A DNA stretch of 64,000 nucleotides, taken from NCBI RefSeq assembly GCF_003344865.1, contig NZ_CP031165.1:3291910-3355909 (forward strand), in the 5' to 3' direction. Both the position numbers and the translations under genes were made by a program. This document shows, piece by piece, positions 1 through 64,000 of the stretch; position 1 is the first letter of the stretch; the number at the start of each line of letters is the position of its first letter. This DNA is from Euzebya pacifica (GTDB taxonomy: Bacteria; Actinomycetota; Nitriliruptoria; Euzebyales; Euzebyaceae). The notes beneath the pieces are model-generated. The model made no database searches. It worked only from the letters and a program-made list of their open reading frames with translations, and was not told the origin of the DNA.

Positions 1-2526
1 GAGGCTGCTGCCGTCCGCGCCGGCGGCGATCCCGAGGCCGCCGCGCGATGGCGCCGACGAGCCGAGCAGGGGTTCCTCGACGGCTACGGCGCGGTGGACC
101 GCCCGTGGCTGGACCTCTTCGTCCTGGACAAGCTGCTGTACGAGGCCCGCTACGAGGCCGCAAACCGTCCTGACTGGCTGCAGATCCCCCTGCAGGCACT
201 CGCCCCGATGGGAGCCACCATGCCCACCAGATCCAACCCGTCCGGCTCGCCGAAGGGCAACAAGTCCAAGAAGGGCAAGAAGGGCCAGGCGCCGGTCCCA
301 CCCGTGCCCGAGCCGGCCCCACCGGCCGCGCCCAGCGCCGCCGAGCCCGACCTACCCGACATCGGGGAGGCCGTACAGGCCCTCCGCGACGGTCGCCTGC
401 ACGACCCCCACAGCCTGCTCGGCCGCCATCAGCTCGCCGACGGCTCCTGGGTCGTGCGGACCTGGCGTCCGGGGGCGCTGGCCGCCGAGCTGGTCGGCGC
501 GGACGCCGGATCGGCCGAGGAGGTCGTGGCGGGGTTGTTCCAGGTGGCCACGGCCACCGAACCCGACCCGGGCACCTACCGCTGGCGGATCACCTACCCC
601 GACGACCAGACCTTCGAGCTGGTCGACGCCTACGCCTTCGAGCCCAGCCTCGGCGAGGTCGACATGCACCTGCTGGCCGAGGGCCGACACGAGCAGGCGT
701 GGACGGCCATGGGCGCCAACCCCCGGACGATGCACGACATCGACGGGGTCGCCTTCGCCGTCTGGGCGCCCAACGCCCAGTCGGTGCGCGTCGTCGGTGA
801 GTTCAACTCGTGGGACGGCCGGCTGCACCCGATGCGGTCGTTGGGGTCCTCGGGCATCTGGGAGCTGTTCGTGCCCGACGTGCCCGACGGGGCCCACTAC
901 AAGTACGAGGTCGTCACCGCCGACGGCAGCCTGGTGCTGCGCGCCGACCCGTGGGCCAAGTGGTCCGACGTGCCCCCCGGCACGGCCAGCCGCGTCTGGA
1001 AGGGCGACTACGAGTGGACGGCCGCGCCGCCGTCCACCGACCACCTGCACGGCCCCATGTCGATCTACGAGGTGCACCTGGCGTCGTGGCGGTGGACCGA
1101 CGACCCCGACGCCGAGGGCGGGCGTCGCCCGCTCACCTACCGCGAGCTGGCCGACGAGCTCGGTGACTACGTGGAGGACCTCGGCTTCACCCACGTGGAG
1201 TTCCTGCCGGTCGCCGAACATCCCTTCGGGGGGTCGTGGGGCTACCAGGTCACCGGCCACTTCGCGCCCACGTCGCGCTTCGGGACCCCCGACGACTTCC
1301 GCTACCTCGTCGACAGCCTGCACGACCGCGGCATCGGCGTGATCGTCGACTGGGTCCCCGCTCACTTCCCCAAGGACGAGTGGGCGCTGGCCAACTACGA
1401 CGGCACCAAGCTGTACGAACACGCCGATCCCCGGCAGGGCGAACACCCCGACTGGGGCACCCTGGTGTTCAACTACGCCCGCACCGAGGTCAAGAACTTC
1501 CTCATGGCGTCGGCGCTGTTCTGGCTGGAATCGCTGCGCGTCGACGGCCTCCGCGTCGACGCGGTTGCCTCGATGCTGTACCTCGACTACTCCCGCAAGT
1601 CCGGCGAATGGGTGCCCAACAAGCACGGCGGTCGGGAGAACCTCGAAGCCGTCGAGCTGCTGCAGGAGGTCAACGCCACCGCCTACAAGCGCAACCCCCA
1701 CGCGTTCACCGTCGCCGAGGAGTCCACCGCCTGGCCGGGCGTGTCTCGCCCCACCCACCTCGGCGGCCTGGGGTTCGGGTTCAAGTGGAACATGGGCTGG
1801 ATGCACGACACGCTGTCGTACTTCTCCAAGGAGCCCGTCTACCGGCGCTGGCACCACAACCAGCTCACCTTCGGGATGATGTATGCGTGGAGCGAACACT
1901 TCGTGCTGCCGCTGTCCCACGACGAGGTCGTCCACGGCAAGGGCAGCCTGATCGGCAAGATGCCCGGCGACCGCTGGCAGCGGTTCGCCAACCTCCGGGC
2001 GCTGTACGGCTGGATGTGGGGCCACCCCGGCAAGCAGCTGCTGTTCATGGGTGGCGAGATCGCCCAGGAGCGGGAGTGGTCGGAGGAACGCGAGCTGGAC
2101 TGGCCGTCCCTGCTCGACGGTGCCCACGCGGGGGTGCGCGACCTGGTGCGTGACGCCAACCGGGTCTACCGGGAGCTGCCGGCCCTGTGGCGCCGTGACG
2201 ACGACCCCACGTCGTTCCAGTGGATCGATGCCAACAACGCCGACGCCAACCTGCTGGCGTTCGTGCGCTACGGCGCCGACGGTGACCCAGCTGTGGCCGT
2301 GGTGGCCAACCTGTCCCCCATGCCCCACCACGACCTGCGGATCGGCCTGCCCCACGCCGGGGGCTGGCGGGAGGCCCTCAACACCGACGCCGAGATCTAC
2401 GGGGGCGGCAACGTCGGCAACATGGGGCGGGTCGAGGCGACCGACCAGCCGTGGCACGGCCTGCCGTCCTCGGCGGTGATCAGCGCACCCCCGCTCGGGG
2501 TGGTCTGGTTCGTGGCCGAGGACTGA
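1..2526 (+). CDS. glgB: Maltokinase C-terminus fused in frame to 1,4-alpha-glucan branching enzyme (5' end outside window)
   Basis: The frame is open from the first base to the TGA at 2524, so no stop separates the end of a maltokinase (motifs DGYGAVDRPWLDLF and YEAANRPDWLQIPL, bases 82-195) from GlgB. A Lys-rich then Pro/Ala-rich linker (about 215-340) joins them. GlgB forms alpha-1,6 branches in glycogen or alpha-glucan; maltokinase makes maltose 1-phosphate for GlgE, so both belong to one pathway. Seen in GlgB: the CBM48-type sequence FAVWAPNAQSVRVVGEF (about 750-800), then GH13 regions DWVPAHFP, LRVDAVASMLY (nucleophile Asp at 1558), VAEEST and LPLSHDEVVHGK. An internal ATG at 220 (MPTRSNPSG) could start a free GlgB, but no strong ribosome site decides this. 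The function is certain; that the protein is a true fusion is an inference from the open frame. Confidence 0.9.
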   Translation, partial: EAAAVRAGGDPEAAARWRRRAEQGFLDGYGAVDRPWLDLFVLDKLLYEARYEAANRPDWLQIPLQALAPMGATMPTRSNPSGSPKGNKSKKGKKGQAPVPPVPEPAPPAAPSAAEPDLPDIGEAVQALRDGRLHDPHSLLGRHQLADGSWVVRTWRPGALAAELVGADAGSAEEVVAGLFQVATATEPDPGTYRWRITYPDDQTFELVDAYAFEPSLGEVDMHLLAEGRHEQAWTAMGANPRTMHDIDGVAFAVWAPNAQSVRVVGEFNSWDGRLHPMRSLGSSGIWELFVPDVPDGAHYKYEVVTADGSLVLRADPWAKWSDVPPGTASRVWKGDYEWTAAPPSTDHLHGPMSIYEVHLASWRWTDDPDAEGGRRPLTYRELADELGDYVEDLGFTHVEFLPVAEHPFGGSWGYQVTGHFAPTSRFGTPDDFRYLVDSLHDRGIGVIVDWVPAHFPKDEWALANYDGTKLYEHADPRQGEHPDWGTLVFNYARTEVKNFLMASALFWLESLRVDGLRVDAVASMLYLDYSRKSGEWVPNKHGGRENLEAVELLQEVNATAYKRNPHAFTVAEESTAWPGVSRPTHLGGLGFGFKWNMGWMHDTLSYFSKEPVYRRWHHNQLTFGMMYAWSEHFVLPLSHDEVVHGKGSLIGKMPGDRWQRFANLRALYGWMWGHPGKQLLFMGGEIAQEREWSEERELDWPSLLDGAHAGVRDLVRDANRVYRELPALWRRDDDPTSFQWIDANNADANLLAFVRYGADGDPAVAVVANLSPMPHHDLRIGLPHAGGWREALNTDAEIYGGGNVGNMGRVEATDQPWHGLPSSAVISAPPLGVVWFVAED

Positions 2527-2559
2527 TTTCGTGGCCGAGGGCTGAACCGCCCCGGGCGG

Positions 2560-2578
2560 CCGGGGCCGTCAGCCCCGG
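2560..2578. terminator. GC-rich hairpin between glgB and trpA
   Basis: A perfect 7-bp stem, CCGGGGC/GCCCCGG with a CGTCA loop, lies between the convergent glgB and trpA and includes the trpA stop codon in its loop. No U-tract follows on either strand. A bidirectional terminator is plausible from position. Confidence 0.4.
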
Positions 2579-3387
2579 TCGGCCTCGCGCACGCCCCTGG
2601 CGAGGGACTCCACCAGCTTCCGGACGGCCTTCGGGCCGCCATCGGTGGCGGCACGCACGGCCGCGGAGCCGACGATGACGCCGTCGGCGAAGCCGGCGAC
2701 CTCGCGGGCGTGTTCGGCGGTGGACACGCCGATGCCGACACAGACCGGCTTGTCGGTGACCGAACGGATGCGGTCGACGAGCGGGGCGGCCCGGTCCGAC
2801 AGGGACTCGCGCACGCCGGTCACGCCCATGGTGGAGGTTGCGTAGACGAAGCCGGTGGTCCGGTCGGCGACCGCGCCGATCCGCTCGTCGGTGGAGGCCG
2901 GCGAGGTCAGGAACACCGTCTCCAGCCCCATCCGGTCGGCGGTCGCCTGCCACGGGCCGCCCTCAATGGCCGGGAGGTCCGGCAGGATCACCCCGGACAG
3001 GCCGGCCCGTGCGCAGTCCTCGGCGAATCCGTCGAGCCGTTCGACCCCGCCGTAGTGCCACGCGATGTTGAAGTAGGTCATCGCCAGCACGGGCGCGTCG
3101 ACCACGGCGGTCAGGCGGTCACACATGGCGACGTCGTCGACCGGGGTGTAGCCCGCGTCCAGCGCCACCTGGTTCGCGGCCTGGATGACCGGACCGTCCA
3201 TCAGCGGATCGGAGTAGGGGAACCCGACCTCGAGCACGTCGGCGCCACCCTCGACGGCAGCCTCCAGGCACTCCTGGGAGGTCTCCATGTCGGGGTAGCC
3301 GGCCGGCAGGTAGATGACCAGCGCGGCGCGCCCGTCGTCGTTGGCGGCGCGGATGGTCTCCGACACCTTCGGGGTGGTCGTGCTCAT
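2569..3387 (-). CDS. trpA: Tryptophan synthase alpha subunit
   Basis: This 272-aa TIM barrel cleaves indole-3-glycerol phosphate to indole and glyceraldehyde 3-phosphate in the TrpA2B2 complex. Family signatures visible are [11 protein letters not shown], the [18 protein letters not shown] segment holding the first catalytic acid, [11 protein letters not shown] with the second, and the phosphate loop near [19 protein letters not shown]. The ATG start overlaps the trpB stop as ATGA, which fixes it and implies translational coupling. It is the last gene of the hisI-trpE-to-trpA run. Confidence 0.97.
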
Positions 3388-4607
3388 GCGTTGTCCTCGC
3401 TCACCTTGACGTCGGTCATCTCCAGCACGCGGGCGACCTCGTCGACGTCCTTGTCGCCGCGGCCCGACAGGTTGATGACGACGTTGCCGCCCTCCCCCAC
3501 CTCTCGCGCGATCCGCAGGGCCGGGATGATGGCGTGGGCCGGCTCGAGCGCCGGGATGATGCCCTCCAGCTCGCACACCAGCTTGAAGCCGTCCAGCGCC
3601 TCCTCGTCGGTGGCGTTGAGGTAGGTGGCGCGGCCGGTGTCGGCAAGCCACGCGTGCTCGGGACCGATGCCCGGGTAGTCCAGTCCGGCCGAGACCGAGT
3701 GGGTGGGGATGACCTGGCCGAAGTCGTCCTGCAGCACGATGGTGCGAGCACCGTGCAGGATGCCTTCGGTCCCGCCGCCGATGGTGGCTGCGTGGGCGCC
3801 GGAGGCGATGCCCGAGCCGCCGGCCTCGACGCCGACGAGGCGCACGTCGGGATCGCCGATGAACTCGTGGAAGGCGCCGATGGCGTTGGAGCCGCCGCCG
3901 ACGCAGGCCACGACCGCGTCGGGCAGGCCCCCCGTCCGCTCCATCATCTGCCAGCGGATCTCCTGGCCGATGACCTTCACGAAGTCACGGACCATCGTGG
4001 GGAACGGGTGGGGGCCCATGGCCGACCCGATCAGGTAGTGGGTCGACTCGACGTTGGTGACCCAGTCGCGCATGGCCTCGTTGATGGCGTCCTTGAGGGT
4101 CCGGGTGCCCGAGGTGACGGGGATGACCTCCGCGCCCATCAGCCGCATGCGGACGACGTTGAGGCGCTGGCGGCGGCAGTCCTCCTCCCCCATGTAGACC
4201 ACGCACTCCATGCCGAGCAGCGCCGCGATGGTGGCGGTGGCCACCCCGTGCTGGCCGGCGCCGGTCTCGGCGATCAGGCGCGGCTTGCCCATCCGCTGGG
4301 CCAGCAGGCCCTGGCCGAGGACGTTGCACAGCTTGTGGGAGCCGGTGTGCGCCAGGTCCTCGCGCTTGAGCCAGACCGTTGCCCCGCCGGCGTGCTCGGT
4401 CAGGCGGTCAGCCCGGTACAGGGCCGTCGGACGGCCGCCGTACTCCGCGCGCAGGCCGTTCATGCGGTCGAGGAAGGCCTGGTCGGCCATGGCGGCGGCG
4501 AAGCTGGTGTCCAGCTCGTCGAGGGCGCCCATGAGGGCTTCGGGGACGTACTGGCCGCCGAAGCGGCCGAACTGGGGCTCTTCGGTGCGGGGGACGACGG
4601 TGCTCAC
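3384..4607 (-). CDS. trpB: Tryptophan synthase beta subunit
   Basis: A 407-aa PLP enzyme that joins indole and serine to make tryptophan. The PLP lysine lies in [18 protein letters not shown] and the phosphate-binding glycine loop in [29 protein letters not shown] near the N-terminus is typical of the TrpB1 class. The start is GTG at 4607, chosen because GAGGAG lies seven bases upstream and because the reading frame further upstream is low-complexity and unlike TrpB. It overlaps trpA by four bases; 55 bp separate it from trpC. Confidence 0.97.
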
Positions 4608-4662
4608 TGGTGACTCCTCGTCGGAGTTGGGATCCGGGGCGGTTGTTGGTGGCGGCGGCGGG

Positions 4663-5499
4663 TCAGGTCTGGCTGGAGGTCGGGACGGCGGTGGCCAGCT
4701 CGCGCACGGCCTGCTCGGGGTCGTCGTGGGTGGCGACGTGCTCCCCCACCAGCACCGCGTCGGCGTCGACGTCGGCGTAGGCCCGGACGTCCTCGGGGCC
4801 GCGGACACCGCTCTCGGCGACCAGCAGCGCGCCGGTCGGCAGGTCGACCTCGGCGCGGACCCTGGCGATGTGGTCACGGTCGACCTGGAGCGTCACGAGG
4901 TCGCGGGCGTTGACGCCGAGCACGAGGGTCCGTCCGGTCGCGGCGGCGTCGTGGCAGGCGACCGCCCGGCGGACCTCCGCTGCGGAGTGGGTCTCGACGA
5001 GGGTGTCGAGTCCGGCGTCGTGGGCGGCGACCATCAGGTCGGTGAGGGGTTCGTCGTCGAGGGCAGCCACGATCAGCAGCGCAGCGGCCGCACCGGCGTC
5101 ACGGGCCTGCCACAGCTGGTGGGCATCGACGACGAAGTCCTTGCGCAGCACCGGCGCATCGACGGTGGCTGCCACGGCTCGCAGGTCCTCCAGCGACCCC
5201 CCGAAGTGGGCGGGTTCGGTCAGCACGCTCACCGCGGCAGCGCCACCGCGGACGTAGGCGCTGGCCAGGCCGGCCGGGTCGGGGATGTCGGTCATGTGGC
5301 CGCGCGACGGGCTGGCCCGCTTCACCTCGGCGATGACGCGGACGCCGGGACGGGCCAGCGACTCGGCGAACCCGCGGGGGGCGGGGAGGCCAGCCACACG
5401 GTCCTGCAGCGCAGCGGTGGACTCGATCGCACGGTCGGCAGCGACACGGTCGACCGCCTCGCGGCACACCATCGCCAGGAAGTCACGACGATCAGCCAC
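4663..5499 (-). CDS. trpC: Indole-3-glycerol phosphate synthase
   Basis: A 278-aa TIM barrel that closes the ring of CdRP to indole-3-glycerol phosphate. Key segments are [14 protein letters not shown] (catalytic Lys), [31 protein letters not shown] (second catalytic Lys), [16 protein letters not shown] and LLVAESGV. The GTG start at 5499 follows GGAGG by six bases and overlaps the end of the exopolyphosphatase gene by eight bases. Neither trpF nor trpD is in the window, so those steps are encoded elsewhere (or by a PriA-like HisA in the case of trpF). Confidence 0.96.
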
Positions 5500-6481
5500 G
5501 GCGGTCCTCCCGGTCGACGACGAAGTCGTGGTCGACGATGTGGCCGTCGGCGCCGAGGTCCAGCAGGACACCCTCCCGCAGCCCCCAGTCGCACAGGGTG
5601 ATCGACTGCAGGCCGAACGCCTCCATGGCGGCAAGGACCGAGATGCCCGCGGCGGGCAGCAGGTCGGCACGCTTGGAGCTGATGCCCGGCAGGTCCATCC
5701 GGTCGTGGGCGTCGACGGAGCACAGGCGGGAGTAGGCCAGCTCCATCTGCTCGCGGCTGACCATCATCCCGCGCACCTTGGCGGGCGCCGAGCCGCTGGT
5801 CAGCGCGAGGCCGAAGCGGGCGATGTCGCGGATGCTGCCGGCGGTCGCCAGCGCGACGAGCGGCTCGTCGGGGGTGGTCCGCGCCGCGAGGACCTTGTCG
5901 GCGGCCGGCTGGATCAGCTCCATGGCCATGGCATGCAACGCTGCCCGCTCGTGGAGCCGTGGCGGGTCGGAGATCCGATCGACCAGCTTGGCGCCGCCCA
6001 GCGGGAAGGTGGCGCCGGAGACCATGCCGTTGGTGCCGCCGAGCGCGACCTCGAGGGACCCGCCGCCGAGGTCGAGCCCCAGGACTTCCTGCTCGGGCGG
6101 CAGGTTGAGCGCACACGCCATGCCCTTCAGCGACAGGGCGGCCTCGTCCAGGCCGTCGAGCAGCTGCACGGGGACGCCGTGGCGGTCCTTCATCTGCTGC
6201 AGGAACTCGGGACCGTCCTCGGCGACGCGGAGCGCCTCGGTGCCGACGGCGATGACCTTGTCGGCCCCTTCGTCGTCGGCCAGCTCGACCAGGGTGGTGA
6301 AGGCCTCGACCGCGCGGCCGAACGCCTCGCTGCCCAGCCGTCCGGTGCGCGAGACCGGTTCGCCCAGGCGGATGGTCTTCTTGCGGGTCGTGACCCGCTT
6401 GATCCGTCCGCGGGGCCGGGTGTCGGCCACCAGCAGGTGGAAGGAGTTGGAGCCCAGGTCGAGGGCTGCCAGGCGGGTCAC
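5492..6481 (-). CDS. Exopolyphosphatase / pppGpp phosphohydrolase family protein
   Basis: A 329-aa Ppx/GppA-family phosphatase of the ASKHA fold. It shows the phosphate-1 motif AALDLGSNSFHLLVAD at the N-terminus and the phosphate-2 motif VLGLDLGGGSLEVALGG in the middle, and lacks the C-terminal HD extension of long enterobacterial forms, as is usual in actinobacteria. The family hydrolyses polyphosphate or (p)ppGpp; which substrate is used cannot be read from sequence. It lies inside the trp operon, overlapping the membrane-protein gene by four bases and trpC by eight, so it should be co-transcribed and translationally coupled with tryptophan synthesis. Confidence 0.93.
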   Translation of the reverse strand: MTRLAALDLGSNSFHLLVADTRPRGRIKRVTTRKKTIRLGEPVSRTGRLGSEAFGRAVEAFTTLVELADDEGADKVIAVGTEALRVAEDGPEFLQQMKDRHGVPVQLLDGLDEAALSLKGMACALNLPPEQEVLGLDLGGGSLEVALGGTNGMVSGATFPLGGAKLVDRISDPPRLHERAALHAMAMELIQPAADKVLAARTTPDEPLVALATAGSIRDIARFGLALTSGSAPAKVRGMMVSREQMELAYSRLCSVDAHDRMDLPGISSKRADLLPAAGISVLAAMEAFGLQSITLCDWGLREGVLLDLGADGHIVDHDFVVDREDRRG

Positions 6482-7029
6482 GTGTCGTCCTCTGTCATGG
6501 CATCGGGGTCGGCGCTCTCGTCGTCGGCGACGGCCAGCTCCCAGTCGTCGGGACCGGCAGCCGCGTCACCGCGAACGGCCTCGACCGTATAGCGCGAGGG
6601 ACCGTCGGGGCGAGACGGGGCGGTGGCGTCACCGGCATCGGACCGTCTGGTGGTCGAGGCCACGGCGATGCCGCCGCCGGCGACCAGGCCGACACATGCG
6701 GCCAGCGCCATCCTCGGCGCGCTCGTGGCCACGCCGGCATCGGGGGCCAGGCCGTCGATGGCGGTCACGGCGCCGACCAGGCCCAGCGCGACGGTGACCC
6801 CTCCCAGCTTCGGCCAACGGACGGCCAGCCCGGCGACGACGAGGGCGGCGAGGCCGACGGTGATCAGGTTGCCGGCGACCTCGGGACCGGCGACGGTCTC
6901 GGTGCGTTCGACGACGACCTCCTCGCCGAAGGGTTCGTCGACGGTGATGGTGGCCCAGTCCGCGACGCTGGCGCCGAGCAGCAGCAGGGCGGCCGCGAGG
7001 GTCAGCAGCGCGGCGTTGCGCGCGTTCAT
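6478..7029 (-). CDS. Trp-operon-associated membrane protein
   Basis: A 183-aa predicted membrane protein with about four hydrophobic segments (ALLTLAAALLLLGASVADW, NLITVGLAALVVAGLAV, VTVALGLVGAVTAIDG, MALAACVGLVAGGGIAVA) and a charged acidic C-terminal tail. Position between trpE and trpC and its topology match the actinobacterial Trp_oprn_chp family, whose role is not established. ATG at 7029 overlaps the trpE stop, and its TGA overlaps the ppx ATG, so it is coupled at both ends. Confidence 0.85.
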   Translation of the reverse strand: MNARNAALLTLAAALLLLGASVADWATITVDEPFGEEVVVERTETVAGPEVAGNLITVGLAALVVAGLAVRWPKLGGVTVALGLVGAVTAIDGLAPDAGVATSAPRMALAACVGLVAGGGIAVASTTRRSDAGDATAPSRPDGPSRYTVEAVRGDAAAGPDDWELAVADDESADPDAMTEDDT

Positions 7030-8516
7030 CCCGCTTCCCACGCCTCGGCCGCACGGACTGCCGAAAGCAGTGCCATGGCCTTGTTCCGCGTCTCCTCGTA
7101 CTCCTTCTCGGGCACGCTGTCGGCGACGACGCCGGCACCGGCCTGCACGTGGGCACGGCCACCGTGGAAGACGAGGGTGCGGATGGCGATGCACAGGTCG
7201 ACGTTGCCGGCGAGGTCGACGTAGCCGATACCGCCGCCGTAGATCGCCCGTCGGGTCGGTTCGACCTCGTCGATGATCTCCATCGCCCGGACCTTGGGCG
7301 CGCCCGACAGGGTGCCGGCCGGGAACGTGGCCCGGATGACGTCGACGGCGCTCATGCCCTCGTTGACCTCGGCCTGCACGCGTGAGACCAAGTGCATGAT
7401 GTGGCTGTAGCGGACGACGGACATGAAGTCGTCGACCCTGACCGATCCGGTCCGGGAGATCCGGCCCAGGTCGTTGCGGGCGAGGTCGACGAGCATGACG
7501 TGCTCGGCCCGTTCCTTCTCGTCGCCCTGCAGCGTGGCCTCGTAGGCCGCGTCCTCGGCTTCGCTCTCCCCGCGCGGCTGCGAGCCGGCGATCGGCCAGA
7601 TCTCCGCCACCCCCTTGCGTGCGGTCACCAGCGCCTCGGGCGAGGACCCGACGATCTGCAGGTCGCCGTAGTCGAACAGGTACATGTACGGCGAGGGGTT
7701 GATCACGCGCAGCACGCGGTGCACGGCCAGGGGGTCGACGTCGGTGTCCAGGGAGAACCGCTGGGACGGCACGACCTGGAAGGCGTCGCCGGCACGGATG
7801 TAGGCCTTGCACGCCTCGACGCTGGCCATGTAGGCCTCGGGGGTCATGTTGGACTCGGCCCGCTCGACGCGGCTGGGCTGCGGCGGCGGGATGACCGGGG
7901 CGGTGATGGGTTCGGCCAACCGGGCGACCAGCGCCTCGGTGTCGGCGACCGCTCGGTCCCAGTCGGCACCGGGGTCGTCGCCGGGGATGGTGTTGGTGAC
8001 CACGATCAACCGCTGCCGGAGGTGGTCGAACGCCACGACCTGCCCGGGGAGCATCATCCGGACGTCGTCGAGGCCCTGGTCGTCGAGGGTGTCGTCGGGC
8101 AGGTCCTCGATGTGGCGGACGATGTCCCAGCCGAGGTAACCGACGAGGCCGGCGAACAGCGGGGGCATGTCGTCGAGGTCGGGGACCGTCAGGGACGCCA
8201 GCAGCGCCTCGATGGTGGCGAGGGGGTCGCCGGTGTCGGCAGCGGTGGCGACCGCGTCGGGGACGGGACCGGTGACGGCCACCTGGCCGTGACGGGCACG
8301 GAGGGAGATCAGCGGGTTGAGGCCGGTGAAGGAGTAGCGGCCCCAGCGTTCGCCGTGCTCGACGGACTCCAGCAGGAACGACCCGGGCCCGCGCAGGCGG
8401 TCGTAGACGCTGACGGGGGTGGAGACATCGGCGAGCACCTCGCGCACGACGGGCACGAGGACGTGGTCGGCGGCGAGGGCGACGTAGGTGTCGCGGTCCG
8501 GGCGGTAGCCGTTCAC
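7026..8516 (-). CDS. trpE: Anthranilate synthase component I
   Basis: A 496-aa chorismate-utilising enzyme that makes anthranilate with glutamine or ammonia. The N-terminal region carries the tryptophan-binding LLES followed by RYSFTGLNP, which in this family signals feedback inhibition by Trp. The catalytic domain shows [40 protein letters not shown] and the C-terminal [18 protein letters not shown]. The GTG start at 8516 overlaps the hisI stop (GTGA). No amidotransferase TrpG gene is in the window. Confidence 0.96.
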
Positions 8517-8854
8517 GAGGTGGCGATCCGGCTGCCGAAGCAGGTGCGCGCACCGGTGTGGCAGGCCACGCCGTCGGGGCCCTGGTCGACGCGGATGAGC
8601 AGCGTGTCGGCGTCGCAGTCGGCGTCGACGGAGATCACCTTCTGGGTGTTGCCGCTCGTCGCACCCTTGTGCCAGCGCTCCTTGCGGGAGCGGGACCAGA
8701 ACACGGTCTCGCCGAGGGCAAGGGTCTCGGCCAGCGTGTCCGGCGTCATCCACGCCATCATCAGGACCTCGCCGCTGTCGTGCTGCTGCACGATGGCGGG
8801 GATCAGGCCGTCACTGGTCAGGGTCAGGGTCGAGCGCAACTCGTCGGCGTTCAT
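8513..8854 (-). CDS. hisI: Phosphoribosyl-AMP cyclohydrolase
   Basis: A 113-aa enzyme for the third step of histidine synthesis, the hydrolysis of the PR-AMP ring. The metal and catalytic signatures VDADCDAD and [12 protein letters not shown] are intact, with MMAWMT and [13 protein letters not shown] typical of the family. There is no HisE fusion. The ATG at 8854 has no ribosome-binding site, but a TACCAT box lies ten bases upstream, suggesting a nearly leaderless mRNA. It heads the trp operon, separated by about 16.7 kb from hisF. Confidence 0.95.
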
Positions 8855-8864
8855 GGGAGGGGAA

Positions 8865-8870
8865 ATGGTA
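8865..8870 (-). promoter_or_regulatory. Putative -10 box for hisI-trp operon
   Basis: TACCAT on the minus strand, ten bases before the hisI ATG, fits the actinobacterial TANNNT -10 consensus and would give a leader of about three bases. No -35 match is convincing and no leader peptide rich in His or Trp is present, so attenuation is not supported. Confidence 0.4.
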
Positions 8871-8964
8871 GCGGCCGGCGCTGTCGCCGTTCCCCACACG
8901 GCTGGCTGCCGACCCCCAATCCTTACATCGAGTTCCCCGGTCCTCACGAACCGGGAGCTCGGTC

Positions 8965-9006
8965 TAGGCTCCCGCCATGACCACAGGCATGACGTGCAGA
9001 CGCTGA
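8965..9006 (+). promoter_or_regulatory. Leaderless-type promoter with nine-codon upstream ORF
   Basis: TAGGCT at 8965-8970 is followed by six bases and an ATG at 8977, the classic spacing of a leaderless start. That ATG opens only MTTGMTCRR and stops at 9006, overlapping the GTG (8994) of the downstream exported protein in another frame. Reinitiation or coupling is possible; this is inference. Confidence 0.4.
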
Positions 9007-10097
9007 CCCGACGACAGCTCGGCCTCGGTGGCGCGGCCGCCCTTGCTGCCGCGGCCAGCTCGACCCTCCTCCAGCCTGCTGGTGGGACGACAATGCGGCT
9101 CGGCTTGGGCGCGATGAAGCCGACCAACCTGCGGATCGGCGCGATCCTGCCCACTTCGCCGTGGGACGCCGAGCTGCCACGTCGGCTCGTGGCCGGGCTG
9201 CGCGAGGCCCTGGCCGCTCCTGGCTGGCTCTCCACGGAGATTGTCGAGCGCGACGTGGAGGGCGGCATCATCGGCATCCAGCAGGCCGGAAGCGAGCTGC
9301 TCGCCGAGGACGTCGATGTCCTGCTGGCGGTCACGAACCCGCTTGCCGCCGACCGCGTCGTCATCGATGCGTCGGACGCAGCGGTTCCGCTGCTGGTGTC
9401 CACCTTCGGGGCGATGACCGCCCGTGGCCTCGGCCGTCCGGAGGTTCCGGCGGTCGTGCACGGCCTGCACATGGCCGACGCCGGGGCCGCGCTGGGCGCG
9501 TGGACCGTACGGCACAACGGCCCGCGGGTCGGTGTGCTGGCCAGGGACCGCGAAGCCATGTTCGACCTGCTGTCGGAGTTCGGCCGTGGGGTCACCAGCG
9601 CGGGGGGAACCCTGGTCACCGTGGAGGTCGTCCACGAGGTCGGTCAGGTCGCCGATGCCCTCGACCGCATGCACGCCGCCGGGATCGACACCTTGCACCT
9701 GGAGGTCGGTGGCGTCGATGCACCCACGTACCTGGACGTGGTCACGAGCTCCTCCGTCGCAGGCCTGCCGCGGACCGCAGGCCCCTCTGCGGGCGACCCG
9801 GGCGCCACGTCGTGTGCCTCCTGGGGGTCGGGGCAGGACCCGGCCCACCAGCTCGGGGTCGAGACGGGATCGTTGCTGGCGGCAGCAGTGCGACGAGGTC
9901 GCGGTCGCATGGCGCCGATGGCTGGGCTCTCCTTCACGACCGAGCGGGGCACGGTGTCGATCGACCCGAGGACTGGTGTGTCCTCCGGTCCGGTTTTTCT
10001 CGGCGGTTCGGCGGACGTTGTCGCCGTCCCGCCGGGGGCTCACGGATCCCTCGTGCAGCCGGTGACGGGCGTGCTGTCGGAGTACGGATGCTTCTGA
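8994..10097 (+). CDS. Exported periplasmic-binding-protein-like protein
   Basis: A 367-aa protein starting at GTG 8994. The N-terminus [19 protein letters not shown] resembles a Tat or Sec signal (twin Arg followed by a hydrophobic stretch). The body opens with [19 protein letters not shown] and continues through [25 protein letters not shown] and [15 protein letters not shown], a pattern of alternating strands and helices like the type 1 periplasmic-binding fold of ABC amino-acid or urea receptors. No permease or ATPase is nearby. It overlaps the next small gene by ten bases and faces the collar-protein operon, so a role with that surface system is possible. Ligand unknown. Confidence 0.65.
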
Positions 10098-10402
10098 CCG
10101 ATCCTGGCGAGGCAGACGTCCGGTTCTTCGAGGAACGACTCGGCGCCGAGCTGGTGCTGGCCGAGACCGATCGTGTCCGGCTCGAGCTGGTGGCAGCCGA
10201 GCCCCGCAGGACCGGACCGGACGACGACGGCACGACGGCGTTCGTGGTCACCTTCCACGGCCCGCCCGCTCCAGTCCTCGAGCAGGGCACATGGACGCTA
10301 CGGGGCGACGAGATCGACATGCCCCTGTTCGTGGTGCCGACCGGTCCGACCGAGGACGCTCGGGCCATGTGCTACGACGCGGTGTTCACCCGGCTCGCCT
10401 GA
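10088..10402 (+). CDS. Small DUF6916-like protein
   Basis: A 104-aa soluble protein with a beta-rich pattern: FVVTFHGPPAPVLEQGTW, then MPLFVVPTGPTEDARAM and YDAVFTRLA at the C-terminus. This resembles small proteins (DUF6916 as I recall it) that accompany tail-collar/microcystin-dependent proteins, which are indeed encoded just downstream on the other strand. The ATG at 10088 overlaps the preceding gene. The 3' end overlaps the convergent acetyltransferase gene by 31 bases. Family assignment is from memory and uncertain; function unknown. Confidence 0.6.
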   Translation: MLLTDPGEADVRFFEERLGAELVLAETDRVRLELVAAEPRRTGPDDDGTTAFVVTFHGPPAPVLEQGTWTLRGDEIDMPLFVVPTGPTEDARAMCYDAVFTRLA

Positions 10403-10926
10403 TCCGAGGCGGCCTGTCGCCACCCCATCAGCCAGTGGGTGTCGCCGAGACGACCGGTCACCTGGAATCCGAGCCGGGCGTAGAACCTGAGCCCGGCGTC
10501 GTTCGTGACGTCCACGGCGTGGCCGAGGATGCGTCCCGTGGCCTTGGCCTCGTCCTGCAGCCCCCTGATCAGCACGGTCCCGATCCCGCGGTTGCGGTGC
10601 GTGTCGACGATGGCGATGTCGAGGAGGCGGATCTCCTCGGTCCGCCGGTCGACCCACAGGCGGCCAACGTCCACGCCATCGGCCACGACGATGTGATGGT
10701 CGGACGTGGGGAACCGGCGTCGGTAGTCGCTGGCCTGCGCGTGGAACTGCGAGTCGACCAACGCGGCGGCCTGTGCGGGGGGAAGCGGCAGGTCGCCGAG
10801 CATCCGCCCCCGGACATCGGCGAACAAGGCGCGCAGGAACGACTCGTCCGCCGGGTCGACCGCCCTGAGCGAGACCGCAGGGGTCGGGCGGGGAACCCAG
10901 CGCCCGTCGTGCTCCGTCCGATGCAC
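10372..10926 (-). CDS. GNAT-family N-acetyltransferase
   Basis: A 184-aa protein with the acetyl-CoA-binding segment DIAIVDTHRNRGIGTVLIRG (motif A, R/Q-x-x-G-x-G/A) and the downstream NDAGLRFYARLGFQVTGR typical of GNAT enzymes. GTG at 10926 is chosen as it follows the collar-gene stop by one base with GGAA upstream. It is the last gene of the surface-protein operon, and may modify an operon product, though this is only inferred from position. Confidence 0.8.
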   Translation of the reverse strand: MHRTEHDGRWVPRPTPAVSLRAVDPADESFLRALFADVRGRMLGDLPLPPAQAAALVDSQFHAQASDYRRRFPTSDHHIVVADGVDVGRLWVDRRTEEIRLLDIAIVDTHRNRGIGTVLIRGLQDEAKATGRILGHAVDVTNDAGLRFYARLGFQVTGRLGDTHWLMGWRQAASDQASRVNTAS

Positions 10927-10927
10927 G

Positions 10928-11443
10928 TCAGTTCCGGGACGGGAAGACGCCCTGGAGTGCGATGATCCAGCGCACCGCCAGGAACGGCTGCATGTTCTCG
11001 TGGGACTGGCCGCCACCGGTGTTGGTCGAGGAATCCATCGGCGTCGTGGACCCCCCGGCTGGTGCGTACTGCTGGACGCCGCGCCCGGACGCCGGCAGCT
11101 CGCCGGTCGGGTCGTCGTCCCTGGCGGTCCGGTTGGAGACGGCGGACCCGTGGGAATGCGACGGCATTGTCGGCGCCGTCAACGTGACCCGCTCCGCTCC
11201 CCCCTTCTGCCCCAATGGTCTGGGGGAAAGACCCGGGCCGTTGCCGGGTCCGATCACGGCACGACCACGGCAGTCGGGAAGCCCGAACGTGGTCCTGCCG
11301 TCCCCGCCATAGGTGGTACCGAGGAGGGAGAACAACGCGGTGTTCTGCGAGATCGGCAGCAGCTGACCCTCGCAGAACGCCCAGGCGCGGGGTGCGAAGT
11401 TCGGCGCCCACGCGCGGACCTCGGCGATGAATGGTTCGGCCAC
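10928..11443 (-). CDS. Tail-collar domain protein (MdpB-like), third copy
   Basis: A 171-aa protein of the phage tail collar family. It has the family N-terminus IAEVRAWAPNFAPRAWAFC, the core EGQLLPISQNTALFSLLG, then YGGDGRTTFGLPDCRGR, and the usual end QPFLAVRWIIALQGVFPSRN. No signal peptide is seen. Such proteins form phage tail-fibre tips but are also found outside prophages as microcystin-dependent-protein homologues of unknown role. Third of three tandem paralogues with 12-24 bp gaps. The middle section (about residues 95-145) differs strongly from the other two copies, which may be the ligand-facing part. Confidence 0.9.
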   Translation of the reverse strand: MAEPFIAEVRAWAPNFAPRAWAFCEGQLLPISQNTALFSLLGTTYGGDGRTTFGLPDCRGRAVIGPGNGPGLSPRPLGQKGGAERVTLTAPTMPSHSHGSAVSNRTARDDDPTGELPASGRGVQQYAPAGGSTTPMDSSTNTGGGQSHENMQPFLAVRWIIALQGVFPSRN

Positions 11444-11455
11444 GGGATACTCCTG

Positions 11456-11971
11456 TCAGTTCCTGCTGGGGAAAACGCCCTGGAGCGCGATGCAGTAGTA
11501 CATCGCGATGAAGGGCTGCATGTTCTCGTGTGGCAGGCCACCACCGGCAGGGGCGATGGTCGGCATCGTGCCGAGCGGCGGACGCGAGCCATACGCCCGC
11601 GTGGTGCCGTCGGTGTCGGCCAGCACGTTACCGGTGGGGTCGGTCGTCGTTGCGGGGTCACTGCTGGCTGGCCACCCGTGGGTGTGCGCTGGCAGGTGCT
11701 GCTGGGTCAGCGTGACGGTCTCTGCACCGAACGTCTGCCCCTGCCGATAGTCCTGTAGGCCGGGCCCCTGACCGGTGTGCACCGGGCCACGACCACGCAG
11801 GTCCGGCAGCGCGAAGTTCGTGCGGCCGTCGCCGCCGTACATGGTGCCCAGGAGGGAGAAGAGCGCTTGGTTCTGCGAGATCTGCAGGAGCTGGCCTTCG
11901 CAGAACGCGAAGCCTCGTGGGGCGAAGTTGCCGGCGAAGATGATGATCTCACCGAGGAAGGGTTCCGACAT
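11456..11971 (-). CDS. Tail-collar domain protein (MdpB-like), second copy
   Basis: A 171-aa collar-domain protein with LGEIIIFAGNFAPRGFAFC, EGQLLQISQNQALFSLLG, MYGGDGRTNFALPDLRGR and the C-terminal NMQPFIAMYYCIALQGVFPS. It is the closest of the three to the usual family pattern, with an HTHGWPAS segment in the variable part. It lies between the other two copies, 24 bp after the first and 12 bp before the third, with no promoter visible between them. Confidence 0.9.
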   Translation of the reverse strand: MSEPFLGEIIIFAGNFAPRGFAFCEGQLLQISQNQALFSLLGTMYGGDGRTNFALPDLRGRGPVHTGQGPGLQDYRQGQTFGAETVTLTQQHLPAHTHGWPASSDPATTTDPTGNVLADTDGTTRAYGSRPPLGTMPTIAPAGGGLPHENMQPFIAMYYCIALQGVFPSRN

Positions 11972-11995
11972 GGGTGGTACCTGTCTGCTCGAATC

Positions 11996-12514
11996 TCAGT
12001 TTCGCGAGGGGAACTGGCCCTGGACGCAGATCACCCAACGAAGGGTGATGCTCGGCATCCGGTTCTCGTGCGCTTGGTCGCCGCCGGACGACCCGGCTGC
12101 CCCCGCCGCCAGAGTGCCTGCGCCCGGGCCGGACCGGTACAACGGATCCGTCGAGGTGGCGAACAGGTTGCCGTCCGGGTCCTCTGTCGTTGCGTCGGCG
12201 TCGGCCGCCGTGATGGTGTGGCTGTGCGACCCCATCTCGTTCAGGCTCAACGTGTGCAGCTCCTGGCCAGCCTTCTGGCCCTGCGACCTCGACGTCAGTC
12301 CTGGACCGTTGCCGGCCGCGATGGGCAGCCGCCCTCGCAGGTCCGGAAGGGCGAACGTCGTGCGGCCGTCGCCGCCGTAGATGGTGCCGAGAAGGCTGAA
12401 GAGCGCCGTGTTGGACGAAATGGCCAGCAGCTGGCCGTTGCAGTCCATCCAGCCGCGGGGGGCGAAGTTGCCTCCGAAGAGCATGAGGTCGCCGAGATAG
12501 GGATTAGCGGACAT
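11996..12514 (-). CDS. Tail-collar domain protein (MdpB-like), first copy
   Basis: A 172-aa collar-domain protein: YLGDLMLFGGNFAPRGWMDC, NGQLLAISSNTALFSLLGTI, GGDGRTTFALPDLRGRLPI and the ending ITLRWVICVQGQFPSRN. It starts 12 bases after the end of the giant surface-protein gene, so the collar trio is probably transcribed with it. The family forms trimers in phage fibres; here a cell-surface or secreted role is an inference from the operon. Confidence 0.9.
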   Translation of the reverse strand: MSANPYLGDLMLFGGNFAPRGWMDCNGQLLAISSNTALFSLLGTIYGGDGRTTFALPDLRGRLPIAAGNGPGLTSRSQGQKAGQELHTLSLNEMGSHSHTITAADADATTEDPDGNLFATSTDPLYRSGPGAGTLAAGAAGSSGGDQAHENRMPSITLRWVICVQGQFPSRN

Positions 12515-12526
12515 GAAGGGGCCCTT

Positions 12527-15500
12527 TCAGCGTGTGTCAGGGAGGCTGCAGTTGGTTGCGGAACCGTTCTGGACACCGGGCGTGAGCACAACTGCCGAGG
12601 ACAACATGTTGTTGGCCTCGAGGTAGGGCTGCGGGCTGGTCGTGTTGGCGTTGCCCTCGACCGTCAGCGTTCCGGAGTCATGCCAGAGGAACAAGCCGTC
12701 ACCGGCGGGATCACCGGTGAGGGTGTTGCCGGTGATGTCCAGGCAGCTGGTCCCCGGCGCGTCGTCGATGAAGATCTCGAGGCCGCTGAAGGCCGTGATC
12801 GTGTGGTTGGTGATCGTGGCAGCCAACGAACCGCCGGTTGTTGGCGCACCGGCGGAGTCGACGAAGATGCCCGACAGCGGATCGGCCCCGGCAGTGGCGT
12901 TGTCATCCAGTCGCACGACCACCTCGTCGGATCCGTCGCCGCGGAGGACCTCGTAGCCGACCTCGCCGGTGTTGGTCACGGTGTTGCCGGTGACGGTTGC
13001 CTCCAGCAGGCCAGCCGCATCGCTGAAGCTGGCAACGCTCACGCCGGCGTAGTCCCCTGCGCTGTCGACTTCGGTGCCGAGACCGATCTGGTTGTTGGTG
13101 ATCGTGGAGTGGAGCTGCGGATCGTCGGTCGGATCGTTGGCGTCGATGAAGACGAAGATCCCGGTTTGGTTCCCCACTGGGTTGTCGATGGCCACCGTGT
13201 TGTTGTCGAACTCCACGACCCCGTCGGCGTCGCCTGACGACACGACGGCCAGCGGGCTTGCGCTGTTGACGACGACCTCGCTGTTGATGACGTTGACATC
13301 ACCTCGGCCCAGTCCGAGGAACTCGGTGAGCACTCCCTCGCTCTGGCTGCCGGCGGTGAACGGTGACAGTGAACCGATCGTGATGTCGTCGATGAGGAAG
13401 GACTGCATGGAGTTCGCCCCCGTAGCGCCCTGGGTGCCGATGGTTCCGGCCCTGGGAACGACGTCGTCACCTGCTTGGAGGTGCACCCCGTATCCGGACA
13501 CACCGTCGATGTCCAGACCGGCGATCGTGCCGGTCGGGATCGTGGCCGTCGTGCCGACGGCTCGCAGCATGACCGCCGAACCCGCGTTGCCGACCGTCTG
13601 GATGTCGACATCGGGGTCGGAGTCGGTGATGGTCACGGTCCCAGACGTCGTCGTCCGCTCGACCAGGATCGCGGTATCGGCCGAGTTCGTGACGGTCGGA
13701 TCGGTGATCGTGACCGCACCCGGGTCCACCAGCTGGATGCCGTGTTCGTCCGGTGCGTTGCCGGGGTTGGTGATCGTCGTGCTGTTGAGGGTCACCGCTC
13801 CCCCTCCTGTGGCGTTGATGCCGTGCCGCCCAGCGTTGGTGATGGTCAGGTCGTCGAGGCTGACCAGCCCCCCCACGTTGGACAACGAGATCCCGTCGTT
13901 GGAGACACCCTGGATCGTGCCACCATCGTTGCCCGTCCCGCCGGTCACGGTGAACGCCCCGGCGCCCGTGTTGGCCAGCACGATGCCGTCGGTACCGCCG
14001 TTGGTCGACACGCTGTCGAAGGTCACCCCGACGCCGCCGATCGTGCCGAGGATGTTCACGGCCGTGCCCGTGCCCGACGACGCGGTCGACCCGACGCCGG
14101 CCACGTTGATGGTCGTGCCGGTCCCCACATCCAGGCCCATGCCCGAGGTGCCCGTGGCCTGCAGGCCACCGAGCGCCGACAGCGTGGTCGCACCGCCAGT
14201 CAGCTGCAGACCGCCGACGCCCGACGCCTGCACCAACCCACCGAAGGTCGTCGTCGGACCGCTGTCGATGTCGACCGCGGTCGAGGCGTTGTTGGTGACC
14301 GTCGTGGTGCCCTCCACGGTGAACGAGCCCCCAGTGGACGTGATGTCGATGCCGGGTGCACTTGCGTTGCTGGAGGACACGCTGTCCGTGGTCAGGGCAA
14401 GCGAGGGGATCGCGGTGACGTCGATCGCTTGGTCCCCGCTGCTGTGCATCCGCTCCTGTCCAGCCGTGCCGTTGGTGATGGTGAGGGCGCTCAGGTTCTG
14501 GGCCTGCAGCGCGATGCCGGTGACGTCGACATCGAGGCTGTCGATCACGACCGCGTCGGTTGTTGCACCGGTGTCGACGAAGCGCGGGCCGTTGCCGGTG
14601 CCGGTCACGTCGACCGTGCCGAGGAACAGGGTCCCTCCGACCTGGTTGGTGTGGATTGCCCGATCGCCCGCACCAGCGAGGACCACGTCGATCGAGTCGA
14701 TGTGCCGGTCGCCAGCGGGCAGGGTGCCCATCGTGCCGCCGATCAGTGAGATGGCCCTGCCAGTCCCGCTGATGGTGACGTCGGACATGGCCAGGGTCCC
14801 GAAGCCCGTGTTGCCCACGAGACCGATGCCGCTCGTGCTTCCGATGTCGAGGCCGCGGACGGTGTTGTCCGTGCCCAGCGTGATGCCGTCAGCGGAGCTG
14901 GTGACAACGGGTGCGGTCCCCGCGGCCGCCAGCTGGGTTGGCCCGGGGCCGACCTCGAGGGCGACGCCCGCACCGATCAGCTTCTGGTCGTTCAGCAAGG
15001 TGATGCCTGCCCCGCCCGTGGGCGATGCGGACTCACCGACGTGGATGATGTCGCCGGCACCGCCCACCGTTGCTGGCATCGTGTCGAACGGGGTGTGCGA
15101 CCGTCCGTCCCCGCCGGCTGCAGCGTCGGCGTCGACGTACCAGATCATGTTCGACAGGTTGATCGTGACCGTGCCCGTGTCGTTGGCCGTGCCGTCGGTG
15201 ACGGTGTAGGTGAACATGTCCGTGGTGGTCGACCCGACCGCTGGCGTGTACACGAAGGTGCCGTCGGCCTGGATGTCGACGGCGCCACCCTGTGCGGTCG
15301 CCTGTCCCGACGCAGCCGTGGCGGTGAGTGTGTCACCATCGCCGTCGGTGTCGTTGCCGACGACGGTGCCCTGGATGCGAACGCCGGGGCCTCGCAGGAC
15401 GGGGGTCGGCTCGGTGAGGTCGGTCACCACGATCAGCTCGGTGTTCCCGAAGGCGTCGTAGGTCTCGTCCACCGCTGCCGGCGGGTCGTTGACCGCGTTC

Positions 15501-18500
15501 ACGGTGATGGACACCGTTGCCGCCGCCGACGTGGTGGTCCCGTCGTTGACGGTGAAGTCGAAGCCGTCGGGACCGTTGTAGTCGGCCGTCGGCGTGTAGG
15601 TCACCGTCGCGGTCTGGCCCACGCCGTTGCCGGAGATACCGCTCAAGCCCCCGCTTGTCGGTCCGGCGGAGATGGCGAACGTCAGGTCGTCGCCGTCGAC
15701 GTCGGTGCCGGCCAGCGTGATGACCACCGAGTCGTCCTCGTCGACCGTCTCGCTGCCAGCCGTGGCGGTCGGCGGGTCCTCGACCGGGTCGACGGTGACC
15801 GACACGGTTGCCGCCGCCGACGTCGTGGTCCCGTCGTTGACGGTGAAGGTGAAGCTGTCGGGACCGTTGTAGTTGGCCGTCGGCGTGTAGGTCACGGTTG
15901 CGGTCTGCCCCGCGCCGTTGCCGGAGATGCCGCTCAAGCCCCCGCTCGTCGGCCCCGAAACGATGGCGAAGGTCAGGTCCGTGGTGTCGACGTCGGTACC
16001 CGACAGGGTGATGACCACCGAGTCGTCCTCGTCGACCGTCTCGCTGCCATCGGTGGCGGTCGGCGGGTCATCGACCGGGTTCACGGTGATGGAGATCGTG
16101 GCGTTGGCGCTGGAGTCGACGGTGCCGTCGTTGGCCTTGACCGTGAAGGAGTCGGACCCGTTGAAGTTCCCGTCGGGGGTGTAGGTGACCTGGGCGGTCG
16201 TGGGACCCGTCGAGGTGATCGCGCCGAGCGTGCCGTCGCCGGGTCCGGACACCACCGAGAAGGTCAGGGGGTCACCGTCGATGTCGCCGCCGGTGAGGGT
16301 CAGCGTCACCGCGACGTCCTCGTCGGTCGTGTCGCTGACGTCGTCCACGGTGGGCGGGTCGTTGACGTTGGAGACGGTGATGGAGACGGTGGCCGGGGCC
16401 GACGCCACGGTGCCGTCGTCGACGGTGAACGTGAAGCTGTCGGGGCCGGTGTAGTTCGCGGTCGGGATGTACTCCACGTTCGCCGTTGTGGCCCCCGTGG
16501 ACACCACCGTGCCGAGCGCACCGTTGGTCGGGGGGCTGTCGATCGCGAAGGTGAGGGGGTCGCCATCAGGATCGCTGCCGGACAGGGCGATCACCACGGA
16601 GTCGTCCTCGTTGACCCCCGCGGTCCTTGCATCGGCGACCGGGGCGTCCTGAACGGGATCGACGGTGACGGTCACGGTGGCCAGCGCGGAGTCCAGGGCG
16701 CCGTCATTGGTGCGGAAGGTGAAGCTCTGCGTCCCGTTGCTGTTGAGGTCAGGGGTGAAGGTGAAGTCGCCCGTGTTGGCGTCGAGGGCGGTGACGCGCG
16801 CGTCGGCGGGGTCGATCGCGAAGGTGATCGGGTCGCCGTCGACGTCGCCACCGGTGAGGGTGCCGGAGACGGGCTGGTCCTCGTCGGTGGTCAGGCTCTG
16901 GTCGTCAGCGGTCGGCGCGTCCGGCACCGGGGTCACGGTGACGGAGATCGTGCCGGTCGAGGACAGGCCGTCCTCGGTTGCGCTGAAGGTGAAGCTGTCG
17001 GGCCCGTTGAAGTCGGCGTCGGGGGTGTAGGTGAACGCCCCGCCGGCCGCCACCGTTGCCGTGCCGTTGCTGGCATCGCCGTCCAGGGCGAACGTCACGG
17101 TGCCGCCGTCGACCGAGGTGGCCGTCACGGTCCCGCCGGCCGGCGTGTCCTCGTTGGTGGTGGCGGTGTCGTCGTTGGCGATCGGGGCGTCGTCGACCGG
17201 GGTGATGGTGATGTCGAACGTGGCCGGGGCGGTCGGGCCGCTGCCGTCGTCGACGGTGAAGGTGAAGCTGTCGACCCCGTTGACGTTGGGTGTCGGGGTG
17301 TAGGTGAACGCCCCGGTGTTGACGTCGAACGCCGTCAACGATCCCGCGGTGGGCGCGGTGTCGACCGCGAATACCAGCGCGTCGCCGTCCGCGTCGGTGC
17401 CCGAGACGCTGGCGACCAGGTCGACGTCCTCGTCGGTGGTCCCCGAGCCGTCGATGGCCACGGGGGCGTCCGGCACCGGGATGATGGTGATGTCCACGGT
17501 GGCGGGGGCGCTGTCGCGCGCTCCGTCCGACGCGGTGTAGGTGAAGCTGTCCGCGCCGTTGACATCAGGGTCAGGGGTGTAGGTGACCTGATCCGGAGCC
17601 GGACCGGCAACCACCGTGCCCTGGCCGGCGGGATCGGCGGTGTAGGTCAGGGCGTCCCCGTCGGCGTCGCGGCCCACGAGGGTGATGACCACCGGAGTGT
17701 CCTCGTCGGTCGTGACCGCGACGGGGTCGACGACCGGTGCGCGGTTCGCTGGCGGCCCCGCCACCGCGTCGACCTCGACGGTCACCGTTGCCGGCGCGGA
17801 GTCCGACGCGCCGTCGGAGGCGGTGTAGGTGAACGTGCGCGTGCCTGCGACGCCGAGCGGATCGAACGTGACCACGTCCCCGTCCAGGGTCACGTCGGCG
17901 TCCGTCGGCAGGTCACCGAGCGCGTAGGTCAGGGCATCGCCGTCGGGGTCGCTGCCGTCCAGCGTGATCTCGACCGGGGTGTCCTCGTCGGTCGTGGCGG
18001 TGAGGTCGCTGACGGTGGGCGGCTGGTTGTCGGCCGGGTCACCGAAGTCGAAGAGCCAGAAGTCGAGCAGGTCCAGGACCGACGGCGGTGTTGAGTCGGG
18101 CTCGACCAGGAGGATCGGGCCACCCACCGGACTGCCACCCTGGGCGAACCCGTCGGCGGCGGGCCGAACGGCGATCGCGGCACCGGCCAGGGCGTCGGCG
18201 AACGACCGCCCGCTGGCGACGTAGGCCACGTCGGTCTCGCCGCGTCCGAACAGTGCGCGCGCGATGGCTTCCGCCGTCTCGAACCTGGTGGCACCGGCGA
18301 GCCGCTCGACGGCGTCGGCAAGGTTGGACAGGTCGGCTTCCACGTTGGCGCTGATGGCGCTGGTCCCGCCGAGCACGGTGATCCGCTGTGGGGCCAGCCG
18401 CAGCAGCTCGGCCCGAGTGGCGTCGGGGAGCTGGTCGGTGTCGCTCAGCAGGATGACCCCGTCGCGGGCGGTCACGAGCGGACCGGCGGTCAGGGCGTCG

Positions 18501-19096
18501 GCGAAGTCGTCGGCGCGCGCGATCGCGACCTCGGCAGCACCGTCGGGGTGGGACGCCTGGGCCACGGCTACCGCGGTCTCGACGCGCGATTGCCCAGCGA
18601 TCCGCTCGACGGGGGCGAACGCCGACAGGGACTCCTCCACCGCGTCGCTGACCGCGCCGGTCCCTCCGACCACGACGATCCGGGCGGGCGCCAGCCGCTC
18701 GATTTCCGTGGCGGTTGCCTCGGGCAGGTCCTCGGGGCGGGTCAGCAGGATGGGACCGCCGCTGCGTGCAGCCCATGGGCCGACGGCGAGGGCGTCGGCG
18801 AATCCTTCGCCGGTTGCGATGAAGACCACCGGCGCCTCGTCGGGGAACGCTCGTCCCGAGATCTCGGCGGCGGTCGCATACCGGTCGGGACCGGCCAGGA
18901 CGGTGATGATGTCGGCGTGGCTGCGGAGCTGGTCCACCGCAGCGTTCGAGACCGCGGCAGGACCGCCGAGCACGAGGATCCGCGTGACGGGGTCGCCTGC
19001 CGGTTGGGCGCTCGCGGGGACGCTGAGCACCCCGGCGAGCAGCAGCAGGGACACGAGGACGCCCCAGACCTGGTTACGCGACTTCGTGTACAGCAT
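12527..19096 (-). CDS. Giant cell-surface protein: CWB2 repeats, cadherin-like repeats, beta-helix
   Basis: A 2189-aa exported protein. Residues 1-31 form a signal peptide (VWGVLVSLLLLAGVLSVPAS). Three CWB2-type repeats follow (about 35-330; RILVLGG, RYATAAEIS, ADALAVGP, ILLTRPEDLP), a module that binds anionic wall polymers. About ten cadherin-like domains span 357-1310, each with a DEDTPV-type motif and a calcium-ligand-like DPDGDxLT. From MIWYVDADAAAGGDGRS (about 1315) to the end is a repetitive beta-helix-like region with Val/Thr/Ile-x-x-GT turns. ATG at 19096 is chosen because GGAG lies six bases upstream. It is probably a wall-bound adhesin or fibre; an enzymatic beta-helix cannot be excluded. 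A 559-bp part is nearly identical to the neighbouring paralogue. Confidence 0.9.
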   Translation of the reverse strand: MLYTKSRNQVWGVLVSLLLLAGVLSVPASAQPAGDPVTRILVLGGPAAVSNAAVDQLRSHADIITVLAGPDRYATAAEISGRAFPDEAPVVFIATGEGFADALAVGPWAARSGGPILLTRPEDLPEATATEIERLAPARIVVVGGTGAVSDAVEESLSAFAPVERIAGQSRVETAVAVAQASHPDGAAEVAIARADDFADALTAGPLVTARDGVILLSDTDQLPDATRAELLRLAPQRITVLGGTSAISANVEADLSNLADAVERLAGATRFETAEAIARALFGRGETDVAYVASGRSFADALAGAAIAVRPAADGFAQGGSPVGGPILLVEPDSTPPSVLDLLDFWLFDFGDPADNQPPTVSDLTATTDEDTPVEITLDGSDPDGDALTYALGDLPTDADVTLDGDVVTFDPLGVAGTRTFTYTASDGASDSAPATVTVEVDAVAGPPANRAPVVDPVAVTTDEDTPVVITLVGRDADGDALTYTADPAGQGTVVAGPAPDQVTYTPDPDVNGADSFTYTASDGARDSAPATVDITIIPVPDAPVAIDGSGTTDEDVDLVASVSGTDADGDALVFAVDTAPTAGSLTAFDVNTGAFTYTPTPNVNGVDSFTFTVDDGSGPTAPATFDITITPVDDAPIANDDTATTNEDTPAGGTVTATSVDGGTVTFALDGDASNGTATVAAGGAFTYTPDADFNGPDSFTFSATEDGLSSTGTISVTVTPVPDAPTADDQSLTTDEDQPVSGTLTGGDVDGDPITFAIDPADARVTALDANTGDFTFTPDLNSNGTQSFTFRTNDGALDSALATVTVTVDPVQDAPVADARTAGVNEDDSVVIALSGSDPDGDPLTFAIDSPPTNGALGTVVSTGATTANVEYIPTANYTGPDSFTFTVDDGTVASAPATVSITVSNVNDPPTVDDVSDTTDEDVAVTLTLTGGDIDGDPLTFSVVSGPGDGTLGAITSTGPTTAQVTYTPDGNFNGSDSFTVKANDGTVDSSANATISITVNPVDDPPTATDGSETVDEDDSVVITLSGTDVDTTDLTFAIVSGPTSGGLSGISGNGAGQTATVTYTPTANYNGPDSFTFTVNDGTTTSAAATVSVTVDPVEDPPTATAGSETVDEDDSVVITLAGTDVDGDDLTFAISAGPTSGGLSGISGNGVGQTATVTYTPTADYNGPDGFDFTVNDGTTTSAAATVSITVNAVNDPPAAVDETYDAFGNTELIVVTDLTEPTPVLRGPGVRIQGTVVGNDTDGDGDTLTATAASGQATAQGGAVDIQADGTFVYTPAVGSTTTDMFTYTVTDGTANDTGTVTINLSNMIWYVDADAAAGGDGRSHTPFDTMPATVGGAGDIIHVGESASPTGGAGITLLNDQKLIGAGVALEVGPGPTQLAAAGTAPVVTSSADGITLGTDNTVRGLDIGSTSGIGLVGNTGFGTLAMSDVTISGTGRAISLIGGTMGTLPAGDRHIDSIDVVLAGAGDRAIHTNQVGGTLFLGTVDVTGTGNGPRFVDTGATTDAVVIDSLDVDVTGIALQAQNLSALTITNGTAGQERMHSSGDQAIDVTAIPSLALTTDSVSSSNASAPGIDITSTGGSFTVEGTTTVTNNASTAVDIDSGPTTTFGGLVQASGVGGLQLTGGATTLSALGGLQATGTSGMGLDVGTGTTINVAGVGSTASSGTGTAVNILGTIGGVGVTFDSVSTNGGTDGIVLANTGAGAFTVTGGTGNDGGTIQGVSNDGISLSNVGGLVSLDDLTITNAGRHGINATGGGAVTLNSTTITNPGNAPDEHGIQLVDPGAVTITDPTVTNSADTAILVERTTTSGTVTITDSDPDVDIQTVGNAGSAVMLRAVGTTATIPTGTIAGLDIDGVSGYGVHLQAGDDVVPRAGTIGTQGATGANSMQSFLIDDITIGSLSPFTAGSQSEGVLTEFLGLGRGDVNVINSEVVVNSASPLAVVSSGDADGVVEFDNNTVAIDNPVGNQTGIFVFIDANDPTDDPQLHSTITNNQIGLGTEVDSAGDYAGVSVASFSDAAGLLEATVTGNTVTNTGEVGYEVLRGDGSDEVVVRLDDNATAGADPLSGIFVDSAGAPTTGGSLAATITNHTITAFSGLEIFIDDAPGTSCLDITGNTLTGDPAGDGLFLWHDSGTLTVEGNANTTSPQPYLEANNMLSSAVVLTPGVQNGSATNCSLPDTR
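13851..14409. repeat. 559-bp near-identical direct repeat, copy 1
   Basis: This part of the beta-helix region matches 20578-21136 with only about ten substitutions by eye and no indel. Identity drops sharply on both sides. The two copies lie 6.7 kb apart in the same orientation within paralogous genes, as expected from recent gene conversion. Confidence 0.9.
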
Positions 19097-19133
19097 CAAC
19101 CGCTCCGATTCCAAGGTCTCGGGACGCTACCGC

Positions 19134-19147
19134 GTGACGAACGTCAC
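19134..19147. promoter_or_regulatory. Dyad GTGACGAACGTCAC upstream of giant surface gene
   Basis: Perfect 6-bp inverted repeat with a 2-bp centre, 38-51 bases upstream of the ATG at 19096. On the minus strand a TAGCGT (-10-like) box follows it by six bases. Position between likely -35 and -10 suggests an operator; the regulator is unknown. Confidence 0.35.
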
Positions 19148-20577
19148 CCGTCAGTCGGACGAGCAGCCGTAATATTTCGACCGGCGTCCTCAACCAACCG
19201 CTGCTGCGGGCGACCCACACCCTCCCATGGTTGGGGTCCCACCGGACGCTCCGCTAGCGGATGCGGGTGGTGGCACACGTGGAGCCATCGGGACCTCCTG
19301 ACACCGTCGGTGCAGGGTCGATGAAGGTGTTCCTCCCGATCAGGTAGGCGCTGGCATCCCCGCCGGAGAACCCCGGGAAGGACAGGGTCGAGCCGCCGGA
19401 CACGGTGACATCCGCTCCCGTTCCGAGGGTGAGGTCGGTGGCGGTCAAGGTGTTGGTGCCGACGTCGAGGCACCCGGCGGCGCCGTCGTCGATCACGGCT
19501 AACAGCCCGTGGAGCCGGCCGACGAGGGAACTGTCGGTGATCACGAGGTCGATGGCGCCACCGCTGCCGTTCGTCGAGAAGATGTCCATTCCACCCTCGG
19601 GAGTGGTCTGCGGGGTGGACACGACCGTCTGGGTGATCGTCCCGCGGATGTGATCCGCAGCCTTGCCACGATCGACACGCACTGCCGAGACGCTCGGGTT
19701 GATGACCTCGTTGCCGGTCAGGACGGCATCGAGGGTCCCGGCGCTGTCGCTGCCACCGATGGCGATGCCGACCGAGCCAGCGCCGTCGGCCTGCCCGTCG
19801 ACCCCGATGATGTTGTCCCTCAGCGTCGCGTGGAGCACCGGAGCCTGGCCGGCGTTCCCAGCAAGGGCCGCGTTCACCGCCGCCAGACCGAAGGCCGGGT
19901 TGGCGATGGCCAGCGTGCTGTCGACGAGCTCGACGACGACATCGGCATCGTCCCGAGCGATGGTGCTGAACGCGAAGGCGTTCTCGCTGACGACGGTGAC
20001 GTTGCGGACATCGACATCCATCGTGGCGTCGTCCAGTCCCGTCACCTGGATCCCGCCCGCAGCACCACCGACGAACGGCGCAACGCTGCCGACGGTCACG
20101 TCGTTGACCACGAACGACCCTGTGGAGTCGCTGCCCACCGACCCCTGCGTCCCGATCGAGGCCGGGTTCGCCAGAGGGCCATCGGCGATGATCCGAACGG
20201 CCGGACCATCGATACCGGTCATGCCGATCCCGTCGATCCGGCCACCAGCGATCGCCGCACCCGACCCGATCGCCGTCAGCTCGATACCGGCACCGGAGAA
20301 CGGCGCCGACGTCGTGCGGATGTGCGGTCCAGGCGTCGTCGCGGTGATGGACACCTCACCCGTGGCCGTGCTGACGGTGCGGTCCACCTCGATCGCCGTG
20401 TCAGCGATCGTCGACAGGTCCGGATCGGTGATGGTCACCGCACCCGGATCGGTCAACCAGATGCCCCGTTCGTCATCAGCGTTGCCGATCGAGGACAGCG
20501 TCGGCCGGACCGCCTCGAACCCACCGGCCACGTCCTGTCCTCGGATGCCATGACGCCCGGTGCTGCTGATCGTCATG

Positions 20578-21136
20578 TCGTCGAGGCTGACCAGCCCCCC
20601 CACGTTGGTCAACGAGATCCCGTCGTTGGAGACACCCTGGATCGTGCCACCATCGTTGCCCGTCCCGCCGGTCACGGTGAACGCCCCGGCGCCCGTGTTG
20701 GCCAGCACGATGCCGTCGGTACCGCCGTTGGTCGACACGCTGTCGAAGGTCACCCCGACGCCGCCGATCGTGCCGAGGATGTTCACGGCCGTGTTGGTGC
20801 CCGACGACGCGGTCGACCCGACGCCGGCCACATTGATGGTCGTGCCGTTCCCCACATCCAGGCCCATGCCCGAGGTGCCCGTGGCCTGCAGGCCACCGAG
20901 CGCCGACAGCGTGGTCGCACCGCCGGTCAACTGCAGACCGCCGACGCCCGACGCCTGCACCAACCCACCGAAGGTCGTCGTCGGACCGCTGTCGATGTCG
21001 ACCGCGGTCGCGGCGTTGTTGGTGACCGTCGTGGTGCCCTCCACGGTGAACGAGCCCCCGGTGGACGTGATGTCGATGCCGGGTGCACTTGCGTTGCTGG
21101 AGGACACGCTGTCCGTGGTCAGGGCAAGCGAGGGGA
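20578..21136. repeat. 559-bp near-identical direct repeat, copy 2
   Basis: Partner of 13851-14409. It ends about 190 bp short of the frameshift position, so a recombination event or an assembly collapse here would be near the broken frame. Confidence 0.9.
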
Positions 21137-21326
21137 CGTCGAACAGGTCGATGGCCTGGTCCCCGCCGCTGTGCAGCCGCTCCTGTGCGGCGGTGTTGTT
21201 GTCGACCACGAGGCTGGTGAGGTGGGATGCCTGCAGCGCCGTGCCGTCGACGCTGACGTCGAGGCTGTCGATCACGACCGAGCTCGAGCCCCCGGTCGCG
21301 CCGAGGAACCGCAGGCCGTGCCCGGA

Positions 21327-21332
21327 CCCGCG
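21327..21332 (-). other. Frameshift site in second giant surface gene
   Basis: Plus-strand CCCGCG here would need to be CCCCGCG to keep the paralogue's frame. The correction is deduced from protein alignment by eye of VDIAG-GHGLRFLG with the paralogue's VDVTGTGNGPRFVD. Confidence 0.75.
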
Positions 21333-24300
21333 ATGTCAACGGCGCCGAGGCGGAACGGACCGTCCAGCGCGTCGGTCTCGATGCCGCGGTCGGCGGTCGA
21401 ACCGGTGACGACAGCCACCTCGTCGATGTGGCTGTCGCCAATCGGCAGGTCGGCCAACCGCCCACCGGCGAGATCGACTGCGGCGCCGGTGCCGGTGATG
21501 CGGACGTCGGACATCGCAAGGGTCCCGAATCCGGCCCCGACGAGTCCGGGCCCTGCGGTGTCGCCGATCTCGAGGCCCTGCACGGTGTTGTCCTGCGCCA
21601 GGGTGATACCGGCAGCCGTGCTCGTGATCACCGGCGTGTCCCCTGCCGGGACCAGCGTGACGTTGGCCACCCCAAGGTCGGGGGCACCGACGACAAGGGG
21701 AACGCCGGAGCCGATCAGCCACTGGTCGTCGGCAAGGCCGATCCCCGAGCTGCCGTACGGCGTGCCGGTGCCCATCACATGGATGATGTCGCCTCGACCG
21801 CCCAGCGTGGGTGGGATCGTGTCCAGGGGGCTGTGCGAACGGCCGTCCCCACCGGGGTCGACGCGGTTGTCCACGTACCAGATCATGTCGAGGAGGTAGA
21901 TGGTGACGGTAGCGGTGGCCGTGTTGTTGGCGGTGCCACCGTCGTCGACGGTGTAGGTGAACGTGTCTGTTCGAGCGGTCTCTCCCGCGTCCGGGACGTA
22001 GGCGAACGAGCCGTCGGCGGTGATGGTGACCGACCCGCCGCCGGTGGTCGGGCTGTCGGCGACGGGCACGACCGACAGGGTGTCGCCCTCGACCGGGTCG
22101 TCGTCGTTGTCCAGCAGGCTGCCCTGGACGCGAACACCCGGTCCGCGCAACGCTGGCCCGCTGCCGAGGTCGGCGGTGACGACCAGCTCGGTGTTGCCGA
22201 AGGCGTCGAAGGCGTCGTCAGCGGCGCTCGGCGGGTCGTTCACGGGTGTGACGGTGAGGGAAATCGTGGCGTTGGTCGCGGAGTCGCTGGTGGGGTCGCT
22301 GGCCTTGTAGGTGAAGGCATCGGGGCCGGCGTAGTCGGGGTCGGGCGTGTAGTCCACGGTGGCGGTCCGACCGTTGCCGTTGCCGACGATGGCTGCGAGC
22401 GTCCCGTGCGTCGGTCCGGACACGATGGTGAACACGAGGTCGTCGTCGTCGATGTCGGTCGCGGACAGGACGACGGTGACGGTGTGGTCCTCCTCCACCG
22501 AATCTGTGCTGTCGACCACCGAGGGTGGGTCGTTGCGGTTGCTGACCGTGATGGCCACGGTCGCGGGCGTCGAGGTCTCGATGCCGTCATCGGTGGTGAA
22601 CGCGAAGCTGTCGGGTCCGGCGTAGTCCGCGGTCGGGGTGTAGAGGACCTCGGCGCTGGTCGGACCGGTCGAGGCGATCGTGCCCAGGGTTCCGTGGGCA
22701 GGTGGGGTGATGACCTCGAAGGTCAGGGTTTCGCCGTCGACGTCGGCGCCGGTCAGCAGGATGATCTCCTGGCCGTCCTCGTCCACGGTGACGGCCCGGT
22801 CGTCGGCGGTGGGACGGTCCTGGGTCGGTGCGACCTCGACGGTGACGGTGCCCCGGGTGGAGGTCAGGCTGCCGTCGTTGCTGACGAACGAGAAGGACTG
22901 GGTGCCGTTGCTGTCCGGCTCGGGCACGAAGGTGAACTCGCCCGTCGTGTCGTCCAGGGTGACGCGGGGGTCCGGCGGGTCGAGTGCGAAGGTGATCGCG
23001 TCGCCATCGACGTCGTCGCCGGTCAGGGTGCCGTCGAAGGGGACGTCCTCGTCGGTGGTGCCGCTGCCGTCGATGGCCACCGGCGGATCGGGCTGTGCCG
23101 TCACCGACACCGACACCGTGGCGGGTGCGCTGGACCGGTCACCATCCGATGCGGTGTAGGTGAACTGGTCGAGGCCGTTGACGTCGGCGTCCGGGGTGTA
23201 GGTGACCTGGTCGGATGCCGGCCCCGGGACGACCGTGCCGTGGGAGCCGGAGTCGGCGGTGAACGTCACCGCGTCGTCGTCGGGGTCCGTGGCCTGCAGC
23301 GTGACCACGACCGGGGTGTCCTCCGGGGTGGTCGTGCTGAGGTCCTGTGCGGTTGGGGCCGAGTTGACGGGCGGGTCGGGCACGGCGGTCACCTCGACGG
23401 TGACGGTGGCGGGAAACGAGTCGTTGTGCCAATCCGAGGCGATGTAGTCGAAGGTTCGGGTGCCCGGCGTTCCCAGGGGATCGAAGAGGACCACGTCACC
23501 ATCGAGGTCGATCGTGGCGTCGGCTGGATGGTCGACGACCGTGAACACGAGGGGATCGTCGTTGGGGTCCGTTCCCTCCAGCTGGATGGAGATCGGCGTG
23601 TTCTCGTCGGTGCGGACGGCCAGATCCTGCACCGTTGGCCGGTTCCATTCCCAGTAGTCGGTCGGGCCCTCATCATCGCCCGCGGCGATGACGCCGATGA
23701 CGACGACTGCCCCGAGGGCCCCCAAAATGGGGGCGGCCCCGCCGTAGCCCCCCTGGGCGAAGCGCCCGCCCCGCCCCGTCGCGAGCGAGATGCCGGTGAG
23801 CGCATCCGGGTAGGTGTTCCCGTCTGCGACGAGTGCGCGCTCCGCGCCACCGTTGGGATACATGCTCCGGGCGACCTCGGCGCTGGTCTCGTAGCGCGTG
23901 TCCCCCGCGATCCGTTCGACGGTGTCCGCCAGGTTCTCCAGGTCGGCCTCGACGTTGGCGCTGACCGCTGAGCGCCCGCCAAGGACGGTGATCCGGTCCG
24001 GGGCGAGCCGCAGCAGCTCGGCTCGGGTGGAGTCCGGAAGCTGATCGGTGGCCGTCAGCAGGATCACGCCGTCTCGGCTGAGCATCAGCGGGCCTGCGGA
24101 CAGGGCATCGGCGAACTCGTCCTCGCGCACGATCGCCACCTCCGTTGCCCCGTCGGGGTGGGAGTCGCGCGACACGGCCACGGCGGTCGCTGACCTCGAC
24201 GCCCCGGCCAAGCGCTCGACCGGGGCGAGGGCGGACAGGGCGTCCTCCACGGCTGGCCCGACGGCTGCCGATCCACCAACCACGACGATGCGGTCGGGTG

Positions 24301-24829
24301 CAAGCCGCTGCAGCTCCTCGGTCGTCTCCGAGGGCAGCTCCTCCGCACGCGTCAGCAGGATCGGCCCGTTGCGCCGGACCGCGAGGGGACCCACCGCAAG
24401 GGCGTCGGCGAAGTCCTCACCGGTCGCGACGTACACGACGGAGGCGCCGTCGGGGAACGCCTCCCTGGAGATGGTCGCTGCCGTGGCGTACCGGTTCGAC
24501 CCCGCCAACCTGGTGACGACGTCGGCCAGGTCCTGTAGCTCGTCCTCCACTTCTTGACCGACCGACGCATGCCCCCCGAGCACGACGATCTCGGCCAGTC
24601 GGGAATCGGATTCCTGTGCATGCGACGGGCTCGGCGGCGTCAGGACGCCGACCACCATCACCACCGCCAGCATCAGGATCACCAGCCGCTCGAACGATCC
24701 GATGACGACGTTTCCTGAATCTTGGTACAGCAAAACAAGCTCCGAGTAGGGGGCGGGTTACCGTATGCGATCGTCGTTCAGTTGACGACACCGCCCGTCC
24801 GACGACCACCCGTGATGCGCGACGGGACG

Positions 24830-24835
24830 TAACCT
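24830..24835 (+). promoter_or_regulatory. Leaderless-type -10 box for alpha/beta hydrolase
   Basis: TAACCT is followed by seven bases and the ATG at 24843; no ribosome-binding site is present. This is the arrangement of leaderless actinobacterial mRNAs. Confidence 0.5.
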
Positions 24836-24842
24836 CGACCCG

Positions 24843-25535
24843 ATGCGCTACACACTCGTGCACTCCCCCCTCGTGGGACCCACCACCTGGTCGCTCGTGG
24901 CGACCCGTCTGCGTGCGCTCGGCCACGACGTGGCCGTGCCCTCGTTGGTCGACGTGGCGGCGCGGGGGCGCTGGCAGCAGGTCGTGGAGGCGGCTGCCGC
25001 GGGTGCGTGCGACGGCAGCGGTACCCACGTCGTGGTGGGCCACAGCGGCGCCGGTCCCCTCCTGCCCATGATCGCCAAGCGGATCTCGCCCGCCCCGACG
25101 GCCCTGGTCTTCGTCGACGCGGGTGTGCCACCGGCGTCGGGCACGGCTGACCTGGTTCCCCCGGCGTTCTTCGACCACCTCCTCGGGCTGGCCGTCGACG
25201 GCCGGCTGCCCCGGTGGTCGGACTGGTTCGGCGACGACGTCATGGCCGACCTGGTACAGGACCCGGACGTGCGGTCGGCCGCCGCAGCCGAGCTGCCGCA
25301 GCTGCCGCTGTCCTACTTCGCCGAGGCCGTCCCCGTGCCGAAGGGCTGGACCCGCATGCCGTGCGCCTACCTGCTGCTGAGCGACCCCTACGGCGCCGAC
25401 CTGGCCGCGGCGGCGGAGCGCGGATGGCCGGTGGCCGTCGAGGCCGGCAAGCACCTGGACCTGCTCAACCGACCGGAGGCGATCACCGCATCGATCCTCG
25501 AGCTGGTGGCCGCCGCAGTTCCGGCGACGACCTAA
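24843..25535 (+). CDS. Alpha/beta-fold hydrolase
   Basis: A 230-aa cytoplasmic protein. It opens with [18 protein letters not shown] (oxyanion-loop HSPL in place of the more common HGxx), has the nucleophile elbow [13 protein letters not shown] with serine, and a late histidine in [15 protein letters not shown] that fits the catalytic His. The acid is not certain. Such short hydrolases are often annotated as esterases of unknown substrate. It stands divergent from the giant surface operon and its 3' end overlaps hisF by four bases, marking the right edge of the accessory block. Confidence 0.8.
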
Positions 25536-26332
25536 CGGCGCACGGGCACACCAGCGGCGGCCATGCCCGCCTTGACCTCGCCGATGGACAGCTCCCCGAA
25601 GTGGAAGATCGAGGCGGCGAGGACGGCCGAGGCCCGGCCCTCGGTGATGCCCTCCACCATGTGGTCGATGGTGCCCGCTCCCCCGCTGGCGATGACGGGG
25701 ATGCCGACCGCGTCGTCGACGGCGCGCAGCAGCTCGGTGTCGAAGCCGATCTTGGAGCCGTCGCGGTCCATGGAGGTCAGGAGGATCTCGCCCGCCCCCC
25801 GCCGGCCGCACTCCGCGGCCCACTCGACGGCGTCGATGCCGGTGGCGGTGCGTCCGCCGTGGACGTACACCTCCCACCCGCTCGCCCCATCGGCCGGGTC
25901 CCGGCGCTTGGCGTCGATGGCGGCGACGACGCACTGGCTGCCGAACGCGTCGGCGATGGCCGACAGCACCGTCGGGTCGGCGACGGCCGCGGAGTTGACC
26001 GCGGTCTTGTCGGCCCCGGCGCGCAGCAGCCGCCGGGCGTCGGCCACCGACCGCACCCCACCGCCGACGGTCAGCGGGATGAAGACCTGCTCGGCGGTGA
26101 TGGCGACGACGTCGTAGATCGTCTCGCGCTGGTCGGAGGACGCGGTGATGTCGAGGAAGACCAGCTCGTCGGCGCCCTCGGCGTCGTAGACCCGGGCCAG
26201 CTCCACCGGGTCGCCCGCGTCACGGATGTCCACGAACTGCACGCCCTTGACGACCCGTCCGCCGTCGACGTCCAGGCACGGGATGACCCGGGCGGCAAGG
26301 CCGTTCACCGGGTCGGTCGGGCCGGCGGTCAC
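25532..26332 (-). CDS. hisF: Imidazole glycerol phosphate synthase, cyclase subunit
   Basis: A 266-aa TIM barrel that cyclises PRFAR with ammonia from HisH to ImGP and AICAR. Phosphate and catalytic signatures are [20 protein letters not shown] (catalytic Asp), [38 protein letters not shown] (second catalytic Asp) and [12 protein letters not shown]. The GTG at 26332 overlaps the hisA stop as GTGA; an internal GTG eight codons later (VNGLAARV) is also possible. It is the last gene of this his cluster, while hisI is about 16.7 kb further on. Confidence 0.96.
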
Positions 26333-27054
26333 GCCCGCGTCAGCTCCAGGGCCTCGGTCAGCGTGAAGCGGTCGGCGTACAGGGCCTTGCCCACGATGGC
26401 CGCGTCGACCCGCTCGTGGGCGGTGCTGAGCACCTTCAGGTCCTCCAGCGACGACACGCCTCCTGACGCGGTCACGCGGGCGGTGGTGGCCTCGGCCACC
26501 TCGACGAGGCGTTCGACGTTGGGGCCGGTCAGCATGCCGTCGCGGCCGATGTCGGTGAAGACGAACCGGGCGACCCCCATCTCGGTGAACATGGCAAGGG
26601 CATCGAAGAGGTCGCCGCCCTCGGTGACCCAGCCGCGGGCCTTGAGGGTCGTGCCGTCGGCGTCGAGGCCGATGGCGACCTTGTCCCCGTGGGCGTCCAG
26701 CGCCTGCCGGACGAACTCGGGCTGCTCCAGGGCCATCGTGCCGATGACCACGCGGGAGGCACCGAAGCCGATGGCGGCGTCGAGGTCGTCGATGGTCCGC
26801 ACCCCGCCGGAGGCCTGCACGGGCACTCCCGTGGCCTCGACGATGTCGGCCACCAGGTGGCGGTTGCGCGGTTCACCGGTGAAGGCGGCGTCGAGGTCGA
26901 CGACATGCAGCCACTCGGCACCCTCGTCGGCGAACCGCTTGGCGGCCGCGACCGGGTCGGCGTCGTAGACGGTCTCGGCATCGGCCTTGCCCTGGGTCAG
27001 GCGGACGGCGCGGCCGTCCTTGATGTCGACGGCCGGGAACAGGGTGAGGGGCAT
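26329..27054 (-). CDS. hisA: Phosphoribosyl isomerase HisA (possibly PriA)
   Basis: A 241-aa TIM barrel that isomerises ProFAR to PRFAR. It has [20 protein letters not shown] with the first catalytic Asp, [27 protein letters not shown] and [18 protein letters not shown] with the second. No trpF lies in the window; many actinobacteria use a dual HisA/TrpF enzyme called PriA, and that is a reasonable guess here. ATG at 27054 shares one base with the hisH stop (TGATG). Confidence 0.95.
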
Positions 27055-27707
27055 CAGGAAGGGACCTTCGTGGATCGGGCCGAGACCTCGTCGTGGAGGT
27101 TGGCCAGCAGCTGCCGGCCGACGTCGGCGGACTTCTCGGGGTGGAACTGGGTGCCGACGACGCTGCCCTCGCGGGCGATGGCCGGGAGGGGAACGCCGTA
27201 GGTGGACTCGGCGATGACGTGGTCGTGGTCGCTGGGGTCGGCGTAGAAGGAGTGCACGAAGTACACGCGCTCGCCGTCGATGCCGGCCAGCAGCGGGTCG
27301 TCCCTGCGGGCCTGCAGCACGTTCCAGCCCATGTGCGGGACGGCGACGGCAGTGCCGTCGGGGGTGACCGACGGGATGCGGCGCACCCAGCCGGGCAGGA
27401 AGCCGAAGCCGGGCACGCCCGGGTCCTCGTCGGAGCCCTCGTACATGATCTGCATGCCGACGCAGATGCCCAGCACCGGCTGCTCGGCGGCCACGCGGGC
27501 ACGGATCAGCGGGGCGAACCCGGCGTCGTCGAAGCGGCGGACGCACTGGCCGAAGTGGCCCACGCCGGGCACGACGACGAGGTCGGCCTCGGCGGCCCGG
27601 TCGGCGTCGGCGGTCACGACGGTCTCGAAGCCGACGCGCTGCAACGACTTCTCCGCCGACCGCAGGTTGCCGGCCTCGTAGTCGAGGACGGCTGCGGTCA
27701 CGGTCAC
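27054..27707 (-). CDS. hisH: Imidazole glycerol phosphate synthase, glutamine amidotransferase subunit
   Basis: A 217-aa class I glutaminase that supplies ammonia to HisF. The triad is visible as Cys in PVLGICVGMQIMYEGS, His in VVGTQFHPEKS and the Glu two residues later. The N-terminus AAVLDYEAGNLRSAEKSLQR is typical. GTG at 27707 overlaps the hisB TAG by one base; a second GTG two codons downstream is equally near. Translational coupling with hisB and hisA is implied. Confidence 0.95.
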   Translation of the reverse strand: MTVTAAVLDYEAGNLRSAEKSLQRVGFETVVTADADRAAEADLVVVPGVGHFGQCVRRFDDAGFAPLIRARVAAEQPVLGICVGMQIMYEGSDEDPGVPGFGFLPGWVRRIPSVTPDGTAVAVPHMGWNVLQARRDDPLLAGIDGERVYFVHSFYADPSDHDHVIAESTYGVPLPAIAREGSVVGTQFHPEKSADVGRQLLANLHDEVSARSTKVPS

Positions 27708-28297
27708 TACTGCAGCACTCCCTTGGTGCTCGGGACCGCCGCGCCCGGGGCGGTGACGGCCACGGCGCGGCGCAGGGCCACGGCGAAGGACTTGAACACC
27801 GATTCGAAGACGTGGTGGGTGTTGCCGGTCTCCAGCAGCTTGACGTGCAGCGTCATCCGGGAGTTGGCGATGACCGCCTCGAAGAAGTGCTTGACCAGCG
27901 ACGTCTCGAAGGTCCCGATGACCTCCAGCGGCACGGGGGCGTCCCACACCAGGTAGGGCCGTCCGGCGAGGTCGACGGCGGTGCGGGTCAGGCACTCGTC
28001 GATCGGCACGGTCGCGTCGCCGAAGCGTTCGACGCCCGCGCGGTCCCCCCAGGCCTCCGCGAGGGCCTGCCCCAGCGCGATGCCGACGTCCTCGACGGTG
28101 TGGTGGTCGTCGATCTCGGTGTCACCGTCGGCGCGCACGGTCAGGTCCAGCCGGCCGTGGCGACCGAGCTGGTCCAGCATGTGGTCGAAGAAGGGCACGC
28201 CCGTGGACACCTCGACCTTGCCCCCGCCGTCGAGGTCGACCTCGACGATGATGGTGGTCTCCTTGGTGGTTCGTTCGACGCGACCGATGCGGGTCAT
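27707..28297 (-). CDS. hisB: Imidazoleglycerol-phosphate dehydratase
   Basis: A 196-aa monofunctional dehydratase that converts IGP to imidazole acetol phosphate. Both metal-binding His-rich sites are present: FFDHMLDQLGRHG and DDHHTVEDVG in the first half, ETSLVKHFFEA and NTHHVFESVFKSFA in the second. There is no phosphatase domain, as expected in actinobacteria. ATG at 28297 overlaps the hisC stop (ATGA). Confidence 0.96.
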   Translation of the reverse strand: MTRIGRVERTTKETTIIVEVDLDGGGKVEVSTGVPFFDHMLDQLGRHGRLDLTVRADGDTEIDDHHTVEDVGIALGQALAEAWGDRAGVERFGDATVPIDECLTRTAVDLAGRPYLVWDAPVPLEVIGTFETSLVKHFFEAVIANSRMTLHVKLLETGNTHHVFESVFKSFAVALRRAVAVTAPGAAVPSTKGVLQ

Positions 28298-29376
28298 CGC
28301 AGGGACTCCTTGAGGGCAGAGAGGAAGCGGTCGTTCTCCTCGGGGGTACCGACGGTGACCCGCAGGCAGCCCTCGAGGCGAGGGAGGGTGGAGAAGTCGC
28401 GGACGAGCACGCCGCTGGCGAGCATGGCCTCGAAGACCTCGCGGGCGCGGTCGACCCGGAGCAGCAGGAAGTTGCCGGCCGACGGCCACACGGTGACGCC
28501 GTCGGTGGCCCGGAGGGCCGCCAGCAGCCGTTCGCGTTCGGTCACCAGGTCTGCGATGTGGGCGGTGACGTCCTCGGCCAGCTCCACCGCGATGCAACCG
28601 GCCGCCTGGGTGATGGCGTCCAGGTGGTAGGGCAGGCGGACCTTCAGCAGGTCCTGCACGACCCAGTCGTGGGCCAGCAGGTAGCCCAGCCGCAGGCCCG
28701 CCATCCGCCAGGCCTTGGAGAAGGTGCGGACGACGACGAGCCGGTCGAGCTCGTCGAGCAGGGCGCGCCCCTCCCCCGGATCGGGTGCGAGCTCCACGTA
28801 GGCCTCGTCGAGCACGACCAGGCCGTCGAAGCCGTCGTGCAGCGCGCGGACGGCGTCGGGGTCGACCGGGATGCCCGTCGGGTTGTTGGGCGAGGCCACG
28901 CAGACGATGGCGGGCCGGTGGGCCTCGACGGCGGCGCGGGCGGCCTCGGGGGTCAGCCGGAAGTCCTCGTCGAGGTCCTCGGTGACCACCGTGGTCCCGG
29001 TGACGCGCGCCAGCAGGGGATGCGCGGAGTAGCCGGGCCGGAACAACAGCAGGGTGCGGCCGGCCCCGGCGTAGGCGCCGAACAGCTGCACGTGGACCTC
29101 GTTGGACCCGTTGGCAGCCCAGACGCGGTCGGGGGCAAGGCCCTCGCGCTCGGCGAGCGCGGTCCGGAGCGCCACGGCGTCGCGATCGGGGTAACGGTGC
29201 AGGTCCAGGCCAGCGCTGATGCGGTCGGCCAGCGCCGCGGTGAACGCCGGCGGTGGCGCCCACGGGGTCTCGTTGGTGTTCAGCCTGACGGGCACGTCCA
29301 GCTGGGGGGCGCCGTACGGCGACAGGTCGGCGAGGTCGTCCCGGACGGCGGGGCGACGAGCGGCTCGGTCGGTCAT
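28294..29376 (-). CDS. hisC: Histidinol-phosphate aminotransferase
   Basis: A 360-aa fold-type I PLP transaminase. LNTNETPWAPPPAF near the N-terminus, ASPNNPTGIPVD, VLDEAYVELAPD and the Schiff-base lysine in VVRTFSKAWRMAGLRLGYL are all seen. It transfers the amino group from glutamate to imidazole acetol phosphate. ATG at 29376 overlaps the hisD stop by four bases. Confidence 0.95.
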   Translation of the reverse strand: MTDRAARRPAVRDDLADLSPYGAPQLDVPVRLNTNETPWAPPPAFTAALADRISAGLDLHRYPDRDAVALRTALAEREGLAPDRVWAANGSNEVHVQLFGAYAGAGRTLLLFRPGYSAHPLLARVTGTTVVTEDLDEDFRLTPEAARAAVEAHRPAIVCVASPNNPTGIPVDPDAVRALHDGFDGLVVLDEAYVELAPDPGEGRALLDELDRLVVVRTFSKAWRMAGLRLGYLLAHDWVVQDLLKVRLPYHLDAITQAAGCIAVELAEDVTAHIADLVTERERLLAALRATDGVTVWPSAGNFLLLRVDRAREVFEAMLASGVLVRDFSTLPRLEGCLRVTVGTPEENDRFLSALKESLR

Positions 29377-30722
29377 CGTCGTGCGGACACCGCTGCGGCG
29401 TCCCTGGCGCGCTCCATCGCGGCCAGGCGAGCGTCCACGGAACGGACGTGGGCGGGCAGGCCCTCGGCAGCGCCGAGGGCGCGCACGACCGGTGCCATGT
29501 GGGTCAGGGCGTCGTCGGAGAACTCCACCCAGTTGATCGGCACCATGAAGTCGTCGGTGCGCAGTCCCCCGGTGAACCGGGCGGTCCCGCCGGTGGGGAG
29601 CGTATGGTTCGGACCGGCGCAGTAGTCCCCGAGGGCAGTCGGCGTCTGCACGCCGACGAAGATGGTGCCGGCCGCCCGGACCCGGTCGGCGACCCCTCGG
29701 GCGTCCCGGGTCTGGATCTCCAGGTGTTCGGGGGCGAAGTCGTCGGCGACGGCGATGGCGTGGTCGAGGTCGTCGACGAGGACGATCGCGCCCTGTCCCG
29801 ACAGGGCTTCGAGCAGGCGGTCACGCGAGGCGAGGCCCTCGACCTCCTCCGCCACCAGCGGCACCACGGCGTCGGCCAGCGCGGCGGAGGGGGTCACCAG
29901 GATGGAGGTGACCAGCGGGTCGTGCTCGGCCTGGGCGATGAGGCTGGTGGCCACCAGTCGCGGGTCGGCGGAGTCGTCGGCGATGAGCATGACCTCCGTC
30001 ACGCCCGCCATCGCGTCGATGCCAACCAGCCCCTGCGCGGCGACCTGCAGCTTGGCCTCGGCGACGAAGGCGTTGCCCGGACCGACGACCTTGTCGACCT
30101 TCGCCACCTGGTCGGTCCCGTAGGCCAGCGCCGCGACGGCCTGGGCCCCACCGATGCGCAGCACCTTGTCGGCACCGACGAGGGCGGCCGCGGCGAGGAT
30201 GGTCTGGTTCGGTCGGCCGTCGGGACCGGGGGGCGTGGCGACGACGACCTCGTCGACGCCGGCCACGCGGGCAGGCACGACCGTCATCAGCACGGTGGAG
30301 GGATAGGCGGCCCGTCCACCGGGGACGTACACGCCGACACGCTTGAGGGGCGCGTGGCGCACCCCCATCTCCGCGCCGGCGTGGGTGCCGGCCCAGTCAC
30401 GCGGCTTGGCCTGCTCGTGGAACCACTGGACCTGCTCGCGCGCCGTCTCCAGCGCCTCGCGGAGCGACGGGTCGATACCGGCCAGGGCCGCGTCGAGCTC
30501 GGCCTGCGGGACCTCCCACTCCGTACCGTCCCAACCATCGAAGCGGGCGGTGTACTCGGCAACGGCGCGGTCCCCGTGCTCGTGCACGGAGGCCAGCACC
30601 TCGGCCACGGTCTCGCGGGCCCTCCGCATGGTGTCAGCGGGTGGGCGCGGCAGGTCGGCACCGGGGTGGCGGCGGTCGCCGCGAAGGTCGATGCGTTGCA
30701 GGGAGGGGGCCTCGGGCTTCAC
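29373..30722 (-). CDS. hisD: Histidinol dehydrogenase
   Basis: A 449-aa zinc enzyme for the last two oxidations to histidine with NAD. Seen are VGVYVPGGRAAYPSTVLM, KVVGPGNAFVAEAKLQV, AGVTEVMLIADDSADP, SLIAQAEHDP with zinc ligands, the catalytic FAPEHLEI and YCAGPNHTLPTGGTARF. The GTG at 30722 is seven bases after a TACCCT box with no ribosome site, so this first gene of the his operon probably has a leaderless mRNA. No His-rich leader peptide is present. Confidence 0.96.
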   Translation of the reverse strand: MKPEAPSLQRIDLRGDRRHPGADLPRPPADTMRRARETVAEVLASVHEHGDRAVAEYTARFDGWDGTEWEVPQAELDAALAGIDPSLREALETAREQVQWFHEQAKPRDWAGTHAGAEMGVRHAPLKRVGVYVPGGRAAYPSTVLMTVVPARVAGVDEVVVATPPGPDGRPNQTILAAAALVGADKVLRIGGAQAVAALAYGTDQVAKVDKVVGPGNAFVAEAKLQVAAQGLVGIDAMAGVTEVMLIADDSADPRLVATSLIAQAEHDPLVTSILVTPSAALADAVVPLVAEEVEGLASRDRLLEALSGQGAIVLVDDLDHAIAVADDFAPEHLEIQTRDARGVADRVRAAGTIFVGVQTPTALGDYCAGPNHTLPTGGTARFTGGLRTDDFMVPINWVEFSDDALTHMAPVVRALGAAEGLPAHVRSVDARLAAMERARDAAAVSARR

Positions 30723-30729
30723 CCAGCCA

Positions 30730-30735
30730 AGGGTA
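30730..30735 (-). promoter_or_regulatory. Leaderless-type -10 box for his operon
   Basis: TACCCT on the minus strand with seven bases to the hisD GTG. Absence of a leader region argues against attenuation or T-box control at this point. Confidence 0.5.
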
Positions 30736-30786
30736 GAGGCGCGGGCACGGCCTGCCCAACGCGGAGCAGGATCGATGCAAGCCCAT

Positions 30787-30792
30787 TAGTCT
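30787..30792 (+). promoter_or_regulatory. Leaderless-type -10 box for LON-domain gene
   Basis: TAGTCT eight bases before the GTG at 30801; no ribosome-binding site. Divergent from the hisD box, so the 78-bp gap holds both promoters. Confidence 0.45.
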
Positions 30793-30800
30793 GGCGCCTC

Positions 30801-31481
30801 GTGGACCTCCCGATCTTCCCGCTCCATCTGGTGCTGTTTCCGGGCCGTCCGCTGCCGCTGCACCTGTTCGAGCCCCGCTACCTGTCGATGCTGCGTGACT
30901 GCCTCGACGGCGACCGCCGCTTCGGCGTGGTCGCGATCCGCTCGGGCCGCGAGGTCGGCAGCGACTGGTACACCGACGCCGACGGCAACGACGTGCAGGC
31001 GGACTCCGTGCTGCACCAGGTGGGCACGGTGACGGAGATCCGGACCGTCGCCGAACGGCCCGACGGTCGGTTCGACATCATCACCAAGGGGTCGGAACGC
31101 TTCAGGCTCGTGCAGCCGCTCAACGACCGGGCGTACCTGCGGGCCGATGTCGAGGTGCTGCCCGAGGACCGTGCCGCGACGCGGGACCGGATCGCGGCGG
31201 AGAACCTGCGGGACGTCCTGGTCCCGTACCTGCTGGGCCTCGGCGTACCCCGCGAGTACACCGACCGGCTGCCGGTCGACCCGTGCGAGCTGTCGTGGAT
31301 GGCGTGCAGCGCGCTGCAGGTCGAGGTGCCCGTGCAGCAGCAGCTGCTGGAGCTGCCCACCCACGCCGAGCGCATGGATGCCACCGCCCGCATCATCCGA
31401 CGGGAGACGGGCATCATCCGCCATCTCGGCATGGTCGGGTCCTTCCGTCCCGCCGGCCCCGGCGGCGCGCAGCTCAACTGA
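30801..31481 (+). CDS. LON substrate-binding domain protein
   Basis: A 226-aa stand-alone Lon N-terminal domain. LPIFPLHLVLFPGRPLPLHL followed by FEPRYLSMLRDCL is the family signature, and GTVTEIRTVAERPDGRF and RFRLV continue the beta-barrel. There is no ATPase or protease part. Stand-alone versions are thought to bind peptides or unfolded protein, but their role is not settled. The 3' end lies four bases before the glycosylase start, so the two form an operon. Confidence 0.88.
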   Translation: MDLPIFPLHLVLFPGRPLPLHLFEPRYLSMLRDCLDGDRRFGVVAIRSGREVGSDWYTDADGNDVQADSVLHQVGTVTEIRTVAERPDGRFDIITKGSERFRLVQPLNDRAYLRADVEVLPEDRAATRDRIAAENLRDVLVPYLLGLGVPREYTDRLPVDPCELSWMACSALQVEVPVQQQLLELPTHAERMDATARIIRRETGIIRHLGMVGSFRPAGPGGAQLN

Positions 31482-31485
31482 CGTC

Positions 31486-32076
31486 GTGGCGGTCGACGCA
31501 CACGACGACGTGATCGTCGACGAGGACGGCACCAGCCGCTGCTGGTGGCCCGGGACGCACGAGGGCTACGTCGCCTACCACGACACCGAGTGGGGGGAGG
31601 TCGTCCACGACGACGTCCGCCTGTTCGAGAAGCTGTGCCTGGAGGGGTTCCAGTCCGGACTCTCATGGCTGACGATCCTGCGGAAGCGGCCGCGGTTCCG
31701 CGAGGTGTTCGACGGCTTCGACCCGGTCGTCGTCGCCCGCTACGGCGAGGACGACATCGCCGGCCTGCTCGGTGACCCCGGCATCATCCGGCATCGCGGC
31801 AAGATCGAGGCCACCATCGCCAACGCACGTGCGACGCTGGACATCCAGGACCGCCACGGCAGCCTCGATGCCTTTGTCTGGGGCTTCGCCCCCGCCGACC
31901 CCCGACCCCGTCCGAGGAGCAGGGCCGACATCCCCGCCACGACCACGGAGTCGACGGCCCTGGCCAAGGCCCTCAAGGGGCAAGGGTTCCGTTTCGTCGG
32001 GCCGACCACCGCCTACGCGTTCATGCAGTCCATGGGCATGGTCAACGACCACCTGGCCGGCTGCGACTTCGGCTAG
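31486..32076 (+). CDS. tag: 3-methyladenine DNA glycosylase I
   Basis: A 196-aa base-excision glycosylase for 3-methyladenine. The zinc-snap ligands are all present: Cys in SRCWWPGTHEG, His in YVAYHDTEWGE, and His and Cys in MVNDHLAGCDFG near the C-terminus. The substrate pocket motifs CLEGFQSGLSWLTILRKR and PGIIRHRGKIEATIANAR match Tag. GTG at 31486 is the first start after the LON gene stop. The stop overlaps the stop of the convergent kinase gene by four bases. Confidence 0.95.
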   Translation: MAVDAHDDVIVDEDGTSRCWWPGTHEGYVAYHDTEWGEVVHDDVRLFEKLCLEGFQSGLSWLTILRKRPRFREVFDGFDPVVVARYGEDDIAGLLGDPGIIRHRGKIEATIANARATLDIQDRHGSLDAFVWGFAPADPRPRPRSRADIPATTTESTALAKALKGQGFRFVGPTTAYAFMQSMGMVNDHLAGCDFG

Positions 32077-33173
32077 GCCACGACGGGCACGGTGACCCGG
32101 AAGGTCGATCCCTCGCCCAGCCCGGAGTCCACCTCGATGCGGCCGCCCAGCCGGCCAGCGGCCATGCGGGCCACGGCCAACCCGATCCCCTGACCTGCGT
32201 AGGCCTCTCGGGTGTGCAGGCGGGCGAACATGTCGAAGATGCGTTCGTGGTCGTTGGGCGCCACGCCGATGCCGCTGTCGATCACGTCCAGCGTCCATGA
32301 CTCGGGCGCCGAACGGGCCTCGACGGTGACTTCGTGTGGACTGCCGTCCTGGCTGCCGTCCGCCCGGTAGCGCAGCGCGTTGTCGAGCAGGACCCTGACG
32401 ACCTCGGTGACCAGGGTCCGGTCGGACCGCACCGTCGGGAGGTCCCCGATCGTCAGCTCGACCCCATCGGTGTCGAGGTCGACGAGTAGCTCCTCCACCA
32501 CCGACGACAGTGACACCTCCGCCGTGGACACCTCGTGCCGGGACAGCACCGAGAAGGTCTGCAGGGCGTTGATCATCCGCCCAAGCCGCTCGGCGCCGTC
32601 GGTGACGAAGTCGAGGTAGGTGCGGGCCTGGTCCTCCAGCTGGTCGGCATGCCTCGTCACGAGCAGCCGGGAGAAGCCGGTGATGGCCCGCAGCGGTTCC
32701 TTCAGGTCGTGGGATGCCGTGTAGACGAATCGCTCCAGCTGATGGCTCGTGTGGGCAAGCGTGTCGGTCGTCCGAGCAAGCTCCAGGCGTTGCTGGCGCC
32801 CCTTGAGCACCCGCGCCAGCCGCAGGGCGACCTCTTCGACCGGGACGTCGGCTGGGGCGACGTCGGTCCAGGGCTCGACCAGCCCGGCAGGGGCGTCGGC
32901 CGCACCGATCACGAGCACCGCCGCACCGCCGGCCGCCTCGACCAGGTCCGTTGCGTCGACCTCGTCACCATCGACGACGATCGCGGCGGGACACGCCTCC
33001 GTCTCCAGCCGACGACGCAGCTCCTCCAGCGACAGCGAGGTCACCAGGGCACGACCCTCGACGAGGCCGCGCAACGTCGCGTCCCTGGCAGGGTCAGCCG
33101 CGCTAAGCCAGACCTCGAGCGGAGTTGTCCCGGGTCCGGGGTCGAGGTCGGGGTCGGTCGGATGTGCGCTCAC
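32073..33173 (-). CDS. Cytoplasmic sensor histidine kinase
   Basis: A 366-aa protein without membrane segments. Residues about 1-120 form a strand/helix domain that may be a degenerate receiver-like input. A coiled segment leads to the HisKA box RFVYTASHDLKEPLRAITGF with phospho-His 155, followed by an HATPase domain: N box VLLDNALRYRADG, G1 VIDSGIGVAPND, F box ERIFDMFARLH and G2 GQGIGLAVARMAAGRLGG. This arrangement resembles phytochrome-type or PAS-less kinases. GTG at 33173 has AGGAGG at ideal spacing. No response regulator is adjacent. Confidence 0.9.
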   Translation of the reverse strand: MSAHPTDPDLDPGPGTTPLEVWLSAADPARDATLRGLVEGRALVTSLSLEELRRRLETEACPAAIVVDGDEVDATDLVEAAGGAAVLVIGAADAPAGLVEPWTDVAPADVPVEEVALRLARVLKGRQQRLELARTTDTLAHTSHQLERFVYTASHDLKEPLRAITGFSRLLVTRHADQLEDQARTYLDFVTDGAERLGRMINALQTFSVLSRHEVSTAEVSLSSVVEELLVDLDTDGVELTIGDLPTVRSDRTLVTEVVRVLLDNALRYRADGSQDGSPHEVTVEARSAPESWTLDVIDSGIGVAPNDHERIFDMFARLHTREAYAGQGIGLAVARMAAGRLGGRIEVDSGLGEGSTFRVTVPVVA

Positions 33174-33241
33174 AGAACCTCCTGAACAGGTCGAGCCGGA
33201 GCGTACCCGCCACCGCCCGCGTGAAATGTCGCCGAAAATGC

Positions 33242-33271
33242 TTGACACCGTCCGCCCACAGGTGGCAATCT
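33242..33271 (+). promoter_or_regulatory. Consensus-like promoter upstream of small ORF
   Basis: TTGACA at 33242-33247 and CAATCT at 33266-33271, spacer 18. It would start a transcript about 40 bases before the small ORF at 33317, which has AAAGGAGG. A perfect -35 hexamer is rare in this window. Confidence 0.5.
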
Positions 33272-33316
33272 CCGCCGGCTACAGCAACCCCGAGCACTGG
33301 AAAGGAGGCAGCCCGA

Positions 33317-33427
33317 ATGCGTATCACTGTTCTCGACACCCCGATGTCGCTCGATACGGCCCACGTGACCGCGAGCAATCCGGCCGGATCGTCCACGCAC
33401 CGTCCGGGCTGTCCCGCTGCGGCATAG
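33317..33427 (+). CDS. Small 36-aa protein of unknown function
   Basis: Starts with ATG after AAAGGAGG at eight bases, one of the strongest ribosome sites in the window, and lies behind a TTGACA promoter. The peptide begins MRITVLDTPMSLDTAHVTA and ends with HRPGCPAAA, with a single cysteine; no signal peptide, no membrane segment. The next small ORF is 164 bases on, behind a set of hairpins. It could be a regulatory leader peptide for that ORF or a functional microprotein. No family recognised. Confidence 0.5.
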   Translation: MRITVLDTPMSLDTAHVTASNPAGSSTHRPGCPAAA

Positions 33428-33498
33428 GCCGCCCCCTTCCTCCTCCAGCTCCAACGACCCCCGTCCTGTCCGGGCGGGCTGTGCATCGTCGTTGTCGA

Positions 33499-33544
33499 CG
33501 AGCCGTCACGACGGCTCGACCCACCACCGCTGTCCCGGTGGTGG
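33499..33544 (+). promoter_or_regulatory. Adjacent hairpins between two small ORFs
   Basis: CGAGCCGTC/GACGGCTCG (33499-33518) and CCACCACCG/CGGTGGTGG (33521-33544), each nine perfect base pairs, lie in the 164-bp gap 33428-33591. A third GC-rich dyad (GGCCC...GGGCC) follows. They could form a structured 5' leader of the 74-aa gene. Confidence 0.4.
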
Positions 33545-33591
33545 CCCCTCGGCCCCGCTGCGGGCCATCGTGCTCGAAAGGTCCTGTTGTC

Positions 33592-33816
33592 ATGCTGCCC
33601 CACATCAACGGTGAGGTCGCCCGGTTGCACCGCGAGGAACTCTCGCGTGCCGCTGCGCTGCGTCGCCAGCATCCCCCCAGTCGTCGGCCGGCCCGCCGGG
33701 CCGGCACCGAACGTCCCCTTCCCGTTCGCTCCGCCCGCGGGCTGCGCCAGGCCATCGGCCTGTCGCTGATCCGGCTGGGCATGCGGTTCGTCGACCCAGC
33801 CGCCCTGCTGCGGTGA
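33592..33816 (+). CDS. Small 74-aa arginine-rich protein
   Basis: ATG at 33592 with AAAGG about ten bases upstream. The N-terminal helix VARLHREELSRAAALRRQH and the C-terminal GLRQAIGLSLIRLGMRFVD resemble short, basic actinobacterial proteins with an amphipathic or membrane-associating end, joined here by a basic, Pro/Arg-rich linker. Function unknown. A strong hairpin follows at 33836-33872. Confidence 0.55.
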   Translation: MLPHINGEVARLHREELSRAAALRRQHPPSRRPARRAGTERPLPVRSARGLRQAIGLSLIRLGMRFVDPAALLR

Positions 33817-33835
33817 GTGTGGCGCACCTCCCCAA

Positions 33836-33872
33836 CGCCTCCGTGGCATGCCCCACGACCGTCACGGAGGCG
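33836..33872 (+). terminator. Hairpin after the 74-aa gene
   Basis: Perfect 10-bp stem CGCCTCCGTG/CACGGAGGCG with a 17-base loop, 20 bases after the stop of the small gene. No U-tract follows. Terminator is the simplest reading. Confidence 0.5.
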
Positions 33873-33935
33873 CTTGGGGGCAACCCATGCCAACCCCAAC
33901 GAGGGAGCGTTGAGGAGGGAGGGCCCTGCGGGACC

Positions 33936-33950
33936 GGGACCTTCGGCCCC
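33936..33950 (+). promoter_or_regulatory. DosR/DevR-like box upstream of CBS-BON gene
   Basis: GGGACCTTCGGCCCC, a near-palindrome with one mismatch, centred about 66 bases before the GTG at 34009. It resembles the GGGAC-n5-GTCCC core of the actinobacterial hypoxia regulator DosR, whose targets in mycobacteria include CBS-domain proteins. No DosR gene is in the window. Confidence 0.45.
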
Positions 33951-34008
33951 TGACCGGCGGGCCCGCGCAGCGCACGATCGACACCTGCCGACATGGAGGT
34001 GATCGCCC

Positions 34009-35145
34009 GTGCGTCGCACACTCGCCGCGAGCCACGAGGTCTTCGGAGAACCCAAACGTTTCCGCGAGGCGTTGATGATGCGGACCGCCGAGCTGCTCCA
34101 GCAGGCGGCAGGTGACGAGGTCACCCAACCCGACGGCGACGGCAGCGTGCTGATGACGCTGCGCAGCCGCCAAGCCGGGGTCGAGGTCCACAAGCGTGTC
34201 CGGGTCAGCATCGACCAGGCCGAGGAGACCGATGACGTCCTGCGGATCCCGTTGCGTTGGGAGGCCGATCCCGCCCCGCACCTGTTCCCCACCTTCGAAG
34301 GGGTGGTCGAGCTGCTGTCCCTGGGCAACGGTCGCGCCGAGCTGTCGCTCGTCGGCTACTACCAGCCGCCGCTCGGCCCCGTCGGCGACGCGGTGAACAC
34401 CTACCTCAGCGACACCGCCAGGGCGTCGGCCATCAGGCTGGTCCGACACCTTGCCCGCGAGCTCGTCGAGGACGTCTACCACCTCGACCGACCGCTCCAG
34501 TCCGACGCCACCCGCGTCGCGCTGACGGTCCGGGACGTCATGAGCTCCGAGCTCGTCGTCGTGTCGGAGGACGAATCCCTCCGCGACGCCGCCGGTGTCC
34601 TGCTTGCTGCGGGCCATGGCGGTGTGCCGGTGGTCGACGATCGCAACCAAGTGATCGGCGTCCTGTCCGAGCGTGACCTGCTGGACCGTGTGGCCGACGA
34701 ACGGCTCGGCCTCGGCCCGGCTGCGCATCGGGCGTGGAAGCGCTGGACGGCACGCAACGCCGGCGAGGCCTGCAGCCGGCCGGCGATCACGACCGAGGCC
34801 GACAGCAGCGTCCGGCAGGCCGCCACGCTCATGGCCACCCGTGACGTCGCACGCCTGGTCGTGATGGACGGCGCACGGGTCGTCGGCATCGTCACCCGGT
34901 CCGACATGCTGGGCGTCCTCGTCCGGGACGACGACGAGATCGCCGATGCGGTCGCCGCCGTCCTCGCCGATCGCGGGGAGGACGGCGTGCACCACACCGT
35001 CGAGGACGGACGCGTCCACCTGACCGGCACGGTGAAGCTGCGCAGCCGGGTCACCCCTGTCTGCCGCGACGTGGAACGGTGCGACGGCGTGCTGCTGGTC
35101 GATGGGTCCCAGCTGGGCTGGGCCACCGACGACGTCACACCGTGA
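34009..35145 (+). CDS. CBS-pair and BON-domain protein with N-terminal SRPBCC-like region
   Basis: A 378-aa cytoplasmic protein. Residues 1-160 are an uncharacterised region with a beta-rich middle (GSVLMTLRSR to ELSLVGYYQPPLG) and a helical end, possibly an SRPBCC-type fold. Residues about 172-305 are a CBS pair: VRDVMSSELVVVSEDESLRD and VVGIVTRSDMLGVLV, which in this family bind adenosyl nucleotides. Residues 310-375 resemble BON (DGRVHLTGTVKLRSRV). GTG at 34009 sits six bases after GGAGGTGATC. A DosR-like box upstream suggests induction by hypoxia or redox stress, an inference. The 3' end is seven bases from the convergent dnaE stop. Confidence 0.8.
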   Translation: MRRTLAASHEVFGEPKRFREALMMRTAELLQQAAGDEVTQPDGDGSVLMTLRSRQAGVEVHKRVRVSIDQAEETDDVLRIPLRWEADPAPHLFPTFEGVVELLSLGNGRAELSLVGYYQPPLGPVGDAVNTYLSDTARASAIRLVRHLARELVEDVYHLDRPLQSDATRVALTVRDVMSSELVVVSEDESLRDAAGVLLAAGHGGVPVVDDRNQVIGVLSERDLLDRVADERLGLGPAAHRAWKRWTARNAGEACSRPAITTEADSSVRQAATLMATRDVARLVVMDGARVVGIVTRSDMLGVLVRDDDEIADAVAAVLADRGEDGVHHTVEDGRVHLTGTVKLRSRVTPVCRDVERCDGVLLVDGSQLGWATDDVTP

Positions 35146-35151
35146 GCACCC

Positions 35152-38100
35152 TCACCTGACGGCTTCGGCGCCGAGCAACATCTTCAGCTCGGCGAACAGG
35201 CCGGGGCTGCGAGTCACCGCGAGGCTCTCGGGCACCACCAGCTCGGTGACCCGGGGGCCCCCGTTGGCCACGGTGAGCATGACCGGGACGGCGCCCGCGT
35301 GTTCCACCAGGACCCCCTTGAGGCGGCCGATCAGCTCGGGCGCACACTGACGCGGGTCGAGCTTCAGCTGGATCGGCGCGCCGGTGGCCTCCGACAGGTC
35401 GGGCCGCGAGACGCGGTCGGCGATCACCTGCATGCTGTCGCGGCCGTCGTCGAGCCGTCCCTGGACGACGAGGATCTCGTCCTCGACCAGCAGGTCGGCG
35501 TAGGTCTGGTAACACGACGGGAAGAACATGACCTCGATCCCGCCGGCCAGGTCCTCGACGGTCCCGACGACGTAGGTCTCGCCCTTCTTGGTGAACTTCT
35601 TGGTCACCGACGTCAGCAGGCCGGCGATGGTGGCCTCCGCCCCGCCCTTGGCCTCCTGCAGTGACGGGATCGGCGCCGACGCCAGGTCGAACAACGCACG
35701 TTCGAGGCCGAGCAGCGGGTGGTCGGAGACGTAGAGGCCGAGCATCTCGCGTTCGGCGTTGAGCTTCTCCTTGCGGTCGTACTCCATCTCGGGGATGTCG
35801 ACGGTCACGCTGTTGTCGGCGTCGTCGGACCCGCCACCGAGTCCGCCGAAGAGGTCGTACTGCCCCTCCTCCTCCTTGCGCTTGATCGTCAGGGCGTTGT
35901 CGATGATCGGCTCGACGACCATCTGCAGGCCCTTGCGGGTGTGGCCCAGGGACTCGAACCCGCCGGCCTTGACCAACGACTCGATGGTGCGCTTGTTCAG
36001 CACCCCGATCGGAACCTTGTCCACGAAGTCGTGGAAGTCGGTGAACAACCCGTTGCTGTTGCGAGCCCGGATGATCTCCGACACGACGGCCTCGCCGACG
36101 TTGCGGACCGCCGACATGCCGAACCGGATCTGTCGCGGGCGGGTCTTGTTGCCGTCCTCGTCGACGCCGATGACCGGTGCGAAGTTGATCATGGAGTCGT
36201 TGATGTCCGGGACGAGGACCTCCACGCCCATGGTGCGGCAGCTGTGCAGCGCGGTGGGCAGCTTGTCCTTGTTGTTCTTCACGCTGGTCAGCAGCGCGGC
36301 CATGTACTCCACGGGGTAGTGGGCCTTCAGCCACGCCGTCTGGTAGGTCACCATGCCGTACGCGGCGGAGTGGGACTTGTTGAACGCGTAGGACGCGAAG
36401 CCCTCGATCTGTGCCCACAGATCGACACCGAGCTTCTTGTCGTAGCCCGACGCGACGGTGCCGTCCACGAAGTCGCCCTTCAGGGCGTCCATCTTGTCCT
36501 TGAGCTTCTTTCCGATGGCCTTCCGGATCATGTCGGCCTGACCGAGGGTGAACCCGGCGATCTTCTGGGCGATCTTCTGCACCTGCTCCTGGTAGATCAG
36601 CAGGCCGTAGGACTCCTCGAGGATCTCGGTGACGTCCTCGTGGATGTAGGTGACCTTCGCCAGGCCGTTCTTGCGGTTGGCGTACTCGGTGTGCAGGTTG
36701 GCGCTCATCGGCCCCGGCCGGTACAGCGCACCGAGGGCGGTGATGTCCTCGAAGCGGTCGGGCTTCATCAGGCGGCACAGCGCCTTGTAGCCCGAGGACT
36801 CCAGCTGGAAGACCCCGTCGGTGTCCCCGGAGCTGATCAGCGCGTAGGTCTTCTCGTCGTCCAGCGGCAGGTGGTCGATGTCGACGGTCTCGCCGGTGGT
36901 CGCCTCGATGTGCTCCAGCGCGTCGGAGATGATCGTGAGGTTGCGCAGCCCCAGGAAGTCCATCTTGAGCAGGCCGAGGTCCTCGACCTGGCGCCCGTCG
37001 TACTGGGTGACGACTTCGCCGTTGCCGTCGACCTGCAGGGTCGGGACGATGTCGGTGATCGGCTCGTCGGCGATGACCACCCCGGCGGCGTGGATGGAGT
37101 GCTGGCGACGCAGGCCCTCCAGGCCCTTGGCCAGCGCGATCACCTTGCGACCGTCGGGGTCCTTGGTGGCGGCGTCCTTCAGCTCGCCGGACTGCTCGAG
37201 CGCATCGTCGAGCGGGGCCTCCTTGCCCTGGACGGCGGGCGGGAACATCTTGCAGAGCCGGTCGCCGAAGGAGTACGGCAGTCCCAGCACACGGGTGGCG
37301 TCCTTGATCGCCTGCTTGGCCTTGATCGTCTGGAACGTCACGATCTGCGCGACGTGGTCCTGGCCGTACTTGTCGGCGGTGTAGCGGATCATCTCCACGC
37401 GCCTGCGCTCGTCGAAGTCCATGTCGATGTCGGGCATGGAGATGCGCTCGGGGTTGAGGAACCGCTCGAACAGCAGGCCGTGGTGGATCGGGTCGAGGTC
37501 GGTGATCCCGGTCACGTAGGACACCGCGCAGCCCGCCGCAGACCCACGGCCGGGCCCGACGCGGATCCCGACGTTGCGGGCGTGCTCGATCATGTCGGCC
37601 ACGATCAGGAAGTAGGCCGAGAACCCCATCTGCTCGATGACGCCGAGCTCGTACTCCAGGCGCTGGCGGACCTCGTCGCGCAGCCCGTCGTAGGAGGTGG
37701 AGTTGTCCTCCGCGCCGTAGCGACGGACCGCACCGACCCGCACCTTCTCGCGCAGCAGGCTCTTCTCGTCGTGCCCGGGCGGGCACGGGAACTTCGGCAG
37801 GTGCATGGTGTCGAAGTCGAACTCGACGTTGCACCGTTCGGCGATGAGCAGGGTGTTCTTCCACGTCTCGGGGTGGTCGGGGAACAGCGACTGCATCTGC
37901 TCGGCCGGCTTGACGTAGAACTGGTCGTTGTGGAACTTGAACCGGTCGGTGTCGGCCTTCAGTGACTGGGTCTGGACGCAGAGCAACGCGTCGTGGGCGT
38001 CGTAGTCGGCCTGCTCGGTGTAGTGGCTGTCGTTGGTGACGACCAACCCGACGTCGAGCTTGCCGGCGAGGTCGATCAGGTGCCCGTTGGTGGCGTGCTG

Positions 38101-38649
38101 CTCGGGGATGTCGTGGTCCTGCAGCTCCACGAAGTACCGGTCGCCGAACACCTCCTTGTACCAACCGATGGTGTCGCGGGCGTCGTCGCGCTTGTCGGCC
38201 AGCAGCTTCTGGTTGACCTCGCCACCGAGGCAGCCCGACAGCACGATGAGTCCCTCGCTGTGCTCCTCCAGCAGCTCGCGGTCGACACGCGGCTTGTACC
38301 AGTACCCCTCGGTGTAGGCGCGGGAGGACAGCTTCATCAGGTTGCGGTAGCCGACCTGGTTCTCGGCGATGACGGTGAGGTGGTAGTACCGCTTGCCCTC
38401 CAGCGTCAGCTCGGTGGTGTTGTGGCGCGGCCCGGGGGCCAGGTACAGCTCGCAGCCGATCAGGGGGTTGACCCCGTGCTTCTTGCCGGCCCGGTGGAAG
38501 TCGATGGCCCCGAACATGACGCCGTGGTCGGTCATCGCGCAGGCCGACATGCCCATCTGGGCGACCTTCTCCATCAGCTGGTTGACCCGGCTGGCGCCGT
38601 CGAGCATCGAGTACTCGGTGTGGACGTGGAGATGTGCGAAGTCGCCCAT
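35152..38649 (-). CDS. dnaE: DNA polymerase III subunit alpha
   Basis: A 1165-aa replicative polymerase of the DnaE1 type. The N-terminal PHP domain shows AHLHVHTEYSMLDGASR and MTDHGVMFGAIDFH. The polymerase active-site acids are in MPDIDMDFDERRR (bases 37402-37440), with GPGRGSAAGCAVSYV before it. LYRPGPMSANL, YQEQVQKIAQKIAGFTLGQA and an OB-fold near the C-terminus (VAGLLTSVTKKF) complete the usual order. ATG at 38649 is chosen since MGDFAHLHVHTEY matches the family start; an open extension of 42 codons upstream is basic and not family-like. Confidence 0.97.
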   Translation of the reverse strand: MGDFAHLHVHTEYSMLDGASRVNQLMEKVAQMGMSACAMTDHGVMFGAIDFHRAGKKHGVNPLIGCELYLAPGPRHNTTELTLEGKRYYHLTVIAENQVGYRNLMKLSSRAYTEGYWYKPRVDRELLEEHSEGLIVLSGCLGGEVNQKLLADKRDDARDTIGWYKEVFGDRYFVELQDHDIPEQHATNGHLIDLAGKLDVGLVVTNDSHYTEQADYDAHDALLCVQTQSLKADTDRFKFHNDQFYVKPAEQMQSLFPDHPETWKNTLLIAERCNVEFDFDTMHLPKFPCPPGHDEKSLLREKVRVGAVRRYGAEDNSTSYDGLRDEVRQRLEYELGVIEQMGFSAYFLIVADMIEHARNVGIRVGPGRGSAAGCAVSYVTGITDLDPIHHGLLFERFLNPERISMPDIDMDFDERRRVEMIRYTADKYGQDHVAQIVTFQTIKAKQAIKDATRVLGLPYSFGDRLCKMFPPAVQGKEAPLDDALEQSGELKDAATKDPDGRKVIALAKGLEGLRRQHSIHAAGVVIADEPITDIVPTLQVDGNGEVVTQYDGRQVEDLGLLKMDFLGLRNLTIISDALEHIEATTGETVDIDHLPLDDEKTYALISSGDTDGVFQLESSGYKALCRLMKPDRFEDITALGALYRPGPMSANLHTEYANRKNGLAKVTYIHEDVTEILEESYGLLIYQEQVQKIAQKIAGFTLGQADMIRKAIGKKLKDKMDALKGDFVDGTVASGYDKKLGVDLWAQIEGFASYAFNKSHSAAYGMVTYQTAWLKAHYPVEYMAALLTSVKNNKDKLPTALHSCRTMGVEVLVPDINDSMINFAPVIGVDEDGNKTRPRQIRFGMSAVRNVGEAVVSEIIRARNSNGLFTDFHDFVDKVPIGVLNKRTIESLVKAGGFESLGHTRKGLQMVVEPIIDNALTIKRKEEEGQYDLFGGLGGGSDDADNSVTVDIPEMEYDRKEKLNAEREMLGLYVSDHPLLGLERALFDLASAPIPSLQEAKGGAEATIAGLLTSVTKKFTKKGETYVVGTVEDLAGGIEVMFFPSCYQTYADLLVEDEILVVQGRLDDGRDSMQVIADRVSRPDLSEATGAPIQLKLDPRQCAPELIGRLKGVLVEHAGAVPVMLTVANGGPRVTELVVPESLAVTRSPGLFAELKMLLGAEAVR

Positions 38650-38743
38650 GTGCGCAAAGACCTTCCCGCGGGTGGTTGTCCCCCTCGAACGGCGCGACGA
38701 GGGTCCGCGAATTACACGGATGGAGTTCGTGGGGGAAGCGCTT

Positions 38744-38760
38744 CGGACGGTACCCGTCCG
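38744..38760 (-). terminator. Hairpin downstream of the PLP lyase gene
   Basis: CGGACGG-TAC-CCGTCCG, a perfect 7-bp stem, 40 bases beyond the stop at 38800 in the intergenic gap before dnaE. It may end the lyase transcript; no U-tract. Confidence 0.4.
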
Positions 38761-38799
38761 GGCCGGGGTGGACAAGGGCGAACCCGTGCCCTCCCCGGG

Positions 38800-40029
38800 T
38801 CACGAGGAGACGGTCTCCAGCGGTCGGTCGACGGGCGCGGAGACCTGCAGGGCACGGGTCAGGTCTCGCCACAGGTCATCGGGGTGCTCGATGCCGACCG
38901 ACACGCGCAGGAGGTCCTCGCCGATGCCGTGTTCGTCACGCGCGTCCGCGGCCACGACCCGGTGGGTCAGGCCCGCCGGGTGCTGGATCAGCGTGTCGAC
39001 CGACCCGAGGCTGACCGCCGGCGTGATCAGCTCGACGGCCGCAACGATCCGGGCCGCCCGGGCATGTCCGCCCCGGACGCGGAACGCGATCATCTGGCCG
39101 GGACCGGCCATCTGCCGCGGGATCAGGCCCAGCGGATCCTGACCGGGGAGGGAGGGATGGCGGACGTCGACCACGTCGGGGTGCAGGGCGAGCCGCTGCG
39201 CGAGGGCACACGCGCTGTCCTGGGCGGCGTGGACACGCAGGGCGAGGGTCGGCAGCCCGCGGTGCAGCAGCCATGCCGCCTGCGGGTCCAGCAGGGCGCC
39301 GGTGAGGATGCGGACCTGGCGCAACGGCTGGGCGAGGGCCTCGCTGCAGGCCACCACTCCCCCGGTGACGTCGCCGTGGCCACCCAGCGCCTTGGTCGCG
39401 GAGTGGATCGCGTAGGCGGCGCCGTGGTCCAGCGGGTTCTGCAGGACGGGCGTGGCGAAGGTGTTGTCCACCGCGACGGGCACGGTGCCCGCCTGCGCCA
39501 CGACGTCGGCGATGTCGACGGTCGCGAGGGTCGGGTTGGCCGGCGTCTCCAGCAGGACCAGCCCGGTGTCGGGACGGATGGCCCCGGCGACGTCCTCGGG
39601 TCGGGCCCACGTCACGCTGCCACCGAGCAGCCCGGTCGCCAGCAGGTGGTCGGTGCCGCCGTAGATCGGGCGGACGGCGACGACATGGTCCCCGCCTCCC
39701 AGGCGAGCAGCCATGACGGTGGCGGTGATGGCGGCCATGCCCGAGGAGAACGCAACCGCGGTGTCGGCGTGCTCGAGCCCGGCAACGGCGTCCTCCCAGC
39801 GGGCGACCGTCGGGTTGTGCAGCCGCTGGTAGACGGGGTTCTCCGCGATCCGTGCGCCGCCCGCGAGCTGGTCGAGCGAGGCGGTGCCCCCATCGAGGCT
39901 GGTCAGCGGGTACGTGGTGCTGCGGTCCAACGGCGGGGTGTGGACTCCCAGGGACCGCAGCTGATCGCGGCCCGCGTGCACGGTGCGGGTCAGGACATGG
40001 TCGACGGCATCAGGTTCGGCGTGGCTCAT
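38800..40029 (-). CDS. Cys/Met-metabolism PLP enzyme, methionine gamma-lyase-like
   Basis: A 409-aa fold-type I enzyme of the cystathionine gamma-synthase/lyase family. Seen: TPPLDRSTTYPLTSL, AENPVYQRLHNPTV (PLP-phosphate Tyr and Arg), AVAFSSGMAAITATVMA, VPVAVDNTFATPVLQNPLD and the Schiff-base lysine in SATKALGGHGDVTGG. The C-terminal VSLGSVDTLIQHPA is typical. Alternative ATG at 40038 is three codons upstream. A divergent Lrp-type regulator argues for methionine gamma-lyase controlled by its substrate, as in mdeA-mdeR pairs; cystathionine gamma-lyase is the alternative. Confidence 0.88.
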   Translation of the reverse strand: MSHAEPDAVDHVLTRTVHAGRDQLRSLGVHTPPLDRSTTYPLTSLDGGTASLDQLAGGARIAENPVYQRLHNPTVARWEDAVAGLEHADTAVAFSSGMAAITATVMAARLGGGDHVVAVRPIYGGTDHLLATGLLGGSVTWARPEDVAGAIRPDTGLVLLETPANPTLATVDIADVVAQAGTVPVAVDNTFATPVLQNPLDHGAAYAIHSATKALGGHGDVTGGVVACSEALAQPLRQVRILTGALLDPQAAWLLHRGLPTLALRVHAAQDSACALAQRLALHPDVVDVRHPSLPGQDPLGLIPRQMAGPGQMIAFRVRGGHARAARIVAAVELITPAVSLGSVDTLIQHPAGLTHRVVAADARDEHGIGEDLLRVSVGIEHPDDLWRDLTRALQVSAPVDRPLETVSS

Positions 40030-40066
40030 GATCTCCATGATCCTGTGCGACCCCACCCGTCGTCCA

Positions 40067-40090
40067 TCGAATAGTTCACGGTATGTTCGA
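40067..40090. promoter_or_regulatory. Lrp promoter and candidate operator between divergent genes
   Basis: Dyad TCGAA-n14-TTCGA at 40067-40090 overlaps TATGTT (40082-40087), a -10-like box six bases before the regulator's ATG at 40094. Lrp/AsnC proteins usually bind such short degenerate dyads and repress themselves, so this may control both divergent genes. Confidence 0.5.
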
Positions 40091-40093
40091 CCC

Positions 40094-40570
40094 ATGCGCG
40101 ATCTCGATCGAACTGACTTCGACCTGCTGGCCCTCCTGCAGAACGATGCACGGACGCCGAACAAGGAGTTGGCCCGTCGGGTCGGACTGGCCCCGTCCAC
40201 GTGCCTCGGCCGGGTGCGGCACCTGGAGGAACGTGGGGCCTTCGAGGGGTTCCATGCCCGCGTCGACCCGCACGTCCTCGGGGTGGGCCTGCAGGCGCTG
40301 GTGGGCGTCAGGTTGACCCAGCACACCCGCGACGTCGTCGAGGCCTTCCAGCAGCACGCCGACGCCCTGCGGGAGGTGGTCGGGGTGTGGCACGTGTCCG
40401 GCGCGAGGGACTTCCTGGTCCATGTCGTGCTGCGGGATGCCGACCACCTGCGCGACTTCACCATGGACGCGTTCACGTCGTGGCCCCACATCGACAGCAT
40501 CGAGACGTCGATGGTCTTCAGCCACACCCGGCGGGCTGCGTGGCCGAACCTCCAGGAGCCCGAGTCCTGA
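40094..40570 (+). CDS. Lrp/AsnC-family transcriptional regulator
   Basis: A 158-aa regulator. Residues 1-55 are the winged helix-turn-helix (LDRTDFDLLALLQNDAR, NKELARRVGLAPSTCLGRVR) and 65-150 the ligand-binding RAM domain (LGVGLQALVGVRL, VVGVWHVSGARDFLVHVVL). ATG at 40094 follows TATGTT by six bases with no ribosome site, so the mRNA is probably leaderless. It faces the PLP lyase gene and probably responds to its amino-acid substrate. Confidence 0.93.
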   Translation: MRDLDRTDFDLLALLQNDARTPNKELARRVGLAPSTCLGRVRHLEERGAFEGFHARVDPHVLGVGLQALVGVRLTQHTRDVVEAFQQHADALREVVGVWHVSGARDFLVHVVLRDADHLRDFTMDAFTSWPHIDSIETSMVFSHTRRAAWPNLQEPES

Positions 40571-40670
40571 CCACGACCGGTTTCCGCTGTCCCTCCTCGG
40601 GTACCCGTCTGGTCGACTGCAACCCGCGACGACCGCACCGCACGACCGCACGTACGACCAGGAGTGACCC

Positions 40671-40913
40671 ATGAGCGAACGACTCGATCCCGAACGACCG
40701 GCGGACGAGGACGTCGACGCCACCTATCCCGACGCCGACCAGCAGGAGGGCGTGCACCTGCTGGCCAACCAGGCCGCCGATCGGCTTGCCGACAGGGGCT
40801 TCACCCGGGAGCAGGTCTTCGAGTGGGCGGCCGCCTACGTCGAACGGGAGGGTGTCGGGACCGTCGACGGCCTGATCGCCTTCATCCGCCAGAAGGAGTC
40901 CAACGACACCTGA
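40671..40913 (+). CDS. Small acidic hypothetical protein
   Basis: An 80-aa protein with a disordered acidic N-terminus (RPADEDVDATYPDADQQEG) and a helical C-terminal part (HLLANQAADRLADRGF, EQVFEWAAAYVEREGV, VDGLIAFIRQKE). AGGAGTGA lies upstream of the ATG at suitable spacing. No enzyme motif, no membrane segment. Function unknown. Confidence 0.65.
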   Translation: MSERLDPERPADEDVDATYPDADQQEGVHLLANQAADRLADRGFTREQVFEWAAAYVEREGVGTVDGLIAFIRQKESNDT

Positions 40914-40973
40914 CCGGTCCCTGCACCGCATGGCGGCCCCGGGTCGCCGCTGCCTCGTGTCACCATCCACGGG

Positions 40974-41582
40974 GTGTCGAACCACGAGATCACCGGCCTC
41001 GCCCGGCCCCTGACCCTCGAGGTCGATCGGATCAAGGGGTCCCGCTTCATCGGTGATGCGGCCCCGGTGGGCGACGACGACGCGGCCCTGGCCTTCGTGG
41101 CCAGCATCCGCGACCGCGAGCCGTCGGCGACCCATCACTGCTGGGCGTTTCGCCTGGCGGAGGGACGCGAACGGTCCAGCGACGACGGGGAACCGGGCGG
41201 GACGGCCGGTGCGCCGATCCTGCGGCGCATCGGTGGAGCGGGGCTGTCGGACGTGGTGGTCGTCGTGACGCGCTACTACGGGGGGACCAAGCTCGGGACC
41301 GGCGGGTTGGTTCGGGCCTACGGCGGGTGTGCCGGCGCGGTGCTGGACGCAGCGGACCGGGTCGTGCGTCCGCGCGTTGCGGTGTTCGTCATCGACCACC
41401 CCTACGACCTCTCCGGCCCGGTGGAGGGAGTGCTGGCCGGGCACGACGCCACCGTCACCGACGCCGACTACGGCGCAGCGGTACGGCTACGGGTGTCCCT
41501 GCCGCTGGCACGTGTCGACGGTTTCCCCGAGGCGCTGCTGGAGGCCACGGCCGGACGGGTCGAGGCGCATCCCGTCGGCTGA
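40974..41582 (+). CDS. IMPACT/YigZ family protein
   Basis: A 202-aa protein with the UPF0029 signature VVVVTRYYGGTKLGTGGLVR and the preceding THHCWAFRL and SSDDGEPGGTAGAPIL. The C-terminal ferredoxin-like part (DHPYDLSGPVEGVLAGHD to EAHPVG) is present. Bacterial YigZ proteins are conserved but of unclear role; the eukaryotic relative IMPACT binds the translation regulator GCN1. GTG at 40974 lacks a ribosome site. Confidence 0.92.
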   Translation: MSNHEITGLARPLTLEVDRIKGSRFIGDAAPVGDDDAALAFVASIRDREPSATHHCWAFRLAEGRERSSDDGEPGGTAGAPILRRIGGAGLSDVVVVVTRYYGGTKLGTGGLVRAYGGCAGAVLDAADRVVRPRVAVFVIDHPYDLSGPVEGVLAGHDATVTDADYGAAVRLRVSLPLARVDGFPEALLEATAGRVEAHPVG

Positions 41583-41710
41583 GCCGCCGCGCGAGGACCG
41601 GACGCACGTCCTTTCCGGTGCCGTGGCGACCTGAGGCAATATGGGAGCGCACCGGCGGGGTGCCATGACCGCTGGTTGTCCTGCCCTGTCCCCGAATCCT
41701 GGATGATCCG

Positions 41711-42805
41711 TTGCGCCTGCGACCACTCCTGACCCTGCTCCTGCTCGTTTCGCTCCTCGCCGCCTGCGGTGGGGGCGACCCCGAGGTCGAGGCGACCGAG
41801 ACCCCCGTCGCCGAGGTCACCTCCGAGCCCGAGCCCGAACCCACCGAGGAGCCGACCAAGAAGCCGACTCCGGAGGCGACGGAGGAACCCGGTCCCGTGG
41901 CCCCGTTGACCGGGGAGGACATCGAGGACGAGGCCCTGTTCGACCTGTCCGTCGTCGCGGTCAAGATCGACAACGACATCGATGCGCGACCGCAGGTCGG
42001 TCTCGCCGACGCCGACGTCGTGATCGTCGAACCGATCGAGGGGCTGACGCGCCTCGTCGCCATCCTCCACTCCGACGGCAGCGGCGAGGTCGGTCCGGTC
42101 CGGAGCGGCCGACGGGTCGACCCCCAGCTGTTCGGGGCCTTCGAACCGATCTTCGCGTTCTCTGGAGCAGCCGGCCCCAACTACCCGGCCATCGACGGTG
42201 GGTTCTCCAACACCGTCGTCAACGACCGCAACCAGGCCGGCTGGCGTCGCGAGGGGACCCGCTCGGCACCGCACAACCTGTTCATCCCGCTGGAGACCAT
42301 CCGCGAGCGGTTCCCCGACGCCACGGGTCCCGGCGCCACCCCGGTGTTCGCCTTCGACGAGGCCACCCCCGCGGGCGGCACGGCCACTGACGGGTTCACC
42401 GTCGACTACGGCCGGTTCCGCACCCAGAGCGGCTGGACGTGGTCCGACGACGGGTGGGTCCGCTCCCAGGACGGCACTCCCCACCTGTCGGGCGAACCGG
42501 ACCGCAACGTCGAGGGTGCCCCGATCGTGGCCGCCAACGTCGTCGTGCTGACCGTCGAGACCACCGGCAGCCAGGCCGAACCCGTCGTCGTGCTCGGCGA
42601 GGGCCCCGCCCGCATCCATCGTGACGGGCAGGTCTTCGAGGGCACCTGGTCCAAGCCGACGGCCGAGGACCAGTACCGGTTCACGACCGCCGACGGCAGC
42701 GACCTGCCGCTCGCGCCCGGGGCGACGTGGCTGGAGATCCACCCGACCAGCGGCACCTACGTCCCCGGTGTGCCGGTCGTGGAGACCGACGCGACCGAGG
42801 GGTAG
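41711..42805 (+). CDS. DUF3048 lipoprotein (YerB-like)
   Basis: A 364-aa lipoprotein: LLTLLLLVSLLAAC gives a lipobox with Cys19, followed by a Pro/Glu/Thr-rich spacer to about residue 60. The DUF3048 core shows VVAVKIDNDIDARPQVGLAD, ADVVIVEPIEGLTRLVAIL, GPVRSGRRVDPQL and SAPHNLFIP, and the C-terminal beta domain ends with PGATWLEIHPTSGTYVPG. It should be anchored outside the cytoplasmic membrane. The function of the family is unknown. The TTG start at 41711 is chosen because it gives a full signal peptide. Confidence 0.88.
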   Translation: MRLRPLLTLLLLVSLLAACGGGDPEVEATETPVAEVTSEPEPEPTEEPTKKPTPEATEEPGPVAPLTGEDIEDEALFDLSVVAVKIDNDIDARPQVGLADADVVIVEPIEGLTRLVAILHSDGSGEVGPVRSGRRVDPQLFGAFEPIFAFSGAAGPNYPAIDGGFSNTVVNDRNQAGWRREGTRSAPHNLFIPLETIRERFPDATGPGATPVFAFDEATPAGGTATDGFTVDYGRFRTQSGWTWSDDGWVRSQDGTPHLSGEPDRNVEGAPIVAANVVVLTVETTGSQAEPVVVLGEGPARIHRDGQVFEGTWSKPTAEDQYRFTTADGSDLPLAPGATWLEIHPTSGTYVPGVPVVETDATEG

Positions 42806-42833
42806 CCCGCGCGTCGGTCCCCGGCGGCGACGG

Positions 42834-44060
42834 TCAGTCCAGGACGGTGAACGTCACCCCGGCGGCGGCCGGCAGACGACGCAGCAAGCTGTCGCCCAGC
42901 GCCGCCCCGGGGGTCCAGTGCCCGCCGCCGACGGTCGCCTCGCCGGCGGCCAGGGCGAGGGCGGTCTCGCCCAGCATGCGCGAGGTGGCGCCGTAGCCGG
43001 GGTCGCGATCGCCGAGCACGCGGGTCCGCAGGGTCGTCCCCGACGCCGGGTCCTCCGCGACGAAGCGGACGTCGAAGAACCCCTTTTCCTGGGCGTCGGG
43101 TGAGGGGCCGGTCCCCGGGTCGGGGAGGACTCGCTCGAGCAGCTTGCGTGTGGGCGCTGCGGCCGAGAGCAGGCCGCCCACGACACCGCCGACCGACATC
43201 CCGACGCCGATGCCGGCAGCCGTCAGCGCACCGACCGGCCCGCTGCCGGTCAGCATCGCCTCGTCGTAGCGGAAGTCCGTCCCCCACGGGTGGCCGAGCA
43301 AGGCATGGGTCCGCCTGACCACCCGGGTGTTGACCGGCGACATGGGGAACGGCCCCGACCAGGCCCCGAAGTCGTCGTCGCGCTGGGGCAGCATCCGCTC
43401 GAGCCCGTCGGGCCCCTGCCGCTCCCCCACCGGGTTCAGGCCGTAGGGGTCACGCAGCAGGCTGCGCGTGTCGCTGTCGGTCACGGCCTCGCCGAGGATG
43501 TTGACCATGCTGGCGACCGTCCCGCCGCTCGCCGCCCCACGGGCCGCCTTGAGCCGCCCGTGCACGACCGCGGCGGGGGCACCGTGGCGGTCCTGCATGA
43601 CCTGCTGGGTGAACACCACCCCGAGGTCGAAGGGGATGGAGTCGAACCCGCACGCGTGGAGTATCCGCGCCCCCGACGCCTCCGCGTCGGCCTGATGGGC
43701 GTCGATCATGCGCCGCATCCACTGCAGCTCACCGGTCAGGTCGCAGTAGTCGGTGCCCTCCTCGGCGCACGCGGCGACCAGGTCGGTGCCGTGCACGGCG
43801 TAGGGACCGACGGTGGTGCACACCACCCGGGTGTCGGCGGCCAGCGCCCGCATGACGTCGCGGTCGTGCGCATCGGCGACGACGATCGGCAGGTCCGGCA
43901 TGCCGAGGTCGCTGGCCACGCCGTCCAGCGCGTCGCGGCGACGCCCGCCGAGGGCCCACCGCAGGTCGGCGGGGGCATGGTCGCGGATGTGGGCGGCGAC
44001 GAGGCGGCCGGTGAATCCGGTGGCGCCCCACAGGACGAGGTCGTACGAACGGTCGGACAC
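42834..44060 (-). CDS. Saccharopine dehydrogenase-like oxidoreductase (trans-acting enoyl reductase family)
   Basis: A 408-aa protein with the Rossmann motif LVLWGATGFTGRLVAAHI at the N-terminus, then AGGRR-type LGGRRRDALDG, VCTTVGPYAVHGTDLVAAC and YCDLTGELQWMRRMID. This is the pattern of mycobacterial trans-acting enoyl reductase relatives (Rv2449c type), probably acting on a lipid; true saccharopine dehydrogenase activity is unlikely. A Gly/Ala-rich segment GVGMSVGGVVGGLLSAA could touch the membrane. GTG at 44060 is 30 bases from a TAGCCT box shared with the divergent gene. Confidence 0.85.
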   Translation of the reverse strand: MSDRSYDLVLWGATGFTGRLVAAHIRDHAPADLRWALGGRRRDALDGVASDLGMPDLPIVVADAHDRDVMRALAADTRVVCTTVGPYAVHGTDLVAACAEEGTDYCDLTGELQWMRRMIDAHQADAEASGARILHACGFDSIPFDLGVVFTQQVMQDRHGAPAAVVHGRLKAARGAASGGTVASMVNILGEAVTDSDTRSLLRDPYGLNPVGERQGPDGLERMLPQRDDDFGAWSGPFPMSPVNTRVVRRTHALLGHPWGTDFRYDEAMLTGSGPVGALTAAGIGVGMSVGGVVGGLLSAAAPTRKLLERVLPDPGTGPSPDAQEKGFFDVRFVAEDPASGTTLRTRVLGDRDPGYGATSRMLGETALALAAGEATVGGGHWTPGAALGDSLLRRLPAAAGVTFTVLD

Positions 44061-44089
44061 GGTGTCTCGCTCTCGGGTCGGGAGGCCAC

Positions 44090-44096
44090 TAGGCTA
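44090..44096. promoter_or_regulatory. Overlapping bidirectional -10 element
   Basis: TAGGCTA reads TAGGCT on plus and TAGCCT on minus, two TANNNT boxes sharing five bases. Divergent transcription of the reductase and ATPase genes from one opened region is likely. Confidence 0.4.
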
Positions 44097-44209
44097 TCGA
44101 CCGCACCATCCCGGGATCGCGCCCCGCCCCGTCGTCGCCGCCGCGTCGACCCGGCGCCCCCACCCGCCGCTGGACGGTGCGACGCCGAGGAGAAGGTCAG
44201 CTGCACGCC

Positions 44210-44812
44210 ATGACCCCGTTCGTGGGGCGTCGACGGGAGGTCGACGCCCTCACCGCGCGTGCCGTTGCAGGACTCGACGGCGAGTCAGGCGTCGTCGTCG
44301 TGGCCGGCCCGCCCGGCATCGGCAAGTCGACGCTGGTCGATGTGGTGCTGGCGCCGCTGCGCAGCCGGGACCCGATCGAGGTGCGGCACGCCCACCCGGA
44401 TGTGCCCGGGTGGGGGCTGGCCGCGCTGCGTGGCCTGATCCCTCCCGCGCTGGTTCCGCCCGCCCCGCACATCGTCGTGCTCGAGGACCTCGAGCGCCTG
44501 CCGTTGCCGGCGTTGCTGGCGCTGCCGGAGGCCGTCGAGGGGGTTCGCGCCGCTCGGCTGCTGGTCATCGCCCAGCTGTGCACGACCGAGGACACGCCCG
44601 CCGCCGTGCACCGGATGCTGGAGGATCCGCGCCTGGAGGTCACCCGGCTGCGTCCGCTGTCGTCGCGGGACGTCGAGGAGATGGTCGTCAGCGCCGGGCT
44701 CGGGGCGCCCGGAGGCCGGGTCAGCCGTGCCGTGCAACGGGCCACCGACGGCAACCCCGGCCTGGTGCGGGCCCTGGTCGACACGCTCGTCGCCGAGGGC
44801 GCCGCGAGCTGA
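44210..44812 (+). CDS. P-loop ATPase domain protein
   Basis: A 200-aa stand-alone AAA-like domain: FVGRRREVDALTARA, Walker A VVAGPPGIGKSTLVDVV, Walker B HIVVLEDLERLP, and the sensor-like ATDGNPGLVRALVDTL. This is the N-terminal ATPase part of LuxR/MalT-type or Orc1-like STAND proteins, but no helix-turn-helix or repeat region follows, so it is either a minimal version or a truncated gene. An in-frame GTG at 44177 would add 11 residues; ATG 44210 begins at the conserved FVGR box. Confidence 0.75.
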   Translation: MTPFVGRRREVDALTARAVAGLDGESGVVVVAGPPGIGKSTLVDVVLAPLRSRDPIEVRHAHPDVPGWGLAALRGLIPPALVPPAPHIVVLEDLERLPLPALLALPEAVEGVRAARLLVIAQLCTTEDTPAAVHRMLEDPRLEVTRLRPLSSRDVEEMVVSAGLGAPGGRVSRAVQRATDGNPGLVRALVDTLVAEGAAS

Positions 44813-44818
44813 GTCGGC

Positions 44819-45745
44819 CTATCCGGCGGCCCGCTGACGGGCGAGCTCGAGGTCGTCGGGCAGCGGCTCGGTGACCTCCACCCCTTCGCCCGTGATCGGG
44901 TGGGCGAACAACAGCCGCTTGGCGTGCAGCGCCTGGCGTTCCAGCCGCAGCCGTCGGCTCAGCACGGTGTTGGCGGCGTAGGCGATGTCGCCGGCGACGG
45001 GGCGACCCACCGCGCGCATGTGGACACGCACCTGGTGGGTGCGTCCGGTTTCGAGGGTCACCTCCAGCTCCGTGGTGTCGGTGACGGGGTGGTAGGTCTC
45101 GACCCGGTAGTGCGTGATGGCGTCCCGGCCGCCGTCGCCCGTGGTGAACGTCGTGCGGTTGCGGGGCGATCGCACGATGGGGGCGTCGATGCTGGCCTCG
45201 GCTGGGTCGGGCAGTCCCTCCACCAGCGCCCAGTAGGCCCGGTCGACGTCGTGGATGCGGAACATGGCCTTCAGGGCGAGCATGGCCTCGGGCGTCTTCG
45301 CCACGACCAGCAGACCGCTGGTGCCCCGGTCCAGCCGGTGCACGATCCCCGGCCGTTCGGGGTCCTCGCCCGGTGCGAGCGTCATGCCCTGGGCAAGCAA
45401 CGCGTCGACGAGGGTCGGGCCCCGCACGCCGGCGCCCGCGTGCACGACCAGGTCAGCGGGTTTCGCGACGACCGCGAGGTGGTCGTCCTCCCAGCGGACA
45501 GGGACCTCCGGCGGTGGTGCGATGACCACCGGCGCGGGGGTGCCGATCGTGATCGTCTGCCCCGTCTCCGGCTTCATCGACTTGTTGGCCGGTTCGCCGT
45601 CCACCGTCACGAGGCCGGCGTCGATCAGGCGTTGGACGTGGGCCCGGGACTCACCGAGGAGGGCGGCGAGGGCCTTGTCCAGTCGCTGGCCCGCGTGGTC
45701 GGCACCGACGACGCGAGTGGTCGCGTCCTCCACCGGGTCAGGCAT
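44819..45745 (-). CDS. rluD: RluD-type 23S rRNA pseudouridine synthase
   Basis: A 308-aa RluA/RluD-family enzyme with an N-terminal S4 RNA-binding domain (RLDKALAALLGESRAHVQRL) and a catalytic domain with Asp in PGIVHRLDRGTSGLLVVAKT. LETGRTHQVRVHMRAVGRPV and QALHAKRLLFAHPITGE are typical. It isomerises uridines in 23S rRNA; the exact positions are not readable. ATG at 45745 overlaps lspA by eight bases, the common lspA-rluD pair. Confidence 0.94.
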   Translation of the reverse strand: MPDPVEDATTRVVGADHAGQRLDKALAALLGESRAHVQRLIDAGLVTVDGEPANKSMKPETGQTITIGTPAPVVIAPPPEVPVRWEDDHLAVVAKPADLVVHAGAGVRGPTLVDALLAQGMTLAPGEDPERPGIVHRLDRGTSGLLVVAKTPEAMLALKAMFRIHDVDRAYWALVEGLPDPAEASIDAPIVRSPRNRTTFTTGDGGRDAITHYRVETYHPVTDTTELEVTLETGRTHQVRVHMRAVGRPVAGDIAYAANTVLSRRLRLERQALHAKRLLFAHPITGEGVEVTEPLPDDLELARQRAAG

Positions 45746-46382
45746 CGGTGCCGGGCGGCACCTGCACGGGGCGCTCGGCCTCGTCGGTCGGGGTGTCGGT
45801 CGGGGTGTCGGTCGGCGTGTCGGTCTCGGACTGGACGTCGGCCGCGTCGGGCTCGGCAGCGCCGCCGTGTCCGAGGGGCTCGAGCACGGCGGGTTCCTCC
45901 CTCGCCAGTCGTCGGTCCTCCAGCACCATGAGCACCGCGACGAGCATGGCCCCCACGGTGATGCCGATGTCGGCAACGTTGAAGACCGGGAAGTTCTGCA
46001 GGGGGGCGAAGTCGAGGTCGAGCATGTCGACCACCGCACCGTCCCGGAAGATGCGGTCCGCACCGTTGCCGATGGCGCCACCGACGACCAGTCCGTAGGC
46101 GGTTGCCAGGCCCAGGGACCTGGTCTGTGGCAGAGCCCGGATGACCAGCACCGTGACGATGATCGCGACGAGGACGAAGACCCAGGGCAGCCGCAGCGGG
46201 AGGGAGAACGCCCCGCCGGTGTTGCGGATCACCCGGAGCACCAGGGGGCCGAGGTCGTTGGGGACCTGCCCCTCGAGGCTGCGGACGGCAGCGATCTTGG
46301 TGGCCTGGTCGAGGACGATCCAGACGACCGCCACCACGAGGGTGGTGGCGTACACGAGCTTCGAGCGATCTGTTGCAGGCAT
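45738..46382 (-). CDS. lspA: Lipoprotein signal peptidase with C-terminal TDTP tail
   Basis: A 214-aa aspartic membrane protease that removes lipoprotein signal peptides. Four hydrophobic spans are visible, with VLDQATKIAAVR, VIRNTGGAFSLPL, the catalytic Asp in GAIGNGADRIFRDGAVVDML and the second in PVFNVADIGITVG. After residue 165 comes an unusual soluble tail of about 50 residues containing TDTPTDTPTDTPTDEAE, encoded by a 12-bp tandem repeat. The tail lies outside the catalytic core and looks disordered. It overlaps rluD by eight bases. Confidence 0.94.
   Translation of the reverse strand: MPATDRSKLVYATTLVVAVVWIVLDQATKIAAVRSLEGQVPNDLGPLVLRVIRNTGGAFSLPLRLPWVFVLVAIIVTVLVIRALPQTRSLGLATAYGLVVGGAIGNGADRIFRDGAVVDMLDLDFAPLQNFPVFNVADIGITVGAMLVAVLMVLEDRRLAREEPAVLEPLGHGGAAEPDAADVQSETDTPTDTPTDTPTDEAERPVQVPPGTDA
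45783..45818. repeat. Three tandem 12-bp repeats in lspA
   Basis: GTCGGTCGGGGT is present twice exactly and once with one change, then decays. It encodes TDTP on the minus strand. Copy number may vary between strains by slippage without breaking the frame. Confidence 0.85.
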
Positions 46383-46432
46383 GGGTGACTGCCGAGTGTG
46401 CCATGTCGTGGTGGTCGCTGGCCGCGGGGACG

Positions 46433-46600
46433 TCAGACGGGTTCCCGGTCACCGGCGGAGTCGGCGAACCAGTCGCGGATGGCCCGGCACGCGGCCTCGG
46501 GCGCGTCGTCCTGCCAGTAGTGGTTGGCCCCCTCGAGCAGGACGGTGCGGTGGTCGGCGAACGTCGCCTCCATCCGCCGCAGCACGGGGATGCCGAACGC
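46433..46600 (-). pseudogene. Remnant of an alpha/beta hydrolase (C-terminal end only)
   Basis: The minus frame encodes FGIPVLRRMEATFADHRTVL, LLEGANHYWQDDAPEAAC and AIRDWFADSAG, matching the last 55 or so residues of haloalkane dehalogenase-like hydrolases, where GANHY holds the catalytic His. Upstream of about 46600 the same frame loses all similarity, and no nucleophile elbow is encoded. The front of the gene has been lost, probably when the following region was inserted. Confidence 0.6.
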
Positions 46601-46861
46601 CGCCGCCCACACCGCACCCGACCCCACCTGTCTGCACACGGACCCGCAGTGTGAGACGTGGTGAGAACCCGCTGCGCCCTCCTCCCCCACCCCCTGGCTC
46701 GACCACCCGGCATCCTCCAACCCGGGCCCTGCCACGCACCTCGCCGTCCCTGTAGCGGCCCGCCACCACGGGAACACCGGTGTTGGAATACCAGCTGCCG
46801 CCGGTTAGGTTCTGGCCCGGGGCGCGACCGCGTCCGAGAGGTCACACCGGGTGGGGGACAG
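46601..46861. other. Stretch without a gene
   Basis: No supported coding frame. It holds the promoter-like element at 46783-46811 and otherwise only GC-rich sequence without clear structure. Confidence 0.5.
46783..46811 (+). promoter_or_regulatory. Promoter-like element of the 1914-aa secreted protein gene
   Basis: TTGGAA (46783-46788), spacer of 17, TAGGTT (46806-46811), about 50 bases before the ATG at 46862, which itself follows GGGGGACAG. Confidence 0.5.
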
Positions 46862-49800
46862 ATGTTGTCACGGGCCGTTTCCAGTCGCATCGGAGGCGCA
46901 CTCGTCGTCGTGCTGCTCCTCACCGGGCTGACCGTCGGGGCACCCCCGGCCGTCGCCGAGGCCCAGGACCCCGACCCGGACCAGGTCACGATCGACTGGC
47001 TCCGCCAGTTCTTCGGCGTGACCACCGCCGACGCCTCCGATGACGACCTCGCTGCCATGCTCGACGGCCCCCAGGGCGACACGCTGCGGTTGTGGACGAC
47101 GTCCGCACGGGTCGGCGCGACCCTCCACACCGGCGAGGACGCACTCCGAACCGCACTCCTCGGCGTGTCCTCCTACCAGCTGGCAACCATCACCGGCTAC
47201 TTCGAGGACACCGCACTGGCCATCGGCGACGCCGTCCTCGAGGGCGTGATCGGCCACGCCGCCTCCTTCGGCAGCATCGTCGCCCGGCAGCTCCTCTCCG
47301 AGCTCGCCAGCGCCGAGGCACGGATCGACCACCTCGTCGACGTGTTCGTCGAGGTCGCCCTCAGCCAGGAACAACGCGCGGTCCTGGAGACCTACGCCTG
47401 GTACCGCCTCGGCGGCCGGGACCCCGCAGCCGCCTACGCCCAGGCCGGCGATGACCTCACCGCCGGGTTCGTCGCCAACGTCGCCGACGCACTGCAGACC
47501 ACCGAGGCCGACTACGCACAGACGCTGGAGGCGGAGTACCAGCTGCTCCGCTTCACCCAGGACCAGCAGCTCGTCGCCGACCTCCACGCCACCATCGTCG
47601 GCTGGGCCGAACTCCTCCGCGCCCACGGCACCGCCGACCTCGTCGCCCTCGTCCCCAAGGGCCCGACCGCGCTCATGGTCGGCAACCGCGGCCCCATCGA
47701 CCTCGTCGTCGAACACCACACCGCCGGAGGGGCCGTCACCACCGAACCGATCGGACCGGACAGCCCCGCGCTGCTGTCCCTCCCAGCCGCATGGGCACCC
47801 ACCGACGAGGTCCGCATCCACGTCCAGGGCATCGGGACCCTCACCACCACCGTCAACGCGCTCACCACGTCACTTGCGGTCGGCCGCACCATCGTCGACG
47901 TCGACGACCGGACCGTCGAGGCCTCCACGTCATGGGCCACCCAGTCCGGCGACACCACCGACCTGGTGACCACGTGGGACTTCGATGACGGGACCACGAC
48001 GACCGCCGGGGCACCGCAGGTCCCCACCACCCACACCTACGCCTGCCCCGGCAGCCACGACCTCCTCGGGCAGGTGACCGACGGGACAACGACCCGGACA
48101 CTGTCGCACCGGATCACCATTGCCGACCCGTTCGACTTCGACGTCGTCGCCGACCGTGACTTCCCCATCCCACCCGACGTCGACGTGCAGTTCTCCCTCG
48201 ACGGGCCCCTGCCCGCCGGCGCCACGGTCGACTGGACCGTCACCGACCACCCGGCCACGACCGGCCCGACGACGACCGCACGGTTCGCCTCCGCCGGCAG
48301 CGAGTACGTGACCGCGACCGTCACCGCCCCCGACGGCTGCGCGTACAGCCGGGCACGCTACGTCCCCGTCGACATCCCCGTCGTCCACCTCGCCCGGACG
48401 ATCAGCAGGGACCTGCAGCTGCAGCCCTTCACCACCTACGTCGTCAACCCCGCCAACACGACCATCCCCGAAGGTGTCACCGTCACCGCCGGCGAGGGCA
48501 CCGTCATCAAGGCCGACCGATACGACCTCCTGGTCGTCGACGGGACCCTCGACCTGCACGGCACCGCCACCCACCCCGTGGTCGCCACGAGCGTCGACGA
48601 CGACTCCGCAGGCGGCGACATCGGCAACGACGGCCAGTCGACCACCATCGACCCGTGGTCGGGCATCCGCGTCAACGGAACCCTCACGGCCACGCACGCC
48701 CGGATCTCCCACGGCCCGGTCGCCGTCCACGGCACCGCCACGCTGGCCGGCGTCGAACTGACCGACACCGGCGTCGTCGTGGAGCTCGAGGACGGCAGCA
48801 CCCTCGTCGGTACCGACCTCACGACCCCGGGGACCGTCCTGGCATCCGGTACCGGCACGACCGTCCACGTCGACGGCCTCGACCACACCGGCAGCGGCTA
48901 CGCGCTGCAGCTGTCGCGTATCACCCACGGCCACGCGCACGACCTCACCACGACCTCGACGACCCCCATCTACCTAGGTCCCGGGAGCGCCGGGGTCGCC
49001 CTCACCGCCGTCGACGCCCCGGAAACGGCGGTCGTCCGCGTCGCCCACGGCACGTTCGCACAGGGGGTCACGACCCTCGGCGGGACCGACCTCCCCTACC
49101 TGTTCCTCCGCCAGAACAACTACGGACACACGCAGACGGTCCCGGCCGGCGGCCACCTGCAGCTCCTCCCCGGCGTCGACGTCCGCTTCGTGTCGTCGGG
49201 CCGGCTGACCGTCGAGGACGGCGGCCGACTCACACTCGGGGGCACGGCGTCCGCGCCGGTGTCGCTGGCCGCGGTCGACGGCAGCACGTGGTCCGGCCTC
49301 ACCGCCCATGGGACCGTCGTCGCCCGCCATGCCGACCTGTCGGGCCCGAGCACCCTGATGGCCGTCCGCGGCGTCGCGGACATCCGCGACAGCACCCTCA
49401 CCGGGACCGTCGTCGCCGAGTACGGCGGCCGTGTCACGATGGCCCGCTCGACCTCCTCCCACGGCGTGGTCACCGGGTCCGGCGCAGCATCGGTCGACCT
49501 GATCGACCACACCTACACCGAGACGGGCACCGCCGCGTCCCTCACCGTCGGAACGGCCTCCGTCGAGGGGCTGTCGGCTCCCGGCAGCCCCCATCCGATC
49601 ACCCTCTCACCGATCACCGCCGGCACCAGACTCGTCGACATCGACGCCGCCGACGGCGCAGTCGTCCGCGTCGCCTACGGCACCTTCCCACAGGTGGTCA
49701 CGACCCTCGGCGGGACCGACCTCCCCTACCTGTTCCTCCGCCAGAACAACAATGGGGCCACCCACACCGTCCCAGACGGCGCCGACCTCGCCGTCGAACC

Positions 49801-52606
49801 CGGCGTGGAGATCCGGTTCGTCCCCCTGGGACGGCTGACGGTCGCCGCCGGCGGCCGGCTCGCCCTCGACGGAACCGCCGCCGCGCCCGTGACCCTGGCC
49901 CCGGAGGCAACGGGCACATGGGCGGGCCTGACGATCGCCGGGACCCTCGACGCCACCCGGGCCCGCATCGACGGGGCCAGCCAGCACACCGTCACCGGCA
50001 CCGCCACGTTCCGCCACTCCCACCTGCTGGACCGCATCACCGCATCCGGCAGCGGTAGCGTCGACGCGATCGAGAACTGGTGGGGCGCCGCCGACGGGCC
50101 CGCCCCGACCGGAACCGGCTCGCCGGTCTCGGCCGGGGTCGCCCACGAACCCTGGTGCGCCGACCCCGACTGCAACCAGCTGCTCCCGACGACCCCACTG
50201 GCCGTCGACACCACCACCCTCCCGGAGGCCTCCACCGGCCTCGTCTGGACCACGACCCTCACCGCCTCAGGCGGCACCCCGCCGTACGGATGGACCATCA
50301 CCGACGGCCAGCTGCCCGACGGCATCGTCCTCGACCCCACGACCGGTGAACTGTCGGGACGACCCACGACCGCCGGCACCACCACCGTCGACGTGACCGT
50401 CACCGACACCGCACCCACGTCCGCGACCGCGACCCTGCAGGTCACGGTCGTGGAAGCCAACCACTTCCCGGCCGTCACCACCAACGGGCCGTGGACGGTG
50501 CCCGCCGGTGCGACGGTCGACCTGACCGCCACCGGCACCGATGCCGACGACGACCCGCTGGTGTTCACCTGGGACCTCGACGGCACCCAGCCGACCGGCT
50601 CGACCGTCACCTTCGACAGCACCGGCCGTGCCGTCGACGACCGAATACCGGTCTCTGTCGAGGCCTGCGACCCAGCCGGCGCCTGCACCGACACCACCTC
50701 CACGATCACCGTCGTCGCCCCCGTCACCATCACCGACACCACCCTCCCGGACGGCCGGACCGGGGAACCGTACGCCGCAACGCTGACCGCCGACGGTGGC
50801 CACCAGCCACACGTCTGGTCCGTCACCACCGGCCAGCTGCCCGCCGGCCTCGACCTCACCGACGACAGCACCCTCACCGGCACCCCGCTGACGGCCGGAA
50901 CCCACCGGTTCGAAGTCACCGTGACCGACGCGACCGGCCTCCACGACACCGCCCCGACGGCCATCGTCCTCACGCCGCCACTCGGCACCCCCGGCGACCC
51001 GTACACCGTCGCGCTCCACGTCGACGGCGCCACCGGCTGCGACACCTGGGCCGTCACCGACGGCACCCTCCCACCGGGCCTCGCCCTGGACGCCGGCACG
51101 ATCGAGGGCACCCCGACCGTCGGTGGGGACTGGCCGTTCGAGGTCACCTGCTCCGGCCCGGCCGGCACGACGACGGCAGCGTTCGTCATCACCGTCGCCC
51201 CCGACAGCACCCCGCCGACCGTCACCGGTACCCCCGACAGGACCCCCGATCCGTCCGGCTGGTACACCGGCCCGGTCACGATCACCTGGACGGCCACCGA
51301 CGACTCCGGGGCGGCCGTCACACCCCCTCCGCCGGTGGTCGTGGACGGTGACGGGGCCGACCAGCAGGTCCGGTCCGAACCGGCCTGCGACCCGTCGGGC
51401 AACTGCACGCTCGGCAGCGTGGCGGTCTCGCTGGACGCGACCCCACCACAGGTCGACGTGACCGTCTCCCCAGCCGCCAACGATCGGGGCTGGCACACGA
51501 CCGCACCGACGATCGGCCACGCCTGCCACGATGCCGTGTCGGGGGTCGAGACCTGCCCGGCGGACGTGACCGTCACCACCGACGGTGGCGGCCAGGAGGT
51601 CGTCACCGACGCCACCGACCGGGCAGGGAACACCACGACGACCGTCACGGCGGTCGCCGTCGACACCGTCCCACCGACCCTGGTCCTCACCGCCCACGAC
51701 GACGGCGCCATCGTCCGTGACGTCGACGAGGTCCCGCCGTCGTGCGCCGCGACCGACACGACGTCGACGGTCGACGGGACCTGCCGGGTCACCGTCACCC
51801 GAACACCGGCCGACCCTGGGTCGGTCGACGTCGTCGCGGTCGCGACGGTCTCCGACGTCGCCGGGAACACCACGACGGAGACAAGGCGATGGACCGTCGT
51901 CACCGACGCCGACGCCCCCACGATCACGGCCGCGTTCGACCGGCAGCCGAACGGTGCCGGATGGCACGCCGCCACCCCGACGGTTGCGTTCCAGTGCGAC
52001 GACCCGTCCGGTGTGACGACGTGTCCGGCCCCGCACGCCTTCGACGTCGACGGGCCCAACCAGTCGGTGGCGGTGGAGGCCACGGACCGATGGGGCAACA
52101 CGGCAGCACTCGTCGTCTCGGGAGTCAACGTCGACACGACCCCGCCGACGGTGGTGTTCACCGGCGCCGAGGACACCTACACGGTCGCGGACCGCATCGA
52201 GATCGGGTGCGACGCCGACGACGCCACGTCCGGGGTCGCGGTGCTGGACTGCGAGGAGGTCGACACGCTCGCTGCTGTCCAGGGCCCCGGTCAGCACACC
52301 GTGACTGCCCGAGCTGTCGACACGGCCGGCCACGAGACCGTCGTGGAGCACACCTACACGGTCACTGTCCTGCCGGCCGACGTCGGTGACGTCGTCGACG
52401 TGTTCCTGGCCGCCGATGACCGGCCCGGCAACCAGGGGCAGGCGAACGCGCTCCGTGGCCACATCGACGCCGGCCGGTTCAGGCAGTTCGTCACCGCCGT
52501 GGAACGGCTGTGCTGCACCGATGCGGACCGTCCCCGCGGCAACCAACGGCTGGACCGCCGGCACGCGGACATCCTCATCGGTCTCGCGGTCGCCCTCGAC
52601 GAGTGA
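46862..52606 (+). CDS. Very large secreted protein: helical head, PKD, beta-helix and Ig-like repeats
   Basis: A 1914-aa protein with a signal peptide (IGGALVVVLLLTGLTVGAPP, cleaved near AVAEAQ). Residues about 35-290 are helical and unrecognised. A PKD-like domain follows (TTWDFDDGTTTT, about 375). Then three beta-helix-type modules share the pattern TVPAGGHLQLLPGVDVRF, GRLTVEDGGRLTLGGTA; the last ends with ENWWGAADGPAP, a hallmark of such proteins. He_PIG-type domains (TPPYGWTITDGQLPDGI) and repeated cystine-bearing HYR-like units (TPPTV..., GWHTTAPT...) fill the rest. No wall anchor, CWB2 or membrane end is seen. It is probably an exported binding or adhesion protein; an enzyme role is not supported. 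Confidence 0.85.
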   Translation: MLSRAVSSRIGGALVVVLLLTGLTVGAPPAVAEAQDPDPDQVTIDWLRQFFGVTTADASDDDLAAMLDGPQGDTLRLWTTSARVGATLHTGEDALRTALLGVSSYQLATITGYFEDTALAIGDAVLEGVIGHAASFGSIVARQLLSELASAEARIDHLVDVFVEVALSQEQRAVLETYAWYRLGGRDPAAAYAQAGDDLTAGFVANVADALQTTEADYAQTLEAEYQLLRFTQDQQLVADLHATIVGWAELLRAHGTADLVALVPKGPTALMVGNRGPIDLVVEHHTAGGAVTTEPIGPDSPALLSLPAAWAPTDEVRIHVQGIGTLTTTVNALTTSLAVGRTIVDVDDRTVEASTSWATQSGDTTDLVTTWDFDDGTTTTAGAPQVPTTHTYACPGSHDLLGQVTDGTTTRTLSHRITIADPFDFDVVADRDFPIPPDVDVQFSLDGPLPAGATVDWTVTDHPATTGPTTTARFASAGSEYVTATVTAPDGCAYSRARYVPVDIPVVHLARTISRDLQLQPFTTYVVNPANTTIPEGVTVTAGEGTVIKADRYDLLVVDGTLDLHGTATHPVVATSVDDDSAGGDIGNDGQSTTIDPWSGIRVNGTLTATHARISHGPVAVHGTATLAGVELTDTGVVVELEDGSTLVGTDLTTPGTVLASGTGTTVHVDGLDHTGSGYALQLSRITHGHAHDLTTTSTTPIYLGPGSAGVALTAVDAPETAVVRVAHGTFAQGVTTLGGTDLPYLFLRQNNYGHTQTVPAGGHLQLLPGVDVRFVSSGRLTVEDGGRLTLGGTASAPVSLAAVDGSTWSGLTAHGTVVARHADLSGPSTLMAVRGVADIRDSTLTGTVVAEYGGRVTMARSTSSHGVVTGSGAASVDLIDHTYTETGTAASLTVGTASVEGLSAPGSPHPITLSPITAGTRLVDIDAADGAVVRVAYGTFPQVVTTLGGTDLPYLFLRQNNNGATHTVPDGADLAVEPGVEIRFVPLGRLTVAAGGRLALDGTAAAPVTLAPEATGTWAGLTIAGTLDATRARIDGASQHTVTGTATFRHSHLLDRITASGSGSVDAIENWWGAADGPAPTGTGSPVSAGVAHEPWCADPDCNQLLPTTPLAVDTTTLPEASTGLVWTTTLTASGGTPPYGWTITDGQLPDGIVLDPTTGELSGRPTTAGTTTVDVTVTDTAPTSATATLQVTVVEANHFPAVTTNGPWTVPAGATVDLTATGTDADDDPLVFTWDLDGTQPTGSTVTFDSTGRAVDDRIPVSVEACDPAGACTDTTSTITVVAPVTITDTTLPDGRTGEPYAATLTADGGHQPHVWSVTTGQLPAGLDLTDDSTLTGTPLTAGTHRFEVTVTDATGLHDTAPTAIVLTPPLGTPGDPYTVALHVDGATGCDTWAVTDGTLPPGLALDAGTIEGTPTVGGDWPFEVTCSGPAGTTTAAFVITVAPDSTPPTVTGTPDRTPDPSGWYTGPVTITWTATDDSGAAVTPPPPVVVDGDGADQQVRSEPACDPSGNCTLGSVAVSLDATPPQVDVTVSPAANDRGWHTTAPTIGHACHDAVSGVETCPADVTVTTDGGGQEVVTDATDRAGNTTTTVTAVAVDTVPPTLVLTAHDDGAIVRDVDEVPPSCAATDTTSTVDGTCRVTVTRTPADPGSVDVVAVATVSDVAGNTTTETRRWTVVTDADAPTITAAFDRQPNGAGWHAATPTVAFQCDDPSGVTTCPAPHAFDVDGPNQSVAVEATDRWGNTAALVVSGVNVDTTPPTVVFTGAEDTYTVADRIEIGCDADDATSGVAVLDCEEVDTLAAVQGPGQHTVTARAVDTAGHETVVEHTYTVTVLPADVGDVVDVFLAADDRPGNQGQANALRGHIDAGRFRQFVTAVERLCCTDADRPRGNQRLDRRHADILIGLAVALDE
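49031..49120 (+). repeat. Internal 90-bp repeat, copy 1
   Basis: Encodes VRVAHGTFAQGVTTLGGTDL and the following LPYLFLRQNN; nearly identical to 49661-49750, a 630-bp period inside the 1914-aa protein. Confidence 0.8.
49661..49750 (+). repeat. Internal 90-bp repeat, copy 2
   Basis: Partner of 49031-49120, with only a few substitutions by eye. The surrounding module (about 210 residues) is duplicated at lower identity. Confidence 0.8.
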
Positions 52607-52670
52607 CCACCCGACATGGGCTAGTCAGCTGACGTTCCCGCGAGTCCTCGCCGGCACGCCGACGTACGGG

Positions 52671-52688
52671 TAGCCTGCTCCGATGTAG
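52671..52688 (+). promoter_or_regulatory. -10 box followed by a start-stop codon pair
   Basis: TAGCCT (52671-52676), six bases, then ATG-TAG at 52683-52688. If transcription starts at the ATG, the leaderless mRNA would begin with a start codon directly followed by a stop, about 125 bases before the kinase gene. Confidence 0.35.
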
Positions 52689-52812
52689 AGGCCCTCTCGT
52701 TCTCGTTGGGATGGGCCTCGGCGCCGGTTGCCGGGAGGAGGGCAGCCGGGTTGTCGTCCCTCGGTGCGCAGGACGACCTCGTCAGGGTTCGAGGGAACCG
52801 GAGCCGAAACAG

Positions 52813-54306
52813 GTGTCAGCACAGCACGACGTGGCCGTCCAGGCCCCCGGCAAGGCCGCGACAGCGCGTCGCGTGCCGCCGCTGCCGCTGTCCGGATGGG
52901 TGTGGCTGTCGGCCCTTTCGGCCATCGCGGTCGTGGCCGCCGCGGGGATCGGCGTCGGCCCGCTCGTCTGGCTGCCGTGGCTCGTCCCGGTGTTCCTCGC
53001 CGCACAGTTCCAGCTCGCCTGCAGGGAACGGGGTGTCGCCTACCTGTTGGAGGGCAACGTCGGCGTCCTCGTCCTCGCCGCGACCGCCATCGGCCCCGCC
53101 GGCGTGGCACTGGTCAGCATCCTCGGGCCGATCGACGCCAAGGAACTCCGTGGCCAGGGGCCGCTGCGACGGTCCGTCGCGAACCGGGTCGTGCGGGCCC
53201 TGACGGGCTGGACGGCCGCCTGGGTGGTCCTGGCCGGCGAGGCCTCCGGGCCGATGGTCCTCCCGGCCGCGCTGGTCGCCGCCGCAATCGTGGCCGAGGT
53301 CATGTCGATGGTCCTCATGGGGCTGACGATGTGGGCGTGCGGCGCCGCCCCCGCCGGCGCGATCGTGGACCTGCCGTCGTTGCGACGGGCATGGCTGTTC
53401 GCCCCCTGGCTGCTGTCGTTCGCCGTGGCCGCCGTCGCGGTCCTCGGCGACCTCCACGGCATCGTCGTCGTCGGCGCGGCGATCCTGTCGTGGGCGGTGT
53501 TCTGGATCGCGGGCCGGTCCTCGCAGATCCAGGAACTCGGCCGGGTCACCCTCGCGCTCCGCAAGGCCCCCATCGACGAGGTCGTCGAACAGCTCGACCG
53601 GGTCGTCTTCGTCGAGCCGCTGGTGGGTGACCGCACCACCCGACTGCAGGTCAGCCGGCTCCTGCAGGTGCTCCGCGAGTGGGACGACACCCGCGGACAG
53701 CTCGGCGCCGCGGAGGTCCTCAACGAACGGCTGGCGCAGGCGGCCGCCCGGGCCGACCAGCGGGAACGGCTCCGGTTGGGCCTGGCCCTGCACGACCAGG
53801 TGCTGCCGATGCTGACGCTCGCCAGCTGGGACGCCGACCGTCCCGACGCGGTCAGGGCGCACATCGGGACCGCCCAGGAGCTGCTTCGGGAGCTGCTGGC
53901 GGCACTCCATGCATCCGACGGGGCAGACCTCCGGGACCGGTTGGCCCTGCAGGTCGAGTCGCTCGGCCTGCAGGGCCGCACGACGATATGTGTGGCGGGG
54001 ACGGGCCCGCCGGCGGACGAGTCGAGGATCATGGAGCTGGCAGCCGGCATGCTCGCCAACGCCGCGGCCTACACGACCGGACCGGTCCGGGTGTCGGTGG
54101 TGTTCCGCAACGGGCTGGTGCAGCTGGCGGTCGAGGACAGCGGACCCGGATGGGACGGGACCGTCGAACCGGGCCACGGGCTGGCGTTGCTGCGCGCCCG
54201 TGTCGAGTCGCTCTGCGGGACCCTGTCGGTCGTCACCGGCCCCGACCGGGGGACGACGGTCAGGATCCGGATCCCGACCGGCGGTGACGGCACCTCCGGC
54301 TGCTGA
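52813..54306 (+). CDS. Membrane sensor histidine kinase (NarX/LiaS-like output)
   Basis: A 497-aa kinase. Residues 25-245 contain about seven hydrophobic segments (from WVWLSALSAIAVVAAAGI to VVVGAAILSWAVFWIAG), a membrane sensing unit without a large external loop. The phospho-acceptor region RERLRLGLALHDQVLPMLTL has His327, and the HATPase shows GMLANAAAYTTGP, VEDSGPGWDG and GHGLALLRARVESLCGTL. No response regulator is adjacent, so the partner is unknown. GTG at 52813 is the best in-frame start near VSAQHD; an upstream ATG at 52711 would add a non-conserved basic stretch. Confidence 0.85.
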   Translation: MSAQHDVAVQAPGKAATARRVPPLPLSGWVWLSALSAIAVVAAAGIGVGPLVWLPWLVPVFLAAQFQLACRERGVAYLLEGNVGVLVLAATAIGPAGVALVSILGPIDAKELRGQGPLRRSVANRVVRALTGWTAAWVVLAGEASGPMVLPAALVAAAIVAEVMSMVLMGLTMWACGAAPAGAIVDLPSLRRAWLFAPWLLSFAVAAVAVLGDLHGIVVVGAAILSWAVFWIAGRSSQIQELGRVTLALRKAPIDEVVEQLDRVVFVEPLVGDRTTRLQVSRLLQVLREWDDTRGQLGAAEVLNERLAQAAARADQRERLRLGLALHDQVLPMLTLASWDADRPDAVRAHIGTAQELLRELLAALHASDGADLRDRLALQVESLGLQGRTTICVAGTGPPADESRIMELAAGMLANAAAYTTGPVRVSVVFRNGLVQLAVEDSGPGWDGTVEPGHGLALLRARVESLCGTLSVVTGPDRGTTVRIRIPTGGDGTSGC

Positions 54307-54316
54307 CATGCCGGAA

Positions 54317-54338
54317 CCGGCACCCCAAGGGGTGCCGG
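54317..54338. terminator. Strong hairpin between convergent genes
   Basis: CCGGCACCCC-AA-GGGGTGCCGG, ten perfect base pairs, 11 bases after the kinase stop and 31 before the stop of the opposite gene. Probably terminates both transcripts. Confidence 0.6.
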
Positions 54339-54368
54339 CTCGGTGGGCCCTGTGGCGGGGCGGGTGGT

Positions 54369-54773
54369 TCAGCCGTGGCCGCGGGCGATCGCGTCGGCCC
54401 GGGCACGCATCTCCTCGGCACGACGCATCCGCAGCTGGCGGTCGTACTCGACGAGGGCTTCCTCGGTGGAGGCCTCCAGCTGCTGCCGTTCGGTGTCGGT
54501 CACCGGACGCCAGTACCGCAGCTCGATGGTCACCGACGCCTCCGCGCCCTCGTGGCCGCGGTGGATCAGTGCGGACCAGTCGAGGGTGATGTCGCCCGGT
54601 GCGATCCCGTCGACGGTGACGACGTCGATGAGGTCCTCGGCGGTCGTCGCGACGAACTCGAGGTCCTCGCACTCGATCGACACCTGGCGTTCGGTCCCGT
54701 CGTTGCGGAGCGTCCACCGCTCCAGCTTGCCGTTGACGAGGACCCTGCGCAGCTCCTGCTCGTCGAACATCAT
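54369..54773 (-). CDS. Hypothetical 134-aa protein
   Basis: ATG at 54773 (a second ATG follows directly) has GGAAGGGA upstream. The first half is beta-patterned (KLERWTLRNDGTERQVSIEC, EASVTIELRYWRPVT), the last 40 residues a charged helix (RQQLEASTEEALVEYDRQLR). No family recognised, no signal or membrane segment. It stands alone between a terminator and a divergent gene. Confidence 0.6.
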   Translation of the reverse strand: MMFDEQELRRVLVNGKLERWTLRNDGTERQVSIECEDLEFVATTAEDLIDVVTVDGIAPGDITLDWSALIHRGHEGAEASVTIELRYWRPVTDTERQQLEASTEEALVEYDRQLRMRRAEEMRARADAIARGHG

Positions 54774-54976
54774 GCTGTTCCCTTCCGTAGATGGCTTCCT
54801 GTGGTGGGGACCGTGACGGCCCGTCCGGACGGCACAAGCCCGCGAACGGACCGGTCGCGTCCGGCCGGTGTGGCGCCCGCGTGACGGGCGCCGTTTGTCC
54901 TGCGGGTTGCCGTCGGGTACAACCGGATGCCGGGTCGGACGCACGGGGTGACCGACGGGGTGACAGGGGAAGACGC

Positions 54977-56161
54977 ATGTCCAGGACGATGATCGAACGT
55001 GCCGTCGCAGCGGCACTGGTGCTGCTGCTCGGATTCGTGGCGGTGCACAACTACCGGGTCGCGGGCCGGGAGGCCGACCGGCTCGCCGAGGCCCGGTCCA
55101 CCTCGGCGGAGCTGGCGGAGGACCTGGCGGTGTCGACGGATCGGGCCGAGGGGCTGGCGACGACGGTGGCCGACCTCGAGGCGGACCTGTCGGCCACGGC
55201 AGACGAACTGGACGTGATGTCGTCGGAACGCGACGACCTGGAGGCCCGGGCGGAACGGCTCGTCGACGACGTGGCGGACCGGGCGATGGAGGTCCGGACC
55301 GCCAACCGGGAACGCGACGACGCGATCGCGGTCGCCCAGGACCTCCGCATCCGGTTCGACGGTGAACTCCGTGCGGAGGAACAGGCGCTCCACGGGGCAG
55401 CGGTCGCCGCAGACTGTGCGGCCACGGTCGAGGACGGCGAGGGCGCCCGGCCGTCCAGCGTCGGCTACCGGGACGTGTGGCTGGAGCTGTTCGAGCTCGA
55501 CCGTCCCGGCTACGGCGAACAGGTCGCCGCGTGTGCGACGGCGGCGTTCGCCAACGGGGTCCTCGTCCCCGGCCGGTCGGTCGTCGGCGGGGAGGACCGG
55601 ACACCGGGCGTGTACGTGCCGGTCGACGCGGCCAACGACGGGAACCCGTGCACGGTCACCCAGGAGCTCGTCCACACGTTCGAGGACGGCGACACCATCC
55701 GTTCCAGCCAGGAGGTCCAGTGGTTCGACGGCGGGGCGGAGGACGACATCGCCGACGATCCGTTGGCCGACAGCGCGTGGACGTCGTGGGGTGCCGAGGT
55801 GACGATCGGCCTGCCGATCGGGCCGGTCAACCTGTGGCAGGGGTCGACGGTGGAGCTGTCGGGCGGCTGCCCGGCGTTCGAGCGGACCGATGCGTCGCTG
55901 CCGACGGTGCCCGACCACACCGCCTACGGGGCCGACGAGATCGGCGAGTCGTTCGACCCGGTGTGCCATGCGCCGGAACCGTGCCTGCGGCCGGGGACCT
56001 ACGGGACGTCGGGGACCGGGTCGAGCTGCTACTGGGAGGTCGTCCACCCGGTCACCGGCGACATCATCGACAACCACTTCGGGGCGTCGCAGACGCAGGT
56101 GACGCTGCGGGCCGGGACGAACTTCCGGGCCGAACGATGCGGCGACTGGGAACGCCGCTGA
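54977..56161 (+). CDS. Membrane-anchored coiled-coil protein with cysteine-rich C-terminal module
   Basis: A 394-aa protein. Residues 7-25 form a membrane anchor (ERAVAAALVLLLGFVAVHNY), then a long coiled coil to about 135 (AELAEDLAVSTDRAEGLATT...). The outer part contains eight cysteines, in pairs such as VCHAPEPC, and ends with LRPGTYGTSGTGSSCYWEVV, a GTY-TSG-CYW module found near the end of several actinobacterial exported proteins whose function is unknown. ATG at 54977 follows GGGGAAG by four bases. The protein faces out of the cell. Confidence 0.7.
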   Translation: MSRTMIERAVAAALVLLLGFVAVHNYRVAGREADRLAEARSTSAELAEDLAVSTDRAEGLATTVADLEADLSATADELDVMSSERDDLEARAERLVDDVADRAMEVRTANRERDDAIAVAQDLRIRFDGELRAEEQALHGAAVAADCAATVEDGEGARPSSVGYRDVWLELFELDRPGYGEQVAACATAAFANGVLVPGRSVVGGEDRTPGVYVPVDAANDGNPCTVTQELVHTFEDGDTIRSSQEVQWFDGGAEDDIADDPLADSAWTSWGAEVTIGLPIGPVNLWQGSTVELSGGCPAFERTDASLPTVPDHTAYGADEIGESFDPVCHAPEPCLRPGTYGTSGTGSSCYWEVVHPVTGDIIDNHFGASQTQVTLRAGTNFRAERCGDWERR

Positions 56162-56263
56162 CCGGACGACATGCCGTGCCCGCCGGACAGCCGAGCGGCG
56201 GCCGGTTGTGTCGGCCCGGGCGACGCTGACAGCACGTCCTCCACAAGCGACTGGAGGAACAGA

Positions 56264-56794
56264 ATGTCCTACGACCTCACGAAGAAGCAGGACCGGCGCA
56301 TGGCGCTGGACCGGGCGGTGAACCAGACGAGCGCGCTGACGCGTTCGATCCTGCTGGTGGCACTCGTCTCCAAGTACGAACTCGTCGTCACGCGACTCGT
56401 CGCGACCGTTCGACGGCACCGTGACGTCCGCGACCAGGTGCTCATCCGGTTGACGCCGTCGACGCGGACGCCGTCGTGGTCGCGGACGAGTGGCAGCCGT
56501 CCGGCACCGGCGGTCGGGTGGGCGGTCGCGGCAGCGCAGATCCACAGGGTCCCGTCGGCGTCGACGAGGAGTTTGCCTGGTCGGACCCAGCCGCGCTGTC
56601 CGGGCAGGAGGTCGTCGACGGGTACCGGACGGTCGGGTCCGGCCACGGTCGGCATCGGCCCCCGTCCGGCCGTCCCCCTGGCCGCCTCGGCTCCCGTGCC
56701 CGTCATGCCCATCGTGCCTGTCCGCGGTCCGGTGGTGGAGAGCTGCCGCAGGTGCGGGAGGAGCCACAGGAGGCTGCCGAGGACGACGACGTAG
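56264..56794 (+). CDS. Uncertain gene, MSYDLTKKQD start
   Basis: ATG at 56264 has GGAGG six bases upstream, a strong site. The first 55 codons have GC-biased third positions and encode a plausible helical segment (RAVNQTSALTRSILLVALVS). After about 56440 the frame becomes Ser/Pro/Arg-rich and the opposite strand looks coding instead. Either the protein is short and its frame was broken, or the end is non-native. Function unknown. Confidence 0.35.
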   Translation: MSYDLTKKQDRRMALDRAVNQTSALTRSILLVALVSKYELVVTRLVATVRRHRDVRDQVLIRLTPSTRTPSWSRTSGSRPAPAVGWAVAAAQIHRVPSASTRSLPGRTQPRCPGRRSSTGTGRSGPATVGIGPRPAVPLAASAPVPVMPIVPVRGPVVESCRRCGRSHRRLPRTTT

Positions 56795-56802
56795 GCGAAC
56801 AC
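56269..56802 (-). CDS. Uncertain minus-strand gene with one membrane segment
   Basis: From GTG 56802 the frame encodes FAYVVVLGSLLWLLPHLRQL, a membrane span, then PVDDLLPGQRGWVRPGKLLV, DADGTLWICAAATAHP and LPLVRDHDGVRVDGVNRM, which read like a real protein with high third-position GC. Below about 56450 it turns low-complexity and overlaps the front of the plus gene, so its true end is doubtful. Start also uncertain (TTG and ATG further upstream are open). Function unknown. Confidence 0.4.
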   Translation of the reverse strand: MFAYVVVLGSLLWLLPHLRQLSTTGPRTGTMGMTGTGAEAARGTAGRGPMPTVAGPDRPVPVDDLLPGQRGWVRPGKLLVDADGTLWICAAATAHPTAGAGRLPLVRDHDGVRVDGVNRMSTWSRTSRCRRTVATSRVTTSSYLETSATSRIERVSALVWFTARSSAMRRSCFFVRS

Positions 56803-56969
56803 GTCGTCCGACGGTGAGGACCGACCATCCCTGGACAAGGAAGCCCCCGGCGCCCCCGACGGGCCCCGTTCCGGGCCGTTCGCCCGGCGCTTCGGCGTCG
56901 AACGGGCGTCGGCCCGGCCTCGCTGATACGCACACTGGCCGTCTTCTTCGGCGAGTCGCTCATGTTCAC

Positions 56970-56998
56970 TTGACATTACGGCCGTCCCGGTCCAGATT
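56970..56998 (+). promoter_or_regulatory. Promoter-like element for the mau-like operon
   Basis: TTGACA (56970-56975), spacer 17, CAGATT (56993-56998). The transcript would start about 65 bases before the first ATG at 57071. Confidence 0.5.
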
Positions 56999-57070
56999 GG
57001 CCATCGCGCCGTTGTGAAGAACTGACGGTATCGGTTGGCGGTGGCTGCCGCCACGAGCAAGGGGGTGAGG

Positions 57071-57766
57071 ATGTTTCGACGTACTGTCACGTCCGTTCTC
57101 GGTGCTCAGTACGAGCTCCAGCATCGAGACAGGTTGCAGTTGGCCAGTTACAGTCACTGTTTCTACACGTGGGACGGCGTGACCGTTCCACTGCGGTCGA
57201 CCGACCACATGACTGCATGGTTCACCGCAACCACAGTGCTGGGTGCCACATTCGACGAGGAATACGACCTCGGGGACGGAACCCTCTACTTGGGTTCCTA
57301 CGCACATGTCGCATCCGACAACGGGGTCAACTACAGCAACCCGAGCGTGGCGCTGTGGTCGGGTGCCGACCGCGCCGTGTGGACGGAAACAGAGGTTCGC
57401 GACACGGCCTGGTTGGTGGGACTCTTCCAGCACCTGGAGCCGAAGATCATCGGGGAGACGGCGGTGGTCTCTGGCGCGGACCTCTCGATGGCCGAGGTCA
57501 CCGACGAAGAGGTCCTCACCACGATCCTGTCTGGGCCGTGGCCAGGGAGCGACCGGATCCTGCGACTGTTCGACCTCGAGGCGTGGGCACCGACCTCACG
57601 CCGAGGAATGGACGCCGAAGCGGGGGAACTGTTCCGCCGCGGCGACGAGGCCGTCCTCAGGGGCGTCAACGCGATGGTGCAGGTGCGGGAAGCGGACTTC
57701 GGCAGCACAGGAAGCGTCGACTTCCTTCGCCGGTTCGGAGGACTTGACCGTGCGAGGGTCAGGTGA
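57071..57766 (+). CDS. Unknown 231-aa protein, first gene of mau-like operon
   Basis: ATG at 57071 after GGGGGTGAGG. A soluble protein without signal peptide, with the segments LQLASYSHCFYTWDGVTVP, TLYLGSYAHVASDNGVNYS and LFRRGDEAVLRGVNAMVQVR. It is rich in aromatic residues and has a single cysteine. No family recognised. GTGA overlap with the MauD-like gene shows tight coupling, so it probably acts with the exported 12-Cys protein, perhaps as a cytoplasmic escort or modifying factor. Codon use is less GC-extreme than in neighbours, hinting at transfer. Confidence 0.75.
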   Translation: MFRRTVTSVLGAQYELQHRDRLQLASYSHCFYTWDGVTVPLRSTDHMTAWFTATTVLGATFDEEYDLGDGTLYLGSYAHVASDNGVNYSNPSVALWSGADRAVWTETEVRDTAWLVGLFQHLEPKIIGETAVVSGADLSMAEVTDEEVLTTILSGPWPGSDRILRLFDLEAWAPTSRRGMDAEAGELFRRGDEAVLRGVNAMVQVREADFGSTGSVDFLRRFGGLDRARVR

Positions 57767-58272
57767 GCCCGGAAACGTCCTTCGCAGTCCTCACCTGGAT
57801 GGCCATTGCGGTGCTGACCGCAGGCCTCGTGGGGTGCCTGCGTGCCCTCTCGGCACTGCGTGCGTCCGTCGAGGACCGCATGGGCACTCCCCGACGGCTG
57901 GCTGTCGGTGACACCATCCGCTTGCCAGCGGGACTTCTGTCCACTCGAACAGAGCGCCGCTGCGCCCTGCTGTTCGTGCGGGCGGGGTGCCGCAGCTGCG
58001 AGACCGCGCTCGAACGGCTGACACCCTGCATGGATGAGATGCCCGACGCCGAACTGCTGGTGCTCTGGCAGGGAGAACCCGATCCGCGCTGGCCGGGTGT
58101 CCCACAGGCCGCCGAGGCCTTCGAAGCGCTCAACGTCGGCGTCGTGCCGTTCTTCGCCCTGCTCGAGGGCAACCGGGTCATCGCCCGAGGCGGACTCGGC
58201 AGCCGTGAACTCCTCGACCGTGCCGTCGACGACCTGAAGGACCTGACCACACCAACGGAGGTATTCCAGTGA
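57763..58272 (+). CDS. MauD-like membrane-anchored thioredoxin-fold protein
   Basis: A 169-aa protein. One N-terminal membrane segment (FAVLTWMAIAVLTAGLVGCL) leads to a thioredoxin-like domain with CxxC in LLFVRAGCRSCETALERL and the fold-typical cis-Pro region NVGVVPFFALLEGNRVIARG. This topology and order match MauD, which with MauE is needed to form disulfides in the methylamine dehydrogenase small subunit. The CxxC (CRSC) is unlike DsbA CPHC or MauD CPxC. It overlaps both neighbours by four bases. Confidence 0.75.
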   Translation: MSPETSFAVLTWMAIAVLTAGLVGCLRALSALRASVEDRMGTPRRLAVGDTIRLPAGLLSTRTERRCALLFVRAGCRSCETALERLTPCMDEMPDAELLVLWQGEPDPRWPGVPQAAEAFEALNVGVVPFFALLEGNRVIARGGLGSRELLDRAVDDLKDLTTPTEVFQ

Positions 58273-58844
58273 CGACAACCACAGCACCTTCACCCACCAT
58301 TGACGACCTGCCGGAATGGGACGGGCGATGGAAAGGGCAGCCGACGGTACAGATGACTCGCCGCAGGTTCGCTTCCAACGCACTCGTTGCCGGTGCCATA
58401 GGTGTTGGGGTGAGTGTCCTCAACGCGCTGGGAGGCCGGGCGCCTGCCGCACTGGCCCAGACATGCACCACCACCGGGTTGACCTATCTCAACAACTGTG
58501 GCGGCAGCAACTACTCCACGACCTGTTCGGACGGATGTCCACGATCTCCCGGTACGGACAGCAGTTGGTTCTGTTCCACGACGTCGTTCCGGTCACGACA
58601 CCGTGCGTGCTCGGAACCCCGGTACGACCCGGGTTCCCAGCTCACCTACGGGTTCGCGATCAGGACCAACCAGTGCTACACGTCCACTGCCGACGGTTGG
58701 CTCTGGGAAGGGGTGGACAGCGGCGGCGACTGCGGGTGCGTCAACGTCAGGCAGTTCTCCTGCAACGACGGCTACTACCGGGTGGAGTTCCCCTACCTGG
58801 GAGCGTGGCACCCGTCGATCTGCCAGACGGCCCGATGCGTCTGA
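58269..58844 (+). CDS. Tat-exported small protein with 12 cysteines (MauA-like layout)
   Basis: A 191-aa protein. Residues 29-64 are a Tat-type signal (MTRRRFASNALVAGAIGVGV, cleaved near ALAQ). The mature 127 residues hold exactly 12 Cys (66, 77, 86, 90, 102, 114, 136, 155, 157, 165, 185, 190), including a CGC, and four Trp (100, 144, 146, 180). The methylamine dehydrogenase light chain MauA is also a Tat-exported small protein with 12 Cys, but Cys spacing differs and homology is not certain. Six disulfides formed by the neighbouring MauD/MauE-like pair are likely. No heavy chain MauB or MauG is nearby. A TTQ-like cofactor is speculation. GTG at 58269 has GGAGG upstream. Confidence 0.75.
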   Translation: MTTTTAPSPTIDDLPEWDGRWKGQPTVQMTRRRFASNALVAGAIGVGVSVLNALGGRAPAALAQTCTTTGLTYLNNCGGSNYSTTCSDGCPRSPGTDSSWFCSTTSFRSRHRACSEPRYDPGSQLTYGFAIRTNQCYTSTADGWLWEGVDSGGDCGCVNVRQFSCNDGYYRVEFPYLGAWHPSICQTARCV

Positions 58845-58920
58845 CCGGAACGACGTCAGCGGATCCCGACTCGCGCATGCAGACTGTCGACGTCGGGCCA
58901 GAGCGGGGCTGGTTGCCGAC

Positions 58921-59439
58921 ATGCTGTCGGTGATCGCAGGGGCCGTGACCGTCCTGCTGCTCATATCGGCGTGGACGTCCAGTCCCGTCCTCCCGATCGA
59001 TGACCACGTCCGCCATCGGCGGGCAGCGCTGGCCATCCGCAGCCTGGAGGCCACCTTGGCCCTGGTGCTCGCGGCGGCGCTCCACTTGGGCAGTACGGAT
59101 CTGTTGCGTCTGGCGAGCGGCGCCGTGGGACTGCTCTTCGTCGGTTACACCGCCCACCAGCTCAAGGGAGCACGGGCAGGGTCGATGCAGTCCTGCGGCT
59201 GCACACCGTTCGAGGAGATCCCCAGCTTCCGGACGGCCCTGAGGGCGGCATCGGTCGTCGGCATGGCGGCGGCCCTGTCCACGATGCCGCCGACGGCCGC
59301 CCCATCCTCCCTGGAGTGGCTCATGGCGCTGGTGTTCGGCACGGCCCTGCTGTTCTGGCCGACTGGGTTCGGGATGGCCGATCAGGTCGTCCGGCGACTG
59401 GAGGTCGAACACCGGTGGGACGTGGCGTCCCGTGGCTGA
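58921..59439 (+). CDS. MauE/DoxX-like membrane protein
   Basis: A 172-aa protein with four membrane segments (VIAGAVTVLLLISAW, LEATLALVLAAALHL, LLRLASGAVGLLFVGYTAHQL, LMALVFGTALLFWPTGFGM) and the motif MQSCGCTPFEE between segments three and four, like the CGC of MauE, which is thought to pass oxidising equivalents to MauD. A gap of 76 bases follows the 12-Cys gene. ATG at 58921 lacks a strong ribosome site. It should lie in the membrane and serve the exported client. Confidence 0.75.
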   Translation: MLSVIAGAVTVLLLISAWTSSPVLPIDDHVRHRRAALAIRSLEATLALVLAAALHLGSTDLLRLASGAVGLLFVGYTAHQLKGARAGSMQSCGCTPFEEIPSFRTALRAASVVGMAAALSTMPPTAAPSSLEWLMALVFGTALLFWPTGFGMADQVVRRLEVEHRWDVASRG

Positions 59440-60118
59440 CACCTACTGGTTCCTCGCCTTCGGGCTCCTGGGGGGCCTCTCTGTCTCGGGGGCGATCTGA
59501 AACCGCAACGCAGCCATGGTGCTGCTGCCACCGGTCGGTGGCCGACGACAACAACGGATGGTCCGGCAGGCGATCGTGGCCTTCGCCGCCGGCAGTGTCC
59601 TCGGCGGACTCGTCTCTGCGTCCGGCCTGTTGGTCGTCGCGGGGTTGTTCTCCGAGCTCTTGACGGAGGCCCGTGTGGTCGTCCTGGGGATCACAGTGAC
59701 TCTGGCTGTGGCCCTGCAGGCCGGCGTTGTGGGCGTGCGACTGCCGTCGCCCTCCCACATCATCCCGCAGACGACCTTCGGTCACGGGATGGTGTCCGGG
59801 ATGCTGCGGTTCGGGTTCGAGCTCGGCCTGGGCTTCCGGACCCAGATCCCCACGGTTGCCCCGTACGTACTCGCGGCTGTCGTCGTGCTCGGCGGCACCG
59901 TCCCGTCGGTGGCTGCCCTCGCGTTCGGCTGGGGGATCGGCCGTGCAGCCGCGTTCTCGGGCCGCGCAGGGCTCGTGGTCCCCGACGCGGAGGACAGCCG
60001 ACGAGAGGCCGTCCTCACCCGTTACGAGATGCGCATGGCGAGACTCGGGTCGACATCGGTGTGGGTCCTGCTCGTGGTCCTGCCGGTGTGGTGTGTCATG
60101 GTCCTCGTCACGGGGTGA
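59432..60118 (+). pseudogene. Multi-spanning membrane protein with in-frame TGA
   Basis: GTG at 59432, overlapping the MauE-like stop, opens ADTYWFLAFGLLGGLSVSGA, a membrane span, and meets TGA at 59498. The same frame goes on as NRNAAMVLLPPVGGRRQQRM and then a long membrane part (IVAFAAGSVLGGLVSASGLL, VLGITVTLAVALQAGVVGV, VAPYVLAAVVVLGGTVPSVA, VWVLLVVLPVWCVMVLV) to 60118. The simplest view is one 228-codon gene with a TGG or CGA changed to TGA; alternatively the second half starts anew at ATG 59516 (200 aa). Function unknown; operon membership suggests a role with the MauD/E-like proteins. Confidence 0.55.
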
Positions 60119-60233
60119 GGCTGTGTCGGTCCATCCCGGCGTCACACGGTCGCGTGGTGACTTCCCACAGGCCCACCCGAAGATTCTCCGTCACGGCACG
60201 ACACCCCCGGGCCTGTAGGTCCCGGAGATGCCC

Positions 60234-60722
60234 ATGACCACACCGCCTGCATGCGAGTCGTTCCTGCGCGACGAGTACCCACGCCTCGTGGGGTTCCTTC
60301 GCCTGCAGTTCGGCGTCGACGCCGAGGACATCGCCCAGGACGCCGTCGTCAAGCTCATCGACCGCTGGGACCGACTCGACACCGACCAGCCGCCCCGCGC
60401 GTGGCTGTACACCGTTGCGTTGCGGGACGGTTACCGGCTCGGCCGCCGACTGCGACGGCTCACCGGCGCCCTTCCGCTGCTGGCACCACAGTCCGACACC
60501 GCGGACGTGGCCGAGGCGGCCGCTGCGACGCTGGACACCCGTCGGGTCCTGGCTGCCCTTCCGGAACGCCAGCGGGCGGCCGTGGTCCTCCGCTACTACT
60601 GCGACCTGCCGGCTGCCGTGGCCGCGCAGGTCCTCGGGACGACCGACGAGGCCGTCCGGGCCCTGTGCCATCGCGCCGTCGTTGCGCTGCGCCGTACCGA
60701 TCTCGATCCCGTCGACCTGTAG
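60234..60722 (+). CDS. ECF-type RNA polymerase sigma factor
   Basis: A 162-aa sigma-70 family protein with region 2 (FLRDEYPRLVGFLRLQ, VDAEDIAQDAVVKLIDRW) and region 4 (LPERQRAAVVLRYYCDLP, AAQVLGTTDEAVRALCHRAV). ATG at 60234 is preferred to the one at 60228, because GGAG directly abuts the first but is six bases from the second. Nine bases separate its stop from a gene for a single-span membrane protein, the usual position of an anti-sigma factor. Confidence 0.88.
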   Translation: MTTPPACESFLRDEYPRLVGFLRLQFGVDAEDIAQDAVVKLIDRWDRLDTDQPPRAWLYTVALRDGYRLGRRLRRLTGALPLLAPQSDTADVAEAAAATLDTRRVLAALPERQRAAVVLRYYCDLPAAVAAQVLGTTDEAVRALCHRAVVALRRTDLDPVDL

Positions 60723-60731
60723 GAGGACCCT

Positions 60732-61367
60732 GTGGAAGCCGACATCCGCCACCGCCTGGAGCAGGCCGCCGGCACCCCGGCCGAACTGGACCTGCGGACG
60801 GTCCTGGCCGCCCGCGACCGTCGCCACCGGACCCGCTGGGCGACCGTCGCGTCCCTCGTCGTCGTCGTTGCCGTCACGGGCGTCGCGACAGGGCTGCGGA
60901 CCGCCGCCCCCGACCCGGCGGCCGTTGCCGACCTGCCAGCCGGTGTCGAGGTCGTCCATGACGGCCCCACACCGGACCTCACCCTCTCCCCGATCGTGGG
61001 CGACGGCGACCAGGAAGCCGCCGCGGCGGTGTGGCGGCAGTTCGGAATGGACGGGCAGCCGCCGGCCGTCCCGGACGGCCACGTGATCGGGTTCGTCCCG
61101 TTGTCGGCCGACTGCAGTGCCGCCGACATCGTCGGTGTCGAGGCCGTCCACACCCGACCGGTGACCTGGACGCTTGACGTGGCGGTCACGCCCGGCTGCG
61201 AACCCGTCGAGGACCCCCGACCCGCACCCGCTGTCCCGATGTCGGGAACCCGGACGCTGGTGGTCCTCGCGATGCCGTGGCCAGACGACCGGCCGGTCCC
61301 CGGCCCGATGGTACGCAGCGCCGATCAGCCGCGGCCGACCCCGTGGGCCAGGGCGGCACAGGACTGA
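60732..61367 (+). CDS. Putative membrane anti-sigma factor
   Basis: A 211-aa protein with a short cytoplasmic N-terminus (IRHRLEQAAGTPAELDLRTV), one membrane segment (WATVASLVVVVAVTGVATGL) and an outer domain with two cysteines. No zinc-binding HxxxCxxC of ZAS anti-sigma factors is present, so the assignment rests on topology and on the preceding sigma gene. GTG with AGGAGG upstream. Confidence 0.6.
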   Translation: MEADIRHRLEQAAGTPAELDLRTVLAARDRRHRTRWATVASLVVVVAVTGVATGLRTAAPDPAAVADLPAGVEVVHDGPTPDLTLSPIVGDGDQEAAAAVWRQFGMDGQPPAVPDGHVIGFVPLSADCSAADIVGVEAVHTRPVTWTLDVAVTPGCEPVEDPRPAPAVPMSGTRTLVVLAMPWPDDRPVPGPMVRSADQPRPTPWARAAQD

Positions 61368-61401
61368 CACCACCCGAACGGGCGGCCCCGGGACGGTTGG
61401 G

Positions 61402-61851
61402 CTACAGGCCCCGCCAGGTGCGGAGGGCAACCCCGACGAGTTCGGTGGCGTCGGCCCGGTTCCAGAGGAGGCCGGACACGTCGGGCACGATCCTGGTCGT
61501 GAACGACCGGCCCCTGTCAGCTGCCGGCCGGCCGTGCGTCGCGGCCACCTCTGCGGCGATGGCCTCGGCGTCGTCGGGGGACACCAGGACGGCGGCGACG
61601 GGCCGGAGGGCGAGCTCGAACCCCTCGTTCCACATGGTCGTGTCGTGGCGGACCTCCAGGAGGGACCCGCGGCCGTGGACCGGGTCGCCGGTCCGGCCGT
61701 TCCACAGGGCACACACCGCACCGCGCAGCACCTTCGGCCACGACCCGTCGGTGACGGTTGCGGCAACGACGGCCGCATCGTGCGTGGTGCCGTCCACGAC
61801 ACGCCGGATCTCGGTGCCGTCGAGGCGGACGCTTGCCAGTTCGAGGGTCAT
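61402..61851 (-). CDS. Hypothetical 149-aa protein
   Basis: Starts with MTLELASVRLDGTEIRR. Mixed alpha/beta pattern (VVAATVTDGSWPKVLRGAVC, LLEVRHDTTMWNEGFELALR) with no recognised family, no signal and no membrane segment. There is no ribosome site at the ATG. Nested dyads lie 74-120 bases upstream and may control it. Confidence 0.6.
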   Translation of the reverse strand: MTLELASVRLDGTEIRRVVDGTTHDAAVVAATVTDGSWPKVLRGAVCALWNGRTGDPVHGRGSLLEVRHDTTMWNEGFELALRPVAAVLVSPDDAEAIAAEVAATHGRPAADRGRSFTTRIVPDVSGLLWNRADATELVGVALRTWRGL

Positions 61852-61924
61852 GCCGATGACAGTGGTGCGCCGTGCCGTCCCGTCAACCGACGCCCGGCAC
61901 TGTGGAGCCCGCCGGCCGCCGCCG

Positions 61925-61971
61925 ATCACTCGATTTCGAGTGATTGTGGCCGTTCAGGTCCACAACCACTC
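61925..61971. promoter_or_regulatory. Nested, mutually exclusive dyads
   Basis: ATCACTCGA-TT-TCGAGTGAT (61925-61944) is a perfect 9-bp dyad. Its right arm is also part of GAGTGATTGTGG (61938-61949), which pairs with CCACAACCACTC (61960-61971) with one mismatch. The arm can thus pair left or right. AT content is far above its surroundings. Operator or RNA switch upstream of the minus gene at 61851. Confidence 0.45.
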
Positions 61972-62015
61972 ATTTCTGCAGGGTCGTGGGTCGGGTGTCA
62001 CGGCAGCCGGGATCG

Positions 62016-62045
62016 ACGACGGACCCGCTGGTGCGGGTCCGTCGT
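62016..62045 (-). terminator. Strong hairpin after the 95-aa gene
   Basis: ACGACGGACCCGC-TGGT-GCGGGTCCGTCGT, thirteen perfect base pairs with a 4-base loop, 12 bases beyond the stop at 62057. No U-tract, as common in this genome. Confidence 0.6.
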
Positions 62046-62056
62046 GGGGTGGGCGT

Positions 62057-62344
62057 TCAGCGGTCGCCAGCGAGCTCGCAGTCGAGTCCTGCGCCGCGGT
62101 GCAGGTCCAGGACCATGCACGTCATCGGCCCGTCGGGCGTGTCGACCCGACAGTGGCGGATCGTCTCGACGCCGTCGTCGTAGATGGCGACGTGCGTGCA
62201 GTCGGCGTCGGGTACGCGCGACAGCTCCGCAGCCGGAGCAGGGCCTGGCGTGTGGAACGCAAGGAGCAGGGCGGCGAACACGACGACGAGGGCGGCGCCG
62301 CCGACCAGGTCGAACCACGAGAGCTGCTTGAAGATGTCGGACAT
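62057..62344 (-). CDS. Small single-span membrane protein
   Basis: A 95-aa protein starting MSDIFKQLSW. One membrane segment (LVGGAALVVVFAALLLAF) is followed by an outer domain with four cysteines (DADCTHVAIYDDGVETIRHC, PMTCMVLDLHRGAGLDCEL). ATG follows GGAGGAG by seven bases. Topology cannot be fixed but the Cys pairs suggest the C-terminus lies outside. Function unknown. Confidence 0.65.
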   Translation of the reverse strand: MSDIFKQLSWFDLVGGAALVVVFAALLLAFHTPGPAPAAELSRVPDADCTHVAIYDDGVETIRHCRVDTPDGPMTCMVLDLHRGAGLDCELAGDR

Positions 62345-62366
62345 GCGGGTCTCCTCCCGGTAGGTG

Positions 62367-62386
62367 CACCACGCGTTCGCGTGGTG
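62367..62386. promoter_or_regulatory. Dyad in the 5' leader of the 95-aa gene
   Basis: CACCACGCG-TT-CGCGTGGTG, a perfect 9-bp dyad 23-42 bases upstream of the ATG at 62344. Upstream of it the minus strand reads GGTCCTCC, complementary to the gene's GGAGGA ribosome site, so a leader fold that hides it is possible. Confidence 0.4.
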
Positions 62387-62599
62387 TCTCCCGGAGGACC
62401 GTGGCGGCTGGGCAGTGGACGCCAACCGGACCTCCGCTGCTGCCACACGCCAGCCCCCGCGTCGAGTACGGAGTCCCCTTGCCAGGTGCCCGCCGGTGCG
62501 GCCCGATGGGTCGTGGCTTGCCTCCTTCCGGTGGCCCACCACGGGTGACGGCATCCTCCTGCCACACGGGCAGGGAACCGAACGAGGAAGGAAGCGAAC

Positions 62600-63370
62600 G
62601 TGTCCCTGTTCGACAGGTTCCGATCCCGCCAACCCGCCAACGACACCGCCCCCGTCCGGACCAGGCAGCCGTCGATGACGGTCGACCGCTCGTCCAAACG
62701 GATGTGGGCCCTGTTCGAGCAGACCAGCGTCGGTGTGTCCGTCGCCGACACCGTCCGGGTGGTCGCGATCTCCGGGTCCCGAAACCAGCAGCAGGTGTTC
62801 TACGCAGCCGTTGAGCTGGCCGACGGGACCGCCCACACGTCGGTCCTGCCGACGTACGTGGGCCAGACACCAGCCAAGGCGCTCGTCGCGGCCACCTGGG
62901 CAGGCAACAGCCCGATGTTCCGCCCCGCACACCGCCTCCACCTGCGGTCCGTCCTGGCCGACACCGCCGCCGTCATCGGACGGGCCGACAGTCCCGTGGC
63001 CGAACGCGACCAGCTCGCCCGAGCAGTCGTCGACCTGTTCGCGGTTGCCGACCGGACCGCCGCGGTCGCCACCGATGCCCTGGAGGCAACCGAACTCCGG
63101 TCCGACGACGACCCGGTCCGCACGGACCTGATGGCGACCCTCGCGATCGAACGGCAGCTGTTCATCCGTGCCGTCGACGACCTCATCGACCTCACCGACC
63201 GGGTCGACTCGCTCCAGCGGGCCATCCGTCGGGAGACCGACATGGTCGGAGCCGCATCCGCGGAAGCGCGACTGGCCGTTGCGAGGGCCCGGCTCGAGCA
63301 GCCGTCCGCGGCCGCTGATGCCGCCGAATCCGCAAGCCGGCTCGAGTCCGCCCTCGTGGGCCTGGCCTGA
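62600..63370 (+). CDS. Hypothetical 256-aa protein
   Basis: GTG at 62600 after GAGGAAGGAAG. N-terminal basic region (SLFDRFRSRQPANDTAPVRT), a beta-patterned middle (SVADTVRVVAISGSRNQQQV) and long helical C-terminal half (VVDLFAVADRTAAVATDALE, LARAVV, RRETDMVGAASAEARLAVAR) likely to form coiled coils. No signal or membrane segment. No family recognised. A strong hairpin follows. Confidence 0.65.
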   Translation: MSLFDRFRSRQPANDTAPVRTRQPSMTVDRSSKRMWALFEQTSVGVSVADTVRVVAISGSRNQQQVFYAAVELADGTAHTSVLPTYVGQTPAKALVAATWAGNSPMFRPAHRLHLRSVLADTAAVIGRADSPVAERDQLARAVVDLFAVADRTAAVATDALEATELRSDDDPVRTDLMATLAIERQLFIRAVDDLIDLTDRVDSLQRAIRRETDMVGAASAEARLAVARARLEQPSAAADAAESASRLESALVGLA

Positions 63371-63393
63371 CGCCGCACCACCACGCCATCCCG

Positions 63394-63429
63394 GCCGTCC
63401 CGTCCTGCGCACCCGCAGGGCGGGACGGC
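63394..63429 (+). terminator. Strong hairpin after the 256-aa gene
   Basis: Arms at 63394-63408 and 63415-63429 pair over fifteen positions (one G-U) around a 6-base loop, 23 bases past the stop. Confidence 0.65.
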
Positions 63430-63556
63430 TCGTTCGCCCCGACCGTCCGGCCGCAGGGGAGCCGGCAGGGCCGGATCGGGCTTGCGGTTGGGGACGGGGC
63501 GGCCACGGCAGGCCAGGGCACACCCGTGCCCGTTCCAAGCGACGAGGAGAACCCCT

Positions 63557-64000
63557 GTGAGCACCGTCCCGACGGTCACCGACCGCGACCGCACCCTCGG
63601 TTGGCTCTGCGACGCCGGCCACCCCCACGACTTCGACCCCTGCATCATCGGCTCGCTCGGCGACCCGGACGTGACCGTCCCCGTCGTGATCGCACAGGTC
63701 GACGACCCCCGCGCAGACGGGCCGACCATCGCCCTGTACAGCAGCCACGAGGGCCACACCGGCACCGCCGAGGACCTCCTCGGCCACTTCCCGGTCCGTC
63801 CCCGCCCGATGCCGCTGTTCGACCTGTCCGACGACGAGATCGACGCCACCGACGACGAGGAGTTCCGCCGTCAGGTCGACTGGTACGGCGACGCCCGGTT
63901 CGTCCCCGCGGCCGCGTCCGCGGCTGCAGCTGTCGAGCTCGTCACGCTGCTCCGGTCGATCGGCTACGACCCGGCCGCGACCGAGGCCGACGAGGACCTC
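63557..64000 (+). CDS. Unknown protein, 3' end outside window
   Basis: GTG at 63557 with GAGGAG seven bases upstream opens a frame without stop to the window edge (148 codons so far). It begins VSTVPTVTDRDRTLGWLCDA and has acidic segments (LFDLSDDEIDATDDEEFRRQ) and an Ala-rich stretch. Third-position GC is high. No family recognised from this part. Confidence 0.6.
   Translation, partial: MSTVPTVTDRDRTLGWLCDAGHPHDFDPCIIGSLGDPDVTVPVVIAQVDDPRADGPTIALYSSHEGHTGTAEDLLGHFPVRPRPMPLFDLSDDEIDATDDEEFRRQVDWYGDARFVPAAASAAAAVELVTLLRSIGYDPAATEADEDL

Follow-up and report, generated by a model that had tools for sequence, protein, structure and literature searches.

The window, i.e., the 64,000-nucleotide stretch of Euzebya pacifica DNA analyzed here, comes from a genome of 6.37 Mb in two contigs. 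It includes an 835-bp gap (33174–34008) with a minus-strand histidine kinase gene (HisKA/HATPase_c) on one side and a plus-strand gene for a CBS-domain protein on the other, both assigned by Pfam. Two small ORFs, which we refer to as “ORF1” and “ORF2”, lie in the gap, separated by a 164-nt spacer that contains several hairpins (Table 1). A sequence-only reading of this DNA had listed a consensus promoter, a 36-aa ORF with AAAGGAGG, two 9-bp hairpins, a 74-aa basic ORF, a 10-bp hairpin, and a DosR-like box, and had proposed that the tandem hairpins between the two ORFs form a translation-coupled RNA switch. Both ORFs and the 10-bp hairpin are present as described. Of the two 9-bp hairpins, P3 has nine base pairs, but P2 has eight, and three further hairpins (the one at the ORF1 stop codon, P1, and P4) had not been listed. 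The TTGACA of the promoter is present, and the promoter scores better than shuffled sequences (p = 0.010), but its −10 element is weak, and a strict sigma-70 promoter/terminator scan of the interval found nothing. The palindromic box of the DosR/DevR regulon is GGGACTWWAGTCCC; the DosR-like site at 33936–33949, with three mismatches, is one of four matches in the window, where 4.12 are expected, and is best attributed to chance.

Table 1. Features of the interval between the kinase and CBS-domain genes (window coordinates)
Feature	Position	Strand	Remarks
Promoter	33242–33271	+	TTGACA (33242–33247), spacer 18, weak −10 CAATCT (33266–33271); TTGACA-17/18-CANNNT in 4/4 genomes of the genus
Shine-Dalgarno of ORF1	33301–33308	+	AAAGGAGG
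ORF1	33317–33427	+	36-aa leader ORF; peptide MRITVLDTPMSLDTAHVTASNPAGSSTHRPGCPAAA, not conserved
Stop-codon hairpin	33419–33432	+	GCGGC-ATAG-GCCGC, ORF1 stop codon in loop
C-rich, G-poor tract	33427–33473	+	possible Rho-loading site
Hairpin P1	33452–33494	+	CAACGAC/GTCGTTG; inner stem 33460–33478
Hairpin P2	33499–33518	+	8 bp
Hairpin P3	33521–33544	+	9 bp
Hairpin P4	33551–33566	+	5 bp; two pairs altered on both sides in G002
Shine-Dalgarno of ORF2	33577–33581	+	AAAGG
ORF2	33592–33816	+	74-aa arginine-rich protein
Hairpin 3′ of ORF2	33836–33872	+	10 bp, no T-run; possible transcript end

To judge from its conservation and substitution pattern, ORF2 is a real gene that evolves as a protein. Its product has a pI of 12.0, with 22% Arg and no Cys; Cys is likewise absent from all seven members of the family for which it was counted. 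Homologues occur in all four genomes of the genus (E = 5e-33 to 2e-6), sharing 82% (G002), 52% (G001), and 44% (G003) identity over most of their length with the window's protein. In G002 and G001, as in the window, ORF2 is divergent beside a kinase gene, while in G003 it has other neighbors. Between the window's genome (G000) and G002, nucleotide changes in ORF2 are distributed 12/4/25 over the three codon positions, and dN/dS is 0.26. Profile searches found homologues in other families of the class and, weakly, across the phylum. In alignments, the family pattern starts with M-x-P and runs from a basic N-terminal part through a middle rich in arginine to a GLxLIRLGxRxxD-like stretch at the C-terminus. 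An AlphaFold model from the single window sequence has two helices (residues 4–26 and 48–67; pLDDT 73, pTM 0.30). Pfam gave no match for the window's ORF2, no convincing match for any member, and no WhiB among 14 members; there was no PDB sequence match, and NCBIfam, PADLOC, and PHROGs yielded no usable one. The protein may have an RNA- or ribosome-related role. A search of a limited literature collection found no publication on the leader element or the ORF2 family.

In G001 (L004, minus strand), a long near-perfect hairpin, GGTGTGTCGGGAC...GTCCCGACACACC, directly follows ORF2 and is a likely transcript end, although without a T-run. On the far side of the interval, the 94 bases upstream of the CBS gene (33915–34008) are 91% identical in G002, where the preceding region has been replaced; the CBS gene therefore has its own conserved upstream region. 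In G002 (L017:2400–5445), a KaiC-type ATPase and a response regulator (Pfam), as well as a GC-rich tandem repeat absent from the window, lie between the CBS gene and ORF2.

ORF1 behaves differently from ORF2. In all four genomes of the genus, a TTGACA element (spacer 17–18), a strong Shine-Dalgarno (SD) sequence, and an ORF1 of 26–38 aa lie upstream of ORF2, with ORF1 ending 144–167 nt before it; the arrangement is kept in G003 despite the different gene neighborhood. A small ORF with an SD and an ATG start at such a distance is found in 2.6% of shuffles of the same upstream region, and at 213 of 6000 random positions in the window (3.55%). Between G000 and G002, ORF1 has changes of 7/6/7 by codon position, a dN/dS of 0.82, and a 6-nt in-frame indel, with the start codon and SD kept. 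No motif common to different genera was seen in the ORF1 peptides; an ending, RPxVxARxGV, is common to three g21 genomes. Compared across genomes in this way, ORF1 is conserved as a leader, in reading frame, start signal, and position of the stop codon, but not as a peptide. As expected in general of a uORF attenuator, the promoter and the main gene are separated by a short ORF that has a ribosome site of its own and is kept in relatives. The frequency of Cys codons in ORF1 is high but similar to a rough, uncomputed estimate for unconstrained GC-rich sequence, so we set aside the idea of a cysteine-sensing leader.

The arrangement extends well beyond the genus. In 13 of the first 21 loci of the class, there is exactly one SD+ATG ORF of 22–44 aa that ends 84–227 nt upstream of the ORF2 homologue, where dinucleotide shuffles predict 0.33 such loci in 21. 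A later profile (A6) added six plausible homologues, three of which have the ORF1 module (25, 32, and 30 aa), a test that is not fully blind because A6 was built from module members only. The class total is 16 of 27 loci with ORF1, 10 without, and one (G045) in which ORF1 is cut by the contig end; the 16 module loci span nine genera and three families. Among nine homologues examined from outside the class, none has an ATG-start ORF1 by the same rule, and three have a GTG-start frame. The homology of the weakest ORF2 members is a matter of judgment, and profile matches located within long unrelated frames, interrupted by stops, or without an M-x-P-like start were excluded by eye (e.g., L005, L025, L026, L029, L030, L039, L053, L064, L076, L080, and L135); the counts leave out L141 and many further weak profile matches. 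Two scans of genome collections returned no locus in one case and a single locus in the other, with the match in the same place as in G045.

Over 13 loci taken together, promoter scores upstream of ORF1 exceed those of shuffled sequences (Fisher p = 1.5e-10, with relatives that are not independent). Individually, G030 and G034 have p = 0.06, and no excess over chance is seen in G039, G057, or G018.

The hairpin around the ORF1 stop codon is, on present comparisons, the element that recurs across genera, unlike the tandem hairpins P2 and P3, which are common only to the window's genome and its nearest species. In other genera, the stop codon of ORF1 is enclosed by other stems, including GGAGTG-TAGGCAC-CACTCC, GGGACC-GACTGA-GGTCCC, CAGCCGC-GCTA-GCGGCTG, and GGACGGG-CTGA-CCCGTCC. 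A stop-hairpin score of at least 12 was reached by 15 of the 16 modules vs 3 of 28 control small ORFs, taken from the window and from loci retrieved for other purposes (Mann-Whitney p = 1.2e-6); with one module for each of the nine genera, p = 1.1e-4. Tested singly against shuffles, 6 of the 16 loci reach p = 0.05. When the test position was slid along the leader, the score peaked at the stop codon, with a second peak near +36, the site of the terminator-like hairpin described below for family f4. G018 has a weak stop hairpin and no excess of fold stability.

In family f4, a GC hairpin of 10–16 bp, with arms that are mostly GAGCCGGCGG/CCGCCGGCTC, is present in all nine module members, i.e., the eight with an intact ORF1 and G045, in which ORF1 is truncated and the hairpin is kept. 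Where ORF1 is intact, the hairpin lies 14–32 nt after its stop codon. Its tail is T-rich in G030, G032, G034, G045, and G048, weaker in G039 and G057, and CGTCGT in G055 and G054. The distal codons of ORF1 are complementary to the 5′ arm of this hairpin; the pairing is significant over the eight loci together (Fisher p = 0.0014), although only G034 is below 0.05 individually, and four of the eight have p values of at least 0.1. The pairing sites end 4–21 nt before the stop codon, in or near the footprint expected for a terminating ribosome. In G034, the putative antiterminator has 15 bp and −29.4 kcal/mol vs −20.2 for the terminator; the minimum-energy fold still favors the terminator hairpin, with or without a blocked stretch, meaning that any switching would have to take place during transcription. 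With a sigma-70-type model, no promoter-like site was found between the hairpin and ORF2 in any of the nine, so ORF2 expression would need read-through. On paper, the f4 unit is a textbook attenuator, with whiB7-type anatomy.

The window's genus is built differently after ORF1. No U-tract terminator was found in the window's interval, and the best hairpins of all four genomes of the genus lack T-rich tails. The 45 nt after the ORF1 stop codon in the window comprise 26 C and 7 G (58% C, 16% G). In the whole window, stretches of 45 nt that are as C-rich and G-poor number 19 of 63,955 on the plus strand and 2 of 63,955 on the minus strand; those on the plus strand cluster in three places, one of which is the tract after ORF1. 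The corresponding 45 nt contain 29 C and 6 G in G002, 23 and 12 in G001, and 20 and 14 in G003. The tract is strong only in G000, G002, and G015 of 13 loci, and weaker in G001 and G003. The fold of 33409–33608 has a z score of −2.13, with 3 of 200 shuffles equally stable. Because the genus has a C-rich, G-poor tract and tandem hairpins in place of an f4-type terminator, we infer a Rho-type or a translational version of attenuation there.

Several other possibilities for the spacer found no favor. Pairing of ORF1 with the spacer in G000 is no better than that of shuffled ORF1 (p = 0.61); across 13 loci, pairing with the whole spacer has a combined p of 0.13, with only G034 and G032 below 0.05. 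Pairing of the ORF1 SD with the pyrimidine tract after ORF1 gave p values of at least 0.07 at every one of 13 loci. Covariation of the tandem hairpins, a check that the sequence-only reading had suggested, could be assessed with two sequences, G000 and G002: 98.7% of cells are paired and there are three double-sided changes, which is not significant, since 56 of 500 shuffles equal it. In an Rfam search, no match in the window exceeded the gathering cut-off, and the two sub-threshold matches in the interval are unrelated. The outcome named in advance as speaking against that reading, a lack of conservation of the ORFs or hairpins in related genomes, was looked for, and conservation was found. 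Since a leader-like peptide, RNA structure, and a second ORF are conserved as an arrangement, the proposed “translation-coupled RNA switch” was right in kind, but the structure that recurs is the stop hairpin, joined in f4 by the terminator-like hairpin, rather than the tandem hairpins.

We conclude that the interval is probably a one-gene transcription unit for ORF2 under leader-ORF-dependent attenuation. Sequence comparison supports the architecture well, and with it the free ORF1 peptide, the stop-in-loop hairpin, and, in f4, the terminator-like hairpin with its antiterminator complementarity; for the mechanism in the window itself, our confidence is moderate. Transcription would start at the TTGACA promoter. 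A ribosome translating ORF1 to its stop codon would occupy both the distal codons of ORF1 and the hairpin at the stop, and full translation of ORF1 would lead transcription to end between ORF1 and ORF2. In f4, this would occur by formation of the intrinsic terminator; in the window's genus, it would likely be brought about by Rho, for which the exposed C-rich tract 3′ of the stop codon would be the loading site. If ORF1 were untranslated, or if ribosomes stalled early, alternative RNA pairing or ribosome placement would allow polymerase to read into ORF2; in f4, the alternative pairing would be the antiterminator formed by distal ORF1 codons and the 5′ arm of the terminator. Termination itself, its direction, and the Rho version in the genus are presumptive parts of this scheme. 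We take the direction of control from the position of the f4 antiterminator and from the whiB7/wblC and duf1127_1 systems (see below). Given read-through upon failure of ORF1 translation, ORF2 would be made when translation is limiting, and because the sequence of the ORF1 peptide is free, the natural signal would be the general state of translation and not a single amino acid. The recurrence of the leader and hairpins in distant relatives suggests a switch that makes ORF2 when ribosomes are in trouble.

Control in the window's genus could instead be translational: the transcript would always be full length, and its hairpins would mask the ribosome site of ORF2, AAAGGTCC, except when rearranged by a ribosome on ORF1. 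The minimum-energy fold of the full spacer pairs CAACGACC (33452–33459) with GGTCctGTTG over the ORF2 SD region, as an alternative to P1, and the lack of a detected intrinsic terminator in the interval would suit this scheme. However, the SD region of G000 is open in the centroid structure, the pairing is absent by eye from G001 and G003, and the f4 architecture is that of a transcription terminator. We regard this explanation as unlikely. Less likely again is that ORF1 and its hairpin form an independent small gene or small RNA, with ORF2 having its own promoter. The terminator-like hairpins after ORF1 in f4 would fit this, as would the ORF2 homologues without ORF1 at 10 of the 27 class loci. 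Yet a sigma-70-type model found no promoter-like site between the hairpin and ORF2 in the nine f4 loci or, between ORF1 and ORF2, in eight of eight other loci; moreover, the ORF1 peptide is unconstrained, and tight linkage of ORF1 and ORF2 is kept in nine genera.

It is still more improbable that the ORF1 peptide works as such, e.g., as a membrane or toxin-like peptide or with an arrest sequence. The in-frame indel with retained start and SD, and the shared g21 ending, would fit a functional peptide, but the even spread of changes over codon positions, the dN/dS, and the lack of a motif seen across genera do not; the g21 ending falls on the antiterminator strand and can therefore be accounted for by RNA pairing. 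Chance ORFs and hairpins in GC-rich intergenic sequence, which folds readily and has already supplied a chance DosR box, can hardly account for the interval, being contradicted by the homologues, the shuffle controls, the dN/dS values, the f4 pairing, and the stop-hairpin test.

The ORF2 family is also found in a second kind of wiring. Four of eight extracted neighbors were scanned by Pfam. Three ORF2 homologues without ORF1 (L114, L100, and L056) are divergent from a CGNR/ABATE gene in every case, and the fourth, L060, is divergent from an AraC/DJ-1-type regulator. G048 has both arrangements: one homologue (L041) with the leader-ORF module, and one (L114) beside a CGNR/ABATE regulator. Within f4, ORF1 is missing from homologues in G047 and G035 and from the second copies in G048 and G030. 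By eye, the family members at L090, L096, L101, and L069, which also lack ORF1, are likewise divergent from such regulators, and several regulator-linked family members have palindromic TTAC..GTAA-like promoters. Also by eye, the second copy in G030 (L140), an ORF2-like gene, follows repeated CTTTGCAAAG palindromes and seems to be divergent from an ArsR-like regulator, and the homologue in G047 (L024:1–100) lies directly behind an apparent tRNA-Leu gene. The regulator-linked wiring fits a stress-responsive role for the family, without proving it.

Attenuation of this kind is itself known; what is new, and partly supported, is a variant form of it in front of genes for small proteins of a family that has no name yet. 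The whiB7/wblC genes of actinomycetes have a leader ORF, a Rho-independent terminator, and an antiterminator that forms when uORF translation is disrupted (PMC11550727). The anatomy matches that of f4, but ORF2 is not a WhiB protein, having no Cys in seven of seven members and no WhiB Pfam match, and the window's genus has no U-tract terminator. In the Mycobacterium tuberculosis ilvB1 leader, a ribosome at the uORF stop codon masks the antiterminator strand (PMC13236596). Amino-acid attenuators of this type resemble the ORF1 system in the masked strand, but ORF1 lacks a run of regulatory codons, and ORF2 does not encode a biosynthetic enzyme. The Sinorhizobium meliloti duf1127_1 leader is a uORF-dependent attenuator by reporter assays and lacks an intrinsic terminator; the 45 nt after its uORF stop codon are 38% C and 18% G, the involvement of Rho and a response to translation limits were inferred, and DUF1127 proteins are small and arginine-rich (PMC12218461). 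It shares with the window a uORF before a gene for a small arginine-rich protein, a C-rich, G-poor post-stop stretch, and the lack of an intrinsic terminator. It differs in phylum and in the place of its first control element, which is at the uORF start, whereas the recurring element of the ORF1 system is at the stop codon (PMC12218461). Since the window's ORF2 has no DUF1127 Pfam match, the likeness is one of design, not membership.

More tentatively, and with doubt outweighing confidence, we propose a class-wide translation sensor of its own design that would drive expression of arginine-rich mini-proteins. The sequence of its leader peptide would be free, and selection would keep a strong start as well as the placement of the stop codon in the loop of a hairpin, which in f4 tops an antiterminator. 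The sensor would be an independently evolved actinobacterial counterpart of the uORF-controlled DUF1127 genes of proteobacteria. Because the family is elsewhere wired to divergent stress-type regulators (CGNR/ABATE), a protein sensor would have been replaced in evolution by a ribosome sensor ahead of one gene family. If leader-ORF-dependent attenuation of ORF2 is right, an intrinsic terminator has apparently been exchanged for another device between related families; the signature of a stop codon in a hairpin loop and an unconstrained leader peptide could be used to find attenuators that sense general translation; and the role of tiny arginine-rich proteins in translation stress becomes testable. 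Ribosome availability would then directly control tiny arginine-rich proteins in very different bacteria.

What the first reader, a model, noticed from the sequence alone, without database searches (positions are those of the whole stretch)
57071..60118. Candidate undescribed system: mau-like oxidative folding operon around a Tat-exported 12-cysteine protein, without methylamine dehydrogenase heavy chain
Four overlapping or nearly adjacent genes plus a fifth encode an unknown soluble protein, a MauD-like membrane thioredoxin with CRSC, a Tat-signal protein whose mature 127 residues hold exactly 12 Cys, a MauE-like four-span protein with a CGC motif, and another membrane protein. Known biology: MauE and MauD are needed to fold the disulfide-rich small subunit MauA (12 Cys, Tat-exported) of methylamine dehydrogenase. 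Here no MauB, MauG or amicyanin is visible. The operon therefore looks like a dedicated folding line for a different disulfide-rich exported product, possibly an enzyme subunit or a toxin-like protein.
Basis: partly seen in the sequence, partly recalled or inferred. Interest (0 to 1): 0.85.

Follow-up and report, generated by a model that had tools for sequence, protein, structure and literature searches.

The report
MauF/E/D folding operon, orphan cysteine-rich client
A bacterium carries a small operon that reuses the disulfide-forming helpers of an amine-oxidising enzyme for a different, exported, cysteine-packed protein, and related genomes pair the same helpers with several unrelated cysteine-rich proteins, so they look like a general, client-swapping folding kit that has not been described.

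Summary
Five co-directional ORFs (57071-60118) encode an orphan soluble protein (A), a MauD-like membrane thioredoxin with CRSC (B), a Tat-signal protein with 12 Cys in 128 mature residues (C), a MauE-like protein with CGC (D), and a membrane protein (E) that profile comparison makes a MauF homologue. So mauF, mauE and mauD homologues are present without mauB, mauG or a recognisable mauA. C and A have no relatives in any collection searched. E does: its family occurs in 68 of 396 sampled Actinomycetota genomes. In 30, including a second locus in the window's own genome, it belongs to a MauE/MauD/MauF/S operon with a Tat-exported 15-27-Cys domain. Of 39 other MauF-family loci read, 31 have a different Tat/Cys-rich gene on the same strand within 2.5 kb, against none in 162 kb of flanks. 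Two of those clients are MauA homologues, and only those two loci have a MauB-like heavy chain. MauF-MauE and MauE-MauD gene fusions occur. Best reading: a modular oxidative-folding set for swappable Tat-exported Cys-rich clients, with C as this genome's private client. C's role is unknown and nothing has been tested at the bench.

The parts
57071..57766 (+). Gene A: 231-aa soluble protein of unknown family, first gene of the operon; possible client-specific cytoplasmic partner
   Evidence: Sequence; no match in Pfam, NCBIfam, PHROGs, no homologue in 120 relatives, no relation to S or MauJ by hhalign
57763..58272 (+). Gene B: MauD-like thioredoxin with N-terminal membrane span and CRSC (57988-57999)
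   Evidence: hhalign vs actinobacterial MauD family 95.9%, E 5.7e-9; vs proteobacterial MauD 85.6%, E 5.5e-6
58269..58844 (+). Gene C: Tat-signal protein, orphan client; mature part 128 aa with 12 Cys
   Evidence: Sequence; no relatives in genome contigs, viral contigs, plasmids, phages or 396 phylum genomes
58269..58457 (+). Tat signal peptide of C (TRRRF at 58356-58370, hydrophobic stretch, AxA-type end)
   Evidence: Read from sequence
58921..59439 (+). Gene D: MauE-like membrane protein with CGC (59194-59202)
   Evidence: Pfam MauE E=8.7e-4 (below cut-off); hhalign vs MauE families 73.8% (actinobacterial) and 27.5% (proteobacterial)
59516..60118 (+). Gene E: MauF-family membrane protein
   Evidence: hhalign vs actinobacterial E family 99.8%, E 1.2e-27; that family vs Paracoccus/Indioceanicola MauF 98.1%, E 9.3e-14

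Best explanation
The operon is a MauF/MauE/MauD-type oxidative-folding module with its own client. C is exported by the Tat pathway (inferred from its signal). At the outer face of the membrane the thioredoxin-like B (CRSC), recharged by the MauE-like D (CGC) with the MauF-like E as membrane partner, forms or proof-reads the disulfides of C (inferred from the mau system, from co-occurrence and from gene fusions; not shown). Shown here by computation: the homologies of B, D and E, the lack of a MADH heavy chain and MauG, and the general pairing of this module with diverse Tat/Cys-rich proteins. A may be a client-specific cytoplasmic helper, as S may be for the main client family (speculation). 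What folded C then does outside the cell is not known; a stable secreted or wall-associated protein is most likely, by analogy with clients that carry wall-binding repeats.
For: Homologies of B, D, E. A conserved operon MauE, MauD, MauF, S, CR in about 90 loci. The CR domain (Tat signal, 15-27 Cys) is in 30 of 396 phylum genomes, and all 30 also have the MauF family. Other MauF-family loci: 31 of 39 have a Tat/Cys-rich ORF on the same strand within 2.5 kb, 0 in 162 kb of flanks; L247 has a further one with a non-canonical signal. The clients fall into several families, mostly without detectable mutual similarity. MauF-MauE fusions in 7 loci and MauE-MauD fusions in 4. MauB-like genes occur only beside the two MauA-homologous clients, L214 and L244. 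Literature: decRiPPter saw mauE (and one mauD) with precursors of at least 8 Cys in Streptomyces, without other mau genes (PMC7794033).
Against: No experiment. C and A are orphans, so selection on them cannot be measured. Seven of 39 MauF-family loci had no Cys-rich neighbour found (two of them end near the gene). MauD and MauE biochemistry is itself poorly known; a reductase or isomerase role, or a role in cofactor formation, is possible. D's similarity to MauE is modest.
Confidence: 0.7

Rival explanations
1. C is a very divergent MADH-type light chain (MauA) and the operon is a degenerate or partial amine dehydrogenase cluster whose heavy chain and MauG lie elsewhere in the genome.
For: 12 Cys and Tat signal as in MauA; MauF-, MauE-, MauD-like genes all present; true MauA/MauB-like clusters exist in the same order (L214: MauE, MauD, PF02975 MauA, MauF, MauB-like).
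Against: C scores no better than its own shuffles against MauA and 0.1-0.7% by hhalign; no PF02975, PF06433 or PF03150 match in the genome; no MauB-like ORF in the window with a profile that does find L214 and L244.
Confidence: 0.08
2. The module serves maturation of a ribosomal natural product: C is a RiPP-like or bacteriocin-like precursor made active by disulfide formation.
For: decRiPPter listed Streptomyces clusters with mauE/mauD and Cys-rich precursors as candidate RiPPs; C and A are private to one genome, as secreted antagonists often are.
Against: Tat export and a 128-residue mature protein are unusual for RiPPs; no RiPP enzyme, protease or dedicated exporter was recognised among the five genes; the main other clients are conserved over whole orders and several carry wall-binding repeats.
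Confidence: 0.12
3. The membrane genes are general redox proteins (DoxX/thioredoxin) unrelated to C; the linkage in this genome is accidental.
For: MauE-like and thioredoxin proteins are common in Actinomycetota; D and B are divergent.
Against: 4-nt gene overlaps with C in the middle; the same triad beside Tat/Cys-rich genes in 31 of 39 loci plus the CR operons; gene fusions among the three.
Confidence: 0.07

Closest known systems
mau operon of Paracoccus denitrificans (mauRFBEDACJGMN)
   Same: MauF, MauE and MauD homologues next to a Tat-exported disulfide-rich small protein
   Different: No MauB, MauG, MauJ or amicyanin; the client is not detectably MauA; the MauF-family proteins are about 200 aa rather than 277; the genes lie in Actinomycetota
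decRiPPter Streptomyces candidate RiPP clusters with mauE/mauD (PMC7794033)
   Same: mauE (one with mauD) with a small protein of at least 8 Cys and no other mau genes
   Different: The passages read mention no MauF, no Tat-exported clients with wall-binding repeats and no operon conserved across classes; that paper proposes RiPP modification, here folding of exported proteins is proposed
VKOR or DsbB with DsbA (membrane oxidase plus thioredoxin), from general knowledge
   Same: Division of labour between a membrane redox protein and an exported thioredoxin; fusions of the two parts exist in both (MauE-MauD fusions)
   Different: MauE/MauF are different membrane families and are tied to one co-encoded client rather than serving the whole envelope

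Membership tests
Methylamine dehydrogenase (mau) system | MauB heavy chain (beta-propeller) | tested here: not met
   PF06433 0 of 30 genomes incl. own (control 701 bits on Paracoccus MauB). PF06433 misses the MauB-like gene of L214, so a widened profile was used: no hit in the window or in the own-genome loci held; a remote copy elsewhere in the genome is not fully excluded
Methylamine dehydrogenase (mau) system | MauA light chain (PF02975) | tested here: not met
   No PF02975 match for C or in own genome; shuffle and hhalign tests negative
Methylamine dehydrogenase (mau) system | MauG for TTQ formation | tested here: not met
   PF03150 absent in own genome; 1 weak match in 30 CR-module genomes
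MauD family | Membrane-anchored thioredoxin fold with CxxC, similar to MauD | tested here: met
   95.9% vs actinobacterial MauD family, which is 98.5% vs proteobacterial MauD; CRSC present. Not matched by TIGR02661 itself
MauE family (PF07291) | Sequence match over curated cut-off | tested here: inconclusive
   20 bits vs cut-off 27; hhalign 73.8% with the CGC motif aligned
MauF family | Homology to MauF | tested here: met
   E vs its family 99.8%; family vs MauF 98.1%, E 9.3e-14 over 162 columns; E alone vs MauF 32%
CR family (Tat-exported Cys-rich domain of the conserved actinobacterial operon) | C shares the CR domain | tested here: not met
   hhalign 0.3-4%, score within shuffles
Disulfide-forming system | Client oxidised by the module | not testable with these tools
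   Needs expression and a thiol assay

The most novel reading that the evidence does not exclude
MauF, MauE and MauD are the core of a general, undescribed export-folding system of Actinomycetota with interchangeable Tat-exported Cys-rich clients, of which methylamine dehydrogenase light chain is only one; new client families (including C) evolve or are acquired next to the module.
Probability: 0.6. Interest if true: 0.82.

Novelty: new variant of a known kind. Interest (0 to 1): 0.72.

Why it matters
MauF, MauE and MauD have been viewed as private helpers of one enzyme and their biochemistry is unsettled. If they form a general oxidative-folding set with many clients, their function can be tested with small soluble clients free of the TTQ cofactor, and how a Tat-exported protein with 10 to 27 Cys acquires its disulfides becomes an approachable question. 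The locus also gives a genomic handle (MauF-family neighbours) for finding unannotated, highly disulfide-bonded exported proteins, including wall-attached ones, in a phylum where most are hypothetical.

Tried and rejected
Direct homologue search for C in viral contigs, genome contigs, plasmids, phages, 61 close relatives and 396 phylum genomes: nothing. Weak hits for A and D in other genomes (L017, L018, L020) look like broken or antisense frames. AlphaFold of C without an alignment: pLDDT 32, unusable. C as a divergent CR or MauA: an eye-made match of the last 30 residues was tempting, but shuffled copies of C score as well; rejected. CR as a MauA homologue: not by sequence (1.4-6%; no PDB match by profile); the CR model (pLDDT 91) has no significant Foldseek match, and a second alignment of Foldseek's candidates lists only aromatic amine dehydrogenase light chains, at Z 2.4-3.0: suggestive, not proof. 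A as MauJ or S: no. An apparent broken start of E (in-frame GTG 59434, then TGA 59500) was dropped, because the family starts at the ATG 59516. Similarities between client types that rested on the shared Tat signal were removed by repeating on mature parts.

Full report
Observation. The five ORFs exist as described. A (57071-57766), B (57763-58272) and C (58269-58844) overlap by 4 nt each; D starts at ATG 58921 and ends at 59439; E is 59516-60118; the last two gaps are 76 nt. C has a Tat signal (TRRRF, hydrophobic stretch, ending ..PAALA) and 12 Cys in 128 mature residues. It is the only ORF in the 64-kb window passing a Tat plus at least 8 Cys filter. The frame is supported by third-position G+C and by stops in the other frames.

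Single-gene searches. Pfam and NCBIfam leave A, B, C and E without a family at their cut-offs; D matches Pfam MauE at E=8.7e-4, under the cut-off. C has no relative in plasmids, phages, viral contigs, genome contigs of 84,980 species (a pattern-based search, close relatives only) or 396 phylum genomes. A has none in 120 genomes.

The way in was E. A search with E found about 200-aa homologues in nine other phylum genomes. Most of their neighbourhoods contain a MauE-like gene, a MauD-like gene, the E homologue, a small soluble protein S (about 168 aa) and a Tat-signal protein with a Cys-rich domain (CR) often followed by LGFP repeats or other modules. CR matches no Pfam or NCBIfam family. A profile of CR found 102 relatives in genome contigs, the best 80 nearly all titled as Actinomycetota lineages (Nitriliruptorales, Acidimicrobiia, Solirubrobacterales, Frankiales, Nakamurella and others), and 30 of 396 sampled phylum genomes, including a locus in the window's own genome at C1:1452216-1452557. 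Scanning about 90 such loci with family HMMs shows the five families together in most loci whose contig is long enough, in two main gene orders.

What the membrane genes are. hhalign of the window proteins against these families: B vs MauD family 95.9% (E 5.7e-9) and vs proteobacterial MauD 85.6%; D vs MauE 73.8%, vs proteobacterial MauE 27.5%; E vs E family 99.8% (E 1.2e-27), vs MauF 32%; the other pairings are at noise level. Family against family: E family vs MauF of Paracoccus and Indioceanicola 98.1% (E 9.3e-14, 162 columns), MauD vs MauD 98.5%, MauE vs MauE 97.2%. So the module holds homologues of mauF, mauE and mauD.

What is missing. PF06433 (MauB) and PF03150 (MauG) have no match in the own genome, and 0 and 1 (weak) matches in 30 CR-module genomes; PF02975 (MauA) has none in the own genome. 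Control: PF06433 scores 701 bits on Paracoccus MauB. Caution: PF06433 misses the MauB-like gene at L214; a profile that includes it finds MauB-like genes among the fetched loci only at L214/L196 and L244 and in the proteobacterial references, not in the window or in any CR locus.

Client swapping. A MauF-family profile (A3) found 68 of 396 phylum genomes and 31 of 66 class genomes; in its class only the window's genome has two copies. All 30 CR-positive genomes are among the 68. Thirty-nine further MauF-family loci were read. In 31 a Tat-signal ORF with at least 8 Cys lies on the same strand within 2.5 kb; in 162 kb of flanking sequence of the same loci there is none. L247 has one more with a non-canonical signal. 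The clients: a 10-Cys family of 21 members; a 12-Cys family of 4 with long C-terminal parts (one with a sub-threshold CWB2 wall-binding match); MauA homologues at L214 (PF02975, 102 bits) and L244 (97.3% vs MauA by hhalign); and single or paired types at L232, L238/L239 and L240. On mature parts most types show no mutual similarity; exceptions are the 10- and 12-Cys families (93%), L232 with L240 (78%) and L238/L239 with MauA (69%). The two MauA-homologous loci are the two with a MauB-like gene. MauF-MauE are fused in 7 loci and MauE-MauD in 4, which supports their acting together.

C and CR against MauA. C scores within its own shuffles against the CR and MauA profiles. CR against MauA is weak by sequence (1.4% to 6%), although the order of motifs CPPG..W..C..Y.I.DC is shared (by eye). 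The CR model from 64 sequences is confident (pLDDT 91.3); Foldseek finds no significant PDB match; realignment of Foldseek's candidates lists only aromatic amine dehydrogenase light chains, with Z at most 3.0 over about 70 residues. I take this as a hint that CR may be a light-chain-like fold. CR keeps Trp37 in all 64 sequences, but the residue before Cys87, where MauA has its second TTQ Trp in my alignment by eye, is Gln in all 64, so a TTQ of the MADH type is not expected there (inference).

Mechanism. Shown by computation: homology of B, D and E; the operon layout; the recurrent pairing; the fusions; the missing MADH parts. Inferred: Tat export of C; disulfide formation by B with D and E, from the reported need for MauE and MauD in methylamine metabolism (van der Palen et al. 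1997, as cited in PMC7794033). Speculative: A as a client-specific cytoplasmic partner; C's role outside the cell.

Prior work. decRiPPter (PMC7794033) noted three Streptomyces candidate families with mauE, one also with mauD, each with a precursor of at least 8 Cys and without other mau genes, and proposed RiPP modification. I found no paper on the MauF-containing operon or on the CR domain in the library searched; most subscription papers are not held there.

Verdict. The finding is real and larger than first seen. The window operon is a divergent, so far single-genome member of an actinobacterial MauF/E/D module with swappable Tat/Cys-rich clients. Its client C remains an orphan.

Noticed in passing
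own genome C1:1450566-1457814 (L150 2067-9315, - strand): Second, canonical MauE/MauD/MauF/S/CR operon in the same genome; its CR protein continues into LGFP-like and cell-wall-binding-like repeats, and a transposase-like ORF and an aldo-keto-reductase-like ORF sit between MauD and MauF.
   Followed up: partly
L214 2741-7030 and L244 2820-6462: Actinobacterial MADH-like clusters (MauE, MauD, MauA homologue, MauF, MauB-like heavy chain); L214 is from the same order as the window. The L214 heavy chain is missed by PF06433 but reaches 94.8% by hhalign.
   Followed up: partly
L216, L217, L220, L223, L229, L230, L235; L226, L231, L233, L241: Single-frame fusions MauF-MauE (seven) and MauE-MauD (four), the latter reminiscent of VKOR-thioredoxin fusions.
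   Followed up: partly
59434-59502: Short in-frame ORF (GTG, 22 codons, one hydrophobic stretch) overlapping the stop of D and ending just before E; may be chance.
   Followed up: no
60228-61367: Downstream ECF-type sigma factor gene (PF08281, PF04542) followed by a 211-aa ORF without a family match, possibly its anti-sigma factor.
   Followed up: no
L104, L107, L108, L113: In these Acidimicrobiia-like loci the operon is split into two divergent pieces (MauE+CR on one strand, MauD+MauF+S on the other).
   Followed up: no
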